Virus record (IMG/VR): IMGVR_UViG_3300010158_000060
Span: 1-64,000 of that record
Strand: one strand, 5' to 3'
Source of the DNA: a virus
Length of the DNA stretch: 64,000 bases
This document shows positions 1-64,000 of this stretch, in pieces. Numbering within the stretch: position 1 is the first letter of the stretch; every line of letters begins with the position of its first letter. A model generated the notes under the pieces. That model was given only the letters and a program-made list of their open reading frames with translations. It was not told the DNA's origin and did not search any database. Made by a program: the position numbers and the translations under genes.

Positions 1-2
1 AA

Positions 3-386
3 ATTTCTTGGCCTGAATTATCTAATCAAACATTAGCTGAAAGATTCTCAATGTTAGATCCTGAAGATTGTACAAAATTTTATTGGATAGATGCTGTACC
101 TTTTGGAAATACACCTCCCACTGGACAGCCCGGTCAATTAGTAAAATGGGCAACTGATCCATTAGATCCAACTTTATTTGGTGAATATGCATGGGATCCT
201 GTTACAAATATGTGGAGTGTAACATTAGGTAATATAATAGTTAGCATAGGTCAAATAAACAGATCAAGAAGAAATGCTTGGTTAGCATCATTTAATGCAC
301 TTACATTAGCAAATGCACCTTTTATTTGGGCTAATGATTACGTAATGTTTCATAGATTTAAATATGAATTAAAATATCCAGTTTAA
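3..386 (+). CDS. Structural-type protein, 5' end outside window
   Basis: The reading frame is open from the first bases of the window into the methionine at 51, and the upstream residues (ISWPELSNQTLAERFS) look like ordinary protein. The true start therefore lies to the left and this is a partial gene. The visible part is about 127 residues, rich in Trp, Asn and aromatic residues, with no signal peptide or membrane segment. It ends with TAA, and the next gene starts two bases later, so the two are probably translated together. I do not recognise the family. Position just before the connector/tail genes suggests a virion component such as a head-tail or fibre-associated protein; this is inference from context only. 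Confidence 0.75.
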   Translation: MSWPELSNQTLAERFSMLDPEDCTKFYWIDAVPFGNTPPTGQPGQLVKWATDPLDPTLFGEYAWDPVTNMWSVTLGNIIVSIGQINRSRRNAWLASFNALTLANAPFIWANDYVMFHRFKYELKYPV

Positions 387-388
387 TT

Positions 389-1033
389 ATGAGTTTTATA
401 AAGAACATAGAAATTTGGAATAATTACATACCTAGAGTTTGTAATGTTGATTTGGAAGATTATTGTCTTAATGGTGCAATAGGTAATACTTGTACTGAAA
501 ATACAGGTTTTCCTGATACAATAGATTTATTTACAACAGCAAGAGCAACATATGATGCTTGGTTAAATGCTGTTAATGAATACTTTTTATCTTCATATGC
601 TTTTTATTATGATCCTGGTTATCAAGATCCTATTACAGGAGATATAATTATACCTGAAGGTTTACTTAATGAAAAATGTAATTCTTTAAGTAATTTAACT
701 GCAATGTGTGATTTATATTATGGACAACCTGATGGTTTTATTATAAAATCTATAAATTTTAGATCTAAAAGAGAGCAGATGCAAAATTCATTATTGCCTT
801 TGGGAGACCCTAATAAAAAAACAGGTGTGGAAACAATCACAATAAATATTCCAGTAGGACCAAATGTACCAGATCAACCATATACATACACTATAGATTT
901 TACAAATTATCAAACTCCTGAGTATAGTCATTATTTAGAATTTAGAACAGTACTGGGATTAATGATGCAACAACTTAAAAAAATTATGACTGCTACAGGT
1001 AATCATCCTTTAACACCATTTAATATTCCTTGA
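389..1033 (+). CDS. Hypothetical structural-type protein
   Basis: This 214-residue protein starts at an ATG two bases after the preceding stop and ends with TGA just before an intrinsic terminator. It is soluble in appearance, rich in aromatic residues and Asn, with four cysteines in the N-terminal 110 residues. Like its upstream neighbour it has a central stretch with an AWL(N/A) core (TYDAWLNAVNEYF here), which may mean the two are distantly related. No catalytic motif is visible. The family is not recognised; a minor virion protein is the most likely role from its place before the tail genes. Confidence 0.75.
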   Translation: MSFIKNIEIWNNYIPRVCNVDLEDYCLNGAIGNTCTENTGFPDTIDLFTTARATYDAWLNAVNEYFLSSYAFYYDPGYQDPITGDIIIPEGLLNEKCNSLSNLTAMCDLYYGQPDGFIIKSINFRSKREQMQNSLLPLGDPNKKTGVETITINIPVGPNVPDQPYTYTIDFTNYQTPEYSHYLEFRTVLGLMMQQLKKIMTATGNHPLTPFNIP

Positions 1034-1080
1034 TATTAGTTAGTTGAAGTTTGTTGGTTTATTCTTACAACTACGGACAG

Positions 1081-1107
1081 ACCCCTGCACTTGTAGGGGT
1101 TTTGTTT
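1081..1107 (+). terminator. Intrinsic terminator after the first gene pair
   Basis: A stem ACCCCT/AGGGGT (1081-1086 with 1095-1100) can extend by two pairs into an ACTT tetraloop and is followed directly by a T-rich run TTTGTTTT. It lies about 50 bases after the TGA of the 214-residue gene, so it should end that transcript before the tail-gene run. Confidence 0.8.
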
Positions 1108-1121
1108 TATAGCTATATTTG
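1090..1121 (+). promoter_or_regulatory. Putative Bacteroidetes-type promoter for tail genes
   Basis: TATATTTG at 1114-1121 matches the Bacteroidetes -7 consensus TAnnTTTG exactly. Twenty bases upstream is CTTG (1090-1093), three of four matches to the -33 TTTG. The upstream element falls inside the terminator hairpin, giving a compact terminator-promoter. The start codon at 1151 is about 30 bases downstream. Consensus matching in AT-rich DNA is weak evidence. Confidence 0.35.
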
Positions 1122-1150
1122 CTAATATAACTAATTTTTACTATATTATT

Positions 1151-1732
1151 ATGAGAGAGTTTAAGACACCTGATTTATCAGCACCGAGATATAGACCTGA
1201 AGTATCTAATCTTTTAGACAAAGAGTTCTTTGATGGATTTAAAAAAAAGTATCCTAGATATGCTAAGTATGAAAACAGCATGTTAAAGAATATAACAAAG
1301 ACATTTAATAGAACAGTGTATAATATGGTTGTTGATAGTAGAGATGGTGTTCAACTACCTGATCAAATTGGATGGCTTTTTGTAGGAACATGTCAACAAA
1401 GTAAGAAAAGAAATGTTGATTTTTCTAAATCTAGACAGTATGGTGTAGAAGTGAATAATAATAATTTTGCTACGGATGGAAAGTTAGCAAAGATATTCTT
1501 TACAAGCAATGCACTAAAACATAAAATGAAAAATAGAGAGTATTGGACTTTTGTTGCATGTAGAGATTTTAAAAGACTTGTTGCTAAATCATATCCTGAA
1601 AATTGGAATATGTACAGAGTAGTAGAGAATAATAAAAAAATCAAAAAACTATATCAACAAGTATACTATGCGGGAAAGGAAGCGGCACTTACCCAAAATG
1701 CTCTTAAAACATATAATGAATTTGAATTATGA
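1151..1732 (+). CDS. Conserved phage virion protein, probable ring/connector component
   Basis: This 193-residue, basic, lysine-rich protein opens a new transcription unit after the terminator. No enzyme motif, signal peptide or membrane segment is visible. Its stop overlaps the start of the next gene (TTATGA), so the two are translationally coupled. In crAss-like phages, several small genes of this size directly before the tail hub and muzzle encode ring proteins of the neck. Size, place and coupling fit that, but I assign it by context and not by a recognised motif. It could equally be a head-completion factor. Confidence 0.7.
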   Translation: MREFKTPDLSAPRYRPEVSNLLDKEFFDGFKKKYPRYAKYENSMLKNITKTFNRTVYNMVVDSRDGVQLPDQIGWLFVGTCQQSKKRNVDFSKSRQYGVEVNNNNFATDGKLAKIFFTSNALKHKMKNREYWTFVACRDFKRLVAKSYPENWNMYRVVENNKKIKKLYQQVYYAGKEAALTQNALKTYNEFEL

Positions 1733-2400
1733 CAACAGTTGGTGAAGCAATATCAAGAATGAGAAACACTCTTAAAGCAGTAAAAGAAGATCCATTCTTA
1801 ACTGATAGAGTGATTTATTTATCTCTTTTAAAGTATGGTCAAACATTACTTAAAAGAGAAGACAACCAGTATAGACTTATGAAAATAAGTTCTATATTTT
1901 CTGTATTACCTTTTGTAGAACTTATAGATGTAGATAAGATTGAAGCTGGATGTACAGGAGTATATTCAGGATGCTACTTTAAAAGGACTAAAGAAAAAAT
2001 TCCTTCTATATTAAATGGTGTACTAGGTCCTATTATACGTACTGTATCTTCAATAGATGGTAGTGATATTATGTTTAGAACAAATCCTGGTACTTGGGTT
2101 TCTATAACAAGATCAACTACTTTTAAATATAACACAAGAAAATATTTTTGGTTTTTAAATGGCTATTTGTATCTACCTAATGTTGATTGGGAGGCCATAA
2201 GAATAGAAGCTATATTTGATGGTGATATCACAGCTTATCAATGTGATCCAGAAGATCAATGTAAACTTAAACAAGATCAACCATTTCCATTTCCTGATTA
2301 TTTATTTTCAGAAATAGAACAGTATGCACTAAAAGAATTAACCATGATTGCTCAAATACCAGTTGACGGTACTGATGACGGTCAAAATATTTTAAGATAA
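1729..2400 (+). CDS. Probable ring / head-tail connector protein
   Basis: The 223-residue protein starts inside the last codons of the previous gene and ends in a TAATG overlap with the next one. It has a mixed N-terminal part, a central beta-rich region (about residues 70-165) and a helical C-terminal stretch beginning near FPFPDYLFSEIEQYALKEL. That kind of final helix is common in connector and tail-completion proteins of short-tailed phages. The family is crAss-like structural by context; which ring position it takes cannot be told from sequence alone. No enzymatic motif is present. Confidence 0.7.
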   Translation: MTTVGEAISRMRNTLKAVKEDPFLTDRVIYLSLLKYGQTLLKREDNQYRLMKISSIFSVLPFVELIDVDKIEAGCTGVYSGCYFKRTKEKIPSILNGVLGPIIRTVSSIDGSDIMFRTNPGTWVSITRSTTFKYNTRKYFWFLNGYLYLPNVDWEAIRIEAIFDGDITAYQCDPEDQCKLKQDQPFPFPDYLFSEIEQYALKELTMIAQIPVDGTDDGQNILR

Positions 2401-3452
2401 TGGACTTTAATTATACACTCAAATACAGAACATTTGACCAATTGATGGAAGATGTTCAGATTGATTTACCAAGCTTTGCTTTAGAGAACATGATTGAGCC
2501 ACAGCAATTAATTAAACTTGCTAGAAAGATCAATTATGATTTAGGTCTTAGAATCAATCAAACTAAAGAAGTGGTACTAGATATCTGTCATGGAAGAGTT
2601 AAGCTCCCAGACGACTTCTATGTATGGAATTTTGGTATGTCCTGCCATGAAAGAACAGAGCATGTTGGTTATGATGGAAGAGTTGGTGGAACTAATATAC
2701 AAGAGGTTCCATTAGGAACTGTAAAATATCAAGAATTTCCTGGTGGTGTAGATAGTTGTGCTGTAGCAACAGTTAACTGTAGAACCTGTAATTCTAATCC
2801 ATGCAACCACACAGCTGCTTGTGGACTTAATACACCTATCACAAATACAACACCAACTTATGATCCAGAGAATCCTTATGGAGATACATGTGTAGCTCCA
2901 AGAGTATTTATGAATTGTAAAGGAGAGTCATATGAATTAATCCAAGTAGTTCACTCAGGACTTACAAGAAAATATAATACACTTGTTCAGTTAAGAATGA
3001 AACCAAGTCAGAACATAGAATGTGAATGTCCTAACTTGTATTATAATGGTCCAGATGAAGGTTGGCTTAAAGATGGTTTTCTTTTTACTACTTTCCAAGA
3101 TGGTCATGTTTATGTAAATTACCAAGGAGAACTACAAGATGAGAATGGAAACTTAATGGTTCCTGATCATCCAAGACTTAATGATTACTATGAATATGCA
3201 TTCAAGAAAAGAATTCTTGAAAACTTATATTTGAATGGAGAGGATGTAGCTCAAAGATTACAAATCATTTTACCTGAACTAAAAGATGCTAGAAATAATG
3301 CTCTTAGTTTAGTTAACACTCCAAACTTCAGAGAGATGGAGCAACTATGGTGGACTAATAGAAGAGCTCAGTATTCTAAATACTATGACATGTTTAAAGC
3401 TCCAACATTTGGTAATTATGCTAGGTTAAATTATAATACTAAAGTAATCTAA
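2400..3452 (+). CDS. Probable tail hub / tubular protein
   Basis: This 350-residue protein shares its ATG with the previous stop (TAATG) and ends one base before the giant muzzle-like gene. The N-terminal part includes INYDLGLRINQTKEVV followed by GRVKLPDDFYVWNF. This looks like the beta-rich tail adaptor fold of crAss-like tail genes. A cysteine/histidine-rich insertion occupies about residues 119-141 (CRTCNSNPCNHTAAC), with two more cysteine pairs near residues 165-205. These could bind metal or form disulfides in the mature tail. The position right before the very large tail protein fits the tail hub seen in crAss-like virions. Function is inferred from order and general appearance. Confidence 0.7.
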   Translation: MDFNYTLKYRTFDQLMEDVQIDLPSFALENMIEPQQLIKLARKINYDLGLRINQTKEVVLDICHGRVKLPDDFYVWNFGMSCHERTEHVGYDGRVGGTNIQEVPLGTVKYQEFPGGVDSCAVATVNCRTCNSNPCNHTAACGLNTPITNTTPTYDPENPYGDTCVAPRVFMNCKGESYELIQVVHSGLTRKYNTLVQLRMKPSQNIECECPNLYYNGPDEGWLKDGFLFTTFQDGHVYVNYQGELQDENGNLMVPDHPRLNDYYEYAFKKRILENLYLNGEDVAQRLQIILPELKDARNNALSLVNTPNFREMEQLWWTNRRAQYSKYYDMFKAPTFGNYARLNYNTKVI

Positions 3453-3453
3453 G

Positions 3454-6400
3454 ATGGCAGATATGCAAGATACTTCCCAGACTATAACGGATAGTTTTAT
3501 AAAGGGGCTTAATAAAGATTCAGATTCTTCATATGTTACAGACGGTATGTGGACACATGCTGTCAACATGGTGAATAACTCTAAGACAGGTAAAGTAGGT
3601 TCAATATCTAATGAAGCTGCTAATTATATTTGTTTTAATGCTGGTGCATTTATGCCTAGTATTGCTGTAGAAAAATTAGTAATAGGGACTGTATATCTTT
3701 TTTCAGATAAGTGGATAATATTTACAGCGGGTCATAATACAAATGGTCAGCCTGTAAGTTCTGAAATTGGTTTATTTGAAGAAGAACAATGTAATTATAA
3801 ACCTATTGTAATTGATGCTTGTTTAAATTTTGATAAAAGATATTTAATATCTGGTGTATCAAGATTGAAAGAAGATTGTACATGGCAAGTATATTGGGGT
3901 GATGGTTTAAATCCAGATAGATATTTAAATGTTGGAGATCCACATACATGGCCTGGACCAGATTATTCCTACATAACATCTATAGGAGCTAATGCAAATT
4001 ACTACCAAGGACCTGGAGGAACTAAAATACTTTGGCCAAATGTACAATGGATAAAAAAATGTGAAGTTGTTAATGACTGTAACATATGTGAAAACACAAA
4101 CAAATTAGATTGTGAGCATATTAGATTAGCTAGACTTATGACTACACCTTGTTTAAACTTAACAAGAGGACAACAAGGGGGTACACTGGCTAACGGGACA
4201 TATTTTGCTCTTATAGCATATACTATAAAAGGACAGAAAGTAACTGATTATTTTGCACAAAGTAATTATCAGTTTATTTACTCACCTCAAGATCTTCAAG
4301 GATCACTTACTTTAAACATATCTGCAGATAATGTAAACTTTGATGAGTTTCAATTAGTAATGGTGAAGTGTGTTAACCAACAAACTGTAGCGCAGTTAAT
4401 GGGTATATACTCCACTAATACATCTACCGTAAGTATTGATCAAATTGATAATGGAGCTAACATAACAATACCTCTAGAACAACTTCCTTTACAAACTCCA
4501 GTATTTGAAACTTCAAATCAGATAGCAGAAGTAAATAATTATTTGCTAAGAGTTGGACCAAGAAGTAAGTTTGATTTTAATTATCAACCATTAGCTAACT
4601 TAATTAGAACTAAGTGGGCTTCTGTAGAATACCCTGCAGATTACTACATAAAAGGTGGTAACAAAACTAACTATATGAGAGATGAAGTATATTCATTTTT
4701 TATTAGATGGGTATATAATACAGGAGATAAAACTTCTACTTATCATATCCCAGGAAGACCACCTAGAAACTTTAATGTTCCTAACGGAGCAAGTTTAATT
4801 GAAAATGCTATTTTAATTGGTAATCAAAATACATTATACTCAGATGATAAAGTATTTGAAGTTTATAATACTGCTACAATAGACAATTCATCCTCACTAG
4901 TCGGTACTAATACTGATGACGGGGGAACTGTTATAGCAACAGGAGACATGGGATATTGGGAATCAACAGAGAAGTATCCTGATAATAGACCAGACATATG
5001 GAATCCATCTGCACACTGTTGGACAGGTCAAGATGCAACTGTAAATCCGGAAGAGTTTGATTTATGTGGTAAACACATTAGACATCATAAATTTCCAGAA
5101 GATTATGCAGCTGGAAGTACAGCAGATACAGTAACACATTTCAGAAGAAATCCTTCTCCTCAAAATAATACTAATCAGTTTTTTATTAGACTAATGGGTG
5201 TTTATTTTGAAAATGTTGCTTTACCAAAAGATAATGATGGTAATGATATACCAGGTATTGTAGGTTTTGAAATTCTTAGAGGTTCAAGAGAAGGTAACAA
5301 AACAATTGTTGCTAAAGGAATGGTAAACAATTTAAGAACTTATCAGGTTCCTGGCTCAGGTAATATTAGTACTACAGGTTTATATCCTAATTATCCATTT
5401 AATACTATACAACCTCTTAGTGCTGCACTAGGGGGTCATGTTGCTAATTATAATGATCCATTTATTAGAGCCGGTATAAGTAATGATCCAAATTTTGTAT
5501 ATACTCAAAGTGTACCTGATGATATCTTTAGTTTTCACTCACCGGATACTATGATGACTACACCTTTTTTATCAACAACAGAATTTAAAACTTATGGTCA
5601 ATTATCAGGATACAGTCAACAAAATTTTAATACTCCATCAGATCATCCTAAATTTAAATTGTTATCAGATGTTATTATTGTACCAATGTTACTTGCAGGA
5701 TTTGTCGAAGCAATTATTTCATCTGTTGGCAAAAGAACTGCTGTATCTAAAGGTCCTGCATATCAAGATCTTGAAGTTCCAGATGTTAGAGGTAAAGAAT
5801 TAAAAAATCATGAAATTGGTGGTTTTGTAACTAGTTTTGGAAATTTTCTTGAACCGGGTGTCTTAGCAGCAGGATCTGGTGATACATTTACAGGAAGTGT
5901 AACTTTTAAACCCTTAAATGGTGGTGATTTTTATGGTGAAAGTGGTAAAATTACAACAGAACAAGAAGGTATTCAAGTAAGTAAACCTGGTGATTTTGAT
6001 ACAAAATTAAATAGTTTCATTGGTACATTTGGTACATTAAATGCTCAAAGTACTCTTCCATCTATTATAGCAAATATTGGAGCTGGTGGTGGTAATTATG
6101 AAGATACATATGAAGATGCTGCCAAAAGTGCTAAAGATGTACTAGGTGGTATATATACAGCTCAAGAAATACATTCTGAATGGAATGATTCAAGATATTT
6201 ACCTACAAGTTTAAAAGGGGTAAATAATACAGGTAGATTTGCTTATTATTTCTCAGAAGGAATGAGAGTAACTTTAGATCTTATTTATGTTTTAACAGCA
6301 TACAAACAATATGCATTACAACAAAAAGCATACGGTTTTTATGCTAACATTGAAAAAAACTTAAATACTGATACTACAAGATTTAAAATGGAAGATGGTT

Positions 6401-9009
6401 TTTATCTAAGAGATAATATACAATCTGTATCTAGATATCAAGACAATAATGGTACATGGAGATCTTATAATATTAATAATATAAAAAGATCACCTAAAGT
6501 AATTGTAAGAACTAAAGCCGGTAATAATCAAAACATAGGTCCTAAACTATTATCTGGTGATAAATCATTAACTACATTAGGTACATTAATACAAACAAAC
6601 CCTACTTCTTTACTTCCTATTGGAACAAGTTTACCAGATTTTGAAGGTAATATTGATAGAACTTTTTCATTACCTATTCAAAGTCACTATGGTGCTATAA
6701 GAGGTAGAGTAAGAAACCAATATGGTCAATTAGATTCTATCAAACAATTACCGGTTGGAACATGTGAGCAAAAGCTTTCTGATTATAATATTAATCCATC
6801 AACTATAGTTTGTGATTCTGTTAACATAATAAAAAATACAATTTTTAGAACTACTCTAATGTTTGGTGGTGATACTTACATTAATAGATATACTGAAAAA
6901 GATAGTATGTGTTTCTTCTTTGATTGGTTATATAATCAACCTAACGGTTTTGAATATAATTATTACTTGAGAAGTATGATTCCTAATCCAAGGTTTAGAT
7001 TAAATAGTAGATTTTATGATGCACAAGATTTTGCACAAGCATTTAATGTACTTAATGTAGCTAACTTACCTACTGTTATAAATAGTATAATTAGTATTAT
7101 TACAGGTGTTAGTAATTTTCCACCTGGTGAAGGTATATTACCAACTGATTTTTATAATTTAGATTATGTTAAAGATTCTAAAAAATATAATTACAATAAT
7201 GATAAAGCAGGAAACTATCCAGGATTCTTTACTTGTAAAGATTCTTATTTTTATATATCTGTATCTTCAATAAGAGACTTTTTTGTTGAGTCAGAAGTAT
7301 TAGTTGATTTTAGAACACAACCTGAAGAGATTGCAAGAAAGTATTACAATCCGTATAACTTTACAGATTATAATGCAATGTTTGATACTAATCCTCTTAT
7401 ACTTGGAGTAAATAGTTTTAATCAATATGATTATTCATTAAGTGTATCTAAGTTATATAATCAATATTTCTCATTAGGTAGTGTGCAAAGTAGATACTAT
7501 AATCCTAATGTAGCTGACTTATGTTATACATATTATCCAAATAGAATTATTTACTCATTACCTCAACAAGATGAAGCAATAAAAGATAGCTGGTTTGTTT
7601 ATTTAGTAAATAATTACAAAGCATTTAAGTCTCATGTAAGTGGTGTTAAGTCAATAAATAAATCTGGTTTAGTAATCACATTTAAAAATGATAGCCCTAT
7701 AATGTATCAGGGTGTGGATACTTTACAAACTGATTTAGGAACTAAAGTTACTTTAGGTGATGGAGGTTTATTTAGTCAAGCACCACAGCAGTTATCTAAT
7801 GCGGATAAACCATATGAATATGGAGCATCACAAAATAGATTGTCTGTAATATCTACACCAGTAGGTATATACTACATGTCTCAAGCTGCAGGTAAAGTAT
7901 TCTCAATTGGAGAAGGACTTCAAGAGATTTCTCAGCAAGGAATGAAATGGTGGTTCACTGTGTTCTTACCGTACAAATTAACACAAGACTTCCCATTGTA
8001 TCCTTATCAAGATAATCCAGTAGCAGGTATTGGATGTCAAGCAGTGTTTGATAATACAAATACTATTTTATACTTCTGTAAGAAAGATTATGAACTTAAA
8101 GATAAGTACAAAGGAAAAGTAACATACATTCCACTTAAAGGTGATAGCACAGGTGATTACTTTATGATTAATGGTAATACTACAGCTAAATTCAAACTTG
8201 GTGATCCAATCTTATTTAGAGATGCATCATGGACTATAAGTTATGACCCTAAAAATCAGTTCTGGATTAGTTTCCATGACTGGCATCCAGATCTATTCAT
8301 GCCTACTAAAGATGTATTTATATCTACAAAAGGTACCGGTGGTTGGAGACATAACTGGATCTGTGATAAGTATTGTAATTATTATGGTATTGATTATGCA
8401 TGTGAGATTGATGTTCCAATTACAACTGGTCAATCAGTTACTACTACAAGATCTGTTGAATACATAATGGAAGCATATAGAAAAACAGATAACTGTGTAG
8501 ATTCTTATCATGTACTAGATTATAACTTTGATACGGCTGTTGTATATAACTCAGAACAAGTATCGGGTTACTTAAATCTTAATATATATCCTAAGAATGA
8601 TCTTGCTCTTACAAGACAATTCCCAAGATTGAATCCAGTTACCTTAACTTCATTTGATATTTTATTTTCAAAAGAAGAAAACAAATATAGATTTAATCAG
8701 TTCTGGGATATTACAAAAGATAGAGGTGAGTTTCCAATTGGTACAGCTTACCCTGCTGGACAAGGACCATATGTATCTGGAACTACAACATTGTTAGGTA
8801 ATTATAGCAATTTAAATACATGGATTACAGAACCAGATGGTTTTAGAAGAGTATTAAATCAAAATAATCTTAACTATGCTAAGCCAGAATTACAAAGAAA
8901 AAAATTCAGACATTACATGAGTTTTATTAACTTCAAGAAAAATATATCTGGTAATACAAATATTGTTTTAAAAATTGATAATAGTAAAAATGAAATTTCT
9001 CTAAGATAA
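3454..9009 (+). CDS. Giant tail protein, probable muzzle/nozzle
   Basis: At 1851 residues this is the largest protein of the tail block. The N-terminus (FIKGLNKDSDSSYVTDGMW, then HAVNM) resembles the opening of nozzle-type tail proteins of short-tailed phages, where an early strand leads into a beta-propeller-like body. The rest is rich in Asn, Tyr, Gly and Thr, as in large beta proteins, without coiled coils or clear membrane segments. A Cys-rich patch lies near residues 203-235 (CEVVNDCNICE and two later cysteines), parallel to the patch in the preceding gene. In crAss-like virions a muzzle of comparable size follows the tail hub gene and closes the short tail. The gene overlaps the next by TAATG. 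Confidence 0.7.
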   Translation: MADMQDTSQTITDSFIKGLNKDSDSSYVTDGMWTHAVNMVNNSKTGKVGSISNEAANYICFNAGAFMPSIAVEKLVIGTVYLFSDKWIIFTAGHNTNGQPVSSEIGLFEEEQCNYKPIVIDACLNFDKRYLISGVSRLKEDCTWQVYWGDGLNPDRYLNVGDPHTWPGPDYSYITSIGANANYYQGPGGTKILWPNVQWIKKCEVVNDCNICENTNKLDCEHIRLARLMTTPCLNLTRGQQGGTLANGTYFALIAYTIKGQKVTDYFAQSNYQFIYSPQDLQGSLTLNISADNVNFDEFQLVMVKCVNQQTVAQLMGIYSTNTSTVSIDQIDNGANITIPLEQLPLQTPVFETSNQIAEVNNYLLRVGPRSKFDFNYQPLANLIRTKWASVEYPADYYIKGGNKTNYMRDEVYSFFIRWVYNTGDKTSTYHIPGRPPRNFNVPNGASLIENAILIGNQNTLYSDDKVFEVYNTATIDNSSSLVGTNTDDGGTVIATGDMGYWESTEKYPDNRPDIWNPSAHCWTGQDATVNPEEFDLCGKHIRHHKFPEDYAAGSTADTVTHFRRNPSPQNNTNQFFIRLMGVYFENVALPKDNDGNDIPGIVGFEILRGSREGNKTIVAKGMVNNLRTYQVPGSGNISTTGLYPNYPFNTIQPLSAALGGHVANYNDPFIRAGISNDPNFVYTQSVPDDIFSFHSPDTMMTTPFLSTTEFKTYGQLSGYSQQNFNTPSDHPKFKLLSDVIIVPMLLAGFVEAIISSVGKRTAVSKGPAYQDLEVPDVRGKELKNHEIGGFVTSFGNFLEPGVLAAGSGDTFTGSVTFKPLNGGDFYGESGKITTEQEGIQVSKPGDFDTKLNSFIGTFGTLNAQSTLPSIIANIGAGGGNYEDTYEDAAKSAKDVLGGIYTAQEIHSEWNDSRYLPTSLKGVNNTGRFAYYFSEGMRVTLDLIYVLTAYKQYALQQKAYGFYANIEKNLNTDTTRFKMEDGFYLRDNIQSVSRYQDNNGTWRSYNINNIKRSPKVIVRTKAGNNQNIGPKLLSGDKSLTTLGTLIQTNPTSLLPIGTSLPDFEGNIDRTFSLPIQSHYGAIRGRVRNQYGQLDSIKQLPVGTCEQKLSDYNINPSTIVCDSVNIIKNTIFRTTLMFGGDTYINRYTEKDSMCFFFDWLYNQPNGFEYNYYLRSMIPNPRFRLNSRFYDAQDFAQAFNVLNVANLPTVINSIISIITGVSNFPPGEGILPTDFYNLDYVKDSKKYNYNNDKAGNYPGFFTCKDSYFYISVSSIRDFFVESEVLVDFRTQPEEIARKYYNPYNFTDYNAMFDTNPLILGVNSFNQYDYSLSVSKLYNQYFSLGSVQSRYYNPNVADLCYTYYPNRIIYSLPQQDEAIKDSWFVYLVNNYKAFKSHVSGVKSINKSGLVITFKNDSPIMYQGVDTLQTDLGTKVTLGDGGLFSQAPQQLSNADKPYEYGASQNRLSVISTPVGIYYMSQAAGKVFSIGEGLQEISQQGMKWWFTVFLPYKLTQDFPLYPYQDNPVAGIGCQAVFDNTNTILYFCKKDYELKDKYKGKVTYIPLKGDSTGDYFMINGNTTAKFKLGDPILFRDASWTISYDPKNQFWISFHDWHPDLFMPTKDVFISTKGTGGWRHNWICDKYCNYYGIDYACEIDVPITTGQSVTTTRSVEYIMEAYRKTDNCVDSYHVLDYNFDTAVVYNSEQVSGYLNLNIYPKNDLALTRQFPRLNPVTLTSFDILFSKEENKYRFNQFWDITKDRGEFPIGTAYPAGQGPYVSGTTTLLGNYSNLNTWITEPDGFRRVLNQNNLNYAKPELQRKKFRHYMSFINFKKNISGNTNIVLKIDNSKNEISLR

Positions 9010-12000
9010 TGTATAACAAGAAGACTCTATCTAAAGCTACAGCTGAGTTGGACAAAGCTAAAGCTCCTAAGAAACCTAAAGATATAATCACTGATCCAAT
9101 GGGTCAGTGGAAGTATCCTGGTTTACCTACTAGAATTCCTGGTAATGATATTACCATGAAAGGAGTGGGTTATCCTGTATTAGGTGTAGCCAATAATGGT
9201 CAGAGAAAGATAATGCTTCCGGGAGCGGACTATACTTTTCCTGGAGCAGACTATGTGGATGAATACCCACAGATGAAAAAAGGAGGTACAAAAAAGAAAA
9301 GAAAGACTAAGAGTATAATGGGTATTAATAAACTCATGCAAAAAGGTCCTTTATTTGAAGACTACTCAAAAAAAATGTATGATCCAAATGTAAACTACTT
9401 TCAAGATGGTGGTGATAAGAAAGCTTCAGTAGAAGGATACCAAGATGAAAATATGTGGTTAGGAGATAAGTATAAAGATCTTGGAGCAACAGTTTCTAAA
9501 GGTAAAATAAGTGCTTCTGCAGGAAATTATTTTCCAATGATGACAACCGATCCTCAAAGTAATTTTAATCCCTATGTAAATTTAGCAGTAGACTTAGGTA
9601 AAGACAGAAATTTAAGTTTTGATTTTCAGCCTGATTATACAGGTGTAAACTTTACTAAAAGTTTTCAAGAAGGTGGTGCAAAAACATTATCTACAAGTAA
9701 ATCTAAAGATGGAACAATTACCAATAAAGTAAGGAGAGATGGTAAAACATTTTTGCAAGTTAAAAGTAAAGATGGAAAATACTATGAAAAAGAAATTCCA
9801 ACAGTTACCCGTGCTAAAGGTTTTGAAGCAGCAGTAAGTAAAAGTATTGGAAACCCAATGGACAGAGCTTATGATTATGTAGAAGGTCTTCGTACAAATG
9901 GAGAAGATCCTCAAGATAATTTAAGACATGCAACAGCTGGAAGATATGCTGCAGAAGGTTTATTAAAAAATGCCAGAGAAGGTTATATTCCTTTTCCAGA
10001 TGCTGTAAATAAAGCAACATCATGGTTAACAGCTAATGCATTAGGAGTTGGTCATGAACTAAGTACAATATTTCAAGATAAAAGACCTTGGGGAGTAAAG
10101 CTAAGAGAAGCTGGTGAAGATATTTATAATAATGGTGTAGGTGTTAATCAAGGTTTATCTGATAAATCTAATAAAGATAAAACACAAAACTTAAAAGATA
10201 GATCTTTAAACTATGAGTTACCTGATGGTTATGGAGAAGAACATCCTTTTCATAATAAATGGGTGGATCCTTACAGTAAAAAACAAGAAGGTGGTCCGCA
10301 AAATACATCTGGTCCTAGACAATATATGGATGAATATGAAGAAGAACAAACTATTCCTGAATTTACAGATGCTTATATGAAGCAAAGATATAAAGTTGAA
10401 CAATCAAATAAAAAAGCTCAAGACTTTAATAAAACTTATGCTGAATCTGAAAATTATAAAAGATTACTAGAAAAACAAGGTTACACACCTGAAGAAATAA
10501 AAAATAGAATTGCTTCAGTTACAGGGATTTCAGATTTTAATTACACAGATAATGGACCTAGCTGGGTTGGTGGTGATCCTGAAACTGGTAAAGAATTTAT
10601 AACTTATAATGTTATGGATCAAGGAGATTGGGCAAACTATGACTCAATTGCAGGACATGAGTGGGGGCATGTCGGAGTAGAATCAGGACAAAGCCCTCTC
10701 AAACAAGGAGAGCAAGATGCCTTTATTAATAGACTTAAAATAGACAATGTAAATAAGGACGAAGGGCACGCAGAACATGATAAAGCTCCTCAAGAAAATA
10801 GAGCAGATTTGTTACAGTTAAGACAACAACTTCAAGAGGCAGGTTTATTTGATTCTACAAAAACTAAAGAATTTACTAAAGATCATCTTAAAGAATATAA
10901 AAAATTAAGAAATTCTTCTGAAGAAAATTATGATAAGTTTCATAACAGAATGTTTAGATTATATGATGATAAAGATATCATATGGTTAATGAATAATATT
11001 GCTCAAAATAACAATAAACAAAATACTAATGATGATTTGCAAACAGCTCAGTATGGAATTGAAATGGAGCTTACTCCAGATGAGATTGAAGAATACAGAA
11101 AAGGTGGTTACATAGTAGAAGACATATCTGTACCAGAACTTAATCAAGCTCAGAAAGGTGGTGCTAAAGATAAATATGCTACTCATATTGGTGATGATGG
11201 TACTGTAGGAAGTACAAATGTACATACTGATAAGAATGGTACTATCACAACTAAAGTACAGGATTCAAAAGGTATAACACATTATAAAGTAAAAACAAAA
11301 GATGGTAAAGTATTTTATAAACAAGATGCTTCAACAACTTATCCAAAAAATAATTCTGTAGTTCCGGAAAATTATAAACCTGATCCTAGACAGATTGAAA
11401 TGAATGATGGACCAATGCAATCAGTAGATGACTTTTGGACATTACCTATTGGTATGAGTAGCGCAGGAGTTAGGGGTACAATAGGTTTAGCAAAAGGTTT
11501 AACTTCTCTTGGACGTAATGCTGCTAAGTCATCATTAGTACAAGCAACAAAGCAAGGTTTTAATCAAAGTTTAATTAAAAGTTTACCTGGATCTAATTTA
11601 AAGAATTTAGTTAATTCATATTTTACTACAAGTGGTATAAATAACTATATAGATCAAAATAGTGATGTAAGAAGAGCAACTAAAAATGCTTATGATGATC
11701 CTACACTTGATAATGTTGTAGATGCTGTAGGTGAAAATACCTGGAATGCACTCAACTTTTCAGGACTTAATGTAGGCAAAGGTGTAAAACAATTAGGTAA
11801 ATATGCTACAACACAAACACCTTTAAAAAATACATACAAAGTATTACCTGAAGGTACATTTAAGAATTATTCTAAACTTAAAACAAAAGGTAAATCATAT
11901 AGAGTTGCTGGTCATGATGCACATGCTGATTTTACTGAATCAGGTTTATTGCGTTCAAAAACTAACTTACCTGAAAAGGCAACTATTTTAGATAGGATGG

Positions 12001-13385
12001 AAAAAAGACCTACAGCATTTCCTTCATTTCAAAAAAATTATGCTGACCTAAGCTATTTACCTGAAAATGGAGGAGTAGTTTTTGAAACAAGTTTGCCAAC
12101 TTTTAAAAGAGGTCAACTTAATCCTGTTACTGGAGAAAAAATAAAGGGTAGACATTATGCTCATAGAGTTATTGATCCTCAAACTGGAAAAACTCTTACA
12201 GAAATTCCAGCATCTGATATAGATGTTTATGAAGGTTCTGCTAATTGGTTAAAAGGACATAAAAAAATATCTGGACAACAACCTCAAGCTTCTGCTAATA
12301 AAAATAAAATACCAGGACTTCCAAGAGTAGTTAGTTTTTTAAATGGTTTAAACTATGGAATGAATGATATTATAAAAGGAAGAAAGTTTTCTGAAACATT
12401 TCCTATAACAAAAAAGCAAAAAGCTAAAATAGAATATTTGCAAGATCAAGCTCATAAAGGAGGACTTGAATTTATGAATGATTATCTTTATCGTATTCAT
12501 GATGGTGTACCACATTATGGTGAAATACATCCTGATGTTAGATCAAAAATAGATAAAATAACGGATTTAGAAGATCCTACATTAGATGCTTTTAAAAGAA
12601 AATTTGATATTACTCATAATTTAATAGGTCCTTATGGTAATGCTCAACATCATTTAGCAAATGCTGATGAAAAAGAATTAGTAAAAGCACTTAATAATGG
12701 TACTTTGGATGCTAAAACTGTAGATTATATAAGAAGAAATAAACATAAAATAAGAGGTGTTAATTGGCATCCTAAAAGTATTACTTTAAGAAATAAAGGA
12801 GTTTACTATGAAAGCCCTGAAGCTATAAGAAATGTGACAGTTCATGAAGCAGGACACAGTATGCAACAATTGGGTTATGGAAGTAACACAATTCGGAATA
12901 GTTTGTCTATGTATGATCCTAAATATCCATATGATATTGCAAATGAAAATACTAAATTTGGTAAAGAATTTAGAAATGCTCAAGTTTTTCCAAAAGAAAA
13001 ACAGTACTTATGGGAAGCAAGTCCATTAGAAGTTCATTCAGAAGCAATGGCTGCTAAAGATAAAATCTATAGAGAGTTTATTAAAAAAGGAATGAATAAA
13101 ATGGATGCTTTAAGATATTTAAGAAATCCTGATAATACTTTAGCAGATGAGATTATTAAAGAAGGTTCATTAAATAGATTTTTTAAGGATGGTATATCAA
13201 ATGATCAAAAAAGAAAACTTATTAAAATGTTACCTGCAATAATACCTGCTGGAGCTGCAGTAAATTATATGCCTAAACCTCAAAAATCTAAACAAATGAA
13301 GAAAGGTGGTATTGTTGCTGATTTAACTCATGCAGAAATTCAAGACTATATTAAACAAGGTTACATTGTTGAAGATGTAGACTAA
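9009..13385 (+). CDS. Giant virion/cargo protein with two zincin motifs
   Basis: A 1458-residue protein with two metallopeptidase-like HExxH motifs: HEWGH at residues 550-554, followed by an ENRAD segment, and HEAGH at 1279-1283, followed by EASPLEVHSE. These downstream acidic residues may supply the third zinc ligand. The protein looks internally duplicated: each half has a GTIT(N/T)KV...KDGK segment (starting near 235 and 744), then a zincin motif, then GYIVED (700-705 and 1451-1456). Before the first zincin, RHA (306-308), GHE (348-350) and DIYNNGVG (371-378) form a further motif set. Several [KQE]xGG tracts punctuate it. It is probably packaged and ejected; peptidase targets could be cargo, capsid or host envelope proteins. 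Confidence 0.8.
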   Translation: MYNKKTLSKATAELDKAKAPKKPKDIITDPMGQWKYPGLPTRIPGNDITMKGVGYPVLGVANNGQRKIMLPGADYTFPGADYVDEYPQMKKGGTKKKRKTKSIMGINKLMQKGPLFEDYSKKMYDPNVNYFQDGGDKKASVEGYQDENMWLGDKYKDLGATVSKGKISASAGNYFPMMTTDPQSNFNPYVNLAVDLGKDRNLSFDFQPDYTGVNFTKSFQEGGAKTLSTSKSKDGTITNKVRRDGKTFLQVKSKDGKYYEKEIPTVTRAKGFEAAVSKSIGNPMDRAYDYVEGLRTNGEDPQDNLRHATAGRYAAEGLLKNAREGYIPFPDAVNKATSWLTANALGVGHELSTIFQDKRPWGVKLREAGEDIYNNGVGVNQGLSDKSNKDKTQNLKDRSLNYELPDGYGEEHPFHNKWVDPYSKKQEGGPQNTSGPRQYMDEYEEEQTIPEFTDAYMKQRYKVEQSNKKAQDFNKTYAESENYKRLLEKQGYTPEEIKNRIASVTGISDFNYTDNGPSWVGGDPETGKEFITYNVMDQGDWANYDSIAGHEWGHVGVESGQSPLKQGEQDAFINRLKIDNVNKDEGHAEHDKAPQENRADLLQLRQQLQEAGLFDSTKTKEFTKDHLKEYKKLRNSSEENYDKFHNRMFRLYDDKDIIWLMNNIAQNNNKQNTNDDLQTAQYGIEMELTPDEIEEYRKGGYIVEDISVPELNQAQKGGAKDKYATHIGDDGTVGSTNVHTDKNGTITTKVQDSKGITHYKVKTKDGKVFYKQDASTTYPKNNSVVPENYKPDPRQIEMNDGPMQSVDDFWTLPIGMSSAGVRGTIGLAKGLTSLGRNAAKSSLVQATKQGFNQSLIKSLPGSNLKNLVNSYFTTSGINNYIDQNSDVRRATKNAYDDPTLDNVVDAVGENTWNALNFSGLNVGKGVKQLGKYATTQTPLKNTYKVLPEGTFKNYSKLKTKGKSYRVAGHDAHADFTESGLLRSKTNLPEKATILDRMEKRPTAFPSFQKNYADLSYLPENGGVVFETSLPTFKRGQLNPVTGEKIKGRHYAHRVIDPQTGKTLTEIPASDIDVYEGSANWLKGHKKISGQQPQASANKNKIPGLPRVVSFLNGLNYGMNDIIKGRKFSETFPITKKQKAKIEYLQDQAHKGGLEFMNDYLYRIHDGVPHYGEIHPDVRSKIDKITDLEDPTLDAFKRKFDITHNLIGPYGNAQHHLANADEKELVKALNNGTLDAKTVDYIRRNKHKIRGVNWHPKSITLRNKGVYYESPEAIRNVTVHEAGHSMQQLGYGSNTIRNSLSMYDPKYPYDIANENTKFGKEFRNAQVFPKEKQYLWEASPLEVHSEAMAAKDKIYREFIKKGMNKMDALRYLRNPDNTLADEIIKEGSLNRFFKDGISNDQKRKLIKMLPAIIPAGAAVNYMPKPQKSKQMKKGGIVADLTHAEIQDYIKQGYIVEDVD
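9684..13382 (+). repeat. Internal duplication within the 1458-residue protein
   Basis: Two diverged modules lie in tandem at the protein level: about 9684-11123 and 11190-13382. Each begins with a short beta-type segment GTIT(N/T)KV followed by a KSKDGK or KTKDGK strand, contains one HExxH motif, and ends with GYIVED. The DNA itself has diverged too far to show a direct repeat. Confidence 0.5.
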
Positions 13386-13395
13386 ATTTTTAAAG

Positions 13396-13427
13396 TTTAA
13401 ACAATAAATTTATTTTTAGTATATTAA
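13396..13427 (+). promoter_or_regulatory. Putative promoter before the 892-residue gene
   Basis: The 58-base gap before the ATG at 13444 holds TTTA (13396-13399), 20 bases, and TATATTAA (13420-13427). This resembles the Bacteroidetes -33/-7 arrangement, with the same spacing as two other candidates in this block. The short leader would be about 10 bases. Evidence is weak because the region is nearly all A and T. Confidence 0.3.
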
Positions 13428-13443
13428 ATTATAATCTTTACAA

Positions 13444-16122
13444 ATGGAAAGAAGAACAGTTAGAATTTACAAAGCTCCCAACGGACAAGGTGAATATATA
13501 AATAAGACAGGTCAGTTTTTGAAGAAAGCACAAATGGGTGTTGAAACAAGAAGTGAGGAAGTCATGCAGGAAAAACAAATAGAAGCATTAAAACAATATG
13601 TAACTGGGGCTTTAGATAATCAAATGGAGCCAGAAGAAATATATAGATTATTAGTTTCTAAAGGTGTTCCTAAAGAAATAGCATATCCTATTTTAACTCA
13701 AGTTATGCAAGAAATGGAAGCTCCAGAAGAAGAAGAGCAACCAGAAACTAAAGAAGGATCTGCTGAAGAATCTAAAATTGGTCAGTCTGAGTTTCAACCT
13801 GTAGGTCAAGAGAATCAAGAGACTGAAGAAGAAGATGCTGCAAGTGATGGTATGAATTATGATAATTCATATGCTGATGAAGAAGACTCAAATGTTATTG
13901 CTAACAGTGAAGAAGAATTTCAAGATGGTGGACCAATTTTATCATATGAACAATTATCAGCTAATGAAGGTGAAGAAGAAGATACTGGTGATGATTTAAA
14001 TGACAGATTAGCTTCACTTGAAGACTTTGTAGGTAAAACTGAAGATGATGACTTTAAGAATTTTGGAAAAGACATCAGTGAGTATGAAGGTAATTATACA
14101 CCTATTGAATGGGATACATTAGGAGATGGCTATGGTTACTATAAAAAAGGAGGTTCTAAAAAGAACTTTACAAAAAATGTATTATCTCTTATCAAAAAAC
14201 AAGAAGGTGGTGATGCAGAAGAGTCTACTGAAATAGGTAGAGGTAATAAAAAAGATACTTTAACAAATGATGTTTCTAAAATTAAATCTTCATTTACTGA
14301 TAAACTAAAAGAAGTATCTAGTAAAGCTGCTATAGATTCTATCTATGATAAGATGATGAAGTCTAATGATCCTGAGTTAATGCAATCTGCACAAGAACTT
14401 GCTCAGAACAGACAGAAGTCAAGTCAAATGGGAAGTTTTGAACCAGTTGCTCAACAAGGTGGTTATATAGGAGAAGATCAGCCTGACATGTTTAGTCAAG
14501 GTGGTTTTGATATGCCTCAAGCACAAAAAGGAGGAATGCAAAAACTTGGTGACTTCTTGTTAGGAGAAAAATATACTACAGCTAATAATCCATATAATGC
14601 TAAGACTGGTGCTTTGTATAAAGATCCTTTGACAGGTTTAACTCCTGTAGCAAGAACTGTACATAAAAGAGGTATATTAGGAAGACCTAAAAAATATACG
14701 GATTACTATTCTAAAAGTGGTAACATTAATGTTCCAGGAGAAAGTGTATCTAAAAAAGATGTAAAAGCTGATTCAAAAAAACGTGAGTATAACATACCTG
14801 ATGACCAATATGAAAAATTGTCTAGAAGAGAAAAAAGACAAGAAAGAAAATGGGCTAAGTTAGAGAATGAAGATAAAGAATTTATGTCTAATCCTAATCT
14901 TATGCAACAAAATGATGGTTACATGCAACAAATCAATGATGCAAATGGTAATAGATTAGAAACACCTAAGCTAGTTGGAATTTCAAAAGAATTAAAACCA
15001 GAATTATCATATGAAAAAAGAATGAATATGGATAATGCTGATTTTTATAATAATGGATATAAAGAACAACCTTTACCTGATGGATTAACTGCAGAAGAAG
15101 AGGAAGCTATGGCTCAATCAAATCTTGAAAGAGATGCTATTTTAGAAAAATATACTGCAGAGAATGAGGCTGCTAATGAAGCAGAAGCTCAAAGAAAAAA
15201 ACAAGCTTCACTTTTTTATCTAAATTATCCTGAAGGTAATACTGATAGACGTATTGGATTAGGTGATTATACTGATGGAGATCTTGCTGTAAATTATGCT
15301 AAAACTAGAGATAGAGCTTATAATCAATTTGCTAAAGCAAGAGATTTTAAACCTGATCTTAAAAAGTTTTTTGAAGATCCTGAAACTATTAAAAAAAGAA
15401 AAGAAGAAGAGGAAGCAAGAAAACAAATGCAAGAAGAAGGTACAGAAGCTGAGTATGAAAAAAGATATGGTGGTTTACCAAAAGCTCAAATAGGTGTTAA
15501 ATCTCCTACAAATATGTTAAATCCTGCATCTGATGCAACAGTTATGAAACCTGGAACTGGTCCGTTAGCTATGCCTCCATTAGTTTCATCTGCAAAAAAA
15601 GAAGATTGGCGCGCACCTATGTTAGCACCAGCTGATGAAAATGATGATGATTCTGCATTACCCGATATATTAGATCCAAATAAATTTAAAGAAACTGTTC
15701 TTAATACAAAAGATACACAAGGAGAAGATGATTTAATAGCACAAGATGTAGAAACAAAAAGAAAATTTAATGGTGTTAATTTTGATAACAAATTAAATAT
15801 GGGTCTTGATGCTTTCACTGGAACAATGCGTGGTTTAAATCAAGCTAAGCAGCAAAATGAAATGTATGCAAATAACTTTAATGCTGATAGTCTTTATGGA
15901 GCTTCTACTAATAAAGACAAAGGAGATTATGTAGCTTATGGTCAACAAACAGGAATGTTTAGACCAAATGAAACAGGTCAAGAAACTATGGGTAGATTTG
16001 CATATGGTCAATCTGGTGGTTATATGGAAGAAGGCGGTTTTGCTGAGGGAGATGAAGTTGATATGACTGAAGAAGAATTAGCAGAATTTATTGCTAACGG
16101 AGGTGAAGTAGAATATTTATAA
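13444..16122 (+). CDS. Acidic virion/cargo protein with GG-punctuated repeats
   Basis: This 892-residue protein has a short basic N-terminus, then a long acidic low-complexity region (about residues 90-230) and charged helical stretches. It is marked by repeated short tracts: KKAQMG, FQDGG, YKKGG, KQEGG, AQQGG, FSQGG, AQKGG, PKAQIG and QSGG. The same kind of tract occurs in the neighbours on both sides. The C-terminus (MTEEELAEFIANGGEVEYL) resembles the C-terminus of the preceding protein. No enzyme motif is seen. Composition and place suggest an internal, ejected or scaffold-like virion protein. The tracts could be linkers or processing sites; that is inference. Confidence 0.75.
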   Translation: MERRTVRIYKAPNGQGEYINKTGQFLKKAQMGVETRSEEVMQEKQIEALKQYVTGALDNQMEPEEIYRLLVSKGVPKEIAYPILTQVMQEMEAPEEEEQPETKEGSAEESKIGQSEFQPVGQENQETEEEDAASDGMNYDNSYADEEDSNVIANSEEEFQDGGPILSYEQLSANEGEEEDTGDDLNDRLASLEDFVGKTEDDDFKNFGKDISEYEGNYTPIEWDTLGDGYGYYKKGGSKKNFTKNVLSLIKKQEGGDAEESTEIGRGNKKDTLTNDVSKIKSSFTDKLKEVSSKAAIDSIYDKMMKSNDPELMQSAQELAQNRQKSSQMGSFEPVAQQGGYIGEDQPDMFSQGGFDMPQAQKGGMQKLGDFLLGEKYTTANNPYNAKTGALYKDPLTGLTPVARTVHKRGILGRPKKYTDYYSKSGNINVPGESVSKKDVKADSKKREYNIPDDQYEKLSRREKRQERKWAKLENEDKEFMSNPNLMQQNDGYMQQINDANGNRLETPKLVGISKELKPELSYEKRMNMDNADFYNNGYKEQPLPDGLTAEEEEAMAQSNLERDAILEKYTAENEAANEAEAQRKKQASLFYLNYPEGNTDRRIGLGDYTDGDLAVNYAKTRDRAYNQFAKARDFKPDLKKFFEDPETIKKRKEEEEARKQMQEEGTEAEYEKRYGGLPKAQIGVKSPTNMLNPASDATVMKPGTGPLAMPPLVSSAKKEDWRAPMLAPADENDDDSALPDILDPNKFKETVLNTKDTQGEDDLIAQDVETKRKFNGVNFDNKLNMGLDAFTGTMRGLNQAKQQNEMYANNFNADSLYGASTNKDKGDYVAYGQQTGMFRPNETGQETMGRFAYGQSGGYMEEGGFAEGDEVDMTEEELAEFIANGGEVEYL

Positions 16123-16132
16123 TCTTAATAAG

Positions 16133-18937
16133 ATGAAAGTAAGAATTAAAAAAGTACCGCAAGCTAGAACAGGATACCAAGTACAAGGTTCTTTAGCTAA
16201 TGATGTACCAGCTATGGGTGGTGCAGATTACAATGCTTATATAGGTAAACCAAATCTAAAAGCCAGCAAGTATATAACGGCTGTTCCTAGAGAAGAAGCT
16301 AATCTAGAAGCAGAAGGAGGAGAAACTGTATATGGTGACATCAATGGTGATGGAATGCCAGAACACAAAACTATCAAAGGTCCAAGACACTCTGGAGGAG
16401 GTGTTCCATTAAACTTACCTGATGACACTTTTATATATAGTGACTTCAGAGGTATGAACATTAAAGAACCTGAGTTCTTACAAATGTTTGGTAAAGGTAG
16501 TAAGGGTAAGAAAAGTTATACTCCAGCGGCACTTGCTAAACAATATGATATTGAGAAATACAGAAAGATTCTTCAAGATCCAGACTCAGATGCAATTGAT
16601 AGAAAAACTGCAGAGCTGATGATTAAAAATTATCAAAACAAACTTGCAGCATTAGCATTAGTACAAGAAGGTAAGAAAGGATTCCCTCAAGGTATGCCAG
16701 CTGTTGCAAAACCTATGCTTACAGAAAATCAATATTCAGAAGATACATTTGTTGATCCTTCTATTAAAGAATTTGCTGGACAAATAGATGGTAAATTACA
16801 AGAAGTAGAACAAAAACAAAATACTGAAGAACAAGATCCTGACTATGCTCAACAAGCTGAAGAGATGAATGAAGGTCAACCTATTGCTCAACCTACTGCA
16901 CAGTATGGTATGTCAATGGGTGGATATGATTTACCTTATGGTGATGATATGCCAGAAGCAGAGTATGGTATGTCTATGGGTATTACTTCTAAGAACTATA
17001 TGGGAAGACCTAAGTCTGCTATGTATGCTAGAGGAGGTGCTTTAAGAACATACCAAGGTAAAGAAGGTGCTAGTTCTACTGGTGCTACAGGAGGTGCTCC
17101 AGCTGATAGTGATGTAATTGATGTTACAGGTTTGGATGAAAATGCAGCTAATGCTAAATATTATACTTGGATGGATAGACATCCAAATAAAGAACCTAAA
17201 ATAATGTTGAATGGTAAAGCTGCTAGATATGTACCACCATCTAAAAAAGACAGTCCAACACTTGACGATCTTAAAGCATTGCATCAATCTCAATACAAAT
17301 ATTTAGAAACAGAATTAAATGATCCAAAATCAAAAGTTAGAGAAGCATATTTAACAGAATATAAAAATGCATTACAAAATAGAAAAGCTTATGGAAATAG
17401 TCCAAATGCAAATAAAAGGTTTGAAATGTATTCTAAAATGGATATAAAACCTGAAGATGCAATAAAAAGTTTATTAGATCAAAAGAAAAGAAATGATTCA
17501 ATCAAAGAAAAAGGTATAGATATGCAACTTTTTTCAAATGAGAATGCTCAACTTTTAACACCAGAAAAAATGGTTGCTGCTGGTATTAAAAAAGGTGATG
17601 GCTCACCTATGACTCTTGATGATGCTAAAAAAATACATAAAGAATACACAAATAATAATTGGACAACTAGAGATCAAGTTGCAAAAGCAGCAGGTGTTAC
17701 AATACCTGATCCAAAAACAACCATATTAGAACAAGCTAGTACTCATGCAATTGCAGGAATGGCCAAACAAAAAAAGAATGGTACTTATAATAATTTTGAT
17801 GATGATCAATCATATAAAATGTATCAATTTTTAGGAAAAGATAAAAGTAGAGAAACTAATACTGGTGCTGCAGATGAAAGTTCAATGGGAAGTTTATATG
17901 GTTCTGAGTACAACACAATGTCTCCAATAGATGGTGTTCCAACAAATTCAACATTAGGTCATGGTTTTGATCCAGCTATTGATAAAGGAAAATTTGAAGC
18001 TGTACCTGAAGAAAAAAATAATCAAGTAGCAGGACCATGTCCAGAATGTACTAGAGCTGATGGTAGTGCTTATGTACCAGAAAGAAATGCTGATGGTAGT
18101 TGTCCTCCATGTGTAGAAAGTGGTACTCCTGCTCAAGAGACTGAACCTAAAATGTGGTTGCAAGATAAAATGAAAATTGCAGGTGCTTTTGGTGATTTAA
18201 TGGGTGCTAAGAAATACATGCCTTGGGCTGCTAAGTATGATTTGAGAACACCAAAACCTACATTCATGGATCCAACAAGAGAACTTGCTGCTAATGCTGA
18301 GCAAGCTAATATACAAACACAAGCTCTTGGTCAGTTTGCAGGACCTCAAGCATTGTCTGCTAGATCTTCTGGTGTAATGGGTGCTGCTAGTAAAAATGCT
18401 GCGGATGTAATGGCTAAATACAATAATGCCAATGTAAACATTGCTAACCAATTTGAATCCAATATTTCTAATATTGAGAATCAAGAGCAACAATTAAATA
18501 CTGCTTCTCAACAAAAACTATATGATCAGAATACTATTTCTAATCAACAGTATGATAATACTAAGAGAGCACTGAGAAATAATTTATTAAATCAAACTAC
18601 ATCAGGTATTACAAACATGATGAAAACAGATGCTATGAATCAGATATATCCTCAGTTTGATGTTGATGCATCAAGTGGTGGTAAAGTTACTTATGATCCA
18701 ACAAAATCTAGAAAAGTTAAACCGGAAGTATCAGGAAGTAGTTATGAAGCTTTCCATAAAGAATGTTCAAAATTATATAAAGATGAAACTCAGATTGAAA
18801 AATGTGTAAATAAAAAAATGAATACTGCATCATCTAGTGGAGGTGAAGATGATGATGATGCTCAAAAGGTTATGTCAATATATAAACAAAAAGGAGGATT
18901 TATGTATGGTGATATAACTTACCCATTCATACTCTAA
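16133..18937 (+). CDS. Probable internal/ejection virion protein
   Basis: A 934-residue protein with a basic N-terminus (MKVRIKKVPQARTG). A compact conserved-looking block follows near residues 54-104, with EANLEAEGGETVYGD and then HSGGGVPLNLPDDTFIYSD. I have the impression that this block recurs in proteins of Bacteroidetes phages, but I cannot name the family. Two CxxC pairs lie near residues 635-660 and could hold zinc. From about residue 690 on, the protein is helical and rich in Ala, Asn and Gln, typical of ejected internal virion proteins of short-tailed phages. It starts ten bases after the previous stop and ends in a QKGG tract plus a short hydrophobic tail. The role in DNA ejection is inferred. 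Confidence 0.75.
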   Translation: MKVRIKKVPQARTGYQVQGSLANDVPAMGGADYNAYIGKPNLKASKYITAVPREEANLEAEGGETVYGDINGDGMPEHKTIKGPRHSGGGVPLNLPDDTFIYSDFRGMNIKEPEFLQMFGKGSKGKKSYTPAALAKQYDIEKYRKILQDPDSDAIDRKTAELMIKNYQNKLAALALVQEGKKGFPQGMPAVAKPMLTENQYSEDTFVDPSIKEFAGQIDGKLQEVEQKQNTEEQDPDYAQQAEEMNEGQPIAQPTAQYGMSMGGYDLPYGDDMPEAEYGMSMGITSKNYMGRPKSAMYARGGALRTYQGKEGASSTGATGGAPADSDVIDVTGLDENAANAKYYTWMDRHPNKEPKIMLNGKAARYVPPSKKDSPTLDDLKALHQSQYKYLETELNDPKSKVREAYLTEYKNALQNRKAYGNSPNANKRFEMYSKMDIKPEDAIKSLLDQKKRNDSIKEKGIDMQLFSNENAQLLTPEKMVAAGIKKGDGSPMTLDDAKKIHKEYTNNNWTTRDQVAKAAGVTIPDPKTTILEQASTHAIAGMAKQKKNGTYNNFDDDQSYKMYQFLGKDKSRETNTGAADESSMGSLYGSEYNTMSPIDGVPTNSTLGHGFDPAIDKGKFEAVPEEKNNQVAGPCPECTRADGSAYVPERNADGSCPPCVESGTPAQETEPKMWLQDKMKIAGAFGDLMGAKKYMPWAAKYDLRTPKPTFMDPTRELAANAEQANIQTQALGQFAGPQALSARSSGVMGAASKNAADVMAKYNNANVNIANQFESNISNIENQEQQLNTASQQKLYDQNTISNQQYDNTKRALRNNLLNQTTSGITNMMKTDAMNQIYPQFDVDASSGGKVTYDPTKSRKVKPEVSGSSYEAFHKECSKLYKDETQIEKCVNKKMNTASSSGGEDDDDAQKVMSIYKQKGGFMYGDITYPFIL

Positions 18938-18947
18938 ACTTTTGATG

Positions 18948-18979
18948 TTTATAGAGAAATTAAAAATTTTATAGATTTA
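18948..18979 (+). promoter_or_regulatory. Putative promoter before the 1040-residue gene
   Basis: In the 60-base gap before the ATG at 18998, TTTA (18948-18951) is followed after exactly 20 bases by TAGATTTA (18972-18979), seven of eight matches to TAnnTTTG. The layout equals that of the candidate at 13396-13427. AT-rich background makes chance matches common. Confidence 0.35.
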
Positions 18980-18997
18980 CAATAGAAAAAATTAGCT

Positions 18998-21900
18998 ATG
19001 GCAACATATATACAAGGTGTAACAGATTATATTCCTGATTTTCAACCATTTCAGCCTGACTATAATTTTTATAATAATGTTTTGCAAACAAAGCAAAATC
19101 AGTATGATAAGAATTATAAGCAATTAAATAATCTATATGGACAATTATACTATCAAGATGTTACTAGAGATTCTAGTACTAAGATGAAAGATGATTATTT
19201 AAAAAATATAGATTATGAATTAAAAAGAGTATCAGGTTTAGATTTATCTCTTGAGCAAAATGTAGAACAAGCTAAACAAATCTTTAGACCTGTCTATGAA
19301 AACAAGAACTTGATGAAAGATATGGCTCTTACTAAGAACTATAAAGATGAAAAGTCAAGAGCATTAGCATTAGCATCAAGTAAAAATAAAGAAGATAGAG
19401 GTGCTTACTGGGATGTAGGTATTAAAGACATGGATTACAGATTAGAAGAATTTAAAAATGCGGCAGAAGCTGATGTTTTAAGTTTTGGAAATATCATGTA
19501 TACTCCAAATGTTAATGCTACTCAACAGTATATGGACTTAGCTAAAAAGTATAATTTATCTGTTGACATAACTCAACCAGATAAATCTGGTATGTATATG
19601 GTTAGACAAAAGAATGGAGATCTTATCATTCCTACATTACAAAAGATGTTTTATGCTGATTATATTAATGATCCTGCTTTACAAAAGAAATATGCTACAG
19701 AAGCATATGTAAGGAGAAAAGATGAATCTAAAGCAAGAGCAAGTAAATATGGCAATAATGAAATTTTAGCTGAAAAAGAATTCTTAAAAGAACAGTTTTT
19801 ATTTCTTAAAGATTATACAAAAGAAAAAACAAAACAAGCTGAAGAAGCTGTATCAGCATCTACTAATCAAAAGAATAATGTAGAACAAGATATTAGTAAT
19901 GGTGAAGTAAATCCATTTCAACCCGCTTACTTACAAAAAATTGCTCAAGCAATTGAAGTAGATGAAATTGTATATAAACATAATAAAGATTTAAGTCAAG
20001 AACTTGATCCATCTGGTAATACTTATACTGGAGAAAATACTATAACTAGTGTTGAAGGATTAAATTTAGATAATCTTGAACAAGCAAGATATGATGTTGA
20101 TAGATTGCATGCAAGTTATTTAGCTGAGAGAGATATAATGTCTGCTGCAGATGCTTATTCTAGAAATGATATGATCTATAAGCAGGAAATCAGCCCTTTA
20201 GGACTTGAGACTGTTAGACATCAGCATGCAATGGAAAGAGATCAAGAAAATAATAGAAGAGCTGATTTAAGAGCTTCTGCAAAAATACAAGCTGCTTCTG
20301 ATGATGCTCTTAATAAATGGAAGTTGGATAATGGTTTTGCTGAAATAGATCCTGAAACAGGAAAAGTTGTTAATGTTAAAGCGGGAGCTCAAGAAGAAGA
20401 ATCAGGTGATGGTGGTGAAGGTGGTCAAACAGAGGACCGTTCAGTAAACTCTATTAAATATAACAGAAAGGTTTTAAATGAGCATGTTGATAAACTATCA
20501 AGTGAATACATAGATACTTGGGTTAATACAATTAAAAATGGTATTGATGGTAAAGAAATTTATGCTAATGACTTAGCATATTTGTTTGGTACAGATCGTG
20601 CAGGAGGTCAAAAAATATGGGATAAAATTAAAAATGAATATGATAATGGTGCAGATGGTAGACAAAAACTTGTTAGAGATCTTACACTTAATGCTAAAAT
20701 TTTTGATTATAAAAAAAGAATGGATGCCTGGGCATTAAAACATAATGCAGGAGGAACAGGATTGAAATATAATAAAACATCTTCTATTTCAAGTTATAAA
20801 CTTGATCAAATGAAGACATTTTATAGCATGCACTTACAAATTAAAAAAGAAAATGAAAACAGAATTGCTAGTTCTTTAAGTACAAAATTAGAAGCTAGAG
20901 GTATTGAAGATAAAGCACTAAGATATACTATTATTGATCAGTATCTTAAAAAATATGTTACTGGTAAAGCATGGGAAGATGATGAATTTAATGATATGCT
21001 TGAAAATACTCTTGACAGTTATGAAAAAAGAACAGGTAAACAAGTAAAAACTCCAGGATTCTTTTCTAGAACTGGTCAGCTTATTGCAAATATACCTAAT
21101 ATGATAGGTGCTTCAGTTTCACCTAATCCGACTAATATGTATAAAGCGGGTAAAGCAATTAAAAATTTTTCTAATGGTGATTTATTAGGTGATATGAATG
21201 AAACATATGAAGATATTGTTTATAGTCCTGATCATAAGTTAGGTTTATTATCTTATTTACCAAGTATAAAAAGTACAGCTGGTGGTAAAACTTCATTAGG
21301 AGCAACTCCAACTTCTGTTAATGTAAACTTAGGTAGAAAGGATGATAACTTAATTTACTTTAATCAATTTCTAAATGATGTAAGAAAAATTAATTTTAAT
21401 CAAGCTGATAAAAATTCTTATAGAGTTTCTTTAAAAGGTAACCAGTATGATCCAGATGCAGAAATTGATATTAATTTAAATAACAAATTAAAAAATATGT
21501 TATTTGATTTATCAACTATGTCAAAAAATAAAAGCCAAAAAGGTAATCCAACTATATTTAAACTTATTCAATCTCAAATTGGTGCTGAAAATTCTGATTT
21601 AGGAGCAATGAAAGTTAAAAATATACCTAATGAAGTTATTGAAAAATATTTTGATAAAAAGGCTGATGCTCAAATAATTTCTGATTTACAAACAAATGGG
21701 GTTACTTATATTGCACCAGCAAGTAGTTGGAAAAATAGTTTATTCCAATCTAATAAAGTCACTCCTACAGAAGCAGTATTAAATACTGGTAAAAAAATAC
21801 AATACATTGATCCTGTTTATGGACATAAACTTATCCTTGATAGAGATAATGTTACTGGTAACTATCGCTATACTACTACAATAAGAGCAGTTGATGACAA

Positions 21901-22120
21901 TGGTGAATATTATGAACTAAAAGAATCTAGTATAGCACAACCATTTGGTAAACAAATTGATGGTAAATTAAGTGAGATAATGAAAAGTTTTGCTGATGCT
22001 AATGAAATACTTTCTGATGATTTTAAAAAATATCACGGTTCTAATAATGAAAAAACTGTTAAATCTTTTCAAGATAAATTTGGTAGAGTTCCTAAAGATT
22101 CTGGATATAAAATATTATAA
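18998..22120 (+). CDS. Probable ejected internal virion protein
   Basis: A 1040-residue, mostly helical and charged protein. It opens with MATYIQGVTDYIPDFQPF and a segment with VSGLDLSLEQNVEQA, a layout I associate with internal virion proteins of Bacteroidetes phages. No catalytic motif, signal peptide or strong membrane segment is visible. Coiled-coil-like stretches occupy about residues 20-130 and 230-310. The gene follows a possible promoter and is followed after two bases by a 2449-residue gene in the same frame of organisation. It is probably cargo ejected before or with the DNA. This assignment rests on general appearance and context. Confidence 0.75.
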   Translation: MATYIQGVTDYIPDFQPFQPDYNFYNNVLQTKQNQYDKNYKQLNNLYGQLYYQDVTRDSSTKMKDDYLKNIDYELKRVSGLDLSLEQNVEQAKQIFRPVYENKNLMKDMALTKNYKDEKSRALALASSKNKEDRGAYWDVGIKDMDYRLEEFKNAAEADVLSFGNIMYTPNVNATQQYMDLAKKYNLSVDITQPDKSGMYMVRQKNGDLIIPTLQKMFYADYINDPALQKKYATEAYVRRKDESKARASKYGNNEILAEKEFLKEQFLFLKDYTKEKTKQAEEAVSASTNQKNNVEQDISNGEVNPFQPAYLQKIAQAIEVDEIVYKHNKDLSQELDPSGNTYTGENTITSVEGLNLDNLEQARYDVDRLHASYLAERDIMSAADAYSRNDMIYKQEISPLGLETVRHQHAMERDQENNRRADLRASAKIQAASDDALNKWKLDNGFAEIDPETGKVVNVKAGAQEEESGDGGEGGQTEDRSVNSIKYNRKVLNEHVDKLSSEYIDTWVNTIKNGIDGKEIYANDLAYLFGTDRAGGQKIWDKIKNEYDNGADGRQKLVRDLTLNAKIFDYKKRMDAWALKHNAGGTGLKYNKTSSISSYKLDQMKTFYSMHLQIKKENENRIASSLSTKLEARGIEDKALRYTIIDQYLKKYVTGKAWEDDEFNDMLENTLDSYEKRTGKQVKTPGFFSRTGQLIANIPNMIGASVSPNPTNMYKAGKAIKNFSNGDLLGDMNETYEDIVYSPDHKLGLLSYLPSIKSTAGGKTSLGATPTSVNVNLGRKDDNLIYFNQFLNDVRKINFNQADKNSYRVSLKGNQYDPDAEIDINLNNKLKNMLFDLSTMSKNKSQKGNPTIFKLIQSQIGAENSDLGAMKVKNIPNEVIEKYFDKKADAQIISDLQTNGVTYIAPASSWKNSLFQSNKVTPTEAVLNTGKKIQYIDPVYGHKLILDRDNVTGNYRYTTTIRAVDDNGEYYELKESSIAQPFGKQIDGKLSEIMKSFADANEILSDDFKKYHGSNNEKTVKSFQDKFGRVPKDSGYKIL

Positions 22121-22122
22121 TA

Positions 22123-25100
22123 ATGGCAAATACTAAGGTTGTTCCAAGCATGGCAGATTTAGATATTAATAATTTATCTAACACAAGTAAAATTATTGAC
22201 ACTAGACAAGCAATGTCTGGTGTGACTCCTAATACACCAGCTAAAAATACTAGTAGTAGTAGAGATCGTATGAAAGCTATTTCTAATTCAATTACTGCAA
22301 GTGATGCTGCTTTTCAAGATAAGAATGAATATGGTAATGTATATGCTTATGATAATAGTCCATCAGGACCTTCTTTTAAAGCAAGATACAAAGCTTATGG
22401 TCAAGAGACTTATAATAAAATAGGTTTTGATCCTAATATTGATAATGAAGCTGTATACAATCAACAGACAAATACATTTGATGATATGAAAAGGTGGGCT
22501 GTAAATGCAGCCTTACCTATGGTAGGACTTGGTTTTATGTCTCCTTTAAATTCATATGCAAGTGGTTTTGGAGGTGATCTTGATGCAAGTAGACAAGAAG
22601 CAAAAGATTATGAGTATTACAATGCTATAGGTTACTCTAGTAAAGGTGGTGTAGGTGGATTTACTACAAACTTACTAAACTCTGTTTCATACTCTGCAGG
22701 TATTTTATTAGAAGGTGCTGCAGAAGGTATGATGATTGGTGCTGCTGTTGGAGCTGTAGGAGGTGGAGGTGCAGGTGCTGGTCCTGGTGCTCTTATAGGT
22801 GGTGCTATAAAAGGGTTAGAAGCATTTGCAAAAATTCCTAGTGCCCTTTTTCAATCAGTTAAAAATATTGGTAAAATTAGTACTGCTGTTAATGAATTAA
22901 AAAACATAAATGCTGCTAAGAACTTTTTTACATCAGCTGTAAAAGGGACCGCTAAATTTTTAAATCCATTAGAGAATACATATGATGCATACAAATCTTT
23001 AAAAGGAGTTGATGACATAACTAGATTAGCTAAGGTATCTAAAACTGCTGGTGCATTTTGGCATGATATAATGGGTGTAAACTTAGCATTATCTGAAGGT
23101 AGATTGGAAGGAGGTTTTGCTCAGAAATCTGTTTATGATAAATTGTACAATGACCACTATGCTAAATTTGGTCAAGCTCCATCTTCTGAACAACAAGTAG
23201 AAATGATGAAGCAAGCTAAAAAAGCTGGTTTTAAAAATACAATATGGAATACAGGATTAGTATTTAATTCAAACAAGATTGCTTTTCCTTCTATTACAAG
23301 AGCTAGTTTTTTAAAAGGTGTACCTAGATTTAATTTTGGAAAAGTAGTAGGAGAAGTTGGAAAAGAATTTCAACTAGTATTTAATCCAGCAGATGATATT
23401 GCAAAATCTTATTATTCTAAAGAAGCTATATCTTTAAAAAATTCTCTTAAAGCTTTAAAAGATCCAAAAAAACTTGGTGCAGGAGCATTAAACTACTTTA
23501 AGAAAAATCTTGTTGAAGGTGCTCAGGAAATTGGTCAGGAAGTTTTAGCTTCAGCAACAGAAAAACAATTTGTTGATGGTTATTATAGCAAAGCTTCATC
23601 AGGATATATGTATAGTATCGGAGCTTTATTAGATGGACTTGGTAAACAAATGAATGAACAAGGTGCAGAAACATTTGCATCTGGTTTCTTAATGGGAAGT
23701 TTACTAGAAGGACCAAGTAAATTATTTAAATTTGGTACTAAGAACTTTAGTAGATTATATACAGATAAAGCATTATATGAAAAAAATCTAAAAGAAAGAG
23801 GAGCTCAAGCAGACAACATTGTCAATGCATTAAATAACATGCATAAAAATGCTAAGTATTTCTTTGATCCTAGAATGAGTAATTATTCTACACAAATGCT
23901 TGTAGCAAAAGCTGTGGATAATCCTGATAATGTTACTAAGAAAGACGCTAAAGATTTAGAATTTCAGGCTTTTCAAAGTTCAGTACTTACAGCTTTAAGA
24001 ACAGGAACTTTTGATATGTTTGTTAAAAATCTTGGTGATTACAAAACATTATCTCCTGAAGAACTAGAAGAAGCATGGTCATTAGAACAAGGTCAAGGAG
24101 AGAAAGCTTTACAAAATATTGATAAAGCAATTAATTCTGCAAAAGTAACTGAAGCAAGATTTAATTATGCAAGAGATAAGTTCAAAGACTTTGTTGACTT
24201 AAATAACTATAAAGAAGGTTCACCAGAACATCAAGTAGCACAAATATATAACCAAGCATATCTGGAATCAATAAACAGCTTTGTGTTCCTACAGAACAGT
24301 TTTGATGACGGACTAAAGAGACTAGAAAAGTTATATGGTTCTGCTAATAAAATTAAATCTTTGTCATCAAGTGCTTTTAGTAATTTCAGTATTTTATCTG
24401 ACGCTAATAAATTAAGTGCTCAGATCAATTACCTTATGGAAGAAATTGATTCTGCAGCTTCTACAAATGATCCTAGACTGTCTGAAGAAATCAATAGAAA
24501 AAGAACATTACTTAATGCATTAAATACATTTCATACTACCCAAGAAAATATCACAGGTGCAAATCTTATGGAAGTTTTAAATAACATTAAAGAAAATGGT
24601 GATGTTAGTGACTCAAGAGTAACAGATTATTTAGATAGTTTTCAAGATGTACTTGAAGCTATAGCTATCAATAATAAAGAAGATGGATCTTTTGATGATG
24701 TAGATCAAGTAAAAGCAAAATTAAGAGCTGAGCTTGACAATAATGGAGGTATTGATGATCTTTTTGGTTCTTTGTTTGACATTCATTTGTTAAGACATGA
24801 GAACACAGCAATGGCTAAATATGTTAACATGTTGGCTGATCCTCAAGGTTTTTATGATCATTTAAATAAAAACTTCACTTGGATGAAAGATCTTTATAAT
24901 AACAGAAAAGAATATTATAAAGAAATTGTAAATAAAGAAATCTCTGATGTGGAGAAAAATGAAGTATTAAATACTTTAGCTTCTAAAGGTATATTTGTTG
25001 ATTTAGATGAGTTTGCTGAATGGTGTAATAATCCAAATTATTTACCATCTTATTTTATAGACACAACTAAAGAAATGATTATAAATCAAGATAGTGTTTT

Positions 25101-28100
25101 ATATGAAGAGTATGCTTATTTATTTCAAATAGCAGCTCAACTATCTGAACAAAGAGCAGCAGGTGATCCTGCAACCTTGCAACAAAAATATGAAGATAGG
25201 TTATCTGAATTAAGACAACAAAAAACTACTGAATTAAATAAAGCAAATGAAGATTTTGAACAAGCATTTAAAGATGAAACAGGAGTTGAGTTACAAGATG
25301 CATATGCTCAAAATCAAGAAGCTTATGATAAAAATAAACAATTAGAAGAGGATCAAAAACTTGCTTCTGAAAAAATTAATAAGCTTCAAACTTTATTAGA
25401 TGTAATTGGTAATGATCCTGTAGATTCAAATAAAATTACAGAACTTGCTGATGAATTATTATCAGCAGAAGAACTACAATTAATAGAAGAAGAAACAGAT
25501 AGTACTCTTATTAATGCTATTGCATCACGTCAATTTAAAAGACCTAAGGCTGGTTCTGATCCTGATATTATTGATAGAACAATTGATATTATATATGCTT
25601 TAACAGAAAAATCTCCTACACTACTTGCTCAAAAAATTGAAGAACAAAATAATATTCTTAAACAAAATCCTTTAGAGATAATTAGTGTTAGTGATACTAA
25701 ATCTTTCAAAGTTAATGAAGAAAGAATTGGTGCTATAAACACTAGATATGATAAGTTTGAAGCTGATTTAGAAACAGAGTTTAAAGAAAAAGGCATAGAC
25801 AGAGTAACTCAAGAAGATTTTACTGCACAGATGGGTTATGATGCTTATCCTCAAGATTTGCAAAATGAAGTTAATGAAAAATTTGATGCTTATTTAGAGT
25901 CTATTGATATAGATCCGGCAAGTTTGCAAGATACTGATGTAATTAAATATTCTAATTTAAGACAGAACTGGTTAGAAAGTTCTGATGGTGCATCTTTATT
26001 AAATGAATACAATAAGAAAGTTAGAGAAGAAGGTGAAGCTAGAGCTAAAGCTTTGAAAGAACCTCCTGTTTTAACTTCTAGAATTGCTAAGAATTTAAAG
26101 ATAGAAGCAACAATTCCTATAAGTAATTTAAATGCAATTATAGACAAACTAGAGAATGCAGTTAAAACTAAAATCTACACTACTTATAAAAATGGTCAGG
26201 TAGATAGAGAAATAAAACTTACAGATCAAGATCTTAAAGAAATAGGAGAAGACATTGATAAACTTAAAACATTCCTACAGTACAGACAAGGCTCATTACA
26301 ACCAGTAAGTTTAGCAGAAAAAGTATTAGAAAGTTTTAAGAAAGGTGTTGCAGCTAGACAAGATGAATTAGTTGATGTATTTGATGAAGATGGTAACAAG
26401 ATAGGTAGAAAATTTGCTGATGATCCTGATAATAAACTTACTACCAGAGTAACTACAATTTCTGATAACATGGCTTCTAAAGTACCAGGTACAAAAAAAC
26501 CAGGTTATGATGATGAGTATGTAAATGAGATTGTAAAAGCATTCTTTTCTGAATATAATCTTGCAGTTAAAAAAGGTGATGTTGATGCATTTGATAAAGC
26601 ATGGAAACTATTTACTGAACTTGCAAGAACAAACTATAAACAGTTTAATAATGAGCAAAAGAAAGCTAGAATTAGAGCTGCATTAGAAAAAGATACAACA
26701 GAAGAAAACTTTAAAAAATTAATTGAAAAAGAATCATTTTCAAATAATGCTCAAGCTGGTACTAATCTAGATGCTGCTACAAAAATGTTCTTTACTATTG
26801 ATGCTGCTACAGGTACCTGGGCTTCATTTAAATATAGTGACAGTGTAGAAATTGACGGTAAAGAAACTAAAATTTCAGACATCATGAGTGAATCTGCTTT
26901 TAATCAAATGTTTGGTGAAAGAGGAATTGTTACAAGATTTAGAGCTGATTTAGATACAAAAGGTTATTTACCACTTACTAATAATGTTAAACTATTTGAC
27001 AAAAGTTTATTAGAAAATGGTGTTTCTGGTGAAACAGATTTAGTATTGATTAATACTAAAGGTGAGATCATGATTGTAGACTTTAAAACATCTGTATCTT
27101 GGAATAGTTTTAATAATCCAACCAGCTGGAAGAATGTTGCATATAGAGCTCAGCTTTCTATTTATAGAAACTTGTATCATAATATGACAGGTGTTACTCC
27201 AAAGATTGCATTATTCCCAATGAGAATTAGATTGGATAAGAATGCTTCTTCATATGTTACTGAAGTAACTGTTGGTGGTGAAAAATATAAAGATAAACCA
27301 TTAGAACCATTAGTTCCAAACACAGCTAAGTTATTTAATACACTTGAACTTGAATACTTACCAGATGTAGAAGCTGAAGGTATAACTTTGTCTACACCAG
27401 CAATTGCTGCAGAGATAGAAACTTCGGGTGAAGAAGGTGTAAAAGTTGAACCAAGTTTACAAATAAATGCTTCTGATACATCTAAAGTATTACTTAAAGA
27501 TAATGTAGGTAAGCAAGTGATTTACAATGGTAAGATTGGTACTTTAATTTTACAAGATGATGGAACCTATGGTGTAGAAGTTGATTTAGGTTTTGAACAA
27601 TCTATGTCTGAAGCTTTAATAGGAAATGAAGAAACAGGACTAAAGGCTGATTTGGCTCTTGCTGAAGGGGAATTTGGAGATCCTAAATTAGCTGCTGAAA
27701 TCAAGAAAAAAATTGAGGACTTACAAAAGACTCAAAAAGGTAAAGAAATATATCCTCTTCTTTCAAAAAATAAAAATATTACTGATGGTAGTGTTGAATT
27801 AATTAATGCAGGTTTAGCTTTAATAACACCAATTGAAAACATTGGTCAAATTTCTATTATCAAAGGGACTGTTATAGATGCTAAGTTTGAAAATAGTAAT
27901 GAAAACATTGCAATTGTAAATGGAGTAAGATATACTGTAGGAAGAAATGCTTTAGGTGAGATAACTCAACTTGTTTATTTTAAGAATGATGCAAAAAGAG
28001 ATGAACTTGATCAATCAATTTCTGCTTTAACAAAAAAGGTAAATTCTGAAAGACAAAGAATGCAAGCTGCTAAGACAGAGATTGAAAGTCTTAATGATGA

Positions 28101-29472
28101 AATTGCAAATTTGGAAAAACAAAAAAGAAATGATGGTTCTGACTTTGTTGGAATAAGTAATAAAATTAAAAAACTTAAACAAACAATCAATACACTTTCT
28201 CAAGCATCATTTATTAGAAGAATAGGTAAAGCTCAAGCTAGAATAAAAGAACTACAGGAAGAAAGAAATAAATTATCTACTGATGATAAAGTATTTGTAT
28301 TAGGTGGTAACAGCAATGATGTAATATTTGCATTAAACAGATTACCTAACCAGTTCCAAAAAAACAGAGCAAGTAAAACCGCAGCTGATACACAAAAAGA
28401 ATTAAAGCAAATAGCTTCTTTCTCCGAGGCTTCTCCTAAAGTAGAAAAAGAACTAGATACTATCTTAGAGAAAAACTTCCCTGAAGAGTTAAATGTATTG
28501 TTTGCAAAAGGTATATCAGAATTTAAAGGAAAGGGTAAAGAGCTTGCTAAAATTAAAAATTGGATTGATGAAACAATAGTGAACCTGTTAGCATATCAAA
28601 ATATGTTAATGGTGGAAAATGATGCTTTAGGATTTGATGCTGTTGACAGACAAATTAATGCATTAAATGAATTAACCAATCAATTAAATTTAATTAACTT
28701 AACTGCTAAAAACAGAATTGCTAAAGAACAACCATATGAACAAGAACTCAATGAAATCTTCGGACCAGAGTCAGAAGTACAATCCGGGACTAGTGTACCT
28801 GAGATTCAAAGCCCTACCAGAGGACAAACAAAGACTGTTTCTGGAGAAACAAGCGGAGGACAAGAGAAAGAAATTTCAATCTCTGAACTCAAAAAAATAG
28901 TCAATTCTTCCTCAGAAGAACTTGATAATTTATTACCAGAAGAATCCGGTATTAATGTAGCAACTGAAGCTTTTGCTGATATTACTGACTTAGAAGCATT
29001 ACATCTTAAAAAGATAGAGTTAATTAAAAATAGAAAAAATAATAAATTAACTCTTGATAAAATTGAGATTGCTTTTGAAAACAGATCTCTTGAATTAAAA
29101 GAAAAAGTGAACATTGCTTCATTGAAAAAGGGTGATATATTACAAGATATTGGTAACTTTACAAATCAAGATTCTCCTGTACAAATAGTAAAAGTTAACA
29201 AAAATTCTGTTATATTAAAGTACGGAGATGTTACTCAAGAAGTAACTGAAGATGAGCTTGAAAATAATTTTGTTAAACCTACTAATGAAACTGTAATGCC
29301 CGAAACTGTAAAACCTTCTCAAGAAACTGTTGATGCCTCAGAACAAACTAAAACTGATGCTTCTGAAAATCTTACTAATAAAGATTTTTTAGAGAGAAAT
29401 GAAAAAGAAGCAGATGATTCATCCAAAGATGACTTATTCAAAAACTTAGAAGATAATTCAAAAACTTGTTAA
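22123..29472 (+). CDS. Giant virion cargo protein with PD-(D/E)XK nuclease domain
   Basis: A 2449-residue protein. Residues about 192-230 form a glycine/alanine-rich hydrophobic stretch with GxxxG spacing, which could insert in a membrane. Long coiled-coil-like regions follow. At about 1625-1690 a nuclease core is visible: GETDLVL with Asp1639, then IVDFKTS with Asp1653 and Lys1655, then YRAQLSIY. This matches the G-D...DxK...QxxxY pattern of RecB/Cas4-type PD-(D/E)XK nucleases. Another coiled coil (about 1965-2060) and a Ser/Thr/Glu-rich tail follow. Lying next to the virion RNA polymerase, it is probably ejected. Host DNA degradation, genome processing or exclusion of rival phages are possible roles. 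Confidence 0.85.
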   Translation: MANTKVVPSMADLDINNLSNTSKIIDTRQAMSGVTPNTPAKNTSSSRDRMKAISNSITASDAAFQDKNEYGNVYAYDNSPSGPSFKARYKAYGQETYNKIGFDPNIDNEAVYNQQTNTFDDMKRWAVNAALPMVGLGFMSPLNSYASGFGGDLDASRQEAKDYEYYNAIGYSSKGGVGGFTTNLLNSVSYSAGILLEGAAEGMMIGAAVGAVGGGGAGAGPGALIGGAIKGLEAFAKIPSALFQSVKNIGKISTAVNELKNINAAKNFFTSAVKGTAKFLNPLENTYDAYKSLKGVDDITRLAKVSKTAGAFWHDIMGVNLALSEGRLEGGFAQKSVYDKLYNDHYAKFGQAPSSEQQVEMMKQAKKAGFKNTIWNTGLVFNSNKIAFPSITRASFLKGVPRFNFGKVVGEVGKEFQLVFNPADDIAKSYYSKEAISLKNSLKALKDPKKLGAGALNYFKKNLVEGAQEIGQEVLASATEKQFVDGYYSKASSGYMYSIGALLDGLGKQMNEQGAETFASGFLMGSLLEGPSKLFKFGTKNFSRLYTDKALYEKNLKERGAQADNIVNALNNMHKNAKYFFDPRMSNYSTQMLVAKAVDNPDNVTKKDAKDLEFQAFQSSVLTALRTGTFDMFVKNLGDYKTLSPEELEEAWSLEQGQGEKALQNIDKAINSAKVTEARFNYARDKFKDFVDLNNYKEGSPEHQVAQIYNQAYLESINSFVFLQNSFDDGLKRLEKLYGSANKIKSLSSSAFSNFSILSDANKLSAQINYLMEEIDSAASTNDPRLSEEINRKRTLLNALNTFHTTQENITGANLMEVLNNIKENGDVSDSRVTDYLDSFQDVLEAIAINNKEDGSFDDVDQVKAKLRAELDNNGGIDDLFGSLFDIHLLRHENTAMAKYVNMLADPQGFYDHLNKNFTWMKDLYNNRKEYYKEIVNKEISDVEKNEVLNTLASKGIFVDLDEFAEWCNNPNYLPSYFIDTTKEMIINQDSVLYEEYAYLFQIAAQLSEQRAAGDPATLQQKYEDRLSELRQQKTTELNKANEDFEQAFKDETGVELQDAYAQNQEAYDKNKQLEEDQKLASEKINKLQTLLDVIGNDPVDSNKITELADELLSAEELQLIEEETDSTLINAIASRQFKRPKAGSDPDIIDRTIDIIYALTEKSPTLLAQKIEEQNNILKQNPLEIISVSDTKSFKVNEERIGAINTRYDKFEADLETEFKEKGIDRVTQEDFTAQMGYDAYPQDLQNEVNEKFDAYLESIDIDPASLQDTDVIKYSNLRQNWLESSDGASLLNEYNKKVREEGEARAKALKEPPVLTSRIAKNLKIEATIPISNLNAIIDKLENAVKTKIYTTYKNGQVDREIKLTDQDLKEIGEDIDKLKTFLQYRQGSLQPVSLAEKVLESFKKGVAARQDELVDVFDEDGNKIGRKFADDPDNKLTTRVTTISDNMASKVPGTKKPGYDDEYVNEIVKAFFSEYNLAVKKGDVDAFDKAWKLFTELARTNYKQFNNEQKKARIRAALEKDTTEENFKKLIEKESFSNNAQAGTNLDAATKMFFTIDAATGTWASFKYSDSVEIDGKETKISDIMSESAFNQMFGERGIVTRFRADLDTKGYLPLTNNVKLFDKSLLENGVSGETDLVLINTKGEIMIVDFKTSVSWNSFNNPTSWKNVAYRAQLSIYRNLYHNMTGVTPKIALFPMRIRLDKNASSYVTEVTVGGEKYKDKPLEPLVPNTAKLFNTLELEYLPDVEAEGITLSTPAIAAEIETSGEEGVKVEPSLQINASDTSKVLLKDNVGKQVIYNGKIGTLILQDDGTYGVEVDLGFEQSMSEALIGNEETGLKADLALAEGEFGDPKLAAEIKKKIEDLQKTQKGKEIYPLLSKNKNITDGSVELINAGLALITPIENIGQISIIKGTVIDAKFENSNENIAIVNGVRYTVGRNALGEITQLVYFKNDAKRDELDQSISALTKKVNSERQRMQAAKTEIESLNDEIANLEKQKRNDGSDFVGISNKIKKLKQTINTLSQASFIRRIGKAQARIKELQEERNKLSTDDKVFVLGGNSNDVIFALNRLPNQFQKNRASKTAADTQKELKQIASFSEASPKVEKELDTILEKNFPEELNVLFAKGISEFKGKGKELAKIKNWIDETIVNLLAYQNMLMVENDALGFDAVDRQINALNELTNQLNLINLTAKNRIAKEQPYEQELNEIFGPESEVQSGTSVPEIQSPTRGQTKTVSGETSGGQEKEISISELKKIVNSSSEELDNLLPEESGINVATEAFADITDLEALHLKKIELIKNRKNNKLTLDKIEIAFENRSLELKEKVNIASLKKGDILQDIGNFTNQDSPVQIVKVNKNSVILKYGDVTQEVTEDELENNFVKPTNETVMPETVKPSQETVDASEQTKTDASENLTNKDFLERNEKEADDSSKDDLFKNLEDNSKTC

Positions 29473-29473
29473 T

Positions 29474-32400
29474 ATGATTTGTTCACTTAATGAAACTCAG
29501 ATTTCAGACTTATATAAAATAACTTACAAAACACTTTCTGATCTTAAACCATCAGAAAGTTTTGATTTTGAGGCATTTACAAAAGATATTTACACTAGGA
29601 TTGAAAAAGCTGCTGGTGAAGAAAAGGCTTTACAGTATGCACAAATCATACCTTATGTGATCAATGTTTGTCAAAGTAATAGATCAGATATAAGCAATAA
29701 GCTATTAGATTCAGATTTTGATTTTAACAAGTTAATCAAGATAAAAAAAAGTTTTGAGAATTTAGAAAATGTAAAAAAGCTTGTTACAAAATCTGTAAGA
29801 AGAAAATCTAAGAAAGAAGTAAAAGATGAATTAGAACATCAAAACTTTCAATTAGATAACTTAGAAATTACTGATCCTGAGAATTCAGAATTAGAAAAAG
29901 CAAGAGACAAAGCAAAAATTGAGTTTCCTAATGTCACAACATTTCAGTTTGCTGACCAAAAAGATCCTTCTAAAAAAGAAACACAGGAAGAAGAGGATGT
30001 AACATCAGAAGACAAAAAAGTTTTTGAAACAGTAATTAAAAAAATTGTAAAGAGTGTCAAAGAAAAACCTGCTGAGCAAGACAATCCAATGATTGATGAT
30101 ACAGAAGTGTTTTTAAAAATGATGCCTTCAGAAAGTCTTGAGGATAAATATAAACTATCTAAAGATAAATCTGAAACTGCAAAATCATATAGAGGAGTTC
30201 TTGCAGTTATTACTGATGCTGATGGTAATTATATATATTTTGATAAGAATGGTAACATAACTGATGAAGAAAATGGTATTGTTGTTTATCAGTTTATAAG
30301 AAAACCTTATTTGTTAGAAGATACATTTAACAAAAATAAACCTGCTTTCTACACAATTTATCATAAAGCTGGTAAGATGTATAAGAACACCTTAGTTGCT
30401 GCTAGTAAGATTGCTGAAAGATTAGGTTTAGCATCTGGTACCGTTCTTAAAGAACAAACAAAAGCAATGAATGGTGTATATAACATGCGTAAGGATGTTA
30501 TAGATAACAATGCTTCATATATTACTCAAATCACTGGTGGTAGTTTTGGTATAGTTAGTAAAGCAAAAGCTGATCAAATCAATGCAGAGTTAAATAAAAC
30601 AATTAAACTTACTAAAGAAGATATTAAAGAAGTTAAACTTGTATCTACTAAAGGTAGAGATAGAAATAAAGGATTTTATCAATTTTATATCAAGAAGAAT
30701 ACAGAAGCTCTTGGTGAAATTGAAATGCCAGTGAATGTTCAAAGAGGTAACTTTAATCAAGCACTTGCTGATAAAGTGGCTGATGTTATTACAAGTAAAG
30801 CTACTAATAAAGGACTTCCTCTTTCAGATGATAAAAGAATTGAATACTTTAAAGTATTTTTAAATAATCAAAGAGTAAGTGCAAAGGGGGTTAAAAATGA
30901 AAATAACATTTTTTTAGAAAAAGCTACTCGTGGACCTCTTACTTTAACTATCAATAATGAGAAGTTTGAAGGAGATGAAATTTTTACTACTGCTGTAAGA
31001 GATAAAATTGCTCAACACTTACCTCAAGCAATTAAGTTTGGTGATAAAGGTTTCATTGGAGCAAATGTAAATCTTACTGCTAAATACATGGGTGTTGATA
31101 AGACTTATACTGATTATGAAATATCAGGTAATAAGATTACACCGGTTGAAAAAAACTATATTGAAACTGTAGTTTTACCATTTGCATACTTGCAATATGA
31201 AGCTGAGTCTGCAAAGAGTGTTGCAGGATTCAATCCTTATTTAGCATATGCTGTTCCTGATGAATTTACAGAAGATGATTCTGCATTCTTTCCAGTTGCA
31301 GTAGATACACAAACTCAGCGTCCAGTTAAGAAAACAACTCAAGTTCAAAAAAATACTACTGCTGAAACTGTAGTTAAAGAAAAAGCTAAAGTTGTTCAAA
31401 AGAAAAGAGCTACTAAAAAAGTTGAGACCATAGAAGAAATTGAAGAGATAATTGATCCGGATCTTATTAGTCTTAATGTAGCAAGTAACCCTAGTGTAAA
31501 TATTACACCAGATGAGCTTACTGGTTTTAATAGAAGCAAAGATTTAGATATTTTAGATCAAGTATTTACTACTGAAGCTGACAAAGCAGAAGCAGAAGAT
31601 TGGTGGGCTAACAACCCTTTGAGTAAATATATAAGTCTTGAAAGAATTACTAAAGTTGTTAACTCAAATGCATTTGCAACATTTACAGGAACAGGTATTA
31701 CACTTTATGAAGGTGATGGTGGTACTGCTGTGGATTTATACCATGAAGCATGGCACGGATTCTCTCAATTATTCTTAACAAAAGCTGAAAAGATTAGATT
31801 ATATGAAGAATTAAAGGGCCAACCAAAATGGGCCAATAAATCTTACTTTGAAATAGAAGAAGATATTGCTGAGGATTTTAGAGATTATGCTAGAAGCAAA
31901 GGTAAAAAAGAAGCTCCTAAAGGATTTTTGGAAACAGTATTCAGAAGAATGTACCAGTTCCTACAGAACCTCTTTGGTAAAGTAAGTAACCAAGAATTAG
32001 CTACAAGACCAAGAGATATTGCATCTGTAAAAGAATTGTTTGATAAGTTATATTATGCATCTGAAAGACCGGAGTTATTGCAAAACATGCAACCTTCTAC
32101 AGATAACATGATGTTTACTCAATTAAACAGAGCTAAAGCTATTACTTCAGTAAAAGATGTAGCTACTAAATATGAACCTTTTGATTCTGCTGAATCACTA
32201 AAAATTGTAAACTATTTAGATAGCATGATCCCACAAGTTTTTGATGCTTACAATAAAAAGTTTGGTGTAACATCAGGACCAGTGAAAGTTTTACAAACTA
32301 ATACCAATAGAGAATTCCTTTATCAGTTATTAGAAAAGAAACTATCTGAAAAGTTAGATGCTGTAAGAGCAAATCTTGCAACTAGGGCTGCTGAAGGTGA

Positions 32401-35400
32401 GGATATTGAACCTGAAGACTTAGCACAATTGCCATTCTTAGCTAAACTACTAGATAATTTTGGAGATATTAAGCAAACTATTGACAGTAAAGACCAAAAA
32501 GGTGTTGTAGCTTTCCATTTACAAAATTCTAAATTTAAAATATTAGCAAATAAATTTATTGAGTTAGAAGAAGATCCAACTGATATTGATAACTCTAGAA
32601 TTGTTAGGCTTGATGGTGGTAATATTTTCTCTTCAAGAGAAGCTGCCAGTCAAGAAACTAAAACTATTCTATCTAGTATATACAAAATAGATAGAAATAA
32701 ATTTACTATTACCACCAATGATGATGGTACAAAAAAATTAAATGTTGAGTATGAAATAGATCCTCAAACAGGTCTTCCTGTGTTATTAGATGAGAGAGAA
32801 ATGTGGAGCAAGGTTGCAAAAGTTACAGCTGGTTCTTTTGATAAGGAGGAAATGTATAAAAGACTTGCAGATGGTGTAATTGATAACCCTGAATTTTTAC
32901 AGTTGTTATCTTACTTACCAGACAGAAGTAAGAATGCTGATGGAACAGAAAAAGATTATGCTGACAAAAGTGAATTTACTATTGAAACTAAATTCTGGCA
33001 GGATCTTAAAAAACCAAGATTGTCATATGTACAGTTAAACTTAAATATCCAAAAAGGTCAAAAAGAAACTCTTGCAGAAGCAAGGCTTCAAAGAACAGAC
33101 TTTGATAGAAGCAAAGTTTTAAGAGACTGGCAGATCAATTTTAAGACTATATCTAAATCTAAATACATTTCAGAAAATAAAGTACTTGACTTAAATGGAT
33201 TAGTTAAAGATTTCAAGAATAACTTGAATCCTAAAAATGTTGTGTCATTCTTAAATGCTTTAGGGCTCATAATGGATACTAGTAATCCAACAATTGCTAG
33301 TGTGTTAGCGGACCCAAATTTCATTAATAAGTTTGGAATCAAGCATATTTATGACACTCTTGAGCATATTAATAATGTAAATGATCCTGAGAAAGCTAAA
33401 TTTCTTAAAGATCCAATTGAGTATTTAAAATCTTCATTACCTAGTTCATTAGATAAAGGTAAAGCTTTTGACTCTTCTTCAAGAATCAAGGAGCTTGCTA
33501 ATATCCAAGTAAGATTTTCTGATAAGTATTCTAACTTTAGTGCAATTAGTCCTGAAGGAAATAGAGTATGGGAGCATTTCTTGGATAATACTTTTACAAG
33601 AATAATGACTTCTTTAAACCATGCTGACTCATGGCAACAATTAACAAATCCTGAAGCAGATCCAAATGGTTTGTTCAGACATATGAGATACTTAGCATAT
33701 GACAACAATACTTACACTGAACATTCAGTACTTTTAAAATCATTGTTTAACAGTCTATCTGATGTAACTAATCCAGGTGGTAAAAAAGATAACAAACTTG
33801 TTATTCAAAATGTAGCTGGAACACAATTGATTGATAAAAATACTGATAAATCAACAGGTATCTCTACAGCATCAATGGATGCTACAAGTAAGTATTTACA
33901 AGAGATACATACTATGTTGATGAATGGTGTAGAAGAGTTCATGAGACATGCTTCTAAACAAATGTCACAAGGCATTGTAATGAAAAATGGTATCAATACT
34001 TATGGTAATAAAGCTGCTAAGAATTTATATGTTGACATAGAGAAGTTTTTACCTACAACTAATTCTGGTGAAGATTATTCATTTGATATTTTATCTGGAT
34101 ACTTAGCTGGTGAAGTAAATAGAATTTTTAGATTTGGTTCTGATGTAGATAAATATTCTGAATTTACAGGTTATACAAGACCCGTAAAAAGAAAAACAGG
34201 TGAGATTGTTATGTCCGGTCAAGCACTTGCAGCATTTGAAGATGTATTATCAAAAGATACTCAGAAAAAAATCTATGCTATAGTAGATAAAGCAATTGCA
34301 ACTAAAAATACTGACTTTGATTTTTCAGATATTTATGAAGAAGACACTACTCTTGCATTAGAAATTAGAAAAGATGTAGCTAAGTATTTTAATGAATTAA
34401 CAAAAGACTTAACAGATAGACTTAATAAAACTAAGTTTATTGACCCAACATTAAGATCCCGTATAGAAAATAAAGGTGTTGAACTTACTGTAGATGAGTC
34501 TGACACAACATTAATGAAAGCATATGCTTATAATTCATGGATACATAAATTTGAGACAAGTATTCTTGGTTATGGAGATTTAGCATTATACAATCATGCT
34601 AAAGAAGAATTCCATAAGCGTAATGCTGGTTTTGGTGGAGGTGGTTTAGGGTTTGCTTCTGATTTAAAATCAAGAAGTTTTATTAATCAAATGACTAAGT
34701 TATTTGAGCCTAATAAAAAACCATTTGACGGTACTCTAACTACAGGTATCATTAGAGAAAGAGTTATAGACAAATCTGTTTACTATGATGAATACTATGA
34801 TGCTCTTGTAAAAGAATACACAAAAAGATTTGGTTATAAAGCTAAGGCAGAAGACTTAGCAAAAACAGCTTTAAAAGAATATACAAAAATGAAGATTGGT
34901 GATGGTCAAGGACACATCAGTTTTGAAACATATAGAATTTTAAAAGAACTTGAAGGTAACTGGTTACCAGAACAAGAAGAGTTATATAAAAAACTAGCTA
35001 AAGGAGAAGAAGTATCAGTAGAAGATATAATTCATTACTTCCCACCTTATAAGTTACAATATTGTGGTGCTATAGAAACAACAGGTTTACCACTTGTATC
35101 TTTCCATAAATTCTCTCTTGCTCCAATTATACCAGGTGTTGCTAAAAAAGGTACACCTCTTTATGATTTGAATGAGAAAATGATAGCTGAAAACATGGAC
35201 TATGTGCTTTTTGAATCAGGTTCAAAAGTTGGTCACCTTGGTAATGGAGATGATATAATTGCTAAAGATGGTAGTATTATTAAAGATGTCCCATTTACTA
35301 AAAATGTAATTTTCACAGAGTTCCTAAAGAACCAAACAGAAGTTAACTCTGAGTTTAAAGGTAAATCTATATTCTCTACTCAGATGAGAAAGTTAATTTT

Positions 35401-38400
35401 AGATAACTTATATGAAAATGGTGCGATCAATTCTCCAAATGAAGAAGATGTGGTATCACCATTAGTAAAAAGATATCTTGACAATGTAGCTGATTATACT
35501 AAGTTAGTTAAATTAGAGTTATTAGAAGAAATTGGTTTTGATGAAACACCTGACGGTGGTTATAAACCAAGAGACAAAGAAAGCATTGGTAAATTATTAT
35601 CTCTTGTTAGAAATAACTTAGAGAATGAGGAGTCTTATAGTGATGAGATGATCAACTTTATTGATGCATTAGATAGTGGTGAGTTATTACATGACTTGTC
35701 ATTACACCCAGAAGCATTAAAAATTGAGAAACTTTTACTATCTCTGATCAATAAAAGAGTTATCAAACAAAAAGTAAAAGGTGAACCGCTTGTACAAGTG
35801 TCTTCTGCTTTTTATGAGAATAACCTTACAGAGTCTCCTAACTTTAGAAATGCTACTGATGCAGATAAGAAAAAATGGATAGGTAGTAACTTACTTCCTA
35901 CTTATCACAAGATGGCGGATGGTAAAACCGCAGCAATGAAGGTTATGATTGCATTACAGGGGGACTATGCTAACTTGTTGAATCTTGAGTATAATGGAGA
36001 AACCATTGGTACTATAGAAAGATTAAACCAAGCTATTAAAGATGATGTATGGTTAGATGCAAATAATGGTGCTAACAGAAAAGCAATAACTCTTGTAGGG
36101 GTTAGGATTCCGGTTCAGGGTCTAAACTCTATGGAGTTCATGGAAGTATATGAATTCTTACCTCCACAAGCAGGTAATATTATTATTCCTCCAGCTGAGA
36201 TAGTTGCTAAGTCCGGGGGTGACTTTGATATTGATAAACTTACAATCTTCATGACTAACATAGACACGGATGGTAAGCTTAAAGAAAGAACCTATAAAAA
36301 CACAGAGGAGTTGAAAGCTTCTCTACAGAACATCAAAGAGAACAAAGAAGAATCAATAACAAAAGTTTTTAAACAACAAAAAGCTGGTGTTGAAAATGAT
36401 TTGATGAATGACATCAAAGAAATACTTGAGCTTCCGCAAAACTTTGTATCACTTATTACACCAAATGGTACTTTCTTATTAAAAGATATAGCTGAAGACT
36501 TAGCTAGAGATGTAATGGAATATGATCCATTCAAAAATTACATGACTGATACAACAACAGAACCTGAAGAAGGTAAGAAAATTATCAGTGCAACAAGAGT
36601 ATTAGAGCCTCTTTATAACTTATATAAACATGGATCTAATATTGTTAGTAAGAAAACATTAGGATTAGGTGCTGTAGAGAATACAATGAATGTATTATTA
36701 AACTCTATTGGGGCCTTAATGCCGGAGACATATACTAATTACAAAGGTGAATCAAGAAGTACTAATATTGGTTTAAGACATAATGTAAGAATAGTTAATG
36801 GTAAAGAAAGAATTTCTTTGTCTAACTTATATGATGTAGATAACACAAATAAAATAGCAGATATATTCTCCCAAGCAATGAATGGCTGGGTGGATGTTGA
36901 AAAAGATGCATGGATTTTCTTTATCCAGGGTAACTATGAAGTTGCTCCTATATTGTTATATTTAGTAAAAGCTGGCGTACCAGTAAAAGAAGCTATTTAT
37001 TTTGTGTCTCAACCTTTAGTAAGAGAATATGTAGATGAGCAACGTCTTGCTAAATCTACTTTTGCTGAAGTATTAGGTAAAGCTCCTGAGCAAAAGTCAT
37101 TTGTTAAATATCAAGCCGCTACAAATATTGTAGATAAATATTTCAATCCTAAAGTTTTACCAGCTAAAGGTAAATCTATTACTAGATTTGAAGTAGGACG
37201 TGAGATGTTTAATAACTATATGAAAGACAGAAAAAGCAAAAACTTTACTGAAAAAGAAATGTTAGGTTTGATTAGAGAATCTAAAAATACACTCAGTGCT
37301 AAATCTTCTGACTTATCTTTAACTATGTTCTTACATTACTTAGATATTGAAGACCAGATTAAAGGTATCACACAGATTAAAATGAATGCTAATCCAGATA
37401 CAAACACTAAGTCTGTATTATCTGACATTGAAACATCTGAAGGAAGATTAGAGAACTTAGAAGGTAATGCTGAGTTACAACCAATTATTTCTGCTTTAAT
37501 GGGAGATTCTATTATTAGTTCTTTCTTTAATAACAAACTAGCATTGTCATTAGCTGCTCCATTATTTAAGTTAAGATACAACCCAGCAATCCGTACTTTT
37601 ATAAAAAGTAAAGATGATTCTAATGAGTTAATGGAAAACATTAAAACAACATTTGGAGAAGATGGTAGAGATAATTATCTAAACACTTTTAGAAATGATC
37701 TAGTTACATATATTTTCCAAAATGCTATAGTTAAAACAGATCTTAAAAAAGGTTACATGTCTTATGAGGCAAGAGAAATTCCTGTTAAAGAAATGCTTTC
37801 TGATAACTTTGGAGCTTTTGTAAAAACAAATAAAGATGGTACTAAAACTTTATTCTACAATCTTAAAAATTTACAAGAAGAATACAACTCTAAAGAATGG
37901 AGTAATAAAACAGAAGAACCAAACTATTATTCACAGTTAGGTTTCCATCCGCTTCCTGCAAATACATTTACAATTGCAAAAGGTAATGACGCAAAAGCTT
38001 ATGCAAGATTTGTAATGGAAAGAGAGTATTTAAGATCTGTATATCCAATTGCTGAAACAGAAATGGAAAAAACAGAGTATGAAGAGTTTTTAGCAAACAG
38101 AGCACTTGATAATACTTTCAATGTAAATCATATGTTCAGGGATCCTAAAAATGCTTTTGCTATAAGAGTGTATGATGTTATCACATCCAATCCAAAACTT
38201 GCTAATAGATTTGATATACTATCTAAATTACAACTTAACAATAACACAAGTGACACTATGTTTAATCTTGAGTTAATTGACAGAGATATTGATAATATCA
38301 AAGCTAACATCTATACTAAAAACTTAACTGATTTAGCTGACCCAGTTGTATTAAAAACATTAGCAAAAGATTTAAGTTTAAGTGATCAAGAGATTACATA

Positions 38401-39871
38401 CATATCAGATTTATTCTCTAGGTTACCTTTGTTTGCATACATGCAATCTGGTATCAATAAAACTAGTGCTAATTTAGTTCCTTATGTAAGTACAACACCA
38501 TTCTTAAATATCATGGATGGTGCTGTTGAAGATTTTACTAAACTTTTGGCTGATCCAGGTAAAGCATTTAGACTATTAGAAGATTTTTATAATAAGTTTA
38601 ATGCTCAAAATAGTTATTATAATAAAGAGAAAAACAGATTCAAAAACTATTTTACAGATATCAACTTTGACAAAATAGAATCTAGAGTAGAATCTACTCA
38701 ACCATCTACTAGTGTTGAAGCTAATGTTAATAATTACTATACTTTTAACTCAGCAGGTGTTTTAAAATATAAAAATAAAGAGCTTGATGATTTGTTTTTA
38801 AAATTAAGGGATACCTATAAAATACCTAGTATTCCTAAAACAAAAGAAGAAACAAGATTATTTAGATTAAAAAATGCATTACTGCTTACAAAAAATGCAG
38901 ATACAAATGATTATATAAAAATACCTGATTTATCAGATATATTTACTAATACAGAAGCTCTTAAATTGTATAAACAATATTTAAACAACATTAATAATTC
39001 TAGAGATTTATTTATTGAAAGATTTAAAAATGATTCTTTATTTAATCAAGAAATAGAATTTAGACCTGGTGAAATTAAAAAAGGGTATGAGTTTATACCT
39101 AAAACAACAAAATCATTAATTGATCAACCAAGTATTTTGTTTTTAGAATTGTTTAAAAATGCTGGTTTAAAACCTGGTACAGATGCTTACAAAGCTAAAT
39201 TATTAGATTTAAAGCAATTTATAGACTCTAAAACAACAGTTTTATTAAATAATGCTATTAAACTTGAGTTAGGTATTACTACTACTCAACCAGCTACTGA
39301 AACTGTAGAAGAACAAACTAATGATCTTATTACAACATCAGATCCAAACATATTTATTTTTGATGATTCTAAAGATGACAGTGCTGCTTTCTACAAAAAA
39401 TTAACCAGTACTAACTCTACAGTAGGTTTTGTTTATAATGCAACCAAGTTTGAAATAGATAATAATAAAGATCTTCCTGGACAAGGTTATTTAAGATTAG
39501 TATCCAAAGATACCGCCTTACCTTTTGTTACAAGTTTGACTAATAATTTTGATAACTTTAGTAACTTAGCAGCTGATAAATATCAAAGTGTGAAAAACTA
39601 TTTTGATAGAAAAATTCAGGAGCTTAAAAATGCTAAAGACTTAGGTAACAAAATTGCACTTCCTAAAGCAGGAATAGGTGATGCTAAGAAAATGCCTAAA
39701 GAATTATTTGTATATTTAAGTAAGAGATTGTTTGAAGAACTAGGGTATTTAAATCCAGGTTCTACAATGTATAAAGACATAACAGAAATATTAAGTAATA
39801 AACAAGGTATCTCAGATGATGAAATTCTTGCATCACTAGGTTTTGAATCTGATCCTTTTAACTGTGTATAA
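29474..39871 (+). CDS. Virion DNA-dependent RNA polymerase (DFDID) with N-terminal zincin
   Basis: This 3465-residue protein contains DFDID at residues 2250-2254 in the context SGGDFDIDKLTIF. This is the catalytic metal-binding signature of the crAss-like virion RNA polymerase typified by gp66 of Cellulophaga phage phi14:2. Upstream, within the expected polymerase body, lie DGQGHISFETYR, HYFPPYKLQY, SFHKFSLAPIIPG and SGSKVGHLG; lysines there are candidates for the second double-psi barrel. A zincin-like HEAWH motif (757-761) with EEDIAEDFRDY after it forms a separate N-terminal domain. The enzyme should be packaged, ejected and used for early transcription. It is much longer than the about 2200 residues of gp66, so extra domains or fusion with neighbouring cargo are likely. 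Start is an ATG one base after the previous stop. Confidence 0.92.
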   Translation: MICSLNETQISDLYKITYKTLSDLKPSESFDFEAFTKDIYTRIEKAAGEEKALQYAQIIPYVINVCQSNRSDISNKLLDSDFDFNKLIKIKKSFENLENVKKLVTKSVRRKSKKEVKDELEHQNFQLDNLEITDPENSELEKARDKAKIEFPNVTTFQFADQKDPSKKETQEEEDVTSEDKKVFETVIKKIVKSVKEKPAEQDNPMIDDTEVFLKMMPSESLEDKYKLSKDKSETAKSYRGVLAVITDADGNYIYFDKNGNITDEENGIVVYQFIRKPYLLEDTFNKNKPAFYTIYHKAGKMYKNTLVAASKIAERLGLASGTVLKEQTKAMNGVYNMRKDVIDNNASYITQITGGSFGIVSKAKADQINAELNKTIKLTKEDIKEVKLVSTKGRDRNKGFYQFYIKKNTEALGEIEMPVNVQRGNFNQALADKVADVITSKATNKGLPLSDDKRIEYFKVFLNNQRVSAKGVKNENNIFLEKATRGPLTLTINNEKFEGDEIFTTAVRDKIAQHLPQAIKFGDKGFIGANVNLTAKYMGVDKTYTDYEISGNKITPVEKNYIETVVLPFAYLQYEAESAKSVAGFNPYLAYAVPDEFTEDDSAFFPVAVDTQTQRPVKKTTQVQKNTTAETVVKEKAKVVQKKRATKKVETIEEIEEIIDPDLISLNVASNPSVNITPDELTGFNRSKDLDILDQVFTTEADKAEAEDWWANNPLSKYISLERITKVVNSNAFATFTGTGITLYEGDGGTAVDLYHEAWHGFSQLFLTKAEKIRLYEELKGQPKWANKSYFEIEEDIAEDFRDYARSKGKKEAPKGFLETVFRRMYQFLQNLFGKVSNQELATRPRDIASVKELFDKLYYASERPELLQNMQPSTDNMMFTQLNRAKAITSVKDVATKYEPFDSAESLKIVNYLDSMIPQVFDAYNKKFGVTSGPVKVLQTNTNREFLYQLLEKKLSEKLDAVRANLATRAAEGEDIEPEDLAQLPFLAKLLDNFGDIKQTIDSKDQKGVVAFHLQNSKFKILANKFIELEEDPTDIDNSRIVRLDGGNIFSSREAASQETKTILSSIYKIDRNKFTITTNDDGTKKLNVEYEIDPQTGLPVLLDEREMWSKVAKVTAGSFDKEEMYKRLADGVIDNPEFLQLLSYLPDRSKNADGTEKDYADKSEFTIETKFWQDLKKPRLSYVQLNLNIQKGQKETLAEARLQRTDFDRSKVLRDWQINFKTISKSKYISENKVLDLNGLVKDFKNNLNPKNVVSFLNALGLIMDTSNPTIASVLADPNFINKFGIKHIYDTLEHINNVNDPEKAKFLKDPIEYLKSSLPSSLDKGKAFDSSSRIKELANIQVRFSDKYSNFSAISPEGNRVWEHFLDNTFTRIMTSLNHADSWQQLTNPEADPNGLFRHMRYLAYDNNTYTEHSVLLKSLFNSLSDVTNPGGKKDNKLVIQNVAGTQLIDKNTDKSTGISTASMDATSKYLQEIHTMLMNGVEEFMRHASKQMSQGIVMKNGINTYGNKAAKNLYVDIEKFLPTTNSGEDYSFDILSGYLAGEVNRIFRFGSDVDKYSEFTGYTRPVKRKTGEIVMSGQALAAFEDVLSKDTQKKIYAIVDKAIATKNTDFDFSDIYEEDTTLALEIRKDVAKYFNELTKDLTDRLNKTKFIDPTLRSRIENKGVELTVDESDTTLMKAYAYNSWIHKFETSILGYGDLALYNHAKEEFHKRNAGFGGGGLGFASDLKSRSFINQMTKLFEPNKKPFDGTLTTGIIRERVIDKSVYYDEYYDALVKEYTKRFGYKAKAEDLAKTALKEYTKMKIGDGQGHISFETYRILKELEGNWLPEQEELYKKLAKGEEVSVEDIIHYFPPYKLQYCGAIETTGLPLVSFHKFSLAPIIPGVAKKGTPLYDLNEKMIAENMDYVLFESGSKVGHLGNGDDIIAKDGSIIKDVPFTKNVIFTEFLKNQTEVNSEFKGKSIFSTQMRKLILDNLYENGAINSPNEEDVVSPLVKRYLDNVADYTKLVKLELLEEIGFDETPDGGYKPRDKESIGKLLSLVRNNLENEESYSDEMINFIDALDSGELLHDLSLHPEALKIEKLLLSLINKRVIKQKVKGEPLVQVSSAFYENNLTESPNFRNATDADKKKWIGSNLLPTYHKMADGKTAAMKVMIALQGDYANLLNLEYNGETIGTIERLNQAIKDDVWLDANNGANRKAITLVGVRIPVQGLNSMEFMEVYEFLPPQAGNIIIPPAEIVAKSGGDFDIDKLTIFMTNIDTDGKLKERTYKNTEELKASLQNIKENKEESITKVFKQQKAGVENDLMNDIKEILELPQNFVSLITPNGTFLLKDIAEDLARDVMEYDPFKNYMTDTTTEPEEGKKIISATRVLEPLYNLYKHGSNIVSKKTLGLGAVENTMNVLLNSIGALMPETYTNYKGESRSTNIGLRHNVRIVNGKERISLSNLYDVDNTNKIADIFSQAMNGWVDVEKDAWIFFIQGNYEVAPILLYLVKAGVPVKEAIYFVSQPLVREYVDEQRLAKSTFAEVLGKAPEQKSFVKYQAATNIVDKYFNPKVLPAKGKSITRFEVGREMFNNYMKDRKSKNFTEKEMLGLIRESKNTLSAKSSDLSLTMFLHYLDIEDQIKGITQIKMNANPDTNTKSVLSDIETSEGRLENLEGNAELQPIISALMGDSIISSFFNNKLALSLAAPLFKLRYNPAIRTFIKSKDDSNELMENIKTTFGEDGRDNYLNTFRNDLVTYIFQNAIVKTDLKKGYMSYEAREIPVKEMLSDNFGAFVKTNKDGTKTLFYNLKNLQEEYNSKEWSNKTEEPNYYSQLGFHPLPANTFTIAKGNDAKAYARFVMEREYLRSVYPIAETEMEKTEYEEFLANRALDNTFNVNHMFRDPKNAFAIRVYDVITSNPKLANRFDILSKLQLNNNTSDTMFNLELIDRDIDNIKANIYTKNLTDLADPVVLKTLAKDLSLSDQEITYISDLFSRLPLFAYMQSGINKTSANLVPYVSTTPFLNIMDGAVEDFTKLLADPGKAFRLLEDFYNKFNAQNSYYNKEKNRFKNYFTDINFDKIESRVESTQPSTSVEANVNNYYTFNSAGVLKYKNKELDDLFLKLRDTYKIPSIPKTKEETRLFRLKNALLLTKNADTNDYIKIPDLSDIFTNTEALKLYKQYLNNINNSRDLFIERFKNDSLFNQEIEFRPGEIKKGYEFIPKTTKSLIDQPSILFLELFKNAGLKPGTDAYKAKLLDLKQFIDSKTTVLLNNAIKLELGITTTQPATETVEEQTNDLITTSDPNIFIFDDSKDDSAAFYKKLTSTNSTVGFVYNATKFEIDNNKDLPGQGYLRLVSKDTALPFVTSLTNNFDNFSNLAADKYQSVKNYFDRKIQELKNAKDLGNKIALPKAGIGDAKKMPKELFVYLSKRLFEELGYLNPGSTMYKDITEILSNKQGISDDEILASLGFESDPFNCV

Positions 39872-39873
39872 AA

Positions 39874-42800
39874 ATGGTTTGTGAAGTAAAAGTAAATTCT
39901 ATCAAGTATTTAGAAAAACAAAAAGCAACTAATGATGTAAGAAGAATAATTGATACAGCAAAGTTTAGTGAGCTCAATGAGAGTCTTACTAAACTTGCTG
40001 TAGACAAGTATGGCTTAGAAACAAATGGAGAATTACTTTTTCAGGATACTGAGATAAAACTAAAAGATGATAGAACTTCTACATATAGAAGAGATAGTAT
40101 TGTTACTATAAACAGAGCGGAGCCCAATGAGCCTTTGTTTGAAAAACTTCAAGAACTCAAAGTTAGATATGATCAAAGACAGGCAATAGCTGATAATGCT
40201 ATTGTACCAAAAGAAGATTATAATAATAATGTACAAGAATTATTTAATTCTAATCCTGAATTAGCTAAAATAGGTACACCACAACAATATACTGAGTATA
40301 TAAAAACTATATTTCCTGATAGTAAAGTAAAAGATATTGTTTATCATGGTAGTAAAGAAAAATTTGATAAGTTTGATAAAACTAAATTAGGTCAATTTAC
40401 TGGAGCTGAATCAGCAAAACAAGGTTTCTTTTTTGCAAAAAACTTTGACACATCTCTTCAATATGTTATTAAAATTGCTGTTGATATAGCAAATGAACAA
40501 TTAAAATTACTATCTCAAAGAGACATCAATGTTGAAGATACACTTTATTTAAAAGATTTACAAGACCAGTATAATGCAGTATCAAATGAAAGTACAAAAA
40601 AGTTAGTAGATTTTTTAACAAGTGATAAGTTTCCTCCTTTTACATATTTTAATGTAGATAATATAGATGACTTAAAAAATCAAATAATAAAAATTGTTTC
40701 TGAATTTGATGGAAATGTTAATGAATATATATCTGAGTTTGATTCTATTATAAAAGATGTTATGAATTATGTGAGAGGAATGGTAATCAATATAACTAAT
40801 CCAATTACATATGATTTTAATCAAACAGAAAAATATCAAACAAGAGAAATATCTTTTAATACATTGTTAAAAAATAAAACTACTGAAGATGGGGCAATTT
40901 TTGAAAATGTTTATGATCCTTTATTAGATACCATTTATACAGTATTTGAACCAGAACAAATACATATACTAGGAAGCAATGATGACATAGAAGGGTTTAA
41001 ACAGTTTGTTAAAGGTATTTCTAAACAAGCTATGTTTATTAGAACAGATAATAACATTCCAATTATACCAATTGATTTAAATACAATCAATCAACAAGCA
41101 TCAAAAGCTGTTGCTGAAGCTATAGCATCTAAATTAGCAGCTAAACTTGGAATAAATTATCATAACTTATCTCCAGAGCAAGCTACAGAAATGCTTAAAA
41201 ACAATCCTGTACCATATAGAGGTGAGCCTGCATTCTTTTATAATGGAGCTATATTCATTGTTGGAGATAATGTAAGACCGGGTATTCTACTACATGAATT
41301 TTCTCACCCATTACTACAAGGTATAAGAAAAACAAATCCTCAACTATTTAATAATTTATACAATCAATTATCTAAAACAGATGAAGGTTTAAGTATCATG
41401 GCATATGTGAAAAAAGCATATCCTGAACTAGATGTTAATTCTGATTTGTTTAAGGAAGAAGTATTAGCATTTGCTATGCAACTAAAATCCATGAATAAAC
41501 TTGAAAATAAAGTTGAGACAGAAGGGTTTCAATCTTTTATGACCAAGTTATTAGCTTCATTAAAACAGTTATTACGTGAAATATTTGGAAATGGAGTAAA
41601 CTTGAAAAACCTTAATGAATCTACATCTCTTGATGAACTAGCTGAGATGCTGCTTGATGATACCATGTTTGACTTTGAAGAAGTTAATCTTACTGAGGAT
41701 GATTTGGTAATGTATGTTAGAGATATTTTTACAGAAGCAGATAAACTCACATCTAGTGCAAGTGCTAATGTTTTACAAGAAATAGTAAATGAATTTTATG
41801 CACGTAACTTACAGATTGTTAATCAAATTAAAGACTTCAAATCTGATAAAGTAACAAGAGAAATGTTAGAAAAAGCTTTAAAAAAGCAAAATACAACAAA
41901 CTTATTACCTGGAGTAGATGAAATTCTTAAAGGATATCAAAACATTAATAATCTAAATGTTATATTAAATGAAGATCTAGAAGATCTAGAAAAGACAAAA
42001 CAAATGGCTGCGGCTTTAATTAACAGTGTTGATAGGATTAATACATCAAGTAACAACATAATTAAAGAGCTTAACAATATCAATAAACAACCTAGTTTAA
42101 TCAACAATAGAAACACAATTGCTTTACTAGGTCTTTATAAAAATACTTCTGAATCTTGGTTAAATGTAATTGATCAAATCAATGAACTTTTAGATGAAAC
42201 TGAAATAGATAAAAACAGTGAGTTCTATTCACTTATTACCAGTATTGTTAATAATGCTACTATAATTAATTCTAAGATTGCTCAAATTTATAAAAAAGGA
42301 GGTATTCAATTTTTTGTGGAAATCACAGGTTACATGAATGAATTTGTAAATAAAGAGTTAAAATCTAATTTAGGCATTGCTTTAAAAAAGGCATTTTCTG
42401 AATCTGAGTTAGAAACAGCTGTAGATGAATTATATAGAAAAGTTGTTGAACAAAAATTTACTCCAGAAGATGCAAAAGCTCTTCATGATAAAGGTGTTCC
42501 TGCAAATATTCTAGATGAGTTCATAAAAAAATATAACAACTATATTGTAAATGAAGATAAAATTAAAGACGCTCTCACAGGACATGCTAAAGATGTAAGC
42601 TGGTTTAACAGGTGGTTAGAATCTTATAGTTCTAGTAATGATGTAATAGTGGGTCCTTTATCTATGTTTATTCAAAACCAAAAAACTGAAGTAGAAACTA
42701 AAGTTTGGAGAATGTCTCAAGATTTTAGAGCTCAGTTAGAGATATTACTTCCTCAAGTAAATTTCAGTAAAATGAATCCAACTCAAATAAGAGACATGGT

Positions 42801-45800
42801 TGCTGAAAAAGATCAGATATTTTACTTTAATAAAAAAACAGGTGATTATGAATCCAGAGATGTTTTTACATTCTTAAATGAATTTGGAAATGGTTGGAGA
42901 TTTGAGCTTGACAAATTAGAGTTTTTATATGAGGAAGCTAAGAAAAGCGGAGAAAAAGATAAGATTGCTAAAGCTCTTGATGAATTAAGACAATTCAATA
43001 AAGACTACATGTGGCAAGAATATACATTAGAGTATTATGAAAAAGATGATATCTTTAAAGACTCTGAGATAGGAGCATTAGCATATTCTGCAAGAAGATC
43101 TGCTTTGGAAAATTATATCAATTTACAAAACAGTTTGCAAAAAGAGTATGAAAGATTTGAAAAACACAGTGAATTGCAAGAAGCTTTCAAAACTTATCAA
43201 AGATTATATTCTTTACAGAATGAAGACGGAACTGAAAAAGTAGATGATCCAGCAAAAGGAATCTATGATAAGTCTATTGCCGAGTTATTAATCAAACACA
43301 GACAAGAAACTAATAAGTTTTATGAATGGGTTCCAATTACAAACTCTTTAGATACAGCATATAATGAATTTGTTTCTGAATTACTTACTAAGGATGTCAA
43401 AAAAGATAGTAAAGAATATGATAAATTACTAAGAGAATGGCAAAAACAAAATGTTAGAATTGTTTATTCTCAAGAATACTATGATGAAAGAACTAGATTG
43501 TTTGAAAGACTGAATGCAATTCAATCTCAAATTAATGAGCAATTAAAAACTGACTATAATGTATCAGATGAGTACAAGAAAATATTAGATTTATTGTACA
43601 CATTTAAAGATGATTTTGGTCAACCGGATGCTACACAATTAGGAGAAGAAAGACTTAGAAAAATCAAAGATATTCAACAAAACATAATTGATGTAAGACA
43701 GAAATTAGATAAGTATACTGGTTTATCAAGAGAAGATTCTGCTACACTTCAGGAATTAATTATTAAATCAAGAGATGAAGAATTAACTGATGAAGAAGCG
43801 GAAGAATTAGATAGATTACTTACTGCTAAGAAAGATGTTGATGTTACACTAGTTGAAGCTTTGTCAGAAGTAATAGGTGAGTTATCTGATATCTCTAGTA
43901 AGTATCCAACAGATTATTACATGGATGCTCTAGAAACACACATGTCAAAGTATGATAACATTCCTGTTTTTACAGATGTTACAGTAGATCAATTTATCAA
44001 TGGTAAATTATTCCAAGAATTAATTGACCCAGAAAGTGATTTGTATGATGCAGATTTGTTTGATTGGTTTGAATTAAGCCATGTTAAACTTCAGGTTTAT
44101 GAAGATGGTGTATTGGTACCAAAATATCAGAGAACCGCGGCTAATTCCTACAGCAAGCCAACCAACCCAAAGCATTTTATAAATACTAAGATAAAGGATA
44201 ACCTAACAGGAGAAGTTATCTCTCTTATTGGTGTTCCTAACATTAGACACTCAAGAAGAGAAGTTAAAAATGAGTATAGAACAATACCAAGAGGTGGTGT
44301 AAGAAAAGACTATGTTGGAAAGGTTATTGATAATAAAGGTAACTTCTTACCAAGATCTTTTGATCCAAGTTCTAAAAACAGTGCAAAAGATGGTAAGTAT
44401 ATTAGTGAGAAATTTAAGAAAATCAAATCTAATCCAAATTCTCCTGAATACAAGTTATTAGAACTAATGAAAAACTATCACTTGCAATTGCAAGAAGGTG
44501 CTTCAAGTTATGGTAAACTTTATTTAGATTTACCAAGATATGGTATTGAAAGAGGAGATTACTATCAAGTTTTACAAAAAGGTGAATATGGGGAAAGATT
44601 CAAAGAAGTTAGAGATAATGTTAAAGAATGGTTAAAACAAACATTTGGTAAATCTGTACAAGATAACTTAGATCAGTTTAACTACAATCCAGAAAACAAC
44701 TTAGTAAATACAGACTTACAAGGTAATGAGATATCTTATATTCCTGTAACAGGTATTTATAATTTAGATGCAAAGAATGTAGATGCTGATGTATTTAATT
44801 CATTATTTAAATATGGTCTTTCTGTACAAACTCAAAGTGCATTAATTAAAAGTTTACCATTAGTAAATTCTATCATGGAAACTTTAGAAGATCCAGCTAA
44901 CCAACCTAAAAAATTAGATTCATTTTCAAAAGGTATCTATAATTTAAGAAAGAAGCAACAACATCCAACTAGGTCTAATGCTATGAATAATAGAGCCGGT
45001 CAAGTAAGATCTCTTATTGAAAGAGAGTATCACGGAAGACAAGCTGTTGGTATTGAAGAAAACCATCCAGTTTTAAGTAAGTGGTTAACTGCATTAACAA
45101 GTAGATCTAGTAGAGCTGCATTAGCATTAAACATTCCATCAGATATAAAGAATCAGGTGTCTGGTTACATTCAAACTATTATTGAAGCTTCTGGAAATAG
45201 ATATATTTCTGGTAGAGATTTAGCTTTGTCTGCAACATGGACAACTAAAGCTATGTTAGAGTGGACAACAAAAGGAATCTATGAAATAGGTCCTGGAGCA
45301 GTGTCAACACAGTTAGTACAAGTTTTTGACCCTAACTTTAAAGCAACAGATGAGAATGGTAAACCGGTATACAGATCTTTGTACAAAGATTTAATAAATG
45401 GTGAATGGATGTACATGCACCGTAAGTTTGGTGAGATGGAAGTTGCTATGAGATTATTTGGTTCATTTCTACATGCTGAAAAAATTGAGCAAAACTATTC
45501 AGATGGATCAAAAAGTTTAATAAATTATTCAGATGCATGGGAAAAAGATGACAATGGAATACTTAAACTTAAAGAAGGTATTCATCCTGGTTGGAATTAT
45601 GAATCTACATACCATATTTTTAACAAAGGTGAGAAACTAGCGGATATTGCAAAAAAATATAATGTGACTGTAGAAGAACTTAAAGCTAAAAATAGTATTA
45701 AGTCTGAAATTCAACTTGAAGATGGTCAAGAAATTGTTATTGCTAAGTCAGAATACTTCAAGCAGTTTAAAAACAAACTACAGGGAACTTCTCGTGCTCT

Positions 45801-46596
45801 ATTTGGAGTTTATGATAAGTTTGGACAACCAGAAGGTAACAAGTACATTATGTACCGTATGTTCTTTTTCATGAGAAAATGGTTTACTCCAATGTTTGCT
45901 AACCGTTTTGGTATGGATGTTAGTAAAGAAAACTTTGGTGGATCAAGATATGATTGGGCTATGGGTAGAACTACAAAAGGTTTTTATGTAGAGGCTTTCC
46001 AAGCTTTAACTAAAATACTAAAATCAAAAGGAGCAGATTATCAATATCTTAATGATGAACAAAAAGGTGCAATGAAAAAAGCTGCAACAGAAGGTTTAAT
46101 AGTAATTGCATCTGGCTTAATAGCATCAATGTTATTTGGATTTGATGATGATGATCCAGACAAATGGAAAAAAATAAAAGCTAAATCAGGGGCCCTGTTT
46201 ACAGATGAATTTAATACTTATGGTTATATATCTAATCATGCTCTGTTATTGTTATTAGGTGTTCAAGCTGAAACCGGTGCTTTTATTCCATTACCATCAA
46301 TACAAGGTTTTAACTTTGGTGCTGATGATTATGCAAAAATATTAACCTCAACTACAACAGCTTTTGGAAATACACTGTTAACTTATATTGAAATCTTCGG
46401 GGATGTCTTAAATCTAATCACATTAAATGATGATGCTGTAAGATACAAAAAAAATGTTGGTCCTTACTGGTGGCAGAAAAAAGGTGAGTTAAAAACTTAC
46501 AAAAGAATATTTACTATGTTAGGTTTAACAGGTGGTATTGGAGATCCAGAAACATCATTGAAAAACTTATCAAAAGGTGCAACAAGAATCAGATAA
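39874..46596 (+). CDS. Giant polyvalent cargo protein: ART-like, zincin, LysM
   Basis: A 2240-residue protein with several effector-type pieces. VYHGSKEKFDKFD begins near residue 156 and is followed by QGFFFAKNFDTSLQYV, the pattern of ADP-ribosyltransferase-like domains in phage polyvalent proteins. HEFSH (474-478) marks a zincin-like peptidase. Long charged helices fill the middle. A LysM-like module sits at about 1910-1957 (YHIFNKGEKLADIAKKYNVT), which would bind peptidoglycan. A hydrophobic segment GLIVIASGLIASMLFGF lies near 2073-2090. It is the last + strand gene and ends before a terminator. The parts suggest an ejected protein that touches the cell wall and membrane and may modify host proteins; function is inference from motifs. 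Confidence 0.85.
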   Translation: MVCEVKVNSIKYLEKQKATNDVRRIIDTAKFSELNESLTKLAVDKYGLETNGELLFQDTEIKLKDDRTSTYRRDSIVTINRAEPNEPLFEKLQELKVRYDQRQAIADNAIVPKEDYNNNVQELFNSNPELAKIGTPQQYTEYIKTIFPDSKVKDIVYHGSKEKFDKFDKTKLGQFTGAESAKQGFFFAKNFDTSLQYVIKIAVDIANEQLKLLSQRDINVEDTLYLKDLQDQYNAVSNESTKKLVDFLTSDKFPPFTYFNVDNIDDLKNQIIKIVSEFDGNVNEYISEFDSIIKDVMNYVRGMVINITNPITYDFNQTEKYQTREISFNTLLKNKTTEDGAIFENVYDPLLDTIYTVFEPEQIHILGSNDDIEGFKQFVKGISKQAMFIRTDNNIPIIPIDLNTINQQASKAVAEAIASKLAAKLGINYHNLSPEQATEMLKNNPVPYRGEPAFFYNGAIFIVGDNVRPGILLHEFSHPLLQGIRKTNPQLFNNLYNQLSKTDEGLSIMAYVKKAYPELDVNSDLFKEEVLAFAMQLKSMNKLENKVETEGFQSFMTKLLASLKQLLREIFGNGVNLKNLNESTSLDELAEMLLDDTMFDFEEVNLTEDDLVMYVRDIFTEADKLTSSASANVLQEIVNEFYARNLQIVNQIKDFKSDKVTREMLEKALKKQNTTNLLPGVDEILKGYQNINNLNVILNEDLEDLEKTKQMAAALINSVDRINTSSNNIIKELNNINKQPSLINNRNTIALLGLYKNTSESWLNVIDQINELLDETEIDKNSEFYSLITSIVNNATIINSKIAQIYKKGGIQFFVEITGYMNEFVNKELKSNLGIALKKAFSESELETAVDELYRKVVEQKFTPEDAKALHDKGVPANILDEFIKKYNNYIVNEDKIKDALTGHAKDVSWFNRWLESYSSSNDVIVGPLSMFIQNQKTEVETKVWRMSQDFRAQLEILLPQVNFSKMNPTQIRDMVAEKDQIFYFNKKTGDYESRDVFTFLNEFGNGWRFELDKLEFLYEEAKKSGEKDKIAKALDELRQFNKDYMWQEYTLEYYEKDDIFKDSEIGALAYSARRSALENYINLQNSLQKEYERFEKHSELQEAFKTYQRLYSLQNEDGTEKVDDPAKGIYDKSIAELLIKHRQETNKFYEWVPITNSLDTAYNEFVSELLTKDVKKDSKEYDKLLREWQKQNVRIVYSQEYYDERTRLFERLNAIQSQINEQLKTDYNVSDEYKKILDLLYTFKDDFGQPDATQLGEERLRKIKDIQQNIIDVRQKLDKYTGLSREDSATLQELIIKSRDEELTDEEAEELDRLLTAKKDVDVTLVEALSEVIGELSDISSKYPTDYYMDALETHMSKYDNIPVFTDVTVDQFINGKLFQELIDPESDLYDADLFDWFELSHVKLQVYEDGVLVPKYQRTAANSYSKPTNPKHFINTKIKDNLTGEVISLIGVPNIRHSRREVKNEYRTIPRGGVRKDYVGKVIDNKGNFLPRSFDPSSKNSAKDGKYISEKFKKIKSNPNSPEYKLLELMKNYHLQLQEGASSYGKLYLDLPRYGIERGDYYQVLQKGEYGERFKEVRDNVKEWLKQTFGKSVQDNLDQFNYNPENNLVNTDLQGNEISYIPVTGIYNLDAKNVDADVFNSLFKYGLSVQTQSALIKSLPLVNSIMETLEDPANQPKKLDSFSKGIYNLRKKQQHPTRSNAMNNRAGQVRSLIEREYHGRQAVGIEENHPVLSKWLTALTSRSSRAALALNIPSDIKNQVSGYIQTIIEASGNRYISGRDLALSATWTTKAMLEWTTKGIYEIGPGAVSTQLVQVFDPNFKATDENGKPVYRSLYKDLINGEWMYMHRKFGEMEVAMRLFGSFLHAEKIEQNYSDGSKSLINYSDAWEKDDNGILKLKEGIHPGWNYESTYHIFNKGEKLADIAKKYNVTVEELKAKNSIKSEIQLEDGQEIVIAKSEYFKQFKNKLQGTSRALFGVYDKFGQPEGNKYIMYRMFFFMRKWFTPMFANRFGMDVSKENFGGSRYDWAMGRTTKGFYVEAFQALTKILKSKGADYQYLNDEQKGAMKKAATEGLIVIASGLIASMLFGFDDDDPDKWKKIKAKSGALFTDEFNTYGYISNHALLLLLGVQAETGAFIPLPSIQGFNFGADDYAKILTSTTTAFGNTLLTYIEIFGDVLNLITLNDDAVRYKKNVGPYWWQKKGELKTYKRIFTMLGLTGGIGDPETSLKNLSKGATRIR

Positions 46597-46607
46597 AGAT
46601 TAAATGG

Positions 46608-46645
46608 AAAAAAAAAGGGAAAGCCGTTAAGCTTTCCCTAATTTT
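46608..46645. terminator. Bidirectional terminator between convergent blocks
   Basis: The stem AGGGAAAGC/GCTTTCCCT (46616-46624 with 46631-46639) has a six-base loop. On the - strand it is followed by nine T (A run at 46608-46616); on the + strand by TAATTTTTAA. It lies between the end of the 2240-residue gene and the last small - strand gene, so it can end both transcripts. Confidence 0.88.
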
Positions 46646-46821
46646 TAATCTTCATCACAACAGTCACATTCTTCTGACTCTTGTTTACCATATTCATTGT
46701 CAAACCAATCTCTAGCTTCTACTTTTGTAGGTCTTTCATAACAACCACAATCCATAACAGTTGCACCTGCTAAGTATGCTTCAATCATAAGTTTTCTAAA
46801 GACTACTGGATGCATAATCAT
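46645..46821 (-). CDS. Small acidic Cys-rich protein
   Basis: A 58-residue reading frame (MIMHPVVFRKLM at its start) ends with a cysteine/acidic tail ESEECDCCDED and has a CGC near residue 25. Its ATG overlaps the stop of the upstream small gene (TAATG), which supports real translation and chooses this start over the ATG two codons later. It ends directly before the bidirectional terminator. The family is not recognised. The C-terminal cysteines could bind metal. Confidence 0.6.
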   Translation of the reverse strand: MIMHPVVFRKLMIEAYLAGATVMDCGCYERPTKVEARDWFDNEYGKQESEECDCCDED

Positions 46822-46988
46822 TAATTTAAATCATCATTACTAATGTAAGTTTTTCTAATTCTTTCTCTTGTAATATTAAAAACACCTTTTCTATTTTCTC
46901 TAAACTTAAATCTATTGTAACTGATTGGACACATAAGATCTAATTTTATTACTTTTTTTCTGTTTCTGTTTTTATTTGCTATGCTCAT
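46821..46988 (-). CDS. Small basic protein
   Basis: A 55-residue, strongly basic reading frame begins with MSIANKNRNRKKVIKLDL and has many Arg and Lys throughout. It overlaps the end of the MazG-like gene by 17 bases and the start of the next small gene by one base (TAATG). That tight packing on both sides is the main reason to call it a gene. Function is unknown; nucleic-acid binding is possible from the charge. Confidence 0.55.
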   Translation of the reverse strand: MSIANKNRNRKKVIKLDLMCPISYNRFKFRENRKGVFNITRERIRKTYISNDDLN

Positions 46989-47370
46989 TTTCAATAAATT
47001 GTTTTAAGTTTGGTTTAAAATATGATGGACCCTTTAAAATTTTCCCATCTTCTCTCATGATTGCTTTACCATCTTCACCAACTTTACTCATGTTGCTAGA
47101 ATGAATCTCATCAAATACTTTCTCTATGATATCTTGCATACCATGTTTAAGTATAGTACCACACAATATATAAAGTTTATCACCTAAAGCATCTGCAATT
47201 TCTGTAAGATCTTTTTTATCACAAGCATCAAAATATTCATCATTTTCTTCAGCCATAAGTTTATGTCTCAACATCCACTCATGATTTTCTATCAATCTTG
47301 GTAATGTACCATTTTCTTGGTTAAAAGTTTCATGGAACTCTCTTACTGCTTCAATTTGCTTTTTCATCAT
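46972..47370 (-). CDS. MazG-like nucleotide pyrophosphohydrolase
   Basis: This 132-residue all-alpha protein fits the MazG/HisE-type NTP pyrophosphohydrolase superfamily. EENDE (about residues 37-41) and EIADALGD (about 57-64) form the EExxE...ExxD metal-binding pattern. YILCGTILKHGMQD and EIHSSNMSK follow, as in phage MazG-like proteins. Such enzymes hydrolyse nucleoside triphosphates to monophosphates and may adjust nucleotide pools or alarmone levels during infection. The start overlaps the end of the upstream membrane-protein gene by 20 bases. Substrate cannot be read from the sequence. Confidence 0.8.
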   Translation of the reverse strand: MMKKQIEAVREFHETFNQENGTLPRLIENHEWMLRHKLMAEENDEYFDACDKKDLTEIADALGDKLYILCGTILKHGMQDIIEKVFDEIHSSNMSKVGEDGKAIMREDGKILKGPSYFKPNLKQFIENEHSK

Positions 47371-47560
47371 TTTTATTTTTTTTATATTCTACCCATTCTA
47401 AATATAAACCAGTAACTAAAATTATATCTATACCAACACATAAGATAGTTTCTAATATCCAATGCCAATCAGTTTGAGTCATGCTTATATGAGTTCCAAC
47501 CCACATAAATGAACCCCATCTTTGAACACCATTAATTATCAAGTATCTTAAAAAATTCAT
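47351..47560 (-). CDS. Small membrane protein
   Basis: A 69-residue protein from the ATG at 47560. A GTG seven codons upstream (47581) would also be in frame and would overlap the previous gene; I prefer the ATG because GTG starts are rare in this genome type. A hydrophobic segment (ILETILCVGIDIILVTGLYL) can span a membrane, and the C-terminus is charged and cytoplasm-like. It lies between the CxxC gene and the MazG-like gene and overlaps the latter. Role unknown; an inner-membrane effector, for example in superinfection exclusion or lysis, is possible but not shown. Confidence 0.6.
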   Translation of the reverse strand: MNFLRYLIINGVQRWGSFMWVGTHISMTQTDWHWILETILCVGIDIILVTGLYLEWVEYKKNKNDEKAN

Positions 47561-47570
47561 TTTAATACAT

Positions 47571-47756
47571 TTAACTTCCACAGTTTATGCAACCCTCATC
47601 ATCATCTTCTTCAGGATGTTCTTCTATTCTAGGATTTAATTCTTTTTTTAACTCATAAATTTTTTGCTGAATTTCTCCATCTTTAAAAAGGTCACCTGAT
47701 AAATGAGTTCTATAAATCTCAATATCTCTCTGAATTTCTGATTCTATTCTTGACAT
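47571..47756 (-). CDS. Small acidic protein with C-terminal CxxC
   Basis: A 61-residue, mostly helical protein with a charged N-terminal half, a run of acidic residues (EEHPEEDDDEG) and CINCGS at the very end. It is the first gene after the - strand terminator at 47.8 kb and probably opens the last short transcript of the block. The family is not recognised. Confidence 0.6.
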   Translation of the reverse strand: MSRIESEIQRDIEIYRTHLSGDLFKDGEIQQKIYELKKELNPRIEEHPEEDDDEGCINCGS

Positions 47757-47780
47757 AATATTTTATATTTAATTATTTTA

Positions 47781-47788
47781 CAAAGATA
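47781..47788 (-). promoter_or_regulatory. Putative -7 element before the small-gene cluster
   Basis: On the - strand TATCTTTG matches TAnnTTTG exactly and lies 25 bases before the ATG of the 61-residue gene, just after the terminator T-run. No good -33 TTTG is found 18-21 bases upstream, where the terminator hairpin sits. Confidence 0.25.
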
Positions 47789-47813
47789 AAAAAAGAGGCA
47801 GTTTCCCGCCTCT
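47788..47813 (-). terminator. Intrinsic terminator after the DUF932-like gene
   Basis: Read on the - strand, AGAGGC pairs with GCCTCT (47808-47813 with 47794-47799) around an eight-base loop, followed by seven T. It lies about 20 bases after the stop of the 379-residue gene. Confidence 0.75.
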
Positions 47814-47834
47814 CTAAAAAAATAAATTAAACAA

Positions 47835-48974
47835 TTAAAACAAATCAGGTATGAAATCAGAATCTTCTTCATCATCTGAAGAACTAAAGTCTAATGAAAA
47901 ATCTGGTTCTTCTTTAGCTTTTTCTTCATTTGGTAATCTTATCAAAATATCATCTAATGATAATTTTTCAGTTTTTGGTTCTTCTGAAGGATTAACAAAT
48001 ACATTGTGTGCTTCTATAGCTTCTAACAATGGAGCTTCAAATGTATTTCCAGCAGGGTCTGTATATTGAATTACATCATCAACATTATCTTCTACAGCAA
48101 ACTCATCTTCAGCTTCAGGTTCTTCTACTGGAGGTGGGCATACAGCTATCTCTTCTTCTTCTTCAATAACATCAAAGATAGTCATTTGAGCAGGATCTAC
48201 AGCATCTTCTTCAATCTCTACAGGTTCAACAACAGCTACTGGAGCTGTGAAAACTTGTTTAGGAAACTTGTAGATACTATCTATGAAATAGTGTAGTACT
48301 CTTTGGTCCTCCATCCAAGTTCTAGGATGTGATTGTTGTAGAGCAATAGTAATTGCATTATAGAAAGTCCATAAGCTATCAGGATTTGTAAAGTTTTTCA
48401 TTGGTCTGTCAATAAAGTTCTTTACAATACTTGCTTGTTCAGTAGTTAAAATACCATACTCAGCAAATAAAATACCTAATAATTGGGCCTTTTTTCTAAT
48501 GTCCAGGGTCTTATCAACCATCTCATTCTTATCGGACAACAACTGATTATAGTACTGATGTGCATTTTTAATTTGCTCATCAATTGTATCTTTTGTCTCA
48601 GTGTCTGCAGTACCCATATGTTTTCTAATCCAAACTCCCATGTCACCGGATACCATCACAGTGCTAGTAGTTTCAATATAAGCACCAACAATACATTTAA
48701 ATTTAATCTGTTTGTTGTAGCTATTAGTCCAAGCAAACATCATTGATAATTCAGGATCACTATTATAAGCTAACTTGTGAATTCCTTGAGCTATCTGACC
48801 ATCTGCTGTACATCTATATTCTTCATGTAAAATGTTAAACCCTGCAAGTGCTAGGGCTTGATGAACATAATCAATCACAAATTGGTGACCAATTACTGTA
48901 TATGTTGATCCGTGTTGTGGTAAGGGCACATTAATCAAATGTGCTTTGCTACACTCGCTAATTCTTTTTGGCAT
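47835..48974 (-). CDS. DUF932-like phage protein with acidic C-terminus
   Basis: The first 230 of 379 residues look like the DUF932 phage/plasmid family: YTVIGHQFVIDYV near residue 25, then GFNILHEEY, an NSYNKQIKFKC segment and VSGDMGVWIRKHMG. The function of that family is not known. The last 140 residues are acidic and low in complexity (EEEEEIAV and a DDEEDSDF end), probably disordered. The start is two bases after the stop of the DNA polymerase gene, so the two should be co-transcribed and possibly translationally coupled. A terminator follows. The match is by overall pattern, so the family name is tentative. Confidence 0.75.
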   Translation of the reverse strand: MPKRISECSKAHLINVPLPQHGSTYTVIGHQFVIDYVHQALALAGFNILHEEYRCTADGQIAQGIHKLAYNSDPELSMMFAWTNSYNKQIKFKCIVGAYIETTSTVMVSGDMGVWIRKHMGTADTETKDTIDEQIKNAHQYYNQLLSDKNEMVDKTLDIRKKAQLLGILFAEYGILTTEQASIVKNFIDRPMKNFTNPDSLWTFYNAITIALQQSHPRTWMEDQRVLHYFIDSIYKFPKQVFTAPVAVVEPVEIEEDAVDPAQMTIFDVIEEEEEIAVCPPPVEEPEAEDEFAVEDNVDDVIQYTDPAGNTFEAPLLEAIEAHNVFVNPSEEPKTEKLSLDDILIRLPNEEKAKEEPDFSLDFSSSDDEEDSDFIPDLF

Positions 48975-48976
48975 AA

Positions 48977-50971
48977 CTAAAATAATTTTAATTGTGTAAT
49001 TACTGGCTCAAGAGAATTTATCTCTTTATAAATCTTATCTAAATAATAATTCAGATTGATACCATATTCTTCAAATGGTGTCTCTACATGTTTTACATAA
49101 ACTGTTTGCAACCAGCGTCCAGCTTCTATCTGGATCTCACGCTTGTCATCTTTGTTCTGTTTAATTATCTTACTACCGGTGTTAGACATGTAATACCTTA
49201 ATGTATCTTGTAAATTGTCTTTTACATAGTATCCCATTTCAACATGGTGTTCTACAAATTTCCAATTACCCTTAATCTTTACACCACCACAGTAATCAAA
49301 TATGTTATTCTCAGTAAGAAGATACTCTTCAGGCTTTATTCCATGTACAAAATACATAAATATAGCTTTTGGAATAATCAAAAAACTTTTGTTTTTGTGT
49401 AATGCTAGATTACTAAACTCAAACCGGCCTTTTGACTTAGTTGCTTTGAAGAAATATTCTCCATCAATTTCTTCATAAACATCATATGGGACCTTTTTCT
49501 TGAGTTCCTCATAAACTTCTTTGTCTATTTTCTTTCTTTCAGTTACAGCAATATAGTTATTTACATCTCCAAGAATTATTTTACTATATGTATCATGCTC
49601 CAGTTGCAGATTAGTTATGTTCTGCCATCTTTCACATATTTCCATATACTTATCATAATACTTTCTAGGAATCATTGTCTCTAGACCATCTGTATTCTGC
49701 ATTAAAGGCATAACATCTGGAATCTCTTCACAAATCATCTCATACAGCATCATTAGACTTAGCTGACCATTTACAGTAATTCTCATGGTAAACTCAGGAT
49801 CATATAGAAAACTATTCTCATCATTACTCAAACCATAAGTTGAGTTAAGAATAATCTTATATACATAGTTCTTTGGATCCTTCTTGCTTATTTTCTTTCT
49901 CTCATTAAAAAACCATTCATACAGATCACAGAATTCTGCTTTAGGAAGGTGATAGGGGGCCCATTTATTTCTAATAGCTAAGTTTGGATAATAACTGACA
50001 ACATCTGAAGACATGATTACCATATCATCATCTGATTCATATACACCAGCTGTTCTAGCTCCATGAACACCACCCAGACCAAAATCTGTTTTCAAACCCT
50101 TATACTGGACAGAATATTTGAAGCCTCCTTTAGTATTCATAGGATTTAATACAATCTCCTTAAACTTATTTAGTAAATTTTGAAATGTTGCAGTTTTAAA
50201 ATTTGTATAAGGTAAAATTATATCCTCAAATCTAATGTCGCTTCTATAGGTTCTTAGCTTTCTAAGTTCCCATTTCTTGTATCCAGTTTTTTCACTCAAG
50301 AAATGCAGAAACAATTCTTTAGAAATTCTTGGCTCAGATGCACTAAACAAATCAATGTTATACTCTATAGTTAGATTTTTCCGCAAATCAATTTGACTCT
50401 TATTCAACATCAAAATAGCCTTAGTAGACTTGACATCATTAATACAGTAACTAATAACCATATTAACATCATCTGCAGTAATCTCAGTACTATGATGAAT
50501 TGGCATATCAACTATGTTAGTCCAATCCATTGTATACTGAATCCACTTTAATGAACTTCTCTTAGCTGGATTATCCCAGTGATTAAGTTTAAACAAATCA
50601 ATTTGATTTATCTGCAGATCTCTAGGACTAAACTCAGTGAATTCACCTCTATTTTGTCTAGATATTACATCTTGTGCTTTGTAATAAAGAAATCTTGCTA
50701 TCTTGTCTCCATTGCTAGCAAGTAGCATTTTTTTGTTCCTAAGAACATGCTCTGTTATTTGAGCATCAAATGCTAAGCCATTAAAGCTTATATGCCATTC
50801 ATTATAGGCAATATTGTGTTCTAAAAATGTTATTAAATCAAAGATATCATTTCTGGATTCATGACACACAAATATTTCTTTATTGTCAGATTTTACATCT
50901 TCATACACAGCTACAAAACAATTCTTCAATGTTTCATAATCCATTACATAGTTTGTTCTCATAAGACACAT
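48977..50971 (-). CDS. Family B DNA polymerase
   Basis: The 664-residue protein has proofreading motifs Exo I (MDYETL, Asp11 and Glu13), Exo II (NGLAFD, 64-69) and Exo III (YCIND, 175-179). Polymerase motifs are A (SSDVVSYYPNLAI, Asp323), B (KIILNSTYG, 372-380) and C (QNTDGLE, Asp428). Motif C has Asn in place of the first Asp of DTD; the second Asp, the metal ligand, is kept. It should replicate the phage genome together with the primase and DnaB-like helicase further upstream. An internal ATG at 50962 is an alternative start. The compact size is normal for phage PolB. A tRNA-like element lies in the leader. Confidence 0.92.
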   Translation of the reverse strand: MCLMRTNYVMDYETLKNCFVAVYEDVKSDNKEIFVCHESRNDIFDLITFLEHNIAYNEWHISFNGLAFDAQITEHVLRNKKMLLASNGDKIARFLYYKAQDVISRQNRGEFTEFSPRDLQINQIDLFKLNHWDNPAKRSSLKWIQYTMDWTNIVDMPIHHSTEITADDVNMVISYCINDVKSTKAILMLNKSQIDLRKNLTIEYNIDLFSASEPRISKELFLHFLSEKTGYKKWELRKLRTYRSDIRFEDIILPYTNFKTATFQNLLNKFKEIVLNPMNTKGGFKYSVQYKGLKTDFGLGGVHGARTAGVYESDDDMVIMSSDVVSYYPNLAIRNKWAPYHLPKAEFCDLYEWFFNERKKISKKDPKNYVYKIILNSTYGLSNDENSFLYDPEFTMRITVNGQLSLMMLYEMICEEIPDVMPLMQNTDGLETMIPRKYYDKYMEICERWQNITNLQLEHDTYSKIILGDVNNYIAVTERKKIDKEVYEELKKKVPYDVYEEIDGEYFFKATKSKGRFEFSNLALHKNKSFLIIPKAIFMYFVHGIKPEEYLLTENNIFDYCGGVKIKGNWKFVEHHVEMGYYVKDNLQDTLRYYMSNTGSKIIKQNKDDKREIQIEAGRWLQTVYVKHVETPFEEYGINLNYYLDKIYKEINSLEPVITQLKLF

Positions 50972-51004
50972 TCAGTTAAGCTGTTTCCCCATTTAGTTAA
51001 AATT

Positions 51005-51093
51005 GCTTATTAAGGGATTCCAACCCTTATCCACTAACAAGTTAGCATGTTAAAACCATGTAGAGTATTCATTCCTCCTTACACCAAATAAGC
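51005..51093 (-). tRNA. tRNA-like cloverleaf, possibly degenerate class II tRNA
   Basis: On the - strand, 89 bases fold like a long-variable-arm tRNA. The acceptor GCTTATT/AATAAGC (51087-51093 with 51005-51011) has seven pairs, then TG, then a short D stem GTG/TAC with a GG-containing loop. The T stem AAGGG/CCCTT has the loop TTGGAAT and joins the acceptor without a gap. The variable region CTAACTTGTTAG can form its own stem. The beginning GCTTATTTGGTG resembles Leu tRNAs. The anticodon arm is irregular: loop GTTTTAA (51050-51056) is closed by only four clean pairs and would read TTT. T-loop C56 is replaced by G, and no CCA is encoded. It could be a decayed tRNA or another structured RNA. Confidence 0.4.
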
Positions 51094-51104
51094 AATTTAA
51101 TAAA

Positions 51105-51482
51105 TTACTTAGTTTCAGTTGCTTCTTCAGTAAAAGCTGCATAGTCAAATGTAGAAGCATTAACTGCAAAAAGATTGATCAAATCTTTAATAGCAATTTT
51201 ATCTTCAACATAATATTCTTGGAAAACTTCAATTTTATTTCTTTCTTCCTTAAACTTTCTACCATTAGGTCTTGCTGACTTACATGCAACAGGATCACCA
51301 TTTTCATCCATTTTAGGTAACATGTGCAAACTTTGTTTAGTAATCTTAGATATGATTACAAATACTTTTGTAGCTGGATCAAAGATACATTCTACATATG
51401 GACATTCTACCGCAATTGGAATCAATCTAAAAGTTTGTGTTTCATTCCAAGTTGCTTGGACAATCATCATTGTGTTCTTCAT
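51105..51482 (-). CDS. Hypothetical phage protein
   Basis: A 125-residue protein of mixed beta/alpha character, with a possible small beta domain (about residues 1-60) and an acidic helical tail. No recognised motif. Its start overlaps the end of the 212-residue gene by 41 bases; internal ATG codons at 51470 and 51467 are alternatives that would still overlap. It lies in the replication block between a PD-(D/E)XK nuclease pair partner and the DNA polymerase, so a replication or recombination accessory role is plausible. Confidence 0.7.
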   Translation of the reverse strand: MKNTMMIVQATWNETQTFRLIPIAVECPYVECIFDPATKVFVIISKITKQSLHMLPKMDENGDPVACKSARPNGRKFKEERNKIEVFQEYYVEDKIAIKDLINLFAVNASTFDYAAFTEEATETK

Positions 51483-52080
51483 AAATATTTATTTTATTAT
51501 TTAACAAATTTACTGCGGATTCTTCTATAGTTCCTAAATTAGCTATCTCTAATTTTAGAATTTCTTTATTTAAATCAGGTTTACTACACAATTCTCCAAC
51601 AGATTTAAGTAATTCCGCATCAGCATTTAACAAATCTGCATACTCATTAAAGTATTTTTCAGGATACAAATAACTTTTTACATATTGATAGTTTCCACTT
51701 TGCGGATCAAAAAAGTTTAAAATTTTAGCTTTTAAATTCAGATTTATTTTGCTATACTTTCCATCAAGAAAGTTAGCCCACTCCTCTACCAAATCAGAAA
51801 AATCAAATGTGAATACACTAGTTTTTGAGTTAGCTTTAACATATCCAAACAACCTTGGATGTTTAAGTAAAACTGTTTTTACAAATACTTCAAAAGTATT
51901 TGTCTCATCATTTTCATATACACATACTAATTTCATATCCTCAGAGATCGTGCTATTTTCTTCCCAAGCAACATAAGTTGCATTAGGGACATAAGCTGCA
52001 CCTCTTTTTATTCCCAGGAGCGGATATATGAACACCTGGGATTTTTGGAAATATTTCCTATACACTGAATTTAAAGCCAT
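51442..52080 (-). CDS. Hypothetical phage protein
   Basis: A 212-residue soluble protein, beta-rich in the first 110 residues and helical after that, without a known catalytic motif. It begins five bases after the stop of the PD-(D/E)XK nuclease gene and overlaps the next gene, so it belongs to the same transcript. I do not recognise the family. A partner of the nuclease or polymerase is possible from position only. Confidence 0.72.
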   Translation of the reverse strand: MALNSVYRKYFQKSQVFIYPLLGIKRGAAYVPNATYVAWEENSTISEDMKLVCVYENDETNTFEVFVKTVLLKHPRLFGYVKANSKTSVFTFDFSDLVEEWANFLDGKYSKINLNLKAKILNFFDPQSGNYQYVKSYLYPEKYFNEYADLLNADAELLKSVGELCSKPDLNKEILKLEIANLGTIEESAVNLLNNKINIYEEHNDDCPSNLE

Positions 52081-52085
52081 AATTC

Positions 52086-53105
52086 CTACAATTTTACATT
52101 ATTAACAAGTAATGAGTATGGTAGGTCATATCTTCTATTATCATAGTGCCACTTAACAGTTTTCACTATTTCATTAAAAGATTCCTTCCATTTCTCTAAT
52201 GTTTCTTGACTAACTTGGAATGGATACACTAGATTATACTTGTCAATAACAATAAATGTTACTTGAAACTTCCAATCAAATTTATCTTCTTTGTCAGCAA
52301 GATATTTGTTATTTGCAAGAATAGTATAAATAACGGCTTGCATCCAATACTTATAATATTCTACAGTCTCTGGAAAATCTTGGATTGCTTTTGATGTTGT
52401 CTTGAGATCATTGATGAATATAGTCTTAGATTCAGAATCTACAACTACATGATCAAGTATTCCATGAAGTCCAAAGCTTAGTTTAGGATTGTTATACTCT
52501 AAACGCAACTCACTTTCTACAACAAGATGAATATCTTCAGGTTTTCTATCTAATTGTAATAAAGCTCTGACATCTTTATTGTTTCTTAGAATTTCAATCT
52601 GAACTCTGCAGCCACTCAGAGTCTCTTGATCTACAACAGTTTTACCAACGCTGTTTTTCAAGAAATCAAAATAGGTCTTGTTTTCTTCTGTAAGAATCTT
52701 GTCAAGTCTTTGCTGATCTGTTTTGAGAGATTGGTAGAGATTAGCTGTAAGAAGTAATGTGAGAATATCTTGGGAGTAGTCATCCAAAGATAATGAATTA
52801 TTACCTATTGACAAGTGAATCTTAAATAAATCACTGATGATTTTTCTTTGGCTATCTGTAGGCATCTTACCTGGTAGCTCTAAGAATTGTTCATCAAATT
52901 TTTCTTCTTCAAATAATAGACAATGCAGAACGCGCCCTGCAACAAGGTGCGCGTCTGTAGAGTCTTCTCTTTGATTAAGAACATAATGGTTGTAAAATAC
53001 CACCGGGGAATATAATAACTTGTTAATTCCACTATAACTGAAGTAAAACTTCTTCTTATAGAACTGCTCTAACTCTTCATTAGAACCAATCAATGCTTGA
53101 CTCAT
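52086..53105 (-). CDS. PD-(D/E)XK exonuclease, RecE/Cas4-like
   Basis: From the ATG at 53105 the protein has 339 residues. Early AGRVLHCLLFEEE (about 56-68) is typical of the N-terminal part of phage RecE-like nucleases. The core is HGILD (Asp218), INDLKTT (Asp233, Lys235) and MQAVIY (Gln256), as in Cas4/RecB-type enzymes that use two metal ions. It probably resects DNA ends for recombination, paired with the Sak4-like ATPase. The frame stays open upstream to 53213, but that part would encode a Lys/Leu run opposite the acidic tail of the preceding gene, so I reject the longer start. The chosen start overlaps that gene by 26 bases. Confidence 0.85.
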   Translation of the reverse strand: MSQALIGSNEELEQFYKKKFYFSYSGINKLLYSPVVFYNHYVLNQREDSTDAHLVAGRVLHCLLFEEEKFDEQFLELPGKMPTDSQRKIISDLFKIHLSIGNNSLSLDDYSQDILTLLLTANLYQSLKTDQQRLDKILTEENKTYFDFLKNSVGKTVVDQETLSGCRVQIEILRNNKDVRALLQLDRKPEDIHLVVESELRLEYNNPKLSFGLHGILDHVVVDSESKTIFINDLKTTSKAIQDFPETVEYYKYWMQAVIYTILANNKYLADKEDKFDWKFQVTFIVIDKYNLVYPFQVSQETLEKWKESFNEIVKTVKWHYDNRRYDLPYSLLVNNVKL

Positions 53106-54417
53106 CTTCTTTTTCTTTATTAGGTTCAACAATAACTTCTTCTTGGGTATTCTCAATAGTAATTTTAGTTTCTTCAACCACTTCTTCAATTGTTTCAGTA
53201 ATTTCTTCTTCAACTACATTTACATCTGATAATTCAAAAGATGGTTCTTGTTCAACTACATCTTCTAAGTTTAAACTTTCAGTGTTTACAGCTTCAACAA
53301 GTTCTTCTTCTAAAACTTCTTCTTCTACAATTTCTTCCTCTTCTTGAGCAACCGGTTCATAGTTATCTTTTAATGAAAACACATAATTTTGATTTAATAT
53401 CTTGTGTATGTCATCTGATACAGTGATGTTTTTTACATGAAAAAAGTCTGTATTACCATTTCTCATGATTTCTTCATGATAATGCTTCATTAATATATCT
53501 AACTTATCTGCAGTAAGAACCTTAAAGGTGCTTAAAGATTTAATGATATGATCAAGGTCTGTATGAAATCTATATCTATCTTTTCCAATTGTGTTACATA
53601 AACTTTTAAAGTTTACATGGTTTCTTGTATTAGAATTATAAATTGTATCAGAGTAATCTTTAAACAACATTTCAATAAAAAGTAAACTATCAATAATGTT
53701 TGAATTAGCCATAATTTCCATTGCCAAGACATGATTATCTTGATCATTACTCTTAAACATATTTGATAACTGACCAAACATTTCATAGTCAATAGTTACA
53801 TTCTTAGCATTAACTGCATTTATTAAAGCATTAACATTATAGATTGTTAATTTTTGTAATTCTTCAACTTCTGCAACAAATTCAGGATCAATTACATTAT
53901 AAGTATGTGAATCATCATACTTATCATGAATTACAAGGTTGTGTCTATTTTTTATATCTCTAAAATTATTCATACTTGAATAAGTGTAGAATATTTCAAG
54001 ATTTTCATCAACTGTTTTATGAGCTTCAATTACATCTTTTAAATCAGATACATCAGTTGGTTCACAACCTAAGTCTTTTGTAAAATAAACCATTAACTTT
54101 TCAAAGTCAGCTACTGGCATTTTATATACCCATTGGCTACTTGAATTATAATATTCATGTTGAGTTTTATCAGAACCAAAAATATAATCTGCAGCACTTA
54201 TATCTCTAATAGTTTTAGTACCATTATCTTGATTAAACTGTTTTACTTTTACTCTAGGAATATTAATTCCAGGTAAAAGATATAGTTTTTCACCTTTATT
54301 TGGTTTAAAATCTATATCTTGAATATCAAACAATGGTTTAGAAATACTAATCATATGTTTAATTTCAGTAGTGAAATCACCATTGTTATTCATTGTTATA
54401 AAAATTCTTGCTTTCAT
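53080..54417 (-). CDS. Hypothetical protein with acidic C-terminal tail
   Basis: A 445-residue protein. The first 350 residues are ordinary alpha/beta sequence without a known motif. The last 95 are strongly acidic and repetitive (EEEEIVEEEVLEEEL and ETIEEVVEETK), probably disordered, perhaps to contact basic partners or compete for DNA-binding surfaces. It follows a terminator and overlaps the nuclease gene. I do not recognise the family. Its place between the MoxR-like ATPase and the nuclease suggests a DNA-metabolism role, which is only inference. Confidence 0.75.
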   Translation of the reverse strand: MKARIFITMNNNGDFTTEIKHMISISKPLFDIQDIDFKPNKGEKLYLLPGINIPRVKVKQFNQDNGTKTIRDISAADYIFGSDKTQHEYYNSSSQWVYKMPVADFEKLMVYFTKDLGCEPTDVSDLKDVIEAHKTVDENLEIFYTYSSMNNFRDIKNRHNLVIHDKYDDSHTYNVIDPEFVAEVEELQKLTIYNVNALINAVNAKNVTIDYEMFGQLSNMFKSNDQDNHVLAMEIMANSNIIDSLLFIEMLFKDYSDTIYNSNTRNHVNFKSLCNTIGKDRYRFHTDLDHIIKSLSTFKVLTADKLDILMKHYHEEIMRNGNTDFFHVKNITVSDDIHKILNQNYVFSLKDNYEPVAQEEEEIVEEEVLEEELVEAVNTESLNLEDVVEQEPSFELSDVNVVEEEITETIEEVVEETKITIENTQEEVIVEPNKEKEDESSIDWF

Positions 54418-54428
54418 TTTTTTAATAT

Positions 54429-54458
54429 AAAAAGATAGGGATGTAATCCACCCCTATC
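54429..54458 (-). terminator. Intrinsic terminator after the AAA+ ATPase gene
   Basis: GATAGGG/CCCTATC (54434-54440 with 54452-54458) form a seven-pair stem around an 11-base loop, and on the - strand five T follow. It lies about 50 bases after the stop of the AAA+ gene and 12 bases before the next start. Confidence 0.75.
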
Positions 54459-54508
54459 ATAGTTAATAATTATGTTACTTGTGTTTACAGGGAACTGGTT
54501 TATCCTGT

Positions 54509-55678
54509 TTATTTTACTGACATCTTTACTACATCTGCATTCATCATCAACGGAGCAAATTTAACTTTGTTACCATTGATTAATTCTTTGATGATATAAT
54601 ATCTCAAGTCATCTGTAAAAGAATCACAATCTGTAGTAAGTTTGATTAATCTCTGAACCATTGGTTGAGAAATAGAATTTTTCTCAGCAAAAGTTAAACC
54701 ATAGTTAACAATTCTTGTTGCAACTACACTAGATAAATCAGCTCGGAAATCAACATCAGTTCCTATAGCACTTTTAAGTGTGTTTAACACATACTGCTCA
54801 TCTTTCTCAAAGATATCTTTTGGTCCAATAATTTTATCTAGTTTATTATTAATAAACATAGTAAACATAGAAGCAAAATCATTACCAACAGAACCTTCAC
54901 CAATCATTTGGATAATTGGTAAGTTCTTAGCAAATTCTGTAATAGAACTAATAGAGTTAAAGAATGTAGTAATCATCCTTGGATTAATTCTTTGAGAAAC
55001 TAATTCTGGATTCATCAACAAGAAGTTAATACATCTACTGTCAATGTTAGCTTTCTCTGCCCACTTAGCCCAGATGTTAACATCAAATTTTACTTCTGTA
55101 GAAATAAATCTGGTCTTCTGAGCAACATCTAAAGAAGTTACATTATAATCACCATTGTCTGGGTTAGTAGTTAACAAAATATGCCAGTTCTTAGGTAATT
55201 TCCAAGAAGCATATGCTTGCTCATCAATAAGAGTCATGGTAGCTTGCATGAATCTATGGTCAGCTCTGGTGTAGTCATCTAAGATTAAGAAACCACCTTC
55301 ACCTCTACCTTGAATCCATTCAGGAGCAGCATGAGCCATTCTCTTATTGATTACTTTGTAACCTTTCTTCATTGCTGCATCAATCTGATGCTCATTAATC
55401 CAGGTAGTCTTACCTTCTGCATTTGAAATCTCAAATTCTTTTACAGGAAAACCTACAAGGTCACCTAATTCCTCAAACTCTGCTAAGTTTAGTCTGATCA
55501 TATCCATGTTAAGCTCTGAAGCTAATTGTTTTACTGATGAAGTTTTACCCAAACCAGCATCACCCTCTATATTCACTGCTACAGGAACTTTACCATTAGC
55601 TTGTATATGTTGGTTATTAGTAACCATATACTTTACAAAATCTTTTAACTCATCTAAATTTAATTGAACTTGGCTCAT
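54509..55678 (-). CDS. MoxR-like AAA+ ATPase
   Basis: This 389-residue ATPase has Walker A GDAGLGKTS (39-47), Walker B GFLILDDYTRAD (Asp134, Asp135) and a sensor-1-like LLTTNPDNGDYN (169-178). The overall layout is that of the MoxR/AAA_5 group, single AAA+ domains that remodel or activate partner proteins. It starts 19 bases after the VWA/zincin gene, and MoxR-type ATPases typically work with VWA proteins, so the two probably form one module. Its target in the phage cycle is unknown. A terminator follows. The ATPase assignment is firm; the MoxR subgroup is likely. Confidence 0.88.
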   Translation of the reverse strand: MSQVQLNLDELKDFVKYMVTNNQHIQANGKVPVAVNIEGDAGLGKTSSVKQLASELNMDMIRLNLAEFEELGDLVGFPVKEFEISNAEGKTTWINEHQIDAAMKKGYKVINKRMAHAAPEWIQGRGEGGFLILDDYTRADHRFMQATMTLIDEQAYASWKLPKNWHILLTTNPDNGDYNVTSLDVAQKTRFISTEVKFDVNIWAKWAEKANIDSRCINFLLMNPELVSQRINPRMITTFFNSISSITEFAKNLPIIQMIGEGSVGNDFASMFTMFINNKLDKIIGPKDIFEKDEQYVLNTLKSAIGTDVDFRADLSSVVATRIVNYGLTFAEKNSISQPMVQRLIKLTTDCDSFTDDLRYYIIKELINGNKVKFAPLMMNADVVKMSVK

Positions 55679-55697
55679 AACTTTTCTTTTTAATAAT

Positions 55698-57005
55698 TTA
55701 TAATTCTAACTTGATAACTTTGCCTGGTAATCTATCATTCATACTTGATCTTTCAGATAATACCCACAATATTTTGCCTTTTGGCTTTATTCTTGTACCA
55801 CACTCACCATCAGTAAAGTATACTAAACTTGTATACTTTCTAATGTTTGCATCATAATACTCTAGGACGGGATCAAATTCAGTCCCACCTCTACCAACAA
55901 CATTCAAATCATTCTTGCCTTTATAGGGCTCAATACTGTTGATTTTTGTATCACACTGGATAATTGTAATGTCAACACCTGTTTTATAAATGTGTTGAAT
56001 CTCATTCATAAACTCTTTAAGCTCTGAATCACTTACTGAACCTGAAGTATCAATAGCTAATAAGATATGCTGACGCATTTTAATTTTCAGACCTGGAAAT
56101 GCCGGAAACCTTCTGTTTTCCTTTCTCTGAAGTTTCTTGGTAAATACTTTTGTACTTGTACCAGTAAATCTTCTTACATAACCTCTCCAATCAAATTTTT
56201 GTTTTACAATTTGATCTATTTTAATAAGAGAAGACATCTCACCAGGAACATAACCTCTTTTCTTTTCAGTTTGTTCTTTAGCCTCAGTAAGAATTCTCTG
56301 AATCTGACGGTCCATAAGTTTCTGTTCTGTCTCACCTATGCCTTCAAATTCATCCCATGTAGCATGATCATCACAAGAATCATTTCCTTGTTCTAAATCA
56401 TCAAGCAATTGATCCATAGCATCAGAACCAGAAGTACCATTCTTTTCTTTTTCTTCTTGAGCTTCCTTCAGCTTCTTATAATAATACTTAGTACCTGCTT
56501 TTGTATCCAGATTTAATTCATGATAATCATCAATCATTATACCTCTCATAGGTATCTTAGCTTCAATTTCTTTTAATTCTTCTGGTGTAGCATTATTATC
56601 TATTGCTAGTTTATGCTCAGCCATGACAGCATCTTTAAGTGCTTTATATTCATCTGCTGTGTAATCACCACCAGGTAACCATGTATTATCTATATACTGG
56701 TTAATCTCCATGTCCATTGCAATATTGGCCATCTTTCTATCAGCAAAAGCATGATAAGCTGTTAAGTGTCCAAATGCAATGTGTAATAGTTCGTGTTTTA
56801 ACAAACCTAATCTATGTAAATCAGTCAAACCACACCAGAAAGCCTCATTGATTGCTAACTGGTAGTTTATTCCATTCTTACTAACTCCTGCTGTAGGAAT
56901 GTCATTTCTCCAATGCTTGTTAAGCTGGATTAGAAAATAGCCATAATATGGCTCTTTAAGCATAAGGTCCTTACTGGCCTTGCTTAGTAAATCTACTTTA
57001 TTCAT
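55698..57005 (-). CDS. VWA protein with zincin-like metallopeptidase domain
   Basis: The 435-residue protein has an N-terminal HELLHIAFGH (71-80), the HExxHxxxGH zincin pattern, and a C-terminal VWA-like domain. In that domain DTSGS (319-323), GGTEF (373-377) and TDG (398-400) form the MIDAS metal site. This fold order fits the DUF2201 putative metallopeptidase family. A charged linker (about 180-260) separates the parts. Its start overlaps the previous gene by ATGA, and the MoxR-like ATPase follows directly. Together they could form a peptidase or chaperone-like machine acting on host or phage proteins. Whether peptidase activity exists is untested. Confidence 0.88.
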   Translation of the reverse strand: MNKVDLLSKASKDLMLKEPYYGYFLIQLNKHWRNDIPTAGVSKNGINYQLAINEAFWCGLTDLHRLGLLKHELLHIAFGHLTAYHAFADRKMANIAMDMEINQYIDNTWLPGGDYTADEYKALKDAVMAEHKLAIDNNATPEELKEIEAKIPMRGIMIDDYHELNLDTKAGTKYYYKKLKEAQEEKEKNGTSGSDAMDQLLDDLEQGNDSCDDHATWDEFEGIGETEQKLMDRQIQRILTEAKEQTEKKRGYVPGEMSSLIKIDQIVKQKFDWRGYVRRFTGTSTKVFTKKLQRKENRRFPAFPGLKIKMRQHILLAIDTSGSVSDSELKEFMNEIQHIYKTGVDITIIQCDTKINSIEPYKGKNDLNVVGRGGTEFDPVLEYYDANIRKYTSLVYFTDGECGTRIKPKGKILWVLSERSSMNDRLPGKVIKLEL

Positions 57006-57427
57006 ACTTTCTTTTTTATTTCTAAGTCACCTTTAACATCATAACCAAACTTAATCAGAGTGTTTTTCATTTCAGAAATGTATAATTCTAAATACAACTC
57101 TATATACATTTCATTATCAGTACCACCAAAAGGAAGAACACTATTTAAAAGTGTTAAGCTCACACTTCTGTTGTCTAAAGAAGTATGTAGAAAACTACCA
57201 AATCTTTTTGTAAGCTCAGTATAGAAATTATTATGCATCCAGAATTTTTCACTCTTACCAGCAAATGAAATAATAATAAAAGCCCATTCAATATTATCTT
57301 CCATATCTAGACTTTCTAATACTGTTTTAGCCATTTCATGATTACTTTCATCACTAGATTTAATCATTGCAATCAGATTCTTACACTCTTCTTTGTTTAA
57401 CTTGAAATCAGAATTTGTATTTTCCAT
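57002..57427 (-). CDS. Hypothetical phage protein
   Basis: A 141-residue, helical, acidic protein with no known motif. It is packed between a 69-residue gene (TGATG overlap) and the VWA/zincin gene (ATGA overlap), which suggests coupled translation and perhaps a role as adaptor for that module. The family is not recognised. Confidence 0.68.
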   Translation of the reverse strand: MENTNSDFKLNKEECKNLIAMIKSSDESNHEMAKTVLESLDMEDNIEWAFIIISFAGKSEKFWMHNNFYTELTKRFGSFLHTSLDNRSVSLTLLNSVLPFGGTDNEMYIELYLELYISEMKNTLIKFGYDVKGDLEIKKKV

Positions 57428-57636
57428 CAGTCTTCTATTTTAGTATTATACAATTCACTATGATATTCATTCCACATTTCCCTTGGTATTCTATAATATT
57501 CATTATCATCAGGAATTGAAACCTCACCTGAGTCATAATAATTAAATGCAGGGTGATAATCAGGATTTTTTTCAAACCAGATAGCAGATGCCTCTCTAAT
57601 TTTAGAATACCATTCTTCTTTTCTTTCCTGTGTCAT
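57427..57636 (-). CDS. Small hypothetical protein
   Basis: A 69-residue acidic protein rich in Tyr, Trp and Glu (ASAIWFEKNPDYHPAF near the middle). No motif is recognised. The stop overlaps the next start in TGATG, the main support for it being translated. Confidence 0.6.
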   Translation of the reverse strand: MTQERKEEWYSKIREASAIWFEKNPDYHPAFNYYDSGEVSIPDDNEYYRIPREMWNEYHSELYNTKIED

Positions 57637-57675
57637 AACTACTTTGTTTTGTAAAACCGACCAAGAATTTTTCCA

Positions 57676-58059
57676 TCAGTCTTCTTTTTTAATAACACCA
57701 TCTATGTTTATTACTTTTGGTCCAAGTTTTTCTACATCATAACCTTTTACCTTTATTAAAAATTCTTTGTATTCATCAGTAGTTATTGAATGTAAACCTT
57801 TATATATTTCTTTAGAATCAAATATTTGTTTAACAGCACCAAACATATTTACTGTATTCATATACATTTCACCCATAAATGAATCATCTCTATTAAAAAT
57901 AGATGGGTCTAATGCCAATGTTGTAACTTTTTGATCATTATCATCTCTTGTAAGAGTAAATTCTAATGATAAACTTGACTCATCAGGATTTGTTTTATTT
58001 GTGAAAACCACTTTGATTTTCTCATTTTCCAGTCTAATAATTTTTTGTTCTTCTTCCAT
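57676..58059 (-). CDS. Hypothetical phage protein
   Basis: A 127-residue protein, beta-rich in the first 60 residues and helical after that, with no recognised motif. It is the first gene downstream of the homing endonuclease and lies 39 bases before the next small gene. Before the endonuclease arrived it may have directly followed the GIY-YIG-like gene. Confidence 0.65.
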   Translation of the reverse strand: MEEEQKIIRLENEKIKVVFTNKTNPDESSLSLEFTLTRDDNDQKVTTLALDPSIFNRDDSFMGEMYMNTVNMFGAVKQIFDSKEIYKGLHSITTDEYKEFLIKVKGYDVEKLGPKVINIDGVIKKED

Positions 58060-58072
58060 GATTATTTAATTT

Positions 58073-58165
58073 TTACATTTTACCAAATAGAGAATTTTCT
58101 CTACATTTTTTAACATGCTTTTCAATAAAAGCTAAATACATATAAATGCATTTAAGTGTTTTCAT
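58073..58165 (-). CDS. Possible 30-residue small protein
   Basis: The interval between the homing endonuclease and the 127-residue gene holds an ATG frame of 30 residues (MKTLKCIYMYLAFIEK at the start) that ends 13 bases before the next ATG. It starts 12 bases after the endonuclease stop. It may be a real micro-protein or a remnant left by the endonuclease insertion. Length alone is weak evidence. Confidence 0.25.
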   Translation of the reverse strand: MKTLKCIYMYLAFIEKHVKKCRENSLFGKM

Positions 58166-58177
58166 AACTATTTTACT

Positions 58178-59026
58178 TTATAGAATCTCCAAGTATTTAT
58201 TATACTTTCTTGTTATATACATATCTGCTATAGGATTGTTATATACAGCTTTTAATAAAGGTAAATACATTTTACCAATAAAATTTATTGAATATACATT
58301 AACAGAATACTTAATCTTGTAAGGTTTAACTTTAACAGTTTTACCTAAAATAAACTCACAAAATTTTTTAAATGCCTTAATAGTATCTTCTGTACCAACT
58401 AAAGATATTCCGTAAGTTGTGTACTTTTTTTGATACTTAAAAATACATCCATCTCCATCAAGCATACCTCTCCAAAAGTGAGAATTATATAAATAACAAT
58501 CAGGAACTTTATAGTCAGTTGTTTTGTTTTTTATAATACCTCTTTCTTCAAAAAACTTTCTAAATGTTGAATCAGAAATAGTTAATCTTACAGATTGTTT
58601 CATTGTATACAAAGGACCTGTATAATTAAAATAATTACTTACTTTTTCAAGTATTTCTTTATCTGTACTTTGTAAACCAAGTGAAAGACCTGATTTTTCA
58701 TTTGAACCATCTGCTGCATAAAGACCTGCTATATAAGCAGTTATTTCATTATCTACTAGTTTATCTACATTAACTGTATACTTCTTGTTTTTTACACCAA
58801 TACATTTTACAGCTTCTTTTTGTAAACAACCACATGATTGTACTTTAGATTTATTCAAAGAGGAAAAATCTGTATTAGTAATATTACCACAATCACATTG
58901 ACACTTAATATAATAAGCTCCCCATTTGTTTTTATGTGATAATTTTATTACTTGAAGTCTACCAATCTTAGGTAAAGCTATTAACATATCCTTGTATGTT
59001 CTATAAGTTCCTGTTTGTGCTCTCAT
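58178..59026 (-). CDS. LAGLIDADG homing endonuclease with N-terminal zinc ribbon
   Basis: A 282-residue protein from the ATG at 59026; the frame extends to a TTG at 59041, which I reject. The N-terminal part has CQCDCGN (from residue 42) and SCGC (64-67), a likely zinc-binding DNA-contact module. Two LAGLIDADG-type helices follow: AYIAGLYAADGS (97-108) and FWRGMLDGDG (184-193), with the acidic Asp of each kept. This is a monomeric double-motif endonuclease. It stands free between replication genes, not inside an intron or intein that I can see, so it is a selfish mobile gene. It has its own possible promoter. Confidence 0.88.
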   Translation of the reverse strand: MRAQTGTYRTYKDMLIALPKIGRLQVIKLSHKNKWGAYYIKCQCDCGNITNTDFSSLNKSKVQSCGCLQKEAVKCIGVKNKKYTVNVDKLVDNEITAYIAGLYAADGSNEKSGLSLGLQSTDKEILEKVSNYFNYTGPLYTMKQSVRLTISDSTFRKFFEERGIIKNKTTDYKVPDCYLYNSHFWRGMLDGDGCIFKYQKKYTTYGISLVGTEDTIKAFKKFCEFILGKTVKVKPYKIKYSVNVYSINFIGKMYLPLLKAVYNNPIADMYITRKYNKYLEIL

Positions 59027-59030
59027 AGAA

Positions 59031-59038
59031 CAAATATA
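59031..59038 (-). promoter_or_regulatory. Putative -7 element for the homing endonuclease
   Basis: On the - strand TATATTTG matches TAnnTTTG exactly, only four bases before the ATG at 59026, which would give a very short or no leader. No convincing -33 TTTG is present at 19-21 bases. A TTTG there is also expected by chance in this composition. Confidence 0.25.
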
Positions 59039-59068
59039 CAAATAATATACTACATTCCTAACATATTT

Positions 59069-59509
59069 TCATTTAGAACGGAAGAATCTACCTAAGATGT
59101 TTCCATTAAGAAACTGTTCTTTTTCAAGTACTTCCATACAAAATTGATGTTTAGTTTCTTGATAAGTAAGCTCCATACTTGAATAACATATTTTAAGTAT
59201 TTCTCTTTTTATTGTCACACCTTGCTTATGTGCTTGCTTTAGTACTGCATTTGAACTGTAGTAATTAAGAAAATCCGGTCTAATAACCAGTTTATATTTC
59301 TTTAACCTTTTATCAGTAGTCACAGCTAAAGCTTTTTTACCAAGTGGTCTTTTTATATTAGCAAAGAAATTTTTCTTGCCTATGTAAGAAACAGACTTAC
59401 CATCTATTATAGCTGTCATAAGATAAATAAATCCTATTCCTCCTTCTGGGATATCTAGTTCACTAAATACTTTACCTTTATAAGTCCAAAAATCTATTGG
59501 TTGATTCAT
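59069..59509 (-). CDS. GIY-YIG-like putative nuclease
   Basis: The 146-residue protein has GFIYLMTA followed by SYIGKKNFF (about residues 26-49), the two-strand GIY...YIG arrangement, though the usual Arg of the next helix is not clear. A later YQETKHQFCMEVLEKE contains a possible metal-binding Glu. It overlaps the primase gene by ATGA and so belongs to the replication transcript. A structure-specific or repair nuclease is likely. It might instead be a second homing-type nuclease, but its tight coupling argues for a resident gene. Confidence 0.7.
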   Translation of the reverse strand: MNQPIDFWTYKGKVFSELDIPEGGIGFIYLMTAIIDGKSVSYIGKKNFFANIKRPLGKKALAVTTDKRLKKYKLVIRPDFLNYYSSNAVLKQAHKQGVTIKREILKICYSSMELTYQETKHQFCMEVLEKEQFLNGNILGRFFRSK

Positions 59510-60480
59510 AATAATGTTTTAATTAATTGAAATACTATGTTTCTTGTTTCTTCAAGACCTCTTACTTCTACTGTGTCAGATATATCTTTTTCAAATGGAA
59601 GAACTATATAATCAAAACCATATCTTTTCTTGTAAGTTTTAGCTGCTTCAATACCGGGCTCATCATTATCAAAAATCACTATTATTTTAGCATACTTATG
59701 TGTATACTTTTTTATAAGATTTTCTGCAATAACAGTATTTTCACTGTCCGGAGCAATAGATTCAGTATTTCCAATTCCAAGAGTTTTGAAAGACATGATA
59801 TCTTTCAAAGATTTAGTTATTATTAGATACTTAGACTCAAAATTAACTTGTTCAGAACCTTGAATATAATCAGAGACTTTAATAAACTTACTTTTTTTAT
59901 TTTTAGGTTGATAGATCTTATACAAAGTACCATCTTTTCTAAAATAACCATAAGTATAATTATTCTCAAATCTTAATTCTTTTAGCTCACCATCATTATC
60001 TGTTTTACTAAGTATAAAATACTTCAGTGGTTGAACATTATGCTCATTTAATAGTTTAGAACCTATTTTATAGCTCATCCAGAAATCCTGATCAAGATTA
60101 TTCCAGTGTCTTATTTCATAATCAGAAACTTCATATCTGCTTTCGGCCACATACTCTCTGGGAGTAATATCATGCCTAGAAATGTATTCTGAATAGTCAT
60201 CCATTATCTTTCTTACAGCAATACCTCTAGATTCTAGATTATAATAGTGTAACACAAAATCAATTGTATCACCAGATTTACCAGTAGAGAAATCCTTAAA
60301 CCTATACTTACCCATTTTATCTGAATATATACAAAAGGAAGGTGTCTTCTCTGCAGAAAATACTGATTTAATTTTAACATCTTGTCCAATAAGTTTTTCT
60401 GGAAGATTAAGATAAAATTCAAATACCCATTCTGTAGGAACCTGATTCAAATCATATATAATTGCTTTAGTAGAAATCAT
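59506..60480 (-). CDS. TOPRIM DNA primase, DnaG-like
   Basis: A 324-residue primase-like protein. The N-terminal region (PSFCIYSDKMGKYRFKDF, then GDTIDFVLHYY at 70-80) resembles a DnaG zinc-ribbon fold that has lost its zinc cysteines. The TOPRIM part has YLIITKSLKDIMSF (218-231) and IVIFDNDEPGIEAA (267-280, with Asp271 and Asp273). The position of the usual catalytic Glu of TOPRIM is occupied by Thr-Lys (ITKS), while the DxD is kept. The protein should make RNA primers for the family B polymerase with the DnaB-like helicase. It follows a terminator and overlaps the GIY-YIG-like gene. Confidence 0.85.
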   Translation of the reverse strand: MISTKAIIYDLNQVPTEWVFEFYLNLPEKLIGQDVKIKSVFSAEKTPSFCIYSDKMGKYRFKDFSTGKSGDTIDFVLHYYNLESRGIAVRKIMDDYSEYISRHDITPREYVAESRYEVSDYEIRHWNNLDQDFWMSYKIGSKLLNEHNVQPLKYFILSKTDNDGELKELRFENNYTYGYFRKDGTLYKIYQPKNKKSKFIKVSDYIQGSEQVNFESKYLIITKSLKDIMSFKTLGIGNTESIAPDSENTVIAENLIKKYTHKYAKIIVIFDNDEPGIEAAKTYKKRYGFDYIVLPFEKDISDTVEVRGLEETRNIVFQLIKTLL

Positions 60481-60497
60481 AACAATTTATTTTAGAA

Positions 60498-60525
60498 TAA
60501 AAAAGGGAGCACTGAGACTCCCTTT
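60498..60525 (-). terminator. Intrinsic terminator after the ssDNA-binding-like gene
   Basis: AAAGGGAG/CTCCCTTT (60502-60509 with 60518-60525) form an eight-pair stem with an eight-base loop, and a T-run follows on the - strand. It separates the helicase/Sak4 transcript from the primase. Confidence 0.82.
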
Positions 60526-60543
60526 CTCAAAAGTTAATTACTT

Positions 60544-61224
60544 TTAATCTAAGCTGAAGTCAGCAGCATTCTTACTTGGTATAGCTAAATCAGCATCTTC
60601 ACCAAATTCTTTTTTCTCAGTTACTTCAAGCTTTTTAAGGTGTTTAGTCTCATTATACTCAACAACTTTACCACTTTCAGAAGTACCGTAAGAGTATTTG
60701 TTACCTTCACCTTTTGGTAAATACAAATCATAGTTAGTATAACCAGTTTTACCCATATATTCTTTACCAGCTACACACCAGTTAAGATATGTATCTTTAA
60801 TTGGAGCATTTGCACTAAAGTTTTTAACAAACTCTTCAATAGTATCATATTTATTATCTTGAGCAATAAACCACTCATCAACACCATATGTGTGTGCTAA
60901 GTTCTTTAAGAAAATCATAATTGATCTATCTCTTTGAATCTTAATACCAGATTTTGTTTCACCATCAGCAAATGCATATTGACTAGCTTTTAATCTACCA
61001 ATTTGACCTGCATAATGACCTTTACTTTCATCATCTTTGTCAATCAAAAACCCTTCAAAATCATCAATAGCTGGAGTTTCTACATTCAATATTAAGTGAT
61101 ATGCACCTTCAATAAATGAAAAATCTTCTAAGTGAATAGAGTTAATTTTTAAAATTTGATTACCTGGTGTAATTGTTTTTGGCACCCCTGTGCCTTTTCC
61201 TAAATCAGTTGTACTTAAAGCCAT
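60544..61224 (-). CDS. Possible single-stranded DNA-binding protein
   Basis: A 226-residue soluble protein, beta-rich in the first 170 residues, with an acidic, probably disordered tail ending DFSLD. An OB-type ssDNA-binding protein with an acidic partner-binding tail would look like this, and its place directly after the Sak4-like ATPase and before the primase supports it. No diagnostic motif is visible, so the function is inferred. It is followed by a strong terminator, which fits a highly expressed gene. Confidence 0.72.
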   Translation of the reverse strand: MALSTTDLGKGTGVPKTITPGNQILKINSIHLEDFSFIEGAYHLILNVETPAIDDFEGFLIDKDDESKGHYAGQIGRLKASQYAFADGETKSGIKIQRDRSIMIFLKNLAHTYGVDEWFIAQDNKYDTIEEFVKNFSANAPIKDTYLNWCVAGKEYMGKTGYTNYDLYLPKGEGNKYSYGTSESGKVVEYNETKHLKKLEVTEKKEFGEDADLAIPSKNAADFSLD

Positions 61225-61259
61225 CTTTTTTTTCTTTTTTAATTATTAAACTTACTTTT

Positions 61260-61982
61260 TTATTTTACATATACTTCATCCCAAGAAACTTTTAATGTTC
61301 CATCAGTAGAATCAGCAATTACTATTTCTTTGTTTCTCAAGTGATCCGGTCTAGCACCACAAGTTACTTCATCATTTGTCTTAAAACTCAACATAGTTTT
61401 AGGACCCTTACGGTACATGTAGCCGATCGCGTCAGCATTAGCACAAACTAAAGATTTTATTTTACCTGTCAAATCTATATTAGCAGACATAACCATCTCA
61501 CCTTTATCATCAACTTGCTTGTCTTTGATGTGACCAGATAAGATTACATAGTCAGCTAATGTATCTACAAAATCCAATACTTGGAAAAAAGCTTGGCGAA
61601 TATACAAATAACCTGCACCATTTGGTAAAGTTGTTATATTATCTCCATCATAATTCTTTCCCATCGGTGTTTGACGGTAAATTTTTATTGCAAGTGGATG
61701 AATCATTTCTTCCAATGCAGTTACAGTATCTATAGTGATATAGGTATAAGGCTTATTAGCTTCTCTAATAGCTTTACCTGTATCCAATAACTCTTGTAAA
61801 CTAGTAATAGGAATTTTTAATGCTTCAATAAAATCTGCACCATGTTCTAAATCTAAGATTAAATTATTCTCAAGACCAGCATAACAAGTAGTTTTACCTG
61901 TTTTTGGTTTTGAATAAATAACCAATCTTTTAGGATTAGCTCTCTGAGCCTTTACCTTTGTAGTTGGAAGTACTATACTCAT
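61260..61982 (-). CDS. Sak4-like RecA-fold ATPase
   Basis: This 240-residue ATPase has Walker A SKPKTGKTT (24-32) and Walker B YITIDTVTAL (82-91, Asp86), then SGHIKDK, the layout of the AAA_24/Sak4 phage group. Sak4 proteins are short RecA-like ATPases linked to single-strand annealing and recombination and usually act with an SSB. The candidate SSB follows directly. The start shares a TAATG overlap with the upstream gene. The exonuclease at 52-53 kb would supply the end resection. ATPase assignment is firm, Sak4 naming is likely. Confidence 0.85.
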   Translation of the reverse strand: MSIVLPTTKVKAQRANPKRLVIYSKPKTGKTTCYAGLENNLILDLEHGADFIEALKIPITSLQELLDTGKAIREANKPYTYITIDTVTALEEMIHPLAIKIYRQTPMGKNYDGDNITTLPNGAGYLYIRQAFFQVLDFVDTLADYVILSGHIKDKQVDDKGEMVMSANIDLTGKIKSLVCANADAIGYMYRKGPKTMLSFKTNDEVTCGARPDHLRNKEIVIADSTDGTLKVSWDEVYVK

Positions 61983-62674
61983 TACTTACTAATTAAATCA
62001 TTTAACCATTGCTTGTTACTTACAGGTTTTTTCCACATGATTGCTGCAAAATCTTGTATTGTCATTTCAGCAATATTTACATCTGGAATGCTAGGAATAG
62101 ATTTAATCTCTGACACAGAATTATTAGTTTTTGGTTTCAATTCTTCTGTAAAATCAGGAAAATCATTGTTATCAACTAAAGACTTTTGAAGTCTTGGTAG
62201 GTCTATATCAAAATCACCAGCTTTCTTTTTCTCTTCAAGTTCAGTAAGTCTTTTCTCAAACAAACCAAAACTTAATGTGGATCCATCAGAATTAACAGCT
62301 ACCAATTCTTGTAAAGGAACTGTGAATAAAGAATAGTCAGCACCTGTAGAAGATGTACCACTTTTCTTATCATACTCTTCTGAGTAGAAAGGATTATACC
62401 TATATCTAAACAATTGTCTGTTTTCATAGAATGGTTTAACATCTAAAATTGCTCCAGATGGATCAGTTACATTGTCATAAAATTCAATGTACAAATCTTC
62501 ACCTTTATTTAATTCAGACTCAAAAAATTGAACTTGTCTACCATATTTACCTTTTTGAAAAAAGGCTGTTTTAATCAAGAATGCAGGATCAGACTCTCCT
62601 ATCTTCTTAAAAGTTTCTATGTGATTCACATAGAATTCTTTCTCTCTTGTTTTTCTTACTGTTGTTACGCTCAT
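61982..62674 (-). CDS. Hypothetical replication-block protein
   Basis: A 230-residue protein whose N-terminal half is beta-rich and whose C-terminal part has a Pro/Asn/Ser linker (about 170-195) and an ending helix (IQDFAAIMWKKPVSNKQWL). No known motif. It overlaps the DnaB-like gene (ATGA) and the Sak4-like gene (TAATG), so its product is probably made in step with both. A helicase loader, ssDNA-binding or annealing partner would fit, but nothing in the sequence decides. Confidence 0.72.
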   Translation of the reverse strand: MSVTTVRKTREKEFYVNHIETFKKIGESDPAFLIKTAFFQKGKYGRQVQFFESELNKGEDLYIEFYDNVTDPSGAILDVKPFYENRQLFRYRYNPFYSEEYDKKSGTSSTGADYSLFTVPLQELVAVNSDGSTLSFGLFEKRLTELEEKKKAGDFDIDLPRLQKSLVDNNDFPDFTEELKPKTNNSVSEIKSIPSIPDVNIAEMTIQDFAAIMWKKPVSNKQWLNDLISK

Positions 62675-63678
62675 ATTGTTGTAATTTTTGGTTTAATTGC
62701 TGTTGGTGGTGTTGGTACTTCTACAATCCTCATTGTAGTCCGATCAAGTTTAAAGAAGCTTATTCTAGTAGTACCATTCCTTGATTTAAGGAAATGAAAC
62801 ACTAAGATATCTTCATCCTGAATAATAAATTTCTCAGGACCATACAACCTAATTTTTCTTACAGAAGGCTTATTAATACCCATAACTACATCAGCATGTT
62901 GTAGCAAAGCATCAGACCCGTAAATATCAGAATCTAACACATAATTTCCATAAACACCTTCTTCCTGTCTTTTAGGATCATCTATGTTTCTGTTAAGTTG
63001 ACTTAGTACAATAAATGCTATAGGATATTTCTTTTTCATCATTGTGAGAGCCTCACCTAAGCTTCCAAGCATTTCAAATTTGTCTTTCTGTCCCTTACCA
63101 ACTTTAAATAAAGCTGAGTGATCTATAGCAACTAGCATGTTATTAAAAGTACCATCTTCATTTTTGTACTTATCCATTTCATAGTGTATAGTGGCACACA
63201 TCTCATCTACTGTACATGCATCATAGACAACATTAATCCTGTCCATTGCTTGCATGTTTTGGTAATACTTAACACATTCATCATAGATTCTCTTATCTAC
63301 AAGTTTCCCATCTTTACTCATTAATGTGTTGTAATCAGCACTTGTAATCAGACTTAGTTTTCTTACACCGCTAGTTTCATCTACCATCTCCATCTGAAAC
63401 TTTAAAACTCTAAAATATTGGTCACTGTTGTTAGCAATAATATCACTAATCAACTGCTCCATAAATAAAGTTTTACCAGTTCCAGGTCTGGCACCAACTA
63501 CGGTTATTGTTCTCCATTCAAGACCATCACAGAATGCATCATTAAATTTAGGCCAGGCACTCTTTAGGGATTTTAATGTACCTTGTCTCCTAGCTCTAAT
63601 TTTATAGAGTGCTTTTTCTACGGACTGCCTTTCACTAACAGGTAGCAAAGGTCTTGCACCATTAAATAAATTTGACAT
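62671..63678 (-). CDS. DnaB-like replicative helicase
   Basis: The 335-residue protein is the RecA-type core of a DnaB helicase: Walker A GARPGTGKT (62-70), Walker B MLVAIDHSAL (Asp186), IVLSQLNR (223-230) and HADVVMGI. It lacks the N-terminal primase-interacting domain of full-length DnaB (about 450 residues), as many phage helicases do. It should unwind the fork as a ring with the TOPRIM primase. It starts 20 bases after the upstream partial gene and overlaps the next gene by ATGA. Confidence 0.9.
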   Translation of the reverse strand: MSNLFNGARPLLPVSERQSVEKALYKIRARRQGTLKSLKSAWPKFNDAFCDGLEWRTITVVGARPGTGKTLFMEQLISDIIANNSDQYFRVLKFQMEMVDETSGVRKLSLITSADYNTLMSKDGKLVDKRIYDECVKYYQNMQAMDRINVVYDACTVDEMCATIHYEMDKYKNEDGTFNNMLVAIDHSALFKVGKGQKDKFEMLGSLGEALTMMKKKYPIAFIVLSQLNRNIDDPKRQEEGVYGNYVLDSDIYGSDALLQHADVVMGINKPSVRKIRLYGPEKFIIQDEDILVFHFLKSRNGTTRISFFKLDRTTMRIVEVPTPPTAIKPKITTI

Positions 63679-63698
63679 ATGTGGATTTTAAAAATTGA

Positions 63699-64000
63699 TC
63701 ACACTATGTTGTCCCTAAAATAAGTAGGAACTTCATCTGCACCAGATACTACTAGTTCACAATATGTAGCCAGATCTGACTCAAAGGATTTATCCAAGTT
63801 TTGTTTGCGGATAAAATATTGTGAATTTCTCATGTATTCAAATCTTTTAAGCTCATATTCAGACACATATTTTTCAGTTGCATTTAAAATTGTTTCCCAG
63901 CTATAATCATAAGTTTCAAAAAACCACTTGAATGCTCCTTCTAGATTTTTAACATTTACTCTAGCAGGTTTGCCAGAGTTAAGTTTTCTATTAGGAAATA
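63699..64000 (-). CDS. Hypothetical protein, N-terminus outside window
   Basis: A frame open from the window edge ends at a TGA at 63699-63701, giving about 100 C-terminal residues. The visible part is helical and charged, with EGAFKWFFETYDYSWETIL, FEYMRNSQYFIRK and an end FRDNIV. No known motif is seen. It lies 20 bases upstream of the DnaB-like helicase, so it belongs to the same transcript and may be a replication accessory protein. Confidence 0.7.
   Translation of the reverse strand, partial: FPNRKLNSGKPARVNVKNLEGAFKWFFETYDYSWETILNATEKYVSEYELKRFEYMRNSQYFIRKQNLDKSFESDLATYCELVVSGADEVPTYFRDNIV

Follow-up and report, generated by a model that had tools for sequence, protein, structure and literature searches.

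Gene organization at the locus

Among the viruses of the human gut, crassviruses are the most abundant. The window analysed here, which corresponds to the first 64,000 nucleotides of IMG/VR record IMGVR_UViG_3300010158_000060 (72,333 bases), is part of a crAss-like phage; Pfam analysis revealed Crassvirales-type muzzle and ring proteins in their conserved order. The muzzle gene (3454..9009; PF25731 crAss_MUZ, E=3.3e-30) has crAss ring proteins 2 and 1 upstream of it (CrAss_Ring_2, 1e-19; CrAss_Ring_1, 1e-7) and forms the upstream border of a block of three adjacent genes, whose products contain recurrent short tracts ending in glycine. These genes, all on the plus strand like the muzzle gene, code for P1458 (9009..13385), a modular cassette protein of family A, P892 (13444..16122), a mostly disordered member of family B with the highest tract density, and P934 (16133..18937), a member of family C and candidate homolog of cargo protein C1. 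The downstream border is the tract-free product of the next plus-strand gene, the C2-like cargo protein P1040 (18998..22120), which has a homolog in Lbo-JY46 (E=1e-9) and is followed by the giant RNA-polymerase block. The order muzzle-A-B-C1-C2-RNAP1 is kept in about 80 related IMG/VR loci and, by profile and position, in Lbo-JY46.

In crAss001 the equivalent stretch codes for the cargo proteins C1 (gp45) and C2 (gp46) and for RNAP proteins, and mass spectrometry of virions detected these proteins (PMC10172136). By analogy with this phage, and with the annotation "virion structural protein" in Cellulophaga phi17:2, a C1-type protein is expected in the virion, and the three tract proteins are probably virion components that are ejected into the host. 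CrAss001 C1 (PDB 7qog) resembles P934 in its position after the muzzle and before C2 and RNAP, and the window proteins in its many hydrophobic-x-x-GG sites between cassettes, its portal-bound domain and its long helical C-terminal part; however, it is one protein as opposed to three, its tracts are mostly A[FYE]GG and not QxGG, and the homology is weakly detectable. Indeed, P934-type proteins gave a weak hhalign match to residues 479-543 of crAss001 gp45 (probability 26%, E 7e-4), and the P934 domain sub-profiles were also weak against crAss001-type C1; C1-type profile matches were obtained with csAssE-Sib (8e-7) and phi17:2 gp041 (0.0015). The AlphaFold2 model of P934 had no significant match in the PDB by Foldseek, so that its assignment to C1 is based on gene order and on a weak similarity of profiles. 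Searches of INPHARED by tblastn with P934 and with the P1458 N-terminus gave no match, and the only matches of P934 to the PDB by phmmer were antibodies, set aside as low-complexity.

The cultured phage phi17:2 has fewer, differently divided proteins than the window phage. Its gp041 carries six tracts and has the family A N-terminus and a C1-type domain in common with the window proteins, while its gp042 has the arrangement lysozyme-FLKEGG-zincin-YAQAGG-zincin, with lysozyme and zincins separated by tracts.

A short motif shared by three protein families

A first-pass annotation of the window had listed recurrent tracts between the domains of the three proteins, and all of them (QMKKGG, YFQDGG, SFQEGG, KKQEGG, QAQKGG, YYKKGG, KAQMG, PKAQIG and PQARTG) are present at positions of the kind it described. 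In non-redundant families the residues preceding GG are strongly biased, with F, Y or M at -3 and Q, K, R or A at -2; the motif can be written as [FYM][QKA]xGG, with the variant A[QKR]xG. The pattern [KQ]x?GG occurs 11 times in P1458 and 10 times in P892, against 3.0 and 1.9 expected, and none of 300 residue shuffles reached either count. GG alone is not enriched in P1458 and mildly so in P892 (10 vs 6.5 expected), which indicates that the flanking residues matter. For P934 the excess of [KQ]x?GG is weak when the protein is taken alone (2 vs 1.8 expected), but its whole family is enriched for the full motif. Indeed, among 193 proteins, [FYM][QKA]xGG exceeds the shuffled expectation 12.3-fold in family A (60 proteins), 16.8-fold in family B (66) and 6.8-fold in the C1 family (67).

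As had been claimed, the enrichment is peculiar to the three families: it is not observed in the control families C2 (0.3x), muzzle (1.3x) and RNAP1 (0), and within the window no excess of [KQ]x?GG is present in the muzzle and ring proteins, P1040, the RNAP proteins or the products of minus-strand genes. A separate class of GG is found inside folded domains, with EAEGG and RHSGG in P934 and FIANGG in P892. Among open-licence papers, no description of such a motif in crassviruses was found.

Position of the tracts in the three proteins

All the tracts described here are on the plus strand. The conserved N-terminal scaffold of P1458 (aa 1-135, 9009..9413; alignment A1, with profile matches to Lbo-JY46 and phi17:2 gp041) contains QMKKGG (9270..9287), whose GG is invariant in 9 relatives, and ends at YFQDGG (9396..9413), directly after which the coverage by homologs drops from 30 to 7. 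A beta-strand-rich cassette (aa 143-222, 9435..9674), flanked by two tracts and with similar cassettes in the relatives L008, L009, L122 and L076, is followed by SFQEGG (9660..9677) and by the first copy of a mobile element of about 40 aa, which begins just past that tract (9678..9794). KKQEGG (10278..10295) precedes a zincin-like cassette with the sequence HEWGH (aa 543-674, 10635..11030; phrog_24249, E=2.9e-13); coverage then rises from 3 to 26 at AQYG (11046..11057) and drops from 27 to 11 after QAQKGG (11145..11162). Between these two tracts, EYRKGG (11091..11108) lies within a repeated LTxxEIxxYxxxGYxVE element. A second copy of the mobile element (11211..11324) has its start 17 aa past the closest tract upstream, a second HExxH (HEAGH, 12843..12857) is located in a C-terminal cassette, and the protein closes with another QMKKGG and a conserved tail (13293..13382), the last GG of the family being about 24 aa away from the C-terminus.

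In P892 the series starts with AQMG (13528..13539, as part of KAQMG; G invariant in A7) and continues with EFQDGG (13915..13932), YYKKGG (14137..14154, both G invariant), KKQEGG (14194..14211), VAQQGG (14446..14463, both G invariant), MFSQGG (14488..14505) and QAQKGG (14518..14535). Two pairs of tracts follow, EKRYGG and PKAQIG (15457..15495, PKAQIG at 15484) and YGQSGG and YMEEGG (16003..16038), and then the C-terminal tail DEVDMTEEELAEFIANGGEVEYL (16045..16119), for which AlphaFold2 predicts a beta-alpha-beta fold (strand 871-875, helix 876-884, strand 887-891); in most relatives the last GG is 5 aa from the C-terminus. P934 has PQARTG at its N-terminus (16163..16174), AQYG and GMSMGG in a disordered linker (16898..16924), MYARGG (17021..17038) and, at its C-terminus, YKQKGG with the tail FMYGDITYPFIL (18881..18934).

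The regular spacing suggested by the first-pass annotation is not what these positions show, since the tracts are located where modules meet and at the ends of the proteins. Families A and B also have in common a short C-terminal element, (L/M)TxxE(I/L)xx(Y/F)xxxG(Y/G)x(V/I)E, found in the window at 13305-13382 and 16045-16119, and the same element recurs within family A proteins.

Cassettes and their junctions

Family A proteins range in length from 363 to 2507 aa around the conserved N-terminus and C-terminal tail. The cassettes strung between their tracts include a phage lysozyme (PF00959 in L105), zincins, Zn-ribbons and beta-rich pieces, so that several unrelated domains occur in one polypeptide, as in proteins of the polyvalent type; P1458 itself contains two HExxH motifs. 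The phrog_24249 zincin profile, which matches the first zincin cassette of P1458, has a length of 739 aa, i.e. the length of phi17:2 gp042.

The tracts adjoin the boundaries of these cassettes. With tracts masked, 46% of the sharp homology breaks in family A lie within 12 aa of a tract, compared to 14% by rotation (47% vs 14% unmasked), although the clusters of breaks are not phylogenetically independent, and the masking carries some bias, as a masked muzzle control is above its null (0.167 vs 0.049) and the unmasked one is not. In family B the association is weaker (31% vs 23% for the null), and in the C1 family it is absent (14% vs 15%, masked), as it is in C2. The mobile element is present in 16 copies in 13 family A proteins, and 15 of the 16 begin 0-8 aa past a tract; moreover, L009 consists of the cassette of L007 followed by that of L008, joined at a tract. 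Thus, in family A the motif marks the points where cassettes are swapped, duplicated or absent. In C1 proteins of gut crassviruses two cassettes are found in tandem or on one or the other side of the portal-bound domain, and the relocated or duplicated cassettes start 0-1 residue from GG.

In the beta-strand-rich cassettes (window 9435-9677; L008, L009, L066, L076, L122) a strand resembling the last strand of an OMP is found right before the tract, as in VNFTKSFQEGG, LTYSFQEGG and LTYNFKDGG; these cassettes could be pieces of an outer-membrane channel.

Conservation and predicted disorder

Within stretches that change fast and are mostly disordered, the tract glycines belong to the best conserved columns. 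In an alignment of 23 family B proteins with a mean column identity of 19%, they account for 10 of the 23 invariant columns, and in 28 C1 family proteins identity is 0.75-0.96 for the tract glycines at 256-264, 298-302 and 918-922, compared to 0.32-0.45 for the flanks. The last GG lies at a median distance from the C-terminus of 24 residues in family A, 5 in B and 12 in C1, vs 152 for the C2 and 221 for the muzzle controls. The lack of conserved tract positions, which the first-pass annotation had named as part of what would refute its reading, is thus not observed.

The tracts fall in predicted disorder. In the AlphaFold2 model of P934 (28 sequences, mean pLDDT 67.7), the inter-domain and terminal tracts are in the segments 7-38, 226-325 and 900-934, with pLDDT below 50. 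In that of P892 (23 sequences, pLDDT 52.5), 11 of 12 tracts are within such segments or at most 3 residues from them, which is mild evidence, since these segments cover 55% of the protein; the GG of the remaining tract is in a turn of the predicted C-terminal beta-alpha-beta tail.

Possible roles as hinge or docking points, cleavage sites or linkers

The explanation that we tentatively prefer is that the tracts represent one short linear motif, placed at disordered module junctions and near protein ends, which would provide uncut hinge or docking points of a modular, threaded ejection complex. We infer that the three proteins are located in the virion, docked and threaded. In crAss001 the chain of C1 is threaded through the portal and the tail, and its portal-bound stretch 425-552 was resolved by cryo-EM in the mature virion (PMC10172136). 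In the proposed mechanism, the proteins of families A, B and C1 would form a chain stored in the lumen of portal and tail, where each motif, as a putative uncut hinge and docking point, might hold the unfolded linker against the wall of the lumen or against a partner chain; on host contact, the folded cassettes would be threaded out successively and refold in the periplasm. With the same junction on both sides of each cassette, exchange could take place without disturbing packaging. The motif can be used as a parsing rule for threaded proteins that are otherwise impossible to annotate, revealing their exchangeable cassettes, and its occurrence throughout the modules suggests that they have a docking partner or a processing enzyme in common.

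The latter possibility was already considered in the first-pass annotation, which suggested cleavage by a virion protease and pointed to the zincins of the same block. According to this explanation, a GG-specific or zincin protease would cut after GG, during assembly or after ejection, freeing the cassettes as separate enzymes, much as the adenovirus protease acts within virions. The tracts are located exactly between cassettes and are similar to the sites of the adenovirus protease, which have the consensus (M/I/L)XGG↓X and tolerate Gln at P4 (PMC4246237); in adenovirus, too, hydrophobic-x-GG sites are repeated in virion-internal proteins. Zincin motifs (HExxH) are found in P1458, P3465, P2240 and crAss001 gp47, and zincin processing has been proposed for polyvalent proteins (Iyer et al. 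2017, PMC5512222). These phage proteins are large, combine zincins with other activities in several domains and are believed to reach the host together with the DNA, and are similar in this respect to the tract proteins; however, the passages of that paper considered here describe no short junction motif for them, and the tracts of the window phage are independent of zincins. Indeed, HExxH is present in 15 of 59 family A, 1 of 66 family B and 0 of 67 C1 proteins, and tract density is alike in proteins without it (p = 0.29), so that cleavage by the block zincins is not supported; the zincins look like cassettes themselves. Maturation cleavage in the virion is not supported either, as the resolved segment of crAss001 C1, in the one relevant structure, contains GG at 427, 434 and 447; these three sites, of the FGG/QGG/EGG type and not exactly [KQ]xGG, are thus intact in the mature virion. 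Moreover, a cut at the conserved tracts 5-24 aa from the C-terminus would free a short peptide only. As for an adenain-like or other dedicated enzyme, 18 records gave no match to C39 peptidases (8 of 14 control genomes matched) or to S78 prohead proteases (4 controls matched); they also gave none to C5 proteases, for which two controls matched, neither over the cut-off, nor to C48 proteases, for which no control matched, making that search uninformative. On these grounds proteolytic processing is doubtful, and we consider a role as uncut hinge or docking point more likely than cleavage. We regard as quite unlikely the more specific case in which an unrecognised GG-specific crassvirus protease cuts one threaded polyprotein after ejection, so that a lysozyme, a metalloprotease and further enzymes would be released in the periplasm, while a host protease or a zincin from the RNAP block may cut after ejection; if true, GG cleavage after ejection would be a case of polyprotein processing in tailed phages, convergent with adenovirus maturation.

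The first-pass annotation also considered a general cargo-loading signal, which fails because the motif is absent from the cargo proteins C2 and RNAP. Overall, of its interpretation, the recurrent inter-domain tracts in three proteins and their conserved positions stand, while cleavage by block zincins, virion maturation cleavage and the loading signal are not supported.

Permissive flexible linkers left by modular evolution, with neither a partner nor a cut, would also be found in disorder and at exchange points. However, a plain linker does not need a fixed aromatic residue at -3 or Gln, Lys or Ala at -2, nor does it need invariant glycines in fast-evolving relatives and a fixed C-terminal position, which makes this explanation unlikely. 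Repeated tract-encoding DNA could in principle promote cassette exchange, and cassettes do exchange at tracts; yet codon usage for Gly and Gln is the same at tracts as in the background, and the core is encoded by 110-212 distinct 12-mers per family, indicating that selection acts on the protein and not on a DNA repeat, and this very improbable reading was rejected on codon usage. Finally, although the tract proteins are rich in G, K and Q, a chance or composition effect is barely credible, with counts 7-17 times over residue shuffles and conserved positions.

Other genes noticed at these loci

In L001, L004, L011 and other relatives, an ORF of about 211 aa resembling GIY-YIG homing endonucleases and starting with MATYIQSSSGIYKIT is found between C1 and C2; its first codons copy the C2 start (MATYIQGVTDYIPDF), as if it had been inserted just past that start. 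In the window, P2449 (22123-29472) contains a stretch, GETDLVLINTKGEIMIVDFKT, that by eye is reminiscent of a PD-(D/E)XK nuclease, and P2240 (39874-46596) has, in addition to its HExxH, a LysM domain and matches ART-PolyVal weakly. The replication block of the window includes a LAGLIDADG-like gene (58178-59041) and a SegE GIY-YIG endonuclease gene (59069-59509).
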